Below, piece after piece: positions 1 to 34,083 of a stretch of 34,083 bases of DNA (its first letter is position 1; the number at the start of each line of letters is the position of its first letter). Where the stretch lies: positions 1-34,083 of the forward strand of contig JABJED010000048.1 of NCBI GenBank assembly GCA_018665025.1. The letters run 5' to 3'. The notes under the pieces were generated by a model, which worked only from the letters and a program-made list of their open reading frames with translations, did no database searches and was not told the DNA's origin. Made by a program: the position numbers and the translations under genes. This stretch comes from Gammaproteobacteria bacterium. Its GTDB lineage: Bacteria > Pseudomonadota > Gammaproteobacteria > Pseudomonadales > Azotimanducaceae.

Positions 1-10
1 AGCAGTATTA

Positions 11-2062
11 CTATTGTAGGAGCGAGAAATCAGCAACTTCAAGGAATTGTTGTCGTAATTTCTGGAGAAGTCCCAGACGGTTTTTCCTCACCTTTTCGTC
101 TTCCGCCATGACCATCACCTCATCAAAGAAGTGATCAACTGGCTCCTGAAGTACCGCCAGCTTCTCCAATTTTGCTCCGGCGCCTTTACTCTTGCTGAGA
201 TCCAGTTTGTTCAGCGCACGACCTAGCGCAATCTCAGCCTCATCGGTCGCAACGGAAGCGTCGAAACTACTGGCAAGGTCGCTCGGGCCTGCTTTTTTGA
301 GAAAGTTTGCTACCCGCTTGTTTGCTGCGACGATGCTTTTCGCCGCTGGTCCATTGCGAAAGGACTGCAGCGTTCGAACAACGTCGTCAATCGCTAACAG
401 ATTGACAGAGGTGCTCGCGCTGTTTGTCGCTGCTTCAACCACATCGCCTGGAATTCCCTGTTCCTGATAGTAGCTGGTTAATCTTTCGACGATGTAATTT
501 GAAACATTAACGGTGTCAAAGGCCCTTCCATAAATCCTGGAGGCCTCATTCAGACAGTCATTCAGAGGAATATTTAGCTGGTTTTCTACGCAAATTCGTA
601 TGACACCGAGAGATTGGCGGCGCAGCGCGAACGGATCCCTGGAACCCGTCGGGGGTTGGTTGATGCCAAAGATCCCGGTTAGACTGTCGATCTTGTCCGC
701 TAGCGCAACACAGGAAGCCACATCAGAGGTTGGCAAGATACCCCCACTTTGTGTGGGTCTGTAGTGTTGGGCGATCGCAATGCAAACTTCCTCTGTTTCT
801 TTGTCGTGCCTGGCATAGTAACTACCCATGGTTCCCTGAAGGTCCGGAAACTCGCCGACCATATCACTAACCAGATCCGCTTTGCAGAGCTTGCCCGCCC
901 GCTTTGCAGCGTCGGTGTCTGAACCAAGCTGCTGGGCTATGTAGGCAGCCAGCGCAGCTATTCGGTCGCATTTTTGCGCATAGGTTCCTAGGTCAGCCTG
1001 GAACACAACGTTCTCTAGCCGTGCAGATTTTTGCTCCAGTGAAGTTCGAGTGTCCTGATCGAAGAAAAATGCGGCATCTGCAAGACGAGGCCTTATGACC
1101 CGTTCGTTACCAGCAACGACCTGTGAACTATCCAGACTTTCAATATTGGAAATAGTGATAAACCTGGGAACGAGCTTCCCGTTGTTATCAACCAGGTGGA
1201 AATAACGCTGGTGTTCTTTCATTGCAGAAATCAGCACCTCTGGCGGTACATTCAAAAACGAGCTGTCAAATCCACCGGCGAGTGCCCTTGGCCACTCTAC
1301 AAGAGACGTGACTTCATTAAGTAAATCCTCATCGATTTCCAGATGGGCTTTCTCCCGGGCGGCGAGGTCGACAACTTGCTCCCGGATCAGATTCTTACGC
1401 TCGGTAAAGTCTGCCAGGACATAGTTTGTCCTGCACAACTCTACATAGTCGTTAGCTTTAGTGATCTCAAACTGACCACCGGACATGAATCGATGGCCCG
1501 AACTCGTGTTGCTAGCCTCTTTGCCCAGAAGTTGAATGGGAATGACTGAGCTTCCGTACAGGCAAACGAGCCACTGCACCGGTCGAACGAACTCCAATCT
1601 GCTTTTACCCCATCGCATTCTTCTGTCAACGGGTAGGGCAGTTACGGCCGACCCGAGCAGCTCTTCCAGCAGGGATGGTAAATCAAGACCGCTTTTTATT
1701 GCCCGATAGACGAGATAGTCGCCCTTGTTAGTTGTAATGGTGTCAAGCTGTGATGGGTCAGCCACGTCGCAACCCCTCATGAATCCAGCGAGTGCCTTGG
1801 TCGGTTCCCCATCGTCATCAAACGCAGACTTAACCGCAGGCCCACGCTTCTCTACATTCTGGTCTGGCTGTCGGTCCGCAAGGTCGTGAACCAGGATGCC
1901 GAGTCTTCGTGGGGTGGCGAAGCTTTCAACCTTTCCGTGTGATAACTCGGCCTGGTTAAGTCCTGCCTCGATATTTTGTTGTAGCGCTTCACGCAGATTG
2001 TTCAGGGATTTGGGCGGAAGCTCTTCAGTACCGACTTCAAGTAACAGCGTATTAGTTGGCAC
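11..2062 (-). CDS. glyS: Glycine--tRNA ligase beta subunit
   Basis: 683-aa ORF, N-terminus [20 protein letters not shown] typical of GlyS; start overlaps the 3' end of glyQ. Confidence 0.97.
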
Positions 2063-2975
2063 GCTTGAGCTCCTTCTCTACAAATGCTCGGGTATCATCG
2101 TCAGCAAGTGGGAAGCCGAGTACCTGTCTTGAGTCAAAGTACTTTTGCGCGACCCCGCGGGACAGGGCTCTTACTCTCAAAATAAACCTTTGACGCTCGG
2201 TGACCGAAATGGCGTGACGCGAATCCAGAAGGTTGAAGGCATGGGAAGCTTTCATGACGAATTCGTAGGCCGGTAGCGGTAAGTTGGCTTCCAGTAGGCG
2301 AGTGGTTTCTTTCTCGCAAAAATCGAACTGAGCGAACAGGGCATCGACATCTGCCAGGTCAAAATTGAAACGGGACATCTCGACCTCATACTGGTGATAG
2401 ACGTCTGCGTAGGTGATCTTCTTATCGCCATTCTCGGTCCAGACAAGGTCCTTAAAGTCCTCTACGCCCTGAATGTAGAGCGCCAGTCGCTCCAGCCCGT
2501 AAGTGATTTCACCCATCACTGGATAGCACTCAAGCCCTCCGACCTGCTGGAAGTAGGTAAACTGAGTGATCTCCATACCATCCATCCAGACTTCCCAACC
2601 GAGGCCCCAGGCCCCCAGCGTTGGTGATTCCCAATTGTCTTCAACAAACCTTATGTCATGGGTTTTGGTATCAATTCCCAGATGTTCCAATGACGCTAGG
2701 TATAGCTCCTGAAAGTTAGGTGGTGAGGGCTTCATGACGACCTGATACTGGTAGTAGTACTGGTACCTGTTGGGGTTTTCTCCGTATCGGCCGTCTGTTG
2801 GTCGACGGCAGGGTTGAACATAAGCTGCCTGCCAGTTTTCAGGCCCAATGGCCCTCAAAAACGTGGCTGGGTGGAAGGTACCGGCGCCAACTTCCATGTC
2901 GTAGGGTTGCATTAGCACACAGCCCTGCTCGGACCAGAAAGTTTGCAGGGAAAGGATAAGGTTCTGGAAGTTCAT
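2052..2975 (-). CDS. glyQ: Glycine--tRNA ligase alpha subunit
   Basis: [46 protein letters not shown] is GlyQ; start placed at internal Met (ORF extends to 3023). Confidence 0.97.
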
Positions 2976-3074
2976 TGGCGTTCTCTTTGTAACATTGGCG
3001 TTGTACGGAGCTGCTCCGAGCAAAAAAGGCCGTAAGTATACCTCGGTGCTCAGAAATCAGATAACCTCCTGATC

Positions 3075-3659
3075 ATGGCGAATGAAATCGAAAGATGTGG
3101 CTGGTGTGTCGGCAATGAGTTGTACGAAAGCTACCACGACGCCGAATGGGGCTTGCCAACTTATGATGACCAGCTGCTATTTGAGTTCCTTCTGCTTGAA
3201 GGAGCTCAGGCAGGGCTATCGTGGATAACAATTCTCAGGAAGCGCGAGGGTTATCGTAAAGCTTTTGATGGCTTTGACGCGGGGAAAATGGCGCGATATC
3301 GACCCGCTCGAATCAATAAGTTACTCCAGAATCCTGAAATTGTACGCAATAGGCTCAAAGTAGAAAGCGCGGTGTCGAACGCCAGGTTATTTCTGGACAT
3401 CCAGGAACGAACAGGCAGTTTCTCGGACTATGTCTGGCAGTTCGTGGATCACCAACCCAGGCAAAACCGTTTCCGATCTATGAAACAGGTCCCGGCAACG
3501 ACGCCTGCGTCTGACAGTATGTCCAAGACGATGAAAAAAGACGGGTTTAAGTTCGTGGGCTCTACGATTTGTTATGCCTATATGCAGGCGACAGGGATGG
3601 TCAATGATCACCTTGTGAGCTGTTTCAGGCATGAGGAATGCTGCCGGTTGTCAAATTGA
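3075..3659 (+). CDS. tag: DNA-3-methyladenine glycosylase I
   Basis: CGWCVGNELYESYHDAEWG...MKKDGFKFVGSTICYAYMQATGMVNDH, Tag family; divergent from glyQ as in Pseudomonas. Confidence 0.93.
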   Translation: MANEIERCGWCVGNELYESYHDAEWGLPTYDDQLLFEFLLLEGAQAGLSWITILRKREGYRKAFDGFDAGKMARYRPARINKLLQNPEIVRNRLKVESAVSNARLFLDIQERTGSFSDYVWQFVDHQPRQNRFRSMKQVPATTPASDSMSKTMKKDGFKFVGSTICYAYMQATGMVNDHLVSCFRHEECCRLSN

Positions 3660-4558
3660 TGGCGTCCCTGGTACAAATTCTCCTTTATCTTTTGAGCCTG
3701 TTGCCACGAAAATTCTCCCAGCGCATGGGTGCCGTTGCTGGAATGCTGAACGGTAAGTTGGGTTCCCGCTCAGCCCGGGTTACCAGGGCAAACATTGATC
3801 TCTGTTTAACGGGTTTGGCGGACAATTTAGCAGACAGCGATAAGTTCTCGACCCAGAGTCTCATTGAAACTGGCAAGACACTGATGGAAACACCAGCGGT
3901 CTGGCTGGGCGATATTGAACGAATCGATGGGTGGATACAGGTTGTGCACAATGAGGCCATGCTGCAAGAACATCTCAATGACTCTGCTGGACTTCTTGTA
4001 CTGTTGCCGCACATGGGTAACTGGGAACTGTTCAACGTTTTCTACCGTCGATACGGCCAGATGACGGCGCTATATCAACCACCCAGGCAGGACTACATGC
4101 AAAAATTGATGCAGAAGGTGCGTCTACGGCATGGTAATCACATGGTGCCAACCACACGGTCCGGTCTCAAGCAGTTGTACAAAACGCTGCGTGAGGGCGG
4201 AACCGCAGTGATCCTGCCTGATCAGGTACCCACTACAGGCCAATTCGTACCGTTCTTTGGTCACCCGGCGTTAACCGATGTGCTGGCCAGCAGGCTTCTC
4301 AAGAAGACGGGCGCAAAAGCACTGGGGATTACGATGGTACGAAATGAGCAAGGACTGTTTGAAGCCCATGTTCTTGCGCCTGATTCATCTATCTATGAAC
4401 CCGATGAACTAACTTCTATCGGGGCGGTAAACGACCTGATGCAGACCTGTGCCGAAATTGCTCCAAAGCAATACCAGTGGGAATACAAACGGTTCAGGGA
4501 GAGACCCGCTGGATCAGAGAAAATTTACCGATTCAATAAACCATCGGGTGTTCATTAA
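3638..4558 (+). CDS. Lipid A biosynthesis lauroyl acyltransferase family (LpxL/HtrB-like)
   Basis: HMGNWE (HX4E) acyltransferase motif and C-terminal YQWEYKRFRERP; alternative start at 3659 overlapping the tag stop (TGATG). Confidence 0.88.
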   Translation: MLPVVKLMASLVQILLYLLSLLPRKFSQRMGAVAGMLNGKLGSRSARVTRANIDLCLTGLADNLADSDKFSTQSLIETGKTLMETPAVWLGDIERIDGWIQVVHNEAMLQEHLNDSAGLLVLLPHMGNWELFNVFYRRYGQMTALYQPPRQDYMQKLMQKVRLRHGNHMVPTTRSGLKQLYKTLREGGTAVILPDQVPTTGQFVPFFGHPALTDVLASRLLKKTGAKALGITMVRNEQGLFEAHVLAPDSSIYEPDELTSIGAVNDLMQTCAEIAPKQYQWEYKRFRERPAGSEKIYRFNKPSGVH

Positions 4559-4567
4559 TTGCCGTCA

Positions 4568-5146
4568 CTAACCAATGGGTTTACGAGCGATGATGAAGGC
4601 TCGACCTGCTAGCGGGTCGTCCCTGTTTACATTATGGCTCTCATCTTTAAAGGCGAGTATCTCGCAGTCTGGAACGAATGACTGGAGCTCATTTGGTTGC
4701 AGCAGGAATTCGGGATTACTAGGCCCCTTATTGATCTGTTTTTCTGCCGTGAAAGTCTGGTAGCAAATAAGCCCCCCTGGACGGGTTGCATCCAGGATTG
4801 CCGGTGGCAGGGACCTGTCCAGATAATGACTGGTAAGCACAAGATCGTAACTTTCGGCCGGTAGTACTGCAGCAGTGATATTGACGACTCGTGTTTGAAT
4901 GTTCAGCCCCAGTGAGCCCGCTTGTCCTGCCAGATCGTTGACTGCAACTTTCGATATATCCCAGGCATGGACTTCTAGCCCCCTTGTCGCAAGGAACAGG
5001 CTGTTCGTTCCAAGACCACATGCCAGGTCAAGCGCTATCCCTTTGGTGGGAAGAATATTGTCGTTGTCTGTGAGTACAGCGGCAGGCAGACCAGGAAGCC
5101 GGTTTTTTGAATAGATTCGATTCCACTTGTCTCGTACTTTGTTCAT
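4568..5146 (-). CDS. Class I SAM-dependent methyltransferase (TehB/UbiG-like)
   Basis: ALDLACGLGTNSLFLATRGLEVHAWDISKVAV SAM-binding motif. Confidence 0.8.
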   Translation of the reverse strand: MNKVRDKWNRIYSKNRLPGLPAAVLTDNDNILPTKGIALDLACGLGTNSLFLATRGLEVHAWDISKVAVNDLAGQAGSLGLNIQTRVVNITAAVLPAESYDLVLTSHYLDRSLPPAILDATRPGGLICYQTFTAEKQINKGPSNPEFLLQPNELQSFVPDCEILAFKDESHNVNRDDPLAGRAFIIARKPIG

Positions 5147-5216
5147 TGGAACCCTGGTTTGACGGACATTATACTGCGCTCACGGAACGGGATCTCTGGA
5201 ACTGCCTTCTGTGGAG

Positions 5217-5321
5217 CCTTTCTTTCCAGCGCTATTTTCTCCAGAACTACTTTTTCCAGAACTACTTTCTCCAGAACTACTTTCTCCAGCGCTATTTTCT
5301 CCAGCGCTATTTTCTCCAGAA
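5217..5321 (-). repeat. 15-bp tandem repeat (minisatellite), 6 units plus 1 degenerate, derived from the trkH 3' end
   Basis: On the minus strand: TTCTGGAGAAAATAG, CGCTGGAGAAAATAG, CGCTGGAGAAAGTAG, TTCTGGAGAAAGTAG, TTCTGGAAAAAGTAG, TTCTGGAGAAAATAG, CGCTGGAAAGAAAGG; the first unit is the last five codons of trkH (FWRK*). Confidence 0.97.
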
Positions 5322-6755
5322 CATGGGCGAAAAAAGTACCAGCAGTGTGAAAATTTCGAGGCGCCCGAGGGCCATCGTGAAGCAGAGCAGGATCTTGGCG
5401 GCATCGGATATATCGGCGTAATGTAGGGCCACTGTCCCTAGCCCAGGGCCAAGGTTATTAATAGTCGCACCAACGGCTGAAAAAGCCGTGACAAAATCCA
5501 GACCGGTCATGATCAGTGCAAGTTGCATGAATAGAAATACGATTACGTAAATCGAAAAAAATCCCCAGACCGCTTCTATGACCTGGCCTGAAACCTGTCG
5601 ATGGTTAACCTTTACCGGGAAAACCGCATTGGGGTGAATCAGCCGATGTACCTCTCGTAGCCCCTGTTTGCAGATCAACATGACCCGAATGACCTTCATA
5701 CCTCCACCGGTAGATCCGGCACAAGCACCCGTGAAAGCGCCGAAAAAAATCAGATAAGGCAGCATGTTCGGCCATGCTGCGAAATCTGTTGTCGAAAATC
5801 CGGTGGTCGTAAATATTGATACAACCTCAAACAATCCGAATCGAATAGCCTGACCGAAGGTATGGGTCTGCTCGTACCAAAGTACCCCGGTAACGGCCAC
5901 GACGGCTATGAACAGTATAGAAAGATAAAACTTCACCTCATCGTCTCGAAAGTAATGCCGGATCGATCTTTCTTTGAATGAAAAAAAGTGCAAGCTAAAA
6001 TTCATCCCCGCCAGGACCATAAAAAAGATGGCGATGGCTTCGATAACCCACGAATCGAAATAGCCAATCGAGGCATCGTGAGTAGAAAACCCCCCAATAG
6101 CGATAGTTGAGAAGCTGTGGCAGATGGCGTCAAAGCCGCTCATTCCAGCGCCCCAGTAAGCGATTGCGCAGACAACAGTAAGCCCAAGATAGATAGACCA
6201 GAGCGCAACTGCGGTCTCTTTAATCCGTGGGGTCAGCTTGGAATCTTTAACCGGCCCTGGCGTCTCTGCCCGGTAAAGTTGCATCCCACCGATCCCAAGC
6301 ATGGGTAAAATCGCAACGGCGAGAACAATGATTCCCATTCCGCCAAGCCACTGAAGTTGCTGTCTGTAATAAAGGATCGATTTCGGCAGTTCATCCAGTC
6401 CTACGATAACAGTAGCGCCTGTCGTTGTGAGCCCCGAGAAAGATTCGAATAGCGCGTCAGGAATAGAGAGCCCGAGCCCATGTTCGTCGATAAATGGTAG
6501 TGCACCAAAAGCGCCCAGGGCAATGTAAAATAGCACCGTCACCAGGAACCCGTCCTTGATGCGCATGTCTGCCTGGTTCCTGACAAACATCAGCCATAGA
6601 AAAAACCCAGCGACGAAGGTAATGACAAATGCCTTGGTGAAGATACCTGTCACGCCATCCTGGTAAATGAGTGAGACGAAAACAGGGGGTAGCATCGTCA
6701 GGCTGAACATCATCAGCAGGATGCCTACAATTCTTATTGCGATCTGTATGTGCAT
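5307..6755 (-). CDS. trkH: Trk system potassium uptake protein TrkH
   Basis: 482-aa polytopic protein, GLTTTGATV and TGACAGSTGGGMKVIR selectivity-type motifs, ends GRLEIFTLLVLFSPMFWRK. Confidence 0.95.
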   Translation of the reverse strand: MHIQIAIRIVGILLMMFSLTMLPPVFVSLIYQDGVTGIFTKAFVITFVAGFFLWLMFVRNQADMRIKDGFLVTVLFYIALGAFGALPFIDEHGLGLSIPDALFESFSGLTTTGATVIVGLDELPKSILYYRQQLQWLGGMGIIVLAVAILPMLGIGGMQLYRAETPGPVKDSKLTPRIKETAVALWSIYLGLTVVCAIAYWGAGMSGFDAICHSFSTIAIGGFSTHDASIGYFDSWVIEAIAIFFMVLAGMNFSLHFFSFKERSIRHYFRDDEVKFYLSILFIAVVAVTGVLWYEQTHTFGQAIRFGLFEVVSIFTTTGFSTTDFAAWPNMLPYLIFFGAFTGACAGSTGGGMKVIRVMLICKQGLREVHRLIHPNAVFPVKVNHRQVSGQVIEAVWGFFSIYVIVFLFMQLALIMTGLDFVTAFSAVGATINNLGPGLGTVALHYADISDAAKILLCFTMALGRLEIFTLLVLFSPMFWRK

Positions 6756-6762
6756 ACTTTAC

Positions 6763-8136
6763 TTAGAAGAAACTGAGTGGAGCCTGGAAAAGCTTCTCCA
6801 CGTCTTTAATGCGTCCTTTGTCGACCAGGAAAAGCACAACATGGTCACCGGACTCTACAACAATGTCGTCGTGAGCTATAACGACCTCATCCCCCCTTAC
6901 TATAGCGCCGATGTTGGTCCCAGGAGGCAGGTCGATATCCTCGATTTTTCGGCCGATTAGTTTTGAACTGGATTCATCGCCGTGGGCAATGGCCTCGATG
7001 GCCTCCGCAGCACCCCGCCTTAGCGAATGGACTCTTGCGATGTCACCTCGCCTGATGTGAGTAAGAATAGACCCAAGGGTTGCCTGCTGGGGGCTAATAA
7101 CGGTATCGATGGTTCCCCCTTCAATAAGGTCAACATACGCGGGGTTGTTGATCAGCGTAATGACCTTCCTGGCCCCCAGGCTCTTGGCCAGCATAGATGA
7201 CATGATGTTGGCTTCGTCGTCATTAGTAACCGCACAAAAAACATCTGTTTCTTCGATGTTCTCTTCCAATAGTAAATCCCGATCAGAAGCGTCGCCCGAC
7301 AAAACTATTGTTCGATCCAGTGTTTCTGACAGTTCGTAGCAACGTTGCCTACTATGCTCAATAATCCGGACACCATATCTACCCTCAATTGTACGGGCCA
7401 GATGCTCCCCGATATGTCCGCCTCCAGCGATTACAACTCGTTTATTGGGCTTCTCGACACGACGCATTTCGGACATCACGTTCTTGATGTCCTTGCTCGC
7501 TGCGATAAAGAAGACTTCATCATCTGCTTCGATGACAGTATTTCCCTTTGGAATGATCGCCCTGTTCTTGCGAAAGATTGCCGCGACCCGTGTATCTACC
7601 GTGGGGATGTGTTGACGAAGATAACGCAGTTCCTGGTCGACAAGGGGTCCGCCGTAATAAGCTTTGATGCCTACCAATTGTGCCTGGCCTTCTGCGAAAT
7701 CCATGACCTGCAACGCACCGGGATTATCGATGAGCCGTCTGATGTCGTGAGTTACAATCGCCTCGGGGTTGACAATAACGTCGACTGGCATGGCATCGTT
7801 GCGGAAAATTCCATCATCTCTTATATAGGCGGAGGAACGAATTCGGGCAATTTTTGTTGGCGTGTTGAAGACGGTGTAGGCAACCTGGCAAGCTACCATG
7901 TTGATCTCATCACTGTTTGTCACAGCGATAAGCATGTCGGCATCTTCGGCGCCGGCCTGACGCAGGATATCTGGATGAGAAGCCATGCCCCGAACGGTTC
8001 GAATATCGAACCTGTCCTGAAGCTCTCTCAGTCGATCGCTATTAGTGTCGACGACAGTGATGTCGCTCGCTTCCTGGGTCAGGTTCTGGGCAAGATTGCT
8101 GCCAACTTCACCAGCTCCGAGAATGATGATCTTCAT
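6763..8136 (-). CDS. trkA: Trk system potassium uptake regulatory protein TrkA
   Basis: [19 protein letters not shown]; two RCK_N/RCK_C repeats. Confidence 0.97.
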
Positions 8137-9413
8137 ATAGCCACCTTACGAATACCGGCGTAATAGAAACCGTCATGTTCCTGGGCTGTTGGCAGGAATT
8201 GCAGGCCGTATTCCGTTGCAATCAGCGTAGCACCTTCACTACATCCCGGATGACTAAGTGGTATGAGCTGTTTACTGGCGTCTCCTTCAATAAAATCAGC
8301 GATGACGCTGTCGTTCTCCTGGCGAAGAATAGAACAGGTTGAATAGAGCATTTCACCGCCGATTGTGAGCAAGTCGAAAGCCTTGTCTAAAAGTCCTCGC
8401 TGAATAGATGAAAGCTTATCAACATCCGATTTCGTGCGCAGCAACTTAATGTCAGGATGTCTCCGGATGATGCCGGTTGCAGAACAGGGAGCATCCACCA
8501 GTATACGATCAAATTCGGTTTCGGCTACATATTGCTCGAACGATTGTGTCACCACATCAGCCTGTAGGGAAAGACGCTCAAGGTTTTCGGTTATAAGGTG
8601 AATCCTTTTTCTATCCCGGTCAATTGAAGTGAGCTTTATGCCGGGTTCGCTTTCCAGCAGATGGCAAGTCTTGCCGCCGGGCGCGGCGCAAGCGTCAATG
8701 ACCGATAGGCCTGGTTCAAGGTTCATTAATCCGGGTACTAGTTGTGGCGCTTCGTCCTGGACTGACACTTCGCCATCCCTGAAGCCAGGTAACGCCTCGA
8801 CGGGCATGGCCTTGCCAAGTATCACCGCTGATCGCGCGAAGGCGCCAGCTCGCGCCTCAATACTCTCGTCAGCCAGCTTGGCAAGGTATTGTTCTCTGGT
8901 GATTTTCGACGTGTTAACCCTTAGCGTCATTGGTGGCTGGTTGTTGTTGTGTTCGAAAATTTCCGGGTGGTCGGGCCAGTCAGCCCTAATGAGTTCGATT
9001 AACCATTGCGGATGGTTCAATCGTGCCTCATCTGACTGCATCACCTGTTGCTTCAGGCTGTCAGCTTCACGGCCGTAACGCCTTAGTACAGCGTTGACTA
9101 GACCTTTGGCCCAGGGCTTACCGAGTTTGATTACCGATTCGACAGCGTGGTTAACAGAGGCGTGTTGAGGACGATGAAGATGGTCAATGCTGTATAGGCC
9201 AGCCATGAGAATCAGCCAAAGGTCCAGATGTTTTTCGGGTAGCGGTTTGTCCAGTAGTGCTTCTGTCACACGATCGTAATAGAACCAGTTTCGAGTTACG
9301 CCATAACAAATTTGTTGGGCGATGGGGCTTGTGTTTTCCAGGCAGTCTCCCAAATGACGGTCTTCTTCCAACATTCGGGACAGGGAGTTTGCGACTTCGA
9401 CGTATTCACTCAT
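8133..9413 (-). CDS. rsmB: 16S rRNA (cytosine(967)-C(5))-methyltransferase
   Basis: NusB-like N-terminus plus [38 protein letters not shown]; overlaps trkA and fmt by 4 nt. Confidence 0.96.
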
Positions 9414-10348
9414 CCGACTTTTTCTTCGAATGTTGAGCCAATCTTAAATGTATCGGTCCAACCATTTAGCATATCTGCGCCAGACAAGACCGCTCCTTTT
9501 CCTATTGGAAGCTGGATTTTCTCGATGAGGTAGGCCTGATTACTACATCCCACCATCAAACCTTTTGAGGATAACTCAAGAATAGCACCTGGCTTGCAAA
9601 GACTGGATTTGACCATCCGACCTGAATGGATCTTGACCCGGGTTTTATTAAGAAAGGTAAAGGCGATAGGGTCGGGGTTGAAAGCGCGAACTACTCGATC
9701 GACCTGCTGAGCATCCTGCTGCCAATCAATCATTGCTTCTGGTTTCTGTATTTTGTGAGCGTAGGTCGCAGCATGGTTGTCCTGTGGATCTTTCTTGGTC
9801 GTTCCCCTGTCTACAAAATCGAGGGTTTCCAGTAGAAGTGGTTGCCCAACGTTCGCAAATTTTTTGAGCAGGTCCGCTGTAGTATCAAGGGGCGAAATGG
9901 GTACGACAGACTTTGCGAGCATGTCCCCTGTATCCAGACCTGCATTCATCTGTATCAGGGTGACGCCAGATTCCTTGTCACCGGCGAGGATGGCGCGCTG
10001 AATCGGCGCTGCACCCCGCCATCTTGGTAAGATAGAGGCATGGATATTGATACAACCAAGCTTTGGATGTGCCAGTACGTCGGGTCTCAGGATCTGACCG
10101 AAGGCCACGACGAGCATCAGATCACATTCAAAGTGTTGAATGTCAGTGAGCGCTAATTTTGTAGGCTGTATCACCGTAAGCTTGGCTCGCTCTGCAAGCT
10201 GTTTAACAGGGCTTGCACGCAATCTTTTTCCGCGTTTACCCGGCCTATCCGGCTGCGTAATAACGGCAACAACTTTGTGCTCGCTCTGGACTAAAGACTC
10301 AAGGAAACCCGCGGCGAACTCGGGAGTGCCGGCAAATAGTATTTTCAA
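9410..10348 (-). CDS. fmt: Methionyl-tRNA formyltransferase
   Basis: MKILFAGTPEFAAGFLESL...INIHASILPRWRGAAPIQRAI. Confidence 0.97.
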   Translation of the reverse strand: MKILFAGTPEFAAGFLESLVQSEHKVVAVITQPDRPGKRGKRLRASPVKQLAERAKLTVIQPTKLALTDIQHFECDLMLVVAFGQILRPDVLAHPKLGCINIHASILPRWRGAAPIQRAILAGDKESGVTLIQMNAGLDTGDMLAKSVVPISPLDTTADLLKKFANVGQPLLLETLDFVDRGTTKKDPQDNHAATYAHKIQKPEAMIDWQQDAQQVDRVVRAFNPDPIAFTFLNKTRVKIHSGRMVKSSLCKPGAILELSSKGLMVGCSNQAYLIEKIQLPIGKGAVLSGADMLNGWTDTFKIGSTFEEKVG

Positions 10349-10376
10349 GTTAGCTCAAGCCTGTTCTCAATTTCGG

Positions 10377-10880
10377 TTAAGCTCGCTGTTTCTGGAGCTT
10401 TTGAAGCTTTTTACGAATGAGCTGTCGCTTGGTGCTGGACAGGTAGTCGACGAAGAGTTTTCCCTCCAGATGATCTATTTCGTGCTGTATGCAGACGGCG
10501 AGTAAATCAATTGCCTCCATAGTGAATGGCTCACCATCCCGGCCTATGGCTTCGAGCTGAATGTGCTGGAATCGATCCACTGGTTCATAAAACCCAGGGA
10601 CTGACAAACACCCTTCATTGGTTTCAATTTCACCTTCCCCCGAAATAATAGTGGGGTTGATCAGGATAAGCGGTTGGTCGTTGGTTTCCGATACATCGAT
10701 CACGATCAGTCGCTGGTGGAAGTTCACCTGTGTCGCCGCCAGGCCAATACCGGGCGCTTCATACATGGCTTCGAGCATCTGGTCGGCCAGAGCTACTATC
10801 CTTCCGGTCACTTCTTTCACAGGCTTTGCTACAGTGCGTAGTCGTGGGTCGGGGAATTTTAGAATTTCTAAGGGCACCAT
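10377..10880 (-). CDS. def: Peptide deformylase
   Basis: [26 protein letters not shown] motifs. Confidence 0.97.
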
Positions 10881-11023
10881 ATGGTTTTGCTATATACCTC
10901 TAGTAAAAGAGCAACTTGTGCTGCTAAGATTATGATCACCTTGATAATTCAGGGGAAATTCACCCCGATGCCTGGGGTGTTACACGTCGGATATTGTACT
11001 CTTTTTACTGGTTGGATTCGCCT

Positions 11024-12121
11024 ATGAAGATTCGCCTGGTATCGTCATTCGCCCTAATAATGCTGTTTCTTGCAGGTTTTGCCTATGGCGATCAGGATTC
11101 AGGGGCGGAAGCGTCATTGTTGCGTGAAGGACATCCTGATCAGTATTTGGTGAAAGAAGGCGATACCCTCTGGGACATAGCTTCCAAGTTTCTTAAAGAG
11201 CCCTGGCACTGGCCGGAAATCTGGTATGTTAATTCCACTATTAGTAACCCTCACCTGATTTATCCTGGGGATGAGATTTTCCTCAAATATGTGGGCGGGG
11301 ATCCGCAGATATCGCTAAAACGTGGCCCCGGGGAGAGAACCTATAAACTGAAACCCGAGCAGAGAGTTCGTGAGGGCGATCGATACGAAAAAATGGAGCC
11401 TGCCGTCAGGGTGTCTCCGCTCGAAAGCGCGATCCCGGCTATTCCTCTAGACGCTGTGGCCAGTTTAATGACAACAGGTCGAATAGTTGAACAGGACACA
11501 CTTGCCCTTGCCCCAAGAATTCTAGCCGGAAAGCTCGAGTCCCTGGTGTTCGGTCCAGGCGACCGGTTTTATGCTAAGGGCGTTTGGGACGAGGACACCT
11601 CTACCTACGGAATCTTCCGGGAAGGGGATGTTTATGTGGACCCTGAAACCGAGGAAATCCTTGGCTATGAAGCAGTTGAGGTTGGCTTGGCTAAGGCATT
11701 AGCCCGAGAAGGCGATGTTGTGACCTTCGAGATGAAAAGTGTCCAGGGCGATGTTCGTATCGGTGATCGGCTGATGGCGACGGAAGAGCGACGAGTTGAA
11801 TCCACGTTTTACCCAATCCCACCTGAGCAGCAGGTTGAGGGTGTTATTATGGCTGTGCTTGGCGGTGTTACCCAGGTCGGTCGCAATGACGTCGTCGTCG
11901 TGAATCGTGGTCTCAACCGGGGCGTTGAAGTGGGAACCATACTGGAGATTGCCAAGAAAGGCGCACTGGTTCGTGATCATTTCGAGGGCGGTTATGTCCA
12001 GTTGCCAACCGAACGCGCCGGTATCTTGATGATTTTTCGGTCTTTCGAAAAAATGGCTTATGGCCTGGTTCTGCAAACCACCGAGCCGCTGCGTGTGGGG
12101 GATTTCGTTCGCAATCCCTAG
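11024..12121 (+). CDS. LysM peptidoglycan-binding domain protein
   Basis: Signal peptide followed by YLVKEGDTLWDIASKFLKEPWHWPEIWYVNSTISNPHLIYPGDEI; gene between def and dprA as in Pseudomonas; start set to internal ATG. Confidence 0.88.
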   Translation: MKIRLVSSFALIMLFLAGFAYGDQDSGAEASLLREGHPDQYLVKEGDTLWDIASKFLKEPWHWPEIWYVNSTISNPHLIYPGDEIFLKYVGGDPQISLKRGPGERTYKLKPEQRVREGDRYEKMEPAVRVSPLESAIPAIPLDAVASLMTTGRIVEQDTLALAPRILAGKLESLVFGPGDRFYAKGVWDEDTSTYGIFREGDVYVDPETEEILGYEAVEVGLAKALAREGDVVTFEMKSVQGDVRIGDRLMATEERRVESTFYPIPPEQQVEGVIMAVLGGVTQVGRNDVVVVNRGLNRGVEVGTILEIAKKGALVRDHFEGGYVQLPTERAGILMIFRSFEKMAYGLVLQTTEPLRVGDFVRNP

Positions 12122-12154
12122 TGTTTTCGCACGTTAGAACGAGCTGTTATTCCG

Positions 12155-13291
12155 GTGATATATCCGGGCTTTCCCACAGGTTTCAAAACTTCCTTATCTA
12201 GAATAACGGCTCCCTTTTGTCGTGAGCCATTTGTGAATCCTGACCTGCTTGCCTTGTGCCGACTATTGTCCAATCGGCCAAGGGAACTCACCAGACTTTT
12301 GAAGTCACGCTCTCCTCGTGACGTGCTCGATCAAGATAGCTCGTTGATTGTTAATGACGCCCTTAAGCTGGACGTCGAACAGGATGTCAATTGGCTTCTG
12401 GCGGAAGAACACCATCTCATATTGCTGCAGGATGATGATTATCCTGCCTGCCTGAAACAGATACACGACCCACCTTTCTTTCTGTTTGGGGTAGGTGACC
12501 GAACTGTTCTTACGCGCTACGCGGAAAGAGTGGCGATCGTTGGTGCAAGAAAAGCCAGTCAATATGCATTGAAGCAGGCGATGTCTATTGCAGAAACCCT
12601 GGGACGATATTCGGTGTTAGTGGTGAGTGGTCTTGCCCTCGGGATTGATGCCGCAGCCCACGAGGGCGCGCTGGCTTCAGGCGAGGCGACGGTCGCGGTG
12701 CTAGGATCAGGCTGTGACCAGATTTATCCAAGACGCCATTGGCGGCTTGCCGAGCGAATTCAGGAAAAAGGGCTGGTGGTGAGTGAATTTCCCCTGCGAA
12801 CTCCTGCGCGCCCGGGCCACTTTCCGCGGCGTAATCGAATAGTGACGGGCTTAAGCAAAGCGACAGTCGTTGTTGAGGCGGCACTAAAAAGTGGTTCTCT
12901 GATTTCTGCAAAACTCGCATTGGCGGAAGGTCGCGAAGTGATGGCTGTGCCCGGGCTTGTTACGAATCAACAGGCGCGTGGTTGCCATCAACTGATCAGG
13001 GACGGAGCCTCGCTGGTTGAATCAGGTGAGGATGTTTTGAAAGAACTGGGTATTGGGCCGGGAGATACGCTCGACCTTTCTTTGACAGTCCAAGGCTTAA
13101 CCCATGAGCAGGAAAGGTTGCTCGACCTGCTGGAGGCAGGGCCAGTGTCGATGGATGCACTCTTATCAGACCTTGAGCTTTCCATTGAGGATCTGACGAT
13201 CGCAATCGTGATGTTAGAGGTCATGGGATTGGTTCATTCTGAAGGTGGGCGATTTCAGTCCACCCGGTTACGGCCGTCCCGAGAGTTGTAA
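12155..13291 (+). CDS. dprA: DNA-processing protein DprA/Smf
   Basis: VAIVGARKASQYALKQA...SGLALGIDAAAHEGAL...RFRRNRIV-type Rossmann core plus C-terminal winged helix; exact start uncertain. Confidence 0.94.
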   Translation: MIYPGFPTGFKTSLSRITAPFCREPFVNPDLLALCRLLSNRPRELTRLLKSRSPRDVLDQDSSLIVNDALKLDVEQDVNWLLAEEHHLILLQDDDYPACLKQIHDPPFFLFGVGDRTVLTRYAERVAIVGARKASQYALKQAMSIAETLGRYSVLVVSGLALGIDAAAHEGALASGEATVAVLGSGCDQIYPRRHWRLAERIQEKGLVVSEFPLRTPARPGHFPRRNRIVTGLSKATVVVEAALKSGSLISAKLALAEGREVMAVPGLVTNQQARGCHQLIRDGASLVESGEDVLKELGIGPGDTLDLSLTVQGLTHEQERLLDLLEAGPVSMDALLSDLELSIEDLTIAIVMLEVMGLVHSEGGRFQSTRLRPSREL

Positions 13292-13364
13292 TGTTGAAAG
13301 CTGATAGTGACTAGGCTAACGTCCATTTCTCTTAACATTTCTTTTTTTCATTGGAGTAAACATT

Positions 13365-13853
13365 ATGGCATTTGTGGCCATCCTGATGGGCTCGGATTCT
13401 GACTTGCCTGTTATGCAATCGACCGTCGATGTGCTGAAAAGTTTCGGCATTGAATATGAGGTTCGCATCACGTCCGCGCATCGAACACCTGAAGACACCA
13501 GGAGTTATGTGAGCGATGCCGATGCGCGGGGTTGTGCCGTATTTATTGCAGCGGCTGGAATGGCTGCGCATCTTGCCGGGGCTGTGGCTGCACATACGCT
13601 AAGACCGGTTATCGGGGTACCAATTGATGCCGGGCCACTGCAAGGATTTGATGCACTACTGTCTACTGTACAAATGCCTGGTGGAATTCCGGTTGCAGGT
13701 GTAGCGATAGGCAAGGCCGGCGCAAAGAATGCCGCATACCTTGCGGTTCAGATCCTGGGTGTCTCGAATGAGGTGTTGCATCGTGCCCTGATTGACGAGC
13801 GACAAGCGAACGCAGAGGCAATTAGACAAAAAAACATCGACCTGAATTTGTGA
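13365..13853 (+). CDS. purE: N5-carboxyaminoimidazole ribonucleotide mutase (PurE)
   Basis: [46 protein letters not shown]. Confidence 0.95.
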
Positions 13854-14407
13854 ACGCCCTTGCCGGATGGCGGAAAAACCTGATTTCAGCTTATCTGCTT
13901 GGCGATGGTGTCATCGCCTACCCAACCGAGGGCGTCTGGGGATTGGGTTGTTTACCGGCATCTGCTCGGGCTGTTGCGCGAATCCTGGCATTAAAACGGC
14001 GTAGTTGGGCGCAGGGTCTATTGTTAGTCGCGGCGGATATTAGCCAGTTCGAAGATTACCTGGTCGGACTGGACAACGAAAAGCGAGGTGAGCTCGAGAA
14101 CAACTGGCCTGGCCCAGTAACGTATCTACTGCCGGATAATGGCGTTGCGCCATGGTGGGTGATTGGAAACAACACTACAGTTGGGCTTAGGGTCAGTGAT
14201 CACCCGGTTGTTCGCGCGCTGTGTGAATCAACTGGTCCGCTGGTGTCTACCTCGGCCAACGTAACAGGACATCCTGCGGCTGTGACATCCCTGCAGGTAA
14301 GGCAGTATTTTGGAGCAGGGGTTGATCATCTGGTGCCGGGACAGCTTGGAAATTCAGTTGGGCCGAGTGTTATCAAGCATCTGGTGACAGGAGAGAAGAT
14401 CAGATGA
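13850..14407 (+). CDS. tsaC: L-threonylcarbamoyladenylate synthase (TsaC/YrdC/Sua5 family)
   Basis: YPTEGVWGLGCLP, KRRSWAQGLLLVA, SANVTGHPA; GTG start overlapping the purE stop. Confidence 0.92.
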   Translation: MNALAGWRKNLISAYLLGDGVIAYPTEGVWGLGCLPASARAVARILALKRRSWAQGLLLVAADISQFEDYLVGLDNEKRGELENNWPGPVTYLLPDNGVAPWWVIGNNTTVGLRVSDHPVVRALCESTGPLVSTSANVTGHPAAVTSLQVRQYFGAGVDHLVPGQLGNSVGPSVIKHLVTGEKIR

Positions 14408-15228
14408 GCCGGTTCAAACTAGGCGTGTTGGGGAATCCGGTTGCTCACAGTAGGTCTCCCGAGATTCATCAACAGTTTGCCGCGGCAACGGGTATTTCAC
14501 TGTCTTATGAAAAGGTGCTTGTGTCAGACGGCACATTCACCTCAGTGGCTAATGATTTTCTCGATTCGGGTTTTGGGTTCAACATTACTTTGCCCTGTAA
14601 GCGGGACGCATGGCAATTTGTTGATGAGGCTAGTGAATGTGCAAACCAGGCAGAGGCAGTAAACACGATTTCCCGGACCGCAGATGGAAAGCTACGCGGT
14701 GATAATACTGATGGCCCTGGCCTGGTTAACGATCTGTTACAAAACCTGGGTTGGCCTATAAACGACAGCAAGATACTGGTGATTGGAGCGGGGGGCGCAG
14801 TCAGGGGCGTTTTGGCGAGCCTGCTGGCTGAAGCGCCGGGCGTGCTGCATGTGACAAACCGAACGCATGTCAAAGCACAGGAACTGGAAAAAAATTTCGC
14901 GGGTGTCACTGCGGTTGCGATTGATCGCCTCCAGGAAAGTTACGATTTGGTGATTAATGGAACCTCCGCCGGGTTATCTCATCAGGACCTGGAGATCTCT
15001 GGATCGGTCATTACCGGAAACACTCGCTGTTACGACATGATCTATGGTTCCGGCACTACTCGTTTTAATCGATGGTGCCAGAAACAAGCGGAATGTGATG
15101 TTGCCGATGGATTGGGGATGTTGGTTGAGCAGGCTGTACTAGCTTTCATGATCTGGTTTGGCGGACAGGTGAACACTGCGCCGGATACACGATCGGTGAT
15201 AAACATGATTAGAAATAACCTGGATTAG
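14404..15228 (+). CDS. aroE: Shikimate dehydrogenase
   Basis: GVLGNPVAHSRSPEIHQQFA, GDNTDGPGLVNDL, VIGAGGAVRGVL. Confidence 0.97.
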   Translation: MSRFKLGVLGNPVAHSRSPEIHQQFAAATGISLSYEKVLVSDGTFTSVANDFLDSGFGFNITLPCKRDAWQFVDEASECANQAEAVNTISRTADGKLRGDNTDGPGLVNDLLQNLGWPINDSKILVIGAGGAVRGVLASLLAEAPGVLHVTNRTHVKAQELEKNFAGVTAVAIDRLQESYDLVINGTSAGLSHQDLEISGSVITGNTRCYDMIYGSGTTRFNRWCQKQAECDVADGLGMLVEQAVLAFMIWFGGQVNTAPDTRSVINMIRNNLD

Positions 15229-15238
15229 GCGCTGGAAG

Positions 15239-17275
15239 ATGATTAACCCGCTACTTGAACACAATACGCTACCTCCTTTTAATAGCATTGAGCCTGAGCA
15301 CATTGTGCCGGCTATTGAGACGATACTTAAAGCGTTGAGGGTGGGTATTGAGGAACTGCTGGAGACCAGACCCTACAACTACGAGAGCGTCGTTAAAGCG
15401 CGGGAGAACCTTGAGGACAAGTTGCATCACGCATGGTCACCGGTTTCACACCTGAACTCGGTCATGAACTCGGTTGAGCTTCGTGATGCTCATACCGCCT
15501 GTCTAGCAATGATTACAGACTACTATACGGAGGTTGGGCAGAACCGTCCGTTGTTTGAGGCTTACCAGGCGATTGCTGAGTCAGCGCAATACGATTCACT
15601 ATCGCAGGCTGGCAGGAAAGTGATCGACAATGCGCTCAGAGATTTTCGTCTGTCAGGGATAGACCTGCCCGAATCAGAGCAGGCCAGGTTCTCCGAGTTG
15701 TCGCGGGAAATTTCTGGTTTGAACAGTGCTTTTAATAACAATGTACTGGACGCGACCCAAGTCTGGCAGAAACTAATAACAGAAAAATCTGGCCTGCCAG
15801 GGGTTCCACACAATGCGCTTGTCTCGATGCACCAAAATGCGGTCGACAAAGAGCTGCAGGGCTATCTTTTGACTTTGGATGCGCCATGTTATCTGGCAAT
15901 CATGACCCACTGCGACGATCGAACGCTCCGCCAGGAGTTGTACACCGCCTTTGGAACGCGGGCGTCTAACCTGGGTCCCAACGCTGGTGAATTTGATAAC
16001 TCTGATGTAATACATGCCTTGTTGTCAGCGCGTTTGGAGCAGGCCAGGTTGTTGGGCTTCAAGAATTACGCAGAGTTGTCGGTCGCGCGCAAGATGGCTC
16101 GTTCCGCGGAGGAAGTTCTGGGTTTTCTCGACAATCTGGCTGAAAAATCAAGGGCATTCGCCCGGAACGATTTTGAAACCCTGGTGGCCTTCGCTGAGAA
16201 AAGTGGTGGTCCTGAGGATCTGAAGCCGTGGGATGTGCCCTACTACGCCGAGAAACTAAAGAAAGCTGCTTTTGACATTTCGGAAGAGGAGCTCCGGCCC
16301 TACTTTCCCGCGCCAACAGTGCTCAAGGGCATGTTTGAGGTTGTGCGCCGGTTGTTTGATATCGAAGTCGCCCCTTGTGATGGAATGTCTGTCTGGCACG
16401 AAGACGTGCTGACTTATGAAATCAGGAAAGACGGCGTGGCTATCGCCCGGTTTTACTTCGACCTGTACGCGCGGGCCAGTAAGCGTGGTGGAGCATGGAT
16501 GGATGATTGCCGGGTCAGGCGAGTCGACGACTCTGGTTCACTACAACTCCCGGTGGCTTATCTCACCTGCAATTTTAGTGGTCCGTTGGGTGATGACCCT
16601 GCCCTGCTCAGCCATAATGAAGTTGTGACACTTTTCCATGAGTTTGGCCACGGTCTGCATCATATGCTTACCAGAATTGATGCCGCAGCAGTTTCCGGCA
16701 TTAATGGTGTCGCCTGGGATGCTGTCGAGCTGCCCAGCCAGTTTATGGAGAACTTTTGTTGGCAGGCAGAGTCACTTTTATTTATTTCCGGACATTACGA
16801 GACGGGTGAACCATTGCCTGAAGATATGCTGGATAAGCTGTTAAAGGCCAAGAATTATAACGCAGCTATGATGATGGTCCGGCAGTTGGAATTCGGTCTG
16901 TTCGATTTCCGTTTACACGTCGAGTTTGACCCGGATGACCAGAACCAGGTACAGCGCTTATTGAATCAGGTCAGGCAGGACGTCGCCGTCATTCTGCCTC
17001 CGGCAGAATATGCTTTCCAGCATGGGTTCTCCCATATATTTGGCGGCGGTTATGCCGCCGGCTATTACAGCTACAAATGGGCGGAAGTCCTGTCAGCAGA
17101 TGCGTTCGCGAAATTCCTTGAAGACGGTATCTTCAATCGTCAAACGGGAGAGAAATTTCTGGCTACGATCCTTGAAAAGGGGGGCTCTGAAGACGCGATG
17201 GATCTGTTTATCGCTTTCCGTGGCAGGGAACCAGAGGTTGAGGCGCTGTTAAGACAAGATGGTATGGTCGCTTGA
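15239..17275 (+). CDS. prlC: Oligopeptidase A (M3 family metallopeptidase)
   Basis: LFHEFGHGLHHML zinc-binding HExxH; 678 aa. Confidence 0.95.
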   Translation: MINPLLEHNTLPPFNSIEPEHIVPAIETILKALRVGIEELLETRPYNYESVVKARENLEDKLHHAWSPVSHLNSVMNSVELRDAHTACLAMITDYYTEVGQNRPLFEAYQAIAESAQYDSLSQAGRKVIDNALRDFRLSGIDLPESEQARFSELSREISGLNSAFNNNVLDATQVWQKLITEKSGLPGVPHNALVSMHQNAVDKELQGYLLTLDAPCYLAIMTHCDDRTLRQELYTAFGTRASNLGPNAGEFDNSDVIHALLSARLEQARLLGFKNYAELSVARKMARSAEEVLGFLDNLAEKSRAFARNDFETLVAFAEKSGGPEDLKPWDVPYYAEKLKKAAFDISEEELRPYFPAPTVLKGMFEVVRRLFDIEVAPCDGMSVWHEDVLTYEIRKDGVAIARFYFDLYARASKRGGAWMDDCRVRRVDDSGSLQLPVAYLTCNFSGPLGDDPALLSHNEVVTLFHEFGHGLHHMLTRIDAAAVSGINGVAWDAVELPSQFMENFCWQAESLLFISGHYETGEPLPEDMLDKLLKAKNYNAAMMMVRQLEFGLFDFRLHVEFDPDDQNQVQRLLNQVRQDVAVILPPAEYAFQHGFSHIFGGGYAAGYYSYKWAEVLSADAFAKFLEDGIFNRQTGEKFLATILEKGGSEDAMDLFIAFRGREPEVEALLRQDGMVA

Positions 17276-17457
17276 AAAGATTCATCAGCGGCGCTACCTG
17301 TCCCAGCTGTGGCCAAATCGATAAAATTTACGTTCTGAAGGACGACGACCGGGAGTCCATGCATTGTTCCCGGTGTGACTATATAGAGACAAAAAAGGAC
17401 GATAACGCGGGGATTGAAGTCCAAGAATGGTCGCCGATAAATCTGCCGGACAAATAG
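17272..17457 (+). CDS. YheV-family putative zinc ribbon protein
   Basis: 61 aa; CPSCG...CSRCDYIETKKDD; TTG start overlapping the prlC stop. Confidence 0.8.
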   Translation: MKRFISGATCPSCGQIDKIYVLKDDDRESMHCSRCDYIETKKDDNAGIEVQEWSPINLPDK

Positions 17458-17515
17458 ACAACGATACTACAAAGTTATGTCCCGATAATGTCCCGTAGAC
17501 CTTGAAAGAAGCGGG

Positions 17516-17543
17516 TTGAGAAAAGAACCGCCGCTGCTATAAT
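17516..17543 (+). promoter_or_regulatory. Sigma70 promoter upstream of coxB
   Basis: TTGAGA (17516-17521), 16-bp spacer, TATAAT (17538-17543) with extended -10 TGC; about 110-nt untranslated leader to the likely coxB ATG at 17657. Confidence 0.7.
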
Positions 17544-17656
17544 CGCCCACCTTTTTGCATAGCAACAAAATTGCTGTTGAGCCTGTATCGTTTCGAACAC
17601 CACCTGAACAGTTAAAAGTGCTTATCGCACGCGTATTTTTATATGGAGTCTCATTG

Positions 17657-18796
17657 ATGAAAAGAGTGATGCAGATGTGGCAAGCGGGATTGTCGCTGCT
17701 GCTATGTAGCAACGTTGCGTTGGCCGATTGGACTACGCTGAACATGAGACAAGGTGTTACGGAGATTAGTCGACGAGTCTATGACCTGCACATGCTTATC
17801 TTTTATATTTGTTGTGGAATAGGAGTATTGGTGTTCGGTGTCATGATTATCTCGATGCTGATGCATCGGAAATCTCTTGGTGTGACACCAGCGACCTTTC
17901 ACGAGGATACACGGGTAGAAGTAGCCTGGACGGTTATTCCAATCATTATTCTGTTGGTTATCGCGGTACCCGCCACCAGTACCCTGAGGGATATGTATGA
18001 ATCAGCGGATTCTGATCTTGATATCGAAGTTCGCGGCTATCAGTGGAAGTGGCAATACACTTATCTGAATGATGATCCTGCCAAGGAAATTCAATTCATG
18101 AGTGCCCTTAAAACACCACAGAATGAAATCCAGAACCTGGAAGCAAAGGGTGAGCACTATTTGCTGGATGTTGATAACCCGCTGGTGATTCCGATCAATA
18201 AGCGTATCCGGTTCCTCGTCACATCGCAGGATACGATCCACGCCTTCTGGGTACCTGACTTCGCAGTGAAGCGGGATGCTATTCCCGGATTTGTTCACGA
18301 ATCCTGGGCCGTTGTTGAAGAGCCTGGTGTATACCGCGGTCAATGTGCAGAGCTGTGCGGTAAAGACCATGGCTTCATGCCGATCGTTGTTCATGCCGTT
18401 GAACAGGCAGATTATGATCTTTGGGTAGCTGAAAAGCAGGCAGAAGCAGAAGAGGTCTTCAACACCGTCGGCAAGACCTGGACCAAAGATGAGCTGATGA
18501 TCAAGGGTGAAGAAGTTTACCTGCAGCATTGTGCCGCGTGTCACCAGTCAAATGGCCAGGGCATTCCACCAGCATTTCCTTCGCTGGTTGGCCAGGGCAT
18601 TGCTGTCGGGCCAATGAGTGATCACATTGACATTCTGTTGAATGGACAAGCAGGAACCGCAATGCAGGCATTTGGTCAGCAACTGAACCCAGCAGAAATC
18701 GCGGCTGTAATTACCTACGAACGTAATGCCTGGGGCAATGACATGAACGATATGGTTCAGCCAAAAGAGATCAACACCATGATGGCAAGTGAATAG
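17657..18796 (+). CDS. coxB: Cytochrome c oxidase subunit II with fused C-terminal cytochrome c domain (caa3 type)
   Basis: COX2 CuA motif CAELCGKDHGFM plus C-terminal heme c motif CAACH; start placed at MKRVMQMWQAG (signal peptide), ORF extends to 17555. Confidence 0.95.
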   Translation: MKRVMQMWQAGLSLLLCSNVALADWTTLNMRQGVTEISRRVYDLHMLIFYICCGIGVLVFGVMIISMLMHRKSLGVTPATFHEDTRVEVAWTVIPIIILLVIAVPATSTLRDMYESADSDLDIEVRGYQWKWQYTYLNDDPAKEIQFMSALKTPQNEIQNLEAKGEHYLLDVDNPLVIPINKRIRFLVTSQDTIHAFWVPDFAVKRDAIPGFVHESWAVVEEPGVYRGQCAELCGKDHGFMPIVVHAVEQADYDLWVAEKQAEAEEVFNTVGKTWTKDELMIKGEEVYLQHCAACHQSNGQGIPPAFPSLVGQGIAVGPMSDHIDILLNGQAGTAMQAFGQQLNPAEIAAVITYERNAWGNDMNDMVQPKEINTMMASE

Positions 18797-18805
18797 GAGA
18801 TACCG

Positions 18806-20407
18806 ATGAGTGCTGTTATAGAAGAACTTCATCACGACGGCCATCACCATGGTCCTGATAAGGGCATCATGCGTTGGGTTTTTACGACTAACCACAAAGA
18901 TATTGGTACGCTTTATTTGTGGTTCAGTTTTCTAATGTTTCTTACCGGGGGTGTACTTGCGCTCGGTATTCGGGCTGAACTATTTCAGCCGGGTCTGCAA
19001 ATCGTTCAGCCGGAACTATTTAACCAGCTGACTACAATGCACGGTCTGATTATGGTGTTCGGTGCTGTCATGCCTGCGTTCGTTGGCTTGGCAAACTGGC
19101 TGATACCCATGATGATCGGTGCGCCGGATATGGCGTTACCCAGAATGAACAACTATAGCTTCTGGATTCTTCCGTTTGCTTTTGGCATGTTGCTTTCTAC
19201 CTTTTTTATGGACGGTGGTGCACCAAATTACGGATGGACTTTTTACGCGCCGTTGTCTACTGACTACGCACCGCCTAGCGTAACCTTCTTTATCTTCGCG
19301 GTTCACATGATGGGCATTTCATCGATCATGGGATCGATTAATGTGGTTGTCACTATTCTCAATATGCGGGCCCCGGGCATGACTCTGATGAAGATGCCGC
19401 TGTTTGTCTGGACCTGGTTCATCACAGCCTATCTGCTTATTGCAGTAATGCCGGTACTGGCGGGTGTGGTAACGATGATGTTAATGGACATTCACTTTGG
19501 CACCGCGTTTTTTAACGCCGGTGGTGGTGGTGACCCGGTATTGTTCCAGCATGTATTCTGGTTCTTTGGGCACCCAGAAGTTTATATCATGATCCTCCCG
19601 GCGTTTGGTGTTGTGTCTGCAATCATTCCGACGTTTGCGCGCAAACGCCTGTTCGGTTACGACTCTATGGTTTATGCAACGGCGTCGATTGCCTTCTTGT
19701 CTTTCATCGTATGGGCACACCACATGTTTACTGTTGGGATTCCTCTTGCGGGTGAACTCTACTTTATGTATGCAACCATGCTGATCGCTGTGCCCACGGG
19801 TGTGAAAGTGTTCAACTGGGTAGCGACCATGTGGCAAGGAGCGATGACTTTTGAAACGCCAATGTTGTTTGCGATTGCGTTTGTCATTCTGTTTACCATC
19901 GGGGGTCTCTCTGGCTTGATGCTCGCGATTGTTCCGGCTGACTTCCAGTATCACGATACCTACTTTGTCGTGGCGCACTTTCACTATGTCCTGGTGCCTG
20001 GTTCGATTTTCTCCATTATGGCTGCGGTCTATTACTGGATCCCTAAATGGACTGGAAACATGTATGACGAAACGCTGGGTAAGACACACTTCTGGCTTTC
20101 TTTCATCGGTGTGAACGTTACGTTTTTCCCGCAGCACTTTATTGGCCTGGCTGGAATGCCTAGAAGAATCCCGGACTATGCCCTTCAGTTTGCCGACTGG
20201 AATATGGTGTCAAGTTGCGGTGCCTTCCTGTTTGGATTTAGCCAATTACTGTTCCTGTTCATTGTCATCAAGTGTATTCGTGGCGGCAAGAAAGCAACTG
20301 ACCAGGTATGGGAAGGTGCTCATGGTCTGGAGTGGACGATTCCATCTCCGGCGCCGTATCACACCTTCACGACGCCGCCGACCAGTATGAAAGAAGCGCA
20401 CGGTTAG
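18806..20407 (+). CDS. coxA: Cytochrome c oxidase subunit I
   Basis: WVFTTNHKDIGTLYLWFSF, FWFFGHPEVYIMILPAFG, HDTYFVVAHFHYVL. Confidence 0.98.
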   Translation: MSAVIEELHHDGHHHGPDKGIMRWVFTTNHKDIGTLYLWFSFLMFLTGGVLALGIRAELFQPGLQIVQPELFNQLTTMHGLIMVFGAVMPAFVGLANWLIPMMIGAPDMALPRMNNYSFWILPFAFGMLLSTFFMDGGAPNYGWTFYAPLSTDYAPPSVTFFIFAVHMMGISSIMGSINVVVTILNMRAPGMTLMKMPLFVWTWFITAYLLIAVMPVLAGVVTMMLMDIHFGTAFFNAGGGGDPVLFQHVFWFFGHPEVYIMILPAFGVVSAIIPTFARKRLFGYDSMVYATASIAFLSFIVWAHHMFTVGIPLAGELYFMYATMLIAVPTGVKVFNWVATMWQGAMTFETPMLFAIAFVILFTIGGLSGLMLAIVPADFQYHDTYFVVAHFHYVLVPGSIFSIMAAVYYWIPKWTGNMYDETLGKTHFWLSFIGVNVTFFPQHFIGLAGMPRRIPDYALQFADWNMVSSCGAFLFGFSQLLFLFIVIKCIRGGKKATDQVWEGAHGLEWTIPSPAPYHTFTTPPTSMKEAHG

Positions 20408-20419
20408 GTTACGACAGAG

Positions 20420-20965
20420 ATGAGCGGTAAAACTGCAGCCAGCAAAACTATCAGGCAACTTATTTTTGTTGTTGTGGGGATGTTTGGCTTTGGTTTTGCG
20501 ATGGTTCCGCTCTACGACGTATTGTGCGACGTTACTGGTTTTAATGGCAAGACTGCAGGTAAGTACACAGCGACAGAAGTACAGGATGTTCGTGAAGACA
20601 GGCTGGTAACTATTCAGTTTCTGGCGAGTAACAATGCGAACATGCCGTGGGAATTCAGGCCTAAGGTGAGAACGATGAAAGTTCACCCGGGTAAGCTGAA
20701 TACAGCGGAGTTTTATGCGCGCAATGTTACCGGTGAAACGATGGTGGCTCAGGCGGTACCTAGTGTAACCCCTTTCCACGCTGCAGAGTTTTTGCATAAG
20801 ACCGAATGTTTCTGTTTTGAACAGCAACAATTGGAGGCGCGTGAAGACCTGGACATGCCGCTCAGATTTATTATTGACAGCCAAATACCGGAGGATGTGA
20901 AGACTCTGACATTGTCTTACACCCTCTATGATGTAACAGAACAAATTGGGTTAGCGACAAACTAA
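20420..20965 (+). CDS. Cytochrome c oxidase assembly protein Cox11/CtaG
   Basis: GFGFAMVPLYDVLCDVTGFNGKT, KTECFCFEQQQLEARE copper motif. Confidence 0.95.
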   Translation: MSGKTAASKTIRQLIFVVVGMFGFGFAMVPLYDVLCDVTGFNGKTAGKYTATEVQDVREDRLVTIQFLASNNANMPWEFRPKVRTMKVHPGKLNTAEFYARNVTGETMVAQAVPSVTPFHAAEFLHKTECFCFEQQQLEAREDLDMPLRFIIDSQIPEDVKTLTLSYTLYDVTEQIGLATN

Positions 20966-20991
20966 CCAACAAGTTTTATCAGGAGAAATAT

Positions 20992-21894
20992 ATGTCTGCC
21001 CAAGATGCTTACGAAGAGTACTACGTACCTCATAACAGTAAGCTGCCGATTTTTGCTTCCTTCGGAATCTTCTTGACGCTCTATGGCATGGGTAACATGT
21101 TTAATGAGATGAAGGCCGGTGTTGATAGCAGTTTCGGCGAGCTGGTGTTCATGACGGGTAGCCTGGTGATGGGAGGAACCCTGTTCGCCTGGTTCAGCGT
21201 TGTCATCAAAGAGAATCAGGAGAAGCTTTATAGCAACCAGATGAACAGATCATTCGTCTGGGGAATGAGCTGGTTCATATTCTCGGAAGTGATGTTTTTT
21301 GCAGCTTTCTTTGGTGCACTCTTTTACGTAAGAGTCTTTGTTGTTGACTGGATTGGCGGTGTGGGTGAGAGAGGCCCTTCAAACATGCTCTGGCCGGAAT
21401 ACCAGCCTCACTGGCCTATGCTTAATACGCCGGATCCGATCCGATTCCCGGGTGCAGCGGATTTTGTTCACTGGTGGCCGTTGCCGTTTGTCAATACGGC
21501 CTTGCTGCTGACATCGAGCGTTACGGTGACTATTGCGCACCATGGCATCAATGAGGGTAACCGCAAGAAGCTGGTCACCTGGTTGGGCTTTACGGTTCTT
21601 CTGGGTCTGATTTTCCTTTGTGTTCAGGCCTACGAGTACTATCACGCCTACACTGATCTTGGACTGACACTGAACGCGGGTATATTTGGCACCACTTTCT
21701 TCATGCTCACGGGATTCCACGGCGCTCACGTCACCCTGGGCACGTTCATGTTGGCCGTAATGTTCTTCAGAGCCCTAAAGGGCCACTTCAGTAAAGAAGA
21801 TTGCTTTGGGTTTGAGGCTGCGGTTTGGTATTGGCACTTTGTAGACGTTGTCTGGGTGGGTTTATTTTTGTTCGTTTATATTCTTGGAACTTAA
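20992..21894 (+). CDS. coxC: Cytochrome c oxidase subunit III
   Basis: YYVPHNSKLPIFAS, GFHGAHVTLGT, AAVWYWHFVDVVWVGLFLFVYILG. Confidence 0.97.
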   Translation: MSAQDAYEEYYVPHNSKLPIFASFGIFLTLYGMGNMFNEMKAGVDSSFGELVFMTGSLVMGGTLFAWFSVVIKENQEKLYSNQMNRSFVWGMSWFIFSEVMFFAAFFGALFYVRVFVVDWIGGVGERGPSNMLWPEYQPHWPMLNTPDPIRFPGAADFVHWWPLPFVNTALLLTSSVTVTIAHHGINEGNRKKLVTWLGFTVLLGLIFLCVQAYEYYHAYTDLGLTLNAGIFGTTFFMLTGFHGAHVTLGTFMLAVMFFRALKGHFSKEDCFGFEAAVWYWHFVDVVWVGLFLFVYILGT

Positions 21895-21917
21895 ACGTTC
21901 GAATGGGTTTTAGAAAT

Positions 21918-21941
21918 GCCCCGGCCTTCTGGGGCTTTTTT
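21918..21941 (+). terminator. Rho-independent terminator of coxC
   Basis: GCCCC-GGCCTTCT-GGGGC followed by TTTTTT. Confidence 0.88.
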
Positions 21942-21954
21942 ATGGTCTGTTTTC

Positions 21955-22139
21955 TATGGCCGTCTACTAATCAGGATTATCCCGCAAACCTTGAACAGGT
22001 CCGATATTAGTAGTGCCAAGTAACGCTGAAGGCTCCCCTCACAGCTCAAAATTGCGGAACAGCCCTGAGCGTTACTTGGTTCAATGTTGTTGGGACCTGT
22101 TGAGGATTGTGGGGTAAATCTGGTTAGTAGACGACCATA
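21955..22139. mobile_element. MITE-like long imperfect palindrome (no coding capacity)
   Basis: TATGGCCGTCTACTAATCAGGATTATCCCGCAAACCTTGAACAGGTCC...CCAAGTAACGCT matched by the reverse complement of AGCGTTACTTGG...GGACCTGTTGAGGATTGTGGGGTAAATCTGGTTAGTAGACGACCATA; outermost bases TA/TA. Confidence 0.65.
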
Positions 22140-22140
22140 A

Positions 22141-22359
22141 CTAGTAGCTCAGCCAGGGCGCGGAGGCGCCGAGTTGGCCCGTGATCAATCCGACGGCGAC
22201 AACGGCGAGTAGTGCCACTGCAAGTATCACTCGGACAGTGAGGTATTTGACGGTTTTACCGGAACTGTCGGTTTGGTCTTTCAGCAGCGCTCTAAGGGCG
22301 GCACCAAGCGCCACGATATTTGCGATGAAGAGTATGATGACGATAATTTTAAAAACCAT
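22141..22359 (-). CDS. DUF2909 (twin-transmembrane) protein of cox cluster
   Basis: 72 aa, two hydrophobic segments MVFKIIVIILFIANIVALGAAL...; position between coxC and SURF1 conserved in Pseudomonas-type cox clusters. Confidence 0.8.
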   Translation of the reverse strand: MVFKIIVIILFIANIVALGAALRALLKDQTDSSGKTVKYLTVRVILAVALLAVVAVGLITGQLGASAPWLSY

Positions 22360-22434
22360 GGTGCTTGCCTTGAAACCTGACAGAGGAGTATACGTTCCGA
22401 ACCCTGGAAATTGTGTACAAATGAAGGAAGTAGT

Positions 22435-23151
22435 GTGAAGCGAGCGTTCAGGTTTAACTGGAGGGTGACGGTTTTTTCGGTTCTGTGCCTCGCTGGCTTT
22501 GTGCGCCTGGGTATTTGGCAGCTCGAACGGGAAGTCGAGAAGCGGGAGCTACTGGCACAGAAGGCGTATCGAGTGTCTCTTCCGTCGTTAGAGGCCGCAA
22601 ACTTACTTGAAGAAGGTGATTTGGAAGGTCTGCCCGTTCGGCTAGTGGGTGAGTACCATGAACCCGTTCTACTGCTGGATAACAAGGTGTTGAAGGGTAA
22701 AGTTGGCTTTGAGGCACACCAGTTATTCCGCGACGATACAGGACTGCTCTTCCTTGTTAACCGGGGTTTTGTCCCAATGGGTCGGACCCGCGAAGTCCAG
22801 CCCAAATTTCCCGAAGTGCACCATGAGCCTGCTGATATTAGGGGCAGAATTTACCAGCCTGGCAAACAGATCTTGCTGCTGAACGATCAGAACCCACTGA
22901 CGACTGAATTTCCGATTATTGTGCAACAAATCGATGTTGAAAAAATGAATGTTGCTGTGGGTAAGCGGATATATCCGTTTGTGATCAGGTTAGAGGCAGG
23001 TCAGCTTGGTGCGCTGCCGCGACACTGGCCCGGTACGGTGATGTCCCCGGAGACGCACAGGGGCTACGCGATTCAATGGTTTTCTATGGCGCTGGCGGTT
23101 TTGATCGCCTGGCTGTTTTTTAGTTTTAGTAAGGACTTATCTCGTGAATGA
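22435..23151 (+). CDS. SURF1 family cytochrome oxidase biogenesis protein
   Basis: LGIWQLEREVEKRELL, PVRLVGEY, YAIQWFSMALAVLIAWLFFS; GTG start likely at 22435. Confidence 0.9.
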   Translation: MKRAFRFNWRVTVFSVLCLAGFVRLGIWQLEREVEKRELLAQKAYRVSLPSLEAANLLEEGDLEGLPVRLVGEYHEPVLLLDNKVLKGKVGFEAHQLFRDDTGLLFLVNRGFVPMGRTREVQPKFPEVHHEPADIRGRIYQPGKQILLLNDQNPLTTEFPIIVQQIDVEKMNVAVGKRIYPFVIRLEAGQLGALPRHWPGTVMSPETHRGYAIQWFSMALAVLIAWLFFSFSKDLSRE

Positions 23152-23728
23152 ACCTGAACAGGACTCTTCTTCAGACGCGCCATCGGGAAAATTGATGGCC
23201 AGCAGAAAGCGATTCATCGCGTTGTTACTGATCGCATTTGTTCCAATGTTCATTGCCTATGCTGCATTTTTCCACTTTCCCGACTGGGCGCCGACCGGGA
23301 CAACGAACCAGGGTGAGCTGGTCACGCCATCGGTAGATGGCACGACCATGAGTGAAGAACTCGCCAATTTCAGTACCTGGGTATTGATCCAGCCGATAGA
23401 AGGTGGTTGTGGCGATCAATGTCGAGAAATGTTGTATCTGTCAAGGCAGGTAGTCACCGGGTTGGGTAAAGATGCAAACCGTGTTCAGCGGGTGGTGTTG
23501 ATTTCGACTGATACAGCAGAGCTTATGGAACACCTCGGTGTTGAGCATCCGGACGTTAAGGTGGTCACTGGCATGACCACCATCAAGCGTGTTGCTACCG
23601 GTGACGGCCCGGTCTTGCTGCTAATGGACCCTAACCACAATGTCATGATGCTTTACAGTCTGGACAAGGCCGGTAAGCCCATGTTGCGGGACTTGAAGCA
23701 TCTCCTGAAAATCTCCAATATCGGCTGA
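23144..23728 (+). CDS. Membrane-anchored SCO-like/thioredoxin-fold protein of cox cluster
   Basis: One N-terminal TM; GCGDQC (CxxxC) in a thioredoxin-like context; position after SURF1. Confidence 0.65.
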   Translation: MNEPEQDSSSDAPSGKLMASRKRFIALLLIAFVPMFIAYAAFFHFPDWAPTGTTNQGELVTPSVDGTTMSEELANFSTWVLIQPIEGGCGDQCREMLYLSRQVVTGLGKDANRVQRVVLISTDTAELMEHLGVEHPDVKVVTGMTTIKRVATGDGPVLLLMDPNHNVMMLYSLDKAGKPMLRDLKHLLKISNIG

Positions 23729-23805
23729 GAGAATCTTCTGGTTTTAATGGTCGCGTATCTCGGGCTAGCACCTGCGGGATTTTCTCGGGTGCTATTGAGA
23801 TTGGG

Positions 23806-23840
23806 CCAAATCGCCTTAAGTGCGATTTGGGGTCTCTTTT
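23806..23840 (+). terminator. Terminator-like hairpin upstream of ctaB
   Basis: CCAAATCGC-CTTAAGT-GCGATTTGG followed by GGTCTCTTTT (9-bp perfect stem; interrupted T tract). Confidence 0.65.
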
Positions 23841-23898
23841 CCATGCAAATGGGCCGTAATTTCGGTAAAATTAGCGGTCAATTTGCGACATCCTGACC

Positions 23899-24807
23899 AT
23901 GACTGATATCACCCAAACAATATTGCAGGCTCCATCCTGGCGAGACTACCTGGAGATGTGTAAACCCCGGGTCGTCCTGTTGATGTTGCTTTGCACGTTG
24001 GTCGGAATGTTCCTGGCAACCAATGAAATGGTGCCACTCGATGTGATTGTGTTTGGCAGCCTTGGTGTGGCGCTAGTTGCGAGTTCTGCTGCTGCGCTTA
24101 ATCATCTTGTTGATGCCAATATCGACGCGAAAATGGCCAGAACCCGGAATCGTCCTCTTGCCCAGGGACGGGTCACCAACATGCAAGGTGCCGTTTTTGT
24201 GGGTGTTACTGGTATTGCGGGTATTGGCATCCTTGCTGTGCTGATTAATCCGCTGACAGCTTGGCTTAACCTTGCTTCGTGGCTCGGTTATGGTGTTGTT
24301 TACACCATGTACCTGAAACGCGCGACACCCCAGAATATTGTTATAGGCGGTCTGTTTGGCGCGGCTCCCCCATTGTTCGGTTGGACAGCTGTGACAGGCA
24401 GTGTTGATGGTGGTGGGTTATTGCTGGTTCTGATTATATTTGCCTGGACGCCGCCGCATTTCTGGGCTCTGGCGATTGACCGCATGGAAGAATATCGGGA
24501 TGTCGATATTCCCATGTTGCCGGTAACGCATGGCGCGCACTACACCAAGGTACATATCCTGCTCTATACGATCATCATGGTCATTACGTCGGTGCTCCCG
24601 TTCGTTATCGGGATGAGCAATATCCTTTACTTGTTAACGGCGTTGGCCCTCGGTGCGGGCTTTATGTACTGGGCGTTGGTCATGTTGTTAACGGATGACG
24701 AAAAAGCACCGATGGAGACATTCCGGTATTCGATCTTTTACCTGATGGCAATATTTGTTGCACTCCTGGTAGATCATTACCTCTTCCCCGTCACTTATAC
24801 AGCCTAG
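23899..24807 (+). CDS. ctaB: Protoheme IX farnesyltransferase (heme O synthase)
   Basis: CKPRVVLLMLLC, ALNHLVDANIDAKMARTRNRPLAQGRV, WTPPHFWALAI. Confidence 0.96.
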   Translation: MTDITQTILQAPSWRDYLEMCKPRVVLLMLLCTLVGMFLATNEMVPLDVIVFGSLGVALVASSAAALNHLVDANIDAKMARTRNRPLAQGRVTNMQGAVFVGVTGIAGIGILAVLINPLTAWLNLASWLGYGVVYTMYLKRATPQNIVIGGLFGAAPPLFGWTAVTGSVDGGGLLLVLIIFAWTPPHFWALAIDRMEEYRDVDIPMLPVTHGAHYTKVHILLYTIIMVITSVLPFVIGMSNILYLLTALALGAGFMYWALVMLLTDDEKAPMETFRYSIFYLMAIFVALLVDHYLFPVTYTA

Positions 24808-24825
24808 AACGAGCTACCTAACGAT

Positions 24826-25443
24826 ATGGAACCTGGCGTCAGGAACACACTGCTTGGCATAGCTGCCTTTATTTCAGTCATCCTGGGACTAATGCTCGCG
24901 AGCATCATAATCCCAAGACCCATGAGCGCCGAAGACGCCGCAAAGCTTGGATACTATCGATTTGATGAACCCCGACTGATCTCCGGGTTCGTCATGACTG
25001 ACCACCTGGGGCGCCGTGCTGAGTTATCCAATTTGAAAGGAGGTTGGTCTTTACTCTTTTTTGGGTTCACCACGTGCCCTGATGTTTGCCCAACCACTTT
25101 AAGCGTACTAAATGACGCCATTAGCGCTCTTGATGATCCTCCAGCCGTTGTGATGGTGAGTGTCGACCCGGACCGCGATACACCGGAGCGGCTCGCGCAA
25201 TACGTCCCGGCCTTTAACCCCAATTTCATCGGCTATACCGGTACATTTGAAGAAACCGTAAAGCTCGCGGCGCAATTGAATATTGCCTTCGGGAAAGTGC
25301 CCGGCCTTGTGCCAGGGTCTTATCTTGTTGATCATTCGGCGTCTCTGGTTCTGATAGATCCAGACGGTCGGTATGCCGGGTTTATTAAAGCGCCGCACAA
25401 TTCTTCTAACATACAACGAGTCATTCGGGACCTGTCATTCTAG
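24826..25443 (+). CDS. SCO1/SenC family copper chaperone
   Basis: FFGFTTCPDVCPTTLSVL CxxxC and VDHSASLVLIDPDG. Confidence 0.94.
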   Translation: MEPGVRNTLLGIAAFISVILGLMLASIIIPRPMSAEDAAKLGYYRFDEPRLISGFVMTDHLGRRAELSNLKGGWSLLFFGFTTCPDVCPTTLSVLNDAISALDDPPAVVMVSVDPDRDTPERLAQYVPAFNPNFIGYTGTFEETVKLAAQLNIAFGKVPGLVPGSYLVDHSASLVLIDPDGRYAGFIKAPHNSSNIQRVIRDLSF

Positions 25444-25506
25444 CTTGCGCCATAATCGATTCGTTGGCGGAATAACCATTATTTCGCGGTACAGTTTTAA
25501 AACCAC

Positions 25507-26829
25507 ATGTCCTACAATGGCCGCAATATCAATGCTGGTGTCCCTGTGAGTGCCAATCTGCAATTAGAAAATGAATCCCAGCTGGCGGCACTCTATCTTT
25601 CGGTCAGGAATCAGACACTGGCGCTTTGTGCGCCTCTGGAGGTTGAGGATTACCAGGTTCAGCCAATGGCTGACGCGAGTCCTCCCAAGTGGCATCTGGC
25701 CCACGTCACCTGGTTTTTTGAAACTTTTTTACTAAAGCCATTCAGCAATAACTACCGCATTTTTGACCCATCTTTCGAAAGGCTGTTTAACTCTTATTAC
25801 AACGGTGTTGGTAAACCTTTTAGCCGGGCTAACCGGGGTTTTCTGTCGCGCCCTACCCTTGCGCGTGTGCTTGAGTACCGGCATTACGTTGATGAGAAAA
25901 TGCTTGAACTGATTCAAACGTCGATGATTGATGAAATCAGTTTTCGAATTCAACTGGGGCTAAATCACGAACAGCAACACCAGGAATTAATCCTGACTGA
26001 TATAAAATACAACCTTGGAAATAACCCGCTTAGACCCATGTATGTTGACCAGAAAGCTGACGATAGCCTCGAATTTAACGCCCGCTGGGTCGAGTTTGAC
26101 GGTGGGTTAGTTGAATCGGGTACAGATGCAGGCCAAGAATTTGTCTTCGATAATGAAATGCCCAGGCACCAGGTTTTCCTTCAGCCATTTAGGCTATCAA
26201 CGAACCTTGTCAGTAATGGTGAGTTTGTAGAGTTTATTGAAGATGGTGGCTATGAGAGACCGGAGTTGTGGCTTTCAGATGGTTGGGCGGGATTGCAGGC
26301 GCAGCAAGATCAACGGTGGAGCATGCCACTTTACTGGCGTAAACAAGGTGACAATTATTTTGAATACCGACTGACAGGGGAACAATTGGCTGATCCAAAC
26401 CGTCCCGTCTGTCATGTCAGTGCATACGAGGCAGATGCCTATGCCAGATGGAAAGGGTGCAGATTACCTACCGAGCACGAGTGGGAACATGCAGCAGTAG
26501 ACGCGCCTGTAGAGGGCAATTTTGTAGACTCGAAGCTGTTTCATCCTTCAGGTCAAAGCGGTGAGGGAATGCAAAGCCAGTTTGGTAATGTCTGGGAATG
26601 GACCCAGTCAGGTTACGGGGCCTACCCCTCCTTCAAACCGTTTGACGGACAGTTGGGCGAATACAATGGCAAGTTTATGGCGAACCAACTGGTGCTTCGA
26701 GGAGGATCGTGTGCGTCACCCCGCTCCCACATCAGACCGACCTATCGGAATTTCTTTTACCCTCCAGATCGATGGCAGTTTTCAGGCATTCGACTTGCGC
26801 AGGATTTAATCAGCAAGGAACGTTTATGA
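25507..26829 (+). CDS. egtB: Ergothioneine biosynthesis sulfoxide synthase EgtB
   Basis: DinB-like N-terminus (HLAHVTWFFETFLL, HEQQHQELILTDIK) plus FGE-sulfatase C-terminus (VLRGGSCASPRSHIRPTYRNFFYPPDRWQFSGIRLAQ). Confidence 0.93.
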   Translation: MSYNGRNINAGVPVSANLQLENESQLAALYLSVRNQTLALCAPLEVEDYQVQPMADASPPKWHLAHVTWFFETFLLKPFSNNYRIFDPSFERLFNSYYNGVGKPFSRANRGFLSRPTLARVLEYRHYVDEKMLELIQTSMIDEISFRIQLGLNHEQQHQELILTDIKYNLGNNPLRPMYVDQKADDSLEFNARWVEFDGGLVESGTDAGQEFVFDNEMPRHQVFLQPFRLSTNLVSNGEFVEFIEDGGYERPELWLSDGWAGLQAQQDQRWSMPLYWRKQGDNYFEYRLTGEQLADPNRPVCHVSAYEADAYARWKGCRLPTEHEWEHAAVDAPVEGNFVDSKLFHPSGQSGEGMQSQFGNVWEWTQSGYGAYPSFKPFDGQLGEYNGKFMANQLVLRGGSCASPRSHIRPTYRNFFYPPDRWQFSGIRLAQDLISKERL

Positions 26830-27785
26830 ATGCCCTGCCGACGGTTTACTTCTATGATCAGGGGGTTGAGGCCAGGGATTTCACTGATGAGATCGTGGTG
26901 GGTTTGAGCAAGACTCAAAAAACCTTGTCGCCAAAGTTTTTCTATGACGAGAAGGGGTCGCAGTTATTTACAGAAATTACTCGGCAGCCAGAGTACTACC
27001 CGACAAGAACAGAAACGCAATTATTGCGTGACCACTCGAGTGAGATTAGCCAGCTGATTGGTGAAGACTTTCTGTTGATCGAATATGGCAGTGGGTCTTC
27101 AGAGAAGATAAGAATCCTGTTGGATAGCCTAAGACCAAGTCTTTACGCACCGCTCGATATATCCAGGGATTACCTGGCCCAGGCGGCTGAAGCCCTTGGT
27201 CGAGAGTACCCCTGGTTGGAGGTTCATGCGACCTGCGTTGATTTCACGGTTGACTTTGAACTGCCCTTTGAAAGTGAAAAAAGGCATGTGAGCTTCTTCC
27301 CGGGTTCCAGTATTGGTAATTTTGAAAGAAGCGATGCGATGGAATTTCTAAGCCGTATCCGCTCACTGGTAGGAGCCGACGGTGGTTTGTTGATAGGCGT
27401 CGACATGAAGAAAGACATCAACGTGCTAAACGAAGCCTATAACGATAAGAGCGGCGTCACTGCAGACTTTAACCTAAATATTCTAGAACACATCAATCGG
27501 GAATATGGTGCAAATTTTGACCTCGGCCGGTTTAGACACGAAGCAACCTACGATGTGGCGCAAGGTTGTATCCAGATGTTTCTGGTAAGCACCTGCGATC
27601 AATCTGTCAGTGTTGCGGGTCACAACTTTCAATTTTCTGACGGCGAGAAGGTACACACAGAAAACTCCCACAAATATACCGTCGATGAAGTACTGGGAAT
27701 GGCCGTGGACGCTGGTTTTTCGAGAGCAAAAACCTGGCTCGATGAAGACGAACTATTTGGTGTTTTTTATTTATACAGTGAGTGA
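26826..27785 (+). CDS. egtD: L-histidine N(alpha)-methyltransferase EgtD
   Basis: FYDEKGSQLFTEITRQPEYYPTRTET, LIEYGSGSSEKIRILLD; ATGA overlap with egtB. Confidence 0.94.
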   Translation: MNALPTVYFYDQGVEARDFTDEIVVGLSKTQKTLSPKFFYDEKGSQLFTEITRQPEYYPTRTETQLLRDHSSEISQLIGEDFLLIEYGSGSSEKIRILLDSLRPSLYAPLDISRDYLAQAAEALGREYPWLEVHATCVDFTVDFELPFESEKRHVSFFPGSSIGNFERSDAMEFLSRIRSLVGADGGLLIGVDMKKDINVLNEAYNDKSGVTADFNLNILEHINREYGANFDLGRFRHEATYDVAQGCIQMFLVSTCDQSVSVAGHNFQFSDGEKVHTENSHKYTVDEVLGMAVDAGFSRAKTWLDEDELFGVFYLYSE

Positions 27786-28685
27786 GCTTGCAAGACGCAG
27801 CATTTCTGCCGGTGGCTTGAGCGGTGGGTCGCCGCTTAGAAAACGCGTCAGGGCAAATCGGGCCGCGCTGGTTCGTTGAAGTGGAACCAGTGCCTGGGTC
27901 TCTTCTTTCTCCAAGGGGCGGATCTCTTCATAGCCAGCAATCAATGAAACGCGAAACGCTTCATTGATGGTTCCTGAGGATGTCTGGCACCAATCATTGA
28001 TAGCGATTGCTATATCCTGGATCAGGATGTCGTGACATGCGTGATAAAAATCGATAACACCTTTGAGTTCACCCTGATCGGTGAATAGTGCATTGTCTTT
28101 GAACAGGTCTCCATGGATCAGGCCAGTCGGCAGTTCCAGTGCTTCAATGCGCTTGTACTCGCCAAGTAATGTCGTGAGCAGCGTTCTTTCGGGATCGCTC
28201 AGCCTGTTTGAAACAGAACTCAGAGTGCTTTGCATCCAGCCAAGATGGTAGGGATTTTCCCGCGTCGATTTGAGACTGCTTAACGCCCGGTGCGCGCCAC
28301 CAAGAAACCCTCCGATTTGAAAACAATGATCTTCGTTGACCGTTACCAGGTGGCTACCTTCAAGTCTCGGTTGCAGGAAAGTGGGTTTACCACAAAAAAT
28401 GGTAGAGGACATTCCGTCGAGCGTGGAGTGTGGAGCAGCGACCGGCAGGCCTTGATGAAAGAGATGTGACACAACCTTGTTGAAAAAAGGAGCCTCATCG
28501 AAACCGAACTGTTCAATGATGGTCAGCACATACTCAACATCGCCTGAGCCGCTATCCAGGGTGACAAAATAATTAGAGTTCTCGATGCCACCGGTAACAG
28601 GCGTGCACGCCTTGAGCTCGCCTTTGCCAAACATCACGAGATATCTTTCGAGTGCTTCCTCAGTAAATGTCGTAAAGGCTGCCAT
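27771..28685 (-). CDS. thrB: Homoserine kinase (ThrB, type II/choline-kinase-like fold)
   Basis: MAAFTTFTEEALERYLVMFGKGEL, LIHGDLFKDNALF, GVIDFYHACHDILIQDIAIAINDWC. Confidence 0.93.
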   Translation of the reverse strand: MAAFTTFTEEALERYLVMFGKGELKACTPVTGGIENSNYFVTLDSGSGDVEYVLTIIEQFGFDEAPFFNKVVSHLFHQGLPVAAPHSTLDGMSSTIFCGKPTFLQPRLEGSHLVTVNEDHCFQIGGFLGGAHRALSSLKSTRENPYHLGWMQSTLSSVSNRLSDPERTLLTTLLGEYKRIEALELPTGLIHGDLFKDNALFTDQGELKGVIDFYHACHDILIQDIAIAINDWCQTSSGTINEAFRVSLIAGYEEIRPLEKEETQALVPLQRTSAARFALTRFLSGDPPLKPPAEMLRLASSLTV

Positions 28686-28688
28686 TGG

Positions 28689-28997
28689 CTACCATTCCTT
28701 GATGACCCATTGGGGGTAGAGCTTTTTCTGGTGATCAAGGCCCTCAACCCGCTGGGCGCCGTTTAATGGAACCATGTAGTAGGGTAGACCCCTTTTTGGA
28801 ACGACTTTGATCATGGTGAGCATTCCGTGCTGGCGGTACTCATAAATCAGGCGATCTTCGCCTTCGATGAGTTCAATCTGGTCTTCGTCGTATTCTTCCG
28901 GGGATGGTGCGGCAGATGATGTTTCTGTAAGAAACATTAAGCCAATTAGCAGTGCTAATGGAAAAAGGGTGGTGTTCACAGTATCTTTGCCCTTCAT
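28689..28997 (-). CDS. DUF2782 family secreted protein
   Basis: Signal peptide MKGKDTVNTTLFPLALLIGLMFLTETSSA; IELIEGEDRLIYEYRQHGMLTMIKVVPKRGLPYYMV; adjacent to polA/thrB as in Pseudomonas; start trimmed from 29111. Confidence 0.8.
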   Translation of the reverse strand: MKGKDTVNTTLFPLALLIGLMFLTETSSAAPSPEEYDEDQIELIEGEDRLIYEYRQHGMLTMIKVVPKRGLPYYMVPLNGAQRVEGLDHQKKLYPQWVIKEW

Positions 28998-29011
28998 GAG
29001 CGAGGTTAAAA

Positions 29012-31717
29012 ATGAAGAATAATTATCAGGTGGTGCTGGTCGACGGGTCATCGTACCTTTTTCGAGCATATCATGCACTGCCGCAACTGGTTTCGTCCAA
29101 AGGCCAGGCAACCGGGGCCATCAAGGGTGTTATCAGCATGATTCGTAAGCTGATAGCGGAGTATCCCGACAGTCATATTGCAGTCGTGTTTGATGCAAAG
29201 GGTAAGTCCTTTCGTAACGAGATTTATAAGGATTACAAAGCCAACAGGCCGCCGATGCCGGACGAGCTGCGCAGCCAGATAGAGCCCATCCATAACATTA
29301 TCCGATTGATGGGATTGCCCATTCTGGTTGTTGATCACGTAGAGGCGGATGACGTCATTGGGACACTCGCCACCCAGGCGACGGCAAAGAAAATGGATGT
29401 GCTGGTCTCAACAGGAGACAAGGATATGGCGCAGCTGGTGACGCCCCATGTGACCTTGATCAATACCATGACTGATACCCTGATGGATGGGCCGGGTGTG
29501 GAAGAGAAGTTCGGCGTTCGCGCCGACCAGATCATTGACTACTTGGCGCTGGTGGGTGATACCTCCGATAATATTCCGGGTGTCCCAAAGTGTGGTCCCA
29601 AAACCGCGGTGAAGTGGTTGCAGGCGTTTGAGTCGCTCAACGGAGTGATGTCAAATGCGGAATCGGTGAAAGGTAAAGTTGGCGAGTATCTGCGTGATTC
29701 GCTGGAATTCCTGCCGATGTCTTACGAGCTTGCCACTATCAAAAAAGACCTGGAGCTTGAGTATAGTGTTGATGAGCTTGCGCCCTCAGAGCCAGATTCA
29801 GAGGGGCTACTTGCCATATTTACCGAACTCGAGTTCAGGCCCTGGGTAAATGAGATAAATAGTGATGCATCCGCTGACACCAACGAGAGCCCACTTACGC
29901 CGACCCTTGTGACTGAGTACGAGACTGTATTTGACGAGACTCGGCTGGACATTTGGTTGGAAAAACTGGCAAAGGCTGATGCGTTTGCTTTTGACACTGA
30001 AACAACCTCAATTGATTATATGGAAGCGAAACTGGTCGGATTGTCTTTTTGCTGTGAAGCAGGAAAGGCGGCCTACGTGCCGATGGCACACAACTATGAA
30101 GGTGCACCAGTACAACTGGCGATGGAGCTGGTGCTATCGAAGATACGACTATTACTCGAGAACCCCGAAAAAACCATTATAGGTCAAAATCTTAAGTACG
30201 ATATCAGTGTGATGGCTAGGCACGGCGTGAGCATCAAGGCAAAGGTAATCGACACCATGCTGGAATCCTATGTGCTGAATTCTGTCGCGTCCCGTCACAA
30301 TATGGATGACCTTGCGTTGAACTATCTTGGTCTGTCGACGGTGCATTTTGAGGACATTGCCGGCAAGGGCGCCAAGCAGCTGACGTTTAACCAGATTGAG
30401 CTCGACAAGGCGGGACACTACGCGGCGGAAGACGCTGACATAACGTTCCGGCTGCACCAGGTCTTATGGCCAAGACTTCAGGCCGAAGGCAGATTGGCCT
30501 CGGTCTATCAGGATATTGAAATACCTCTCGTGCCTATTCTGTCGGATGTGGAACGCGGTGGTGTACTGCTGGACGAGGAACAGTTAAAGCTGCAAAGCAG
30601 GGAGTTGGAGAAACGCCTTCATGATCTTGAACAGGAAGCCTATGGCTTGGCAGGGGAAGAATTCAACCTCGGTTCTCCAAAACAATTACAGCAGATATTT
30701 TTTCAAAAACTGGGTTTACCGGTTATCAAAAAGACGCCCAAGGGCCAGCCTTCAACTGCGGAACCAGTGTTACAGGAATTGGCGCTCGACTACCCTTTGC
30801 CCAGGGTGATTATGGAGTATCGCGGGCTGTCCAAGCTCAAATCTACTTATACCGATCAGCTACCTAAACAGATAGCGCAAAGCACGGGCAGGATACATAC
30901 CTCTTATCATCAGGCAGTGACGGCAACCGGGCGACTTTCAAGCTCGGACCCAAACCTGCAGAACATTCCCATCAGGACGCAAGAAGGTCGGCGCGTAAGG
31001 CGGGCTTTTATTGCGCCAGATGGTTACAAGATCATGGCGGCTGACTATTCCCAGATTGAGTTGCGAATTATGGCCCACCTTTCGCAGGACAAGGGCCTGA
31101 TACATGCCTTTAAAAATGGGCTCGATATTCATAAGGCAACAGCGGCTGAAGTGTTTGGGGGGGCGGTATCAGATGTATCTGATGATCACAGGAGAAGTGC
31201 TAAAGCGATTAACTTTGGCTTGATCTACGGCATGTCTGCATTCGGGTTGTCGAGGCAGCTGAATATTTCTCGCGGCGCCGCGCAGGATTATATCGACCTC
31301 TACTTTAATCGTTATCCCGGTGTGAAGGACTACATGGATCGAACGCGTGCTCTAGCAGCGGACCAAGGCTATGTGGAAACCATTTTCGGACGAAGGCTAT
31401 ACCTGCCTGAAATCAGGGCTAGTAACTTTCAGCGTAGACAGGCTGCAGAGCGGACGGCGATTAATGCACCGATGCAGGGAACAGCGGCGGATATTATCAA
31501 GAAGGCTATGATTACTGTGCATGGTTGGCTGGCATCATCGAATCTTGATACGCGTATGACGATGCAGGTCCACGATGAACTGGTCCTGGAAGTGCCTGAA
31601 GGGAATGTCCAGGAGGTAGCAAGCGGTGTTGAAAAGTTGATGTCCGGTGCCGCTGAGCTGTGTATTCCTTTAGTTGTTGAGGCTGGGGTTGGGGACAATT
31701 GGGATGAGGCTCATTAG
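29012..31717 (+). CDS. polA: DNA polymerase I
   Basis: 901 aa with 5'-3' exonuclease, intact 3'-5' exonuclease motif (FDTETTS) and polymerase motifs (DYSQIELRIMAHLS, QVHDELVLEVP). Confidence 0.98.
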   Translation: MKNNYQVVLVDGSSYLFRAYHALPQLVSSKGQATGAIKGVISMIRKLIAEYPDSHIAVVFDAKGKSFRNEIYKDYKANRPPMPDELRSQIEPIHNIIRLMGLPILVVDHVEADDVIGTLATQATAKKMDVLVSTGDKDMAQLVTPHVTLINTMTDTLMDGPGVEEKFGVRADQIIDYLALVGDTSDNIPGVPKCGPKTAVKWLQAFESLNGVMSNAESVKGKVGEYLRDSLEFLPMSYELATIKKDLELEYSVDELAPSEPDSEGLLAIFTELEFRPWVNEINSDASADTNESPLTPTLVTEYETVFDETRLDIWLEKLAKADAFAFDTETTSIDYMEAKLVGLSFCCEAGKAAYVPMAHNYEGAPVQLAMELVLSKIRLLLENPEKTIIGQNLKYDISVMARHGVSIKAKVIDTMLESYVLNSVASRHNMDDLALNYLGLSTVHFEDIAGKGAKQLTFNQIELDKAGHYAAEDADITFRLHQVLWPRLQAEGRLASVYQDIEIPLVPILSDVERGGVLLDEEQLKLQSRELEKRLHDLEQEAYGLAGEEFNLGSPKQLQQIFFQKLGLPVIKKTPKGQPSTAEPVLQELALDYPLPRVIMEYRGLSKLKSTYTDQLPKQIAQSTGRIHTSYHQAVTATGRLSSSDPNLQNIPIRTQEGRRVRRAFIAPDGYKIMAADYSQIELRIMAHLSQDKGLIHAFKNGLDIHKATAAEVFGGAVSDVSDDHRRSAKAINFGLIYGMSAFGLSRQLNISRGAAQDYIDLYFNRYPGVKDYMDRTRALAADQGYVETIFGRRLYLPEIRASNFQRRQAAERTAINAPMQGTAADIIKKAMITVHGWLASSNLDTRMTMQVHDELVLEVPEGNVQEVASGVEKLMSGAAELCIPLVVEAGVGDNWDEAH

Positions 31718-31759
31718 AATGAGCTTTGACGAGCAACCCGCCTTTTACTGGATTTTACC

Positions 31760-31783
31760 AAAAGTGGAGTAACCTCCACTTTT
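31760..31783 (+). terminator. Rho-independent terminator of polA
   Basis: AAAAGTGGAG-TAAC-CTCCACTTTT, 10-bp perfect stem. Confidence 0.8.
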
Positions 31784-31789
31784 GTTGTT

Positions 31790-31817
31790 GAACTTTGCTG
31801 TGATCAGCCGGTCATAA
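31790..31817 (+). promoter_or_regulatory. SigmaE/AlgU-like promoter candidate
   Basis: GAACTT (31790-31795), 16-nt spacer, TCATAA (31812-31817), resembling ECF sigmaE GAACTT-N16-TCnnA promoters; an overlapping weaker sigma70 reading (TTGAAC/CATAAT, 19-bp spacer) is also possible. Confidence 0.55.
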
Positions 31818-31822
31818 TATAC

Positions 31823-31914
31823 GTAAGCAATAGCTTCGGTAATTTTCCCCCCAAAAGAACCGAAGTGCGGGCCCTGGTCACCACTCTCCCCTAGCGTTGA
31901 CCAGGGCCTTTTTT
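31823..31914 (+). ncRNA. Candidate small RNA in the polA-engB interval (Spot 42/ErsA-position sRNA)
   Basis: Hairpin CTTCGGT(31834-31840)/ACCGAAG(31859-31865) with inner TTTT-CCCCCC-AAAA, then 11-bp terminator stem GGCCCTGGTCA/TGACCAGGGCC plus TTTTTT; own promoter-like element, and preceded by the polA terminator. Confidence 0.7.
31870..31914 (+). terminator. Rho-independent terminator of candidate sRNA
   Basis: GGCCCTGGTCA (31870-31880) ... TGACCAGGGCC (31898-31908) TTTTTT; T tract only on the plus-strand side. Confidence 0.88.
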
Positions 31915-31930
31915 ACTTAGGATTCCAGAC

Positions 31931-32518
31931 TTAAGCTTCCAGCCACGCCGTTAGACTTCTTTCAAGTTCTTTAATGCCCAGCTTTTTGGTTGCAGAGAAT
32001 ACCTGGGCCGTTATTTCGGGTGGCAGATGTTTCCGTAGACCCAGCAGGCCGTTCTGTTGGCCGCCTCGTTTCAGCTTGTCGGCCTTGGTTAATAGGATAT
32101 GTAAGGGCAAACCACTGTCGATCGACCATTCAATCATCATTTTGTCGAATTCCTTCAACGGGTGCCGGATATCCATTAGCAGCACCATACCGCGGAGGCT
32201 TTTCCGATCACGCAGATACTCATCCAGATGGCGATGCCAGTGTTCTTTGATCGAAATAGGTACTTTCGCATAACCGTATCCAGGTAAATCTACCAGTTTG
32301 GTCTCGTCATCGAGCGTAAAAAAGTTGATTAACTGCGTTCGACCCGGCGTCTTACTGGTCCTCGCCAGCCCTTTCTGATCGGTCAACGCATTGATAGCAC
32401 TGGATTTACCCGCGTTGGAGCGCCCGCAAAAAGCGATCTCGGCTCCTTCATCCGTGGGACACTGAGACAGCGTTGCGGCGCTGGTGACAAATTTTGCTGT
32501 TTTGAACTTAAAAGACAT
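31931..32518 (-). CDS. engB: Ribosome biogenesis GTP-binding protein EngB/YihA
   Basis: [38 protein letters not shown]; start trimmed from 32572. Confidence 0.96.
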
Positions 32519-32657
32519 TTTTGGCCGTATTATCCCAACTGCAGGTGCTTTGTTATACAATGCGTCCCGCATTCTAGCACCCTCTTCAAATTAGGGGGGT
32601 GCCTGGTAACACCAACTGTTGCCTTCACACAGAAAAGTGGACTTAAGAAGTGACGCT

Positions 32658-33260
32658 ATGAAAAAGATTATAATATTTGCAGTACTCGCCTTTATGGCGC
32701 CGATGACTTACGCAGAAGGCAACGCGGCAAAAGGCAAGGACCTCGCCGGTACCTGCCTTGCCTGCCACGGAGAAACCGGTAACAGCCCTGCGTCAATGTT
32801 CCCGAATATTGCGGGACAAAACGCTCAGTACCTTCTCAAGCAATTACTTGAAATTCAAAGCGGTCAAAGGCTGGTGCTCACCATGACGGGCATTCTGGAC
32901 AATCTGTCCGAAAGCGATCTGTCAGATATCGCCGCCTACTACGAGAGCCAGTCCCGGAACCAGGGTACGGCGAAGCAAGATTTTGTAGAGTTGGGTGAGT
33001 CGATCTATCGCGCCGGCATACCTCGCAAAAATATCGCAGCATGCACCGCCTGCCACTCGCCGACCGGTAACGGTAACGGTCCAGCGGTCTTTCCTGCACT
33101 TGCAGGTCAGTGGCCTGAATATACAGTTACCCAGCTAAAAAACTTTCAGTCGGGGGAACGGCACAATGACGGAGATTCCCAGATGATGCGGACCACAGCG
33201 ATGGACATGAACGAAAAGGAAATGACGGCTGTTGCCTCGTACCTTTACGGACTGAGGTAG
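32658..33260 (+). CDS. Diheme cytochrome c4
   Basis: Signal peptide plus two CxxCH motifs (CLACHGETGNS, CTACHSPTGNG); start trimmed from 32619. Confidence 0.93.
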   Translation: MKKIIIFAVLAFMAPMTYAEGNAAKGKDLAGTCLACHGETGNSPASMFPNIAGQNAQYLLKQLLEIQSGQRLVLTMTGILDNLSESDLSDIAAYYESQSRNQGTAKQDFVELGESIYRAGIPRKNIAACTACHSPTGNGNGPAVFPALAGQWPEYTVTQLKNFQSGERHNDGDSQMMRTTAMDMNEKEMTAVASYLYGLR

Positions 33261-33278
33261 TTCCTGAACATTCGATGA

Positions 33279-33304
33279 AGGGCGGCATTTTCCGTCCTTT
33301 TTTT
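33279..33304 (+). terminator. Rho-independent terminator after cytochrome c4 gene
   Basis: AGGGCGG-CATTTT-CCGTCCT followed by a run of T. Confidence 0.8.
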
Positions 33305-33414
33305 ATCTCTTCCAGAATGGCAGGATTCGCAGGTAAGAACGAACAGGGTAAAAGTCTGCGCGCCAAGTCGTCACAGAAAGATTACCTAACGTAATAATAG
33401 AAAAGAGGTTAAAT

Positions 33415-34083
33415 ATGGTTCGGAAACTGATGACGAATGTTCTGGTGCTGCTGGTTTTGCTGCTATCTTCTTCAGCCTGGGCAGAAGGCTTTCAGTATGA
33501 AGAAGGCACACACTATGCGCGACTGGACGTACCGGTAAAAACGCGCAACACGAACGTCGTTGAGGTTACCGAGTACTTTTCCTATGGTTGTCCGCATTGT
33601 TATCGCTTTGAGCCTCTGGTTCAACAATGGAAGACCGACCTTGCTGCAGACGTCGAGTTCAATCGTACCCCTGCGATATGGGGAGTTACAGGGTATGAAT
33701 TATATGCCCGAACCTACTATACGGCGCAGGCGCTAGGTGTACTCGATAAAGTGCATTACCCGTTGTTTCAGGCAATACATGGAGACAGGCGATCCTTACT
33801 TGACCTGAAATCGATGACAATCTTCATGTCGGAACATGGCGTTGAACCGGAAATTTTTGTAAAAACATTTACTGATTCCTTCGGGGTGAAGGCAATGTAC
33901 CAGCAGGCGGTTGCGCGGCAGCGAATCTATCAATCAAACGGTGTTCCCGCGGTTATCGTGAATGGCAAATACCGTGTTGAAGCTGGGATGGTAGGTAACA
34001 GTAATGCAGGTATGCTGGAGGTTGTTAACCACCTTATTGCAAAGGAACGCGAACTTATTAATGCCGGAGCGGATTCAGGGGGA
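33415..34083 (+). CDS. dsbA: Thiol:disulfide interchange protein DsbA (3'-truncated by window end)
   Basis: MVRKLMTNVLVLLVLLLSSSAWA signal peptide; YFSYGCPHCYRFEP active site CPHC; cis-Pro GVPAVIVNGKY; frame open to base 34083 (not in supplied ORF track). Confidence 0.93.
   Translation, partial: MVRKLMTNVLVLLVLLLSSSAWAEGFQYEEGTHYARLDVPVKTRNTNVVEVTEYFSYGCPHCYRFEPLVQQWKTDLAADVEFNRTPAIWGVTGYELYARTYYTAQALGVLDKVHYPLFQAIHGDRRSLLDLKSMTIFMSEHGVEPEIFVKTFTDSFGVKAMYQQAVARQRIYQSNGVPAVIVNGKYRVEAGMVGNSNAGMLEVVNHLIAKERELINAGADSGG

Follow-up and report, generated by a model that had tools for sequence, protein, structure and literature searches.

A predicted ErsA-homologous small RNA gene with a sigmaE-type promoter between polA and engB in an uncultured marine gammaproteobacterial clade

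The window, by which we mean the whole 34,083-nucleotide stretch of DNA that was analyzed, carries polA on the plus strand and engB on the minus strand, and the spacer between these convergent genes was proposed in an earlier note to encode an envelope-stress sRNA. The features of the locus are as follows:

29012-31717, plus strand: polA (DNA polymerase I), a 901-aa ORF; the upstream neighbor, used as tblastn anchor in relatives
31760-31783, plus strand: hairpin closing polA, AAAAGTGGAG-TAA-CCTCCACTTTT, a weak terminator (fold -15.4 kcal/mol, z -5.8)
31790-31817, plus strand: sigmaE/AlgU-type promoter, with -35 element GAACTT at 31790-31795 and -10 region GTCATAA at 31811-31817
31823-31914, plus strand: predicted sRNA of about 92 nt, its 5' end placed from the promoter and its extent from the fold and model R1
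31834-31865, plus strand: hairpin 1, CUUCGGU/ACCGAAG stem with UUUU-CCCCCC-AAAA loop (fold, conservation and covariation)
31847-31852, plus strand: C-rich loop 1 (CCCCCC), a putative seed, with a C run that is constant across relatives whose stems vary
31870-31914, plus strand: hairpin 2, intrinsic terminator and putative seed hairpin (11-bp stem, T6, compensatory changes)
31884-31892, plus strand: C-rich loop 2 (CUCUCCCCU), a putative seed for G-rich ribosome-binding sites, with UCCCC constant in the loop of relatives
31931-32572, minus strand: engB/yihA, a 213-aa ORF; the convergent neighbor, with its 3' end 16 nt past the sRNA terminator

Direct reading of 31718-31930 confirmed the stop of polA at 31717 and bore out to the base what the earlier note had described, with its coordinates: the promoter-like motif, both stems, the C-rich loops and the T6 tract. 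GAACTT and TCATAA (31812-31817) are separated by 16 nt. Stem 1 is formed by CTTCGGT (31834-31840) and ACCGAAG (31859-31865) and encloses TTTT-CCCCCC-AAAA (31843-31856), and stem 2 is formed by GGCCCTGGTCA (31870-31880) and TGACCAGGGCC (31898-31908) around the loop CCACTCTCCCCTAGCGT, which contains CUCUCCCC, and is followed by T6 (31909-31914). The separate hairpin said to close polA (AAAAGTGGAGTAACCTCCACTTTT, approximately 31760-31783) is also there, has a poor T tail and is present in the closest relatives as well. The T tract of hairpin 2 lies on the plus strand only; on the minus strand A6 precedes the hairpin and no T run follows it, in agreement with the claim that the tract fits a plus-strand transcript alone and does not terminate engB. 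A generic terminator scan with a loop limit of at most 8 nt did not list the sRNA terminator. The predicted 93-nt RNA folded with -37.4 kcal/mol (z -4.9), and none of 200 shuffled sequences was as stable.

To compare relatives free of any model, engB was located and the sequence read on to polA, which gave 43 positional spacers of at least 100 nt each. Of the hairpins with a CCCC loop in these spacers, 66 are in polA sense and 2 are antisense, and both of the latter came from a single genome (G049, L053) in which promoter, sRNA and terminator are inverted as a whole between polA and engB. Tandem sRNA units were found in G053 (three, L161:1501-2070) and G128 (four, L162:1029-1825), with their own promoters where these were read, and several g23 genomes carry two tandem copies. 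The inversion, the tandem copies, the sense bias and the promoter indicate a gene and not a set of terminators, and conservation of the whole unit in relatives argues against its being a chance arrangement. By these comparisons, 31790-31914 is a predicted independent sRNA gene.

The earlier note had staked its reading on conservation of the stems and C-loops in sister genomes. This is what the polA-engB spacers of relatives revealed: the C runs of the loops are constant while the letters of the stems vary, with compensatory changes in the terminator stem and, over a wider set of sequences, in both stems. Among 26 sequences of the window's family, the terminator stem showed compensatory change at 8 of its 11 pairs and stem 1 was almost invariant; 91.6% of the cells of this alignment pair, compared with 26-54% when the partner was slid. 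A wider alignment of 82 sequences, which reached in part beyond the order, showed two-sided change at least once at all 18 pairs (7/7 in stem 1, 11/11 in stem 2); it was fitted to the model, so that its pair counts lean towards structure.

Model R1, built from the window's family alone, scored in 58 of the 207 genomes and 12 of the 37 genera of that family. Within the window's genus the sRNA lies between polA and engB in 14 relatives; of the other two, G014 has the sRNA split over two contig ends and G005 is an assembly without engB. In nearly all relatives engB is the opposite-strand neighbor. The two genes abut or nearly touch in several other genera of this family, and no sRNA copy was found there, indicating that the sRNA is dispensable. 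Variation was also seen in the number and form of the copies. The third tandem copy in G053 has diverged loops, and an additional sRNA copy with its own GAACTTT-N-ATCTTA promoter lies on a different contig (L295:306-396; G127:C160:3745-3835). The spacers L095, L100 and L105 suggest that certain genera of the family have three C-loop hairpins, as sX13 does.

A 27-nt frame, GAACTTT-N14-GTC[AT]TA, was identical in 31 of 31 units with divergent flanks, in a search that permitted a variable distance from GAACT to GTC. The looser pattern GAACT-N14-17-TC..A occurred on the sense strand of 30 of the 43 spacers and on the other strand of 3, against a shuffle expectation of 0.46. Similarly, 55 of 79 model matches had the promoter, which is not part of the model, within 140 nt upstream (0.49 expected). 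In the window's 4.79-Mb genome, GAACTTTN14-16GTCNNA was found at 4 sites and its reversed-pattern control at 14, which gives no genome-wide excess of the motif; none of the three other sites clearly precedes a known sigmaE gene. This genome encodes RpoE (294 bits, above the family cut-off), and GAACTAATGTTTGATCGAGTAATCAGA, whose spacing equals that of the sRNA promoter, lies 5' of its own rpoE, as expected for a putatively autoregulated rpoE. The conserved sigmaE-type motif of fixed spacing and the encoded RpoE support the envelope-stress (AlgU/sigmaE-type) control that the earlier note had suggested. In family f40 and in Xanthomonadaceae the hairpins are retained with a TATAGT- or TATAGA-like -10 and GAACTT is absent; regulation of the sRNA appears to have changed at least in these two groups.

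At curated cut-offs Rfam gave no match in the window, in keeping with the suggestion that the RNA may be unannotated in this lineage. The check with the ErsA model had a divided outcome: in a permissive search RF01719 (Pseudomon-1/ErsA) matched 31800-31922 over its full length with 32.6 bits (E 7.2e-5; 281 bases), but this score is under the gathering cut-off of 50. R1 scored 93.1 bits at 31827-31915 in the window's genome, where the next best match had 24.9. Conversely, R1 matched the ErsA of Pseudomonas oryzihabitans with 29.5 bits (E 1.3e-5 in 120 kb; RF01719 there 87 bits) and that of Pseudomonas sp. 102515 with 26.4 bits (82 bits with RF01719 at the same place). The reciprocal profile matches, identical synteny, promoter, covarying stems and conserved C-rich loops support the view that the window RNA is a homologue of ErsA in sequence and structure that was missed by Rfam, a relationship that extends beyond the shared position. 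For the window alone, the locus is read as an ErsA homologue that had escaped annotation, in a MAG placed from its named close relatives in the uncultured marine K189A/KI89A clade of Gammaproteobacteria.

Beyond the order, R1 also recognized RNAs known under other names. It scored 37.3 bits on the sX13 gene downstream of polA (L203; RF02232 116.7 bits) and 24.2 bits beside engB in a Burkholderiales MAG, where RF02837 (anti-hemB) gave 79.5 bits. A broad model, R2, had ErsA and one anti-hemB locus among its input sequences, so that independence can be claimed for the R1 results alone. R2 matched 97 of 369 genomes sampled across Gammaproteobacteria, and 26 of the 28 top loci read adjoin polA, engB or both, 18 having a GAAC-type motif within 140 nt upstream. 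Two Rfam families fell on one place in L119 (anti-hemB and ErsA) and in L196 (sX13 and anti-hemB), and no clan was shown for ErsA, sX13 or anti-hemB in the Rfam output. On the window itself, neither RF02232 (cut-off 50) nor RF02837 (cut-off 49.5) gave a match up to E 10. Outside the class, R2 had seven weak matches in 399 genomes sampled from the phylum. The four examined were not at polA, and with matches so few and weak alpha-proteobacterial ar7 RNAs are not claimed as members. A C-loop hairpin pair adjoining neither polA nor engB (R2 51 bits) was seen at L195:1501-1577 (G591:C22:263801-263877), in a genome whose family also includes the sX13-bearing G743.

Compared in this way, the Rfam families ErsA, sX13 and anti-hemB appear to be parts of a single family that spans the class. 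We somewhat favor the broader interpretation that a single ancient sRNA, mostly sigmaE-driven, already stood at the polA-engB locus when Gamma- and Betaproteobacteria shared an ancestor, that these RNAs and that of the window are its lineage-specific forms, shaped by recurrent loss, tandem amplification, one inversion and changes of promoter, and that Spot 42 may be a replacement in the slot; the alternative to common descent is that C-rich loops arose convergently at this locus. The window presents the slot, the C-loop hairpins, covarying stems, terminator and sigmaE-type promoter of the proposed family. A search of open-access papers found none linking ErsA, sX13 and anti-hemB RNAs, and none of the papers searched gave a function for anti-hemB.

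The characterized members suggest how the window RNA may work. ErsA requires AlgU, acts with Hfq in repressing algC and is a repressor of oprD as well (PMC8395346), and sX13 acts without Hfq, its C-rich loops repressing mRNAs that carry GGGG near the start codon (PMC3771888). Most likely, the window RNA would do the same under envelope stress. RpoE (AlgU/sigmaE) would recognize GAACTT-N16-TCATAA and direct synthesis of an RNA of about 92 nt, predicted to fold into two hairpins that each expose a C run, the second doubling as terminator. The C-rich loops would then pair with G-rich stretches at or near the ribosome-binding sites of trans-encoded mRNAs, probably assisted by Hfq, and the pairing would block translation of these targets, as for sX13 and ErsA. 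Hfq is encoded in the window's genome (64 bits), but its use cannot be assumed since sX13 works without it. Six sister genomes have 51 sites of the form GGGGAGAG-N2-12-ATG, a mild excess over the 29 of the reversed control. Real starts among them include those of a TonB receptor, an RND-type permease and an ammonium transporter; the six genomes yielded no target gene that is conserved among them. A second conserved terminator hairpin with a C-loop (GCCCTAACACT..CCCTCCCC..AGTGTTAGGGC followed by T8) was seen at L134:1501-1562 (G000:C191:10335-10396, minus strand); it is present in at least 8 related genomes, many with TTTCCATA tracts upstream, lacks the GAACTT motif and is possibly another C-loop sRNA.

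We consider it quite probable that the locus is an independent ErsA-homologue sRNA gene, driven by RpoE under envelope stress and repressing mRNAs through its C-rich loops. A site between convergent genes and a second hairpin that is a good intrinsic terminator would also suit a pair of terminators closing polA and engB with no functional independent RNA. This is very improbable, because polA already has its own hairpin, the T tract is of use to a single strand, and in most relatives the unit follows a promoter whose spacing does not vary; moreover, where the unit is repeated in tandem or inverted, promoter, hairpins and terminator have stayed together, and conservation extends from the stems to the loops. 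Transcription of a real RNA mainly by a housekeeping sigma factor, in which case GAACTT would be a coincidence or a second promoter and stress control would not apply, is unlikely. A CATAAT/TATACG-like -10 does overlap the promoter, and the f40 and sX13 relatives have their TATAGT- or TATAGA-like -10 without GAACTT, but the GAACTT-GTC spacing is invariant in the 31 units despite divergent flanks and a sigma-70 promoter scan listed none at the sRNA locus.

Spot 42 is repressed by CRP and encodes SpfP. The spf gene of E. coli lies in the same slot, between polA and engB, yet a true Spot 42 orthologue under CRP/carbon control is scarcely conceivable here: R1 and R2 reached 14.0 and 18.4 bits on E. 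coli spf and covered its terminator alone, RF00021 (Spot 42) did not match the window up to E 10, the window promoter is of the sigmaE type, and no small ORF like spfP was found in the window RNA. The location given by the earlier note, that of both Spot 42 and ErsA, stands, whereas the likeness to Spot 42 ends with the slot. Repeated C-loop motifs are also found in 6C-type RNAs (RF01066 25.8 bits on the window, below cut-off and not significant), which would suit a role of the C-rich loops mainly as sponge or protein-binding decoy and not in mRNA pairing; we regard this as quite improbable, since both characterized homologues, ErsA and sX13, have mRNAs as their targets (PMC8395346, PMC3771888).

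The sX13 study raised the question of whether similar sRNAs are encoded at polA in further bacteria, and whether their action is alike (PMC3771888). The R2 matches, with nearly all top loci at polA/engB, answer the first part of this question for Gammaproteobacteria. Since loci labeled ErsA, sX13 and anti-hemB were picked up by one model, three lines of work may be treated as one comparable system. The one-family view, which was absent from the open-access papers searched and may be new to specialists, would also explain C-loop RNAs annotated by their neighbor alone, and from it one would expect many uncultured marine bacteria to have such an RNA under envelope-stress control.

Among known systems, 6C RNA (RF01066) is known from Actinobacteria at other loci and resembles the window RNA in its two hairpins with C-rich loops, and Spot 42 (RF00021, E. 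coli) shares with it only the genomic slot. Anti-hemB (RF02837), named after its neighboring gene in Burkholderia, is likewise convergent with engB and has a C-rich loop, with GAACTA-N-GTCTTA upstream in L129; polA was not seen adjoining it in the L129 stretch. The sX13 RNA of Xanthomonadaceae (RF02232) is similar in its location downstream of polA, its stable stems and its apical C-rich loops, but it has three stem-loops and no GAACTT promoter, whereas the window RNA has two stem-loops and this promoter. The window RNA differs from ErsA in length (about 92 vs 132 nt), in the CCCCCC loop that hairpin 1 carries on a CUUCGG stem and in scoring below the Rfam cut-off; it resembles ErsA in the polA-engB slot, the sigmaE/AlgU-type promoter, the two hairpins, the C-rich terminator loop and the reciprocal model matches.
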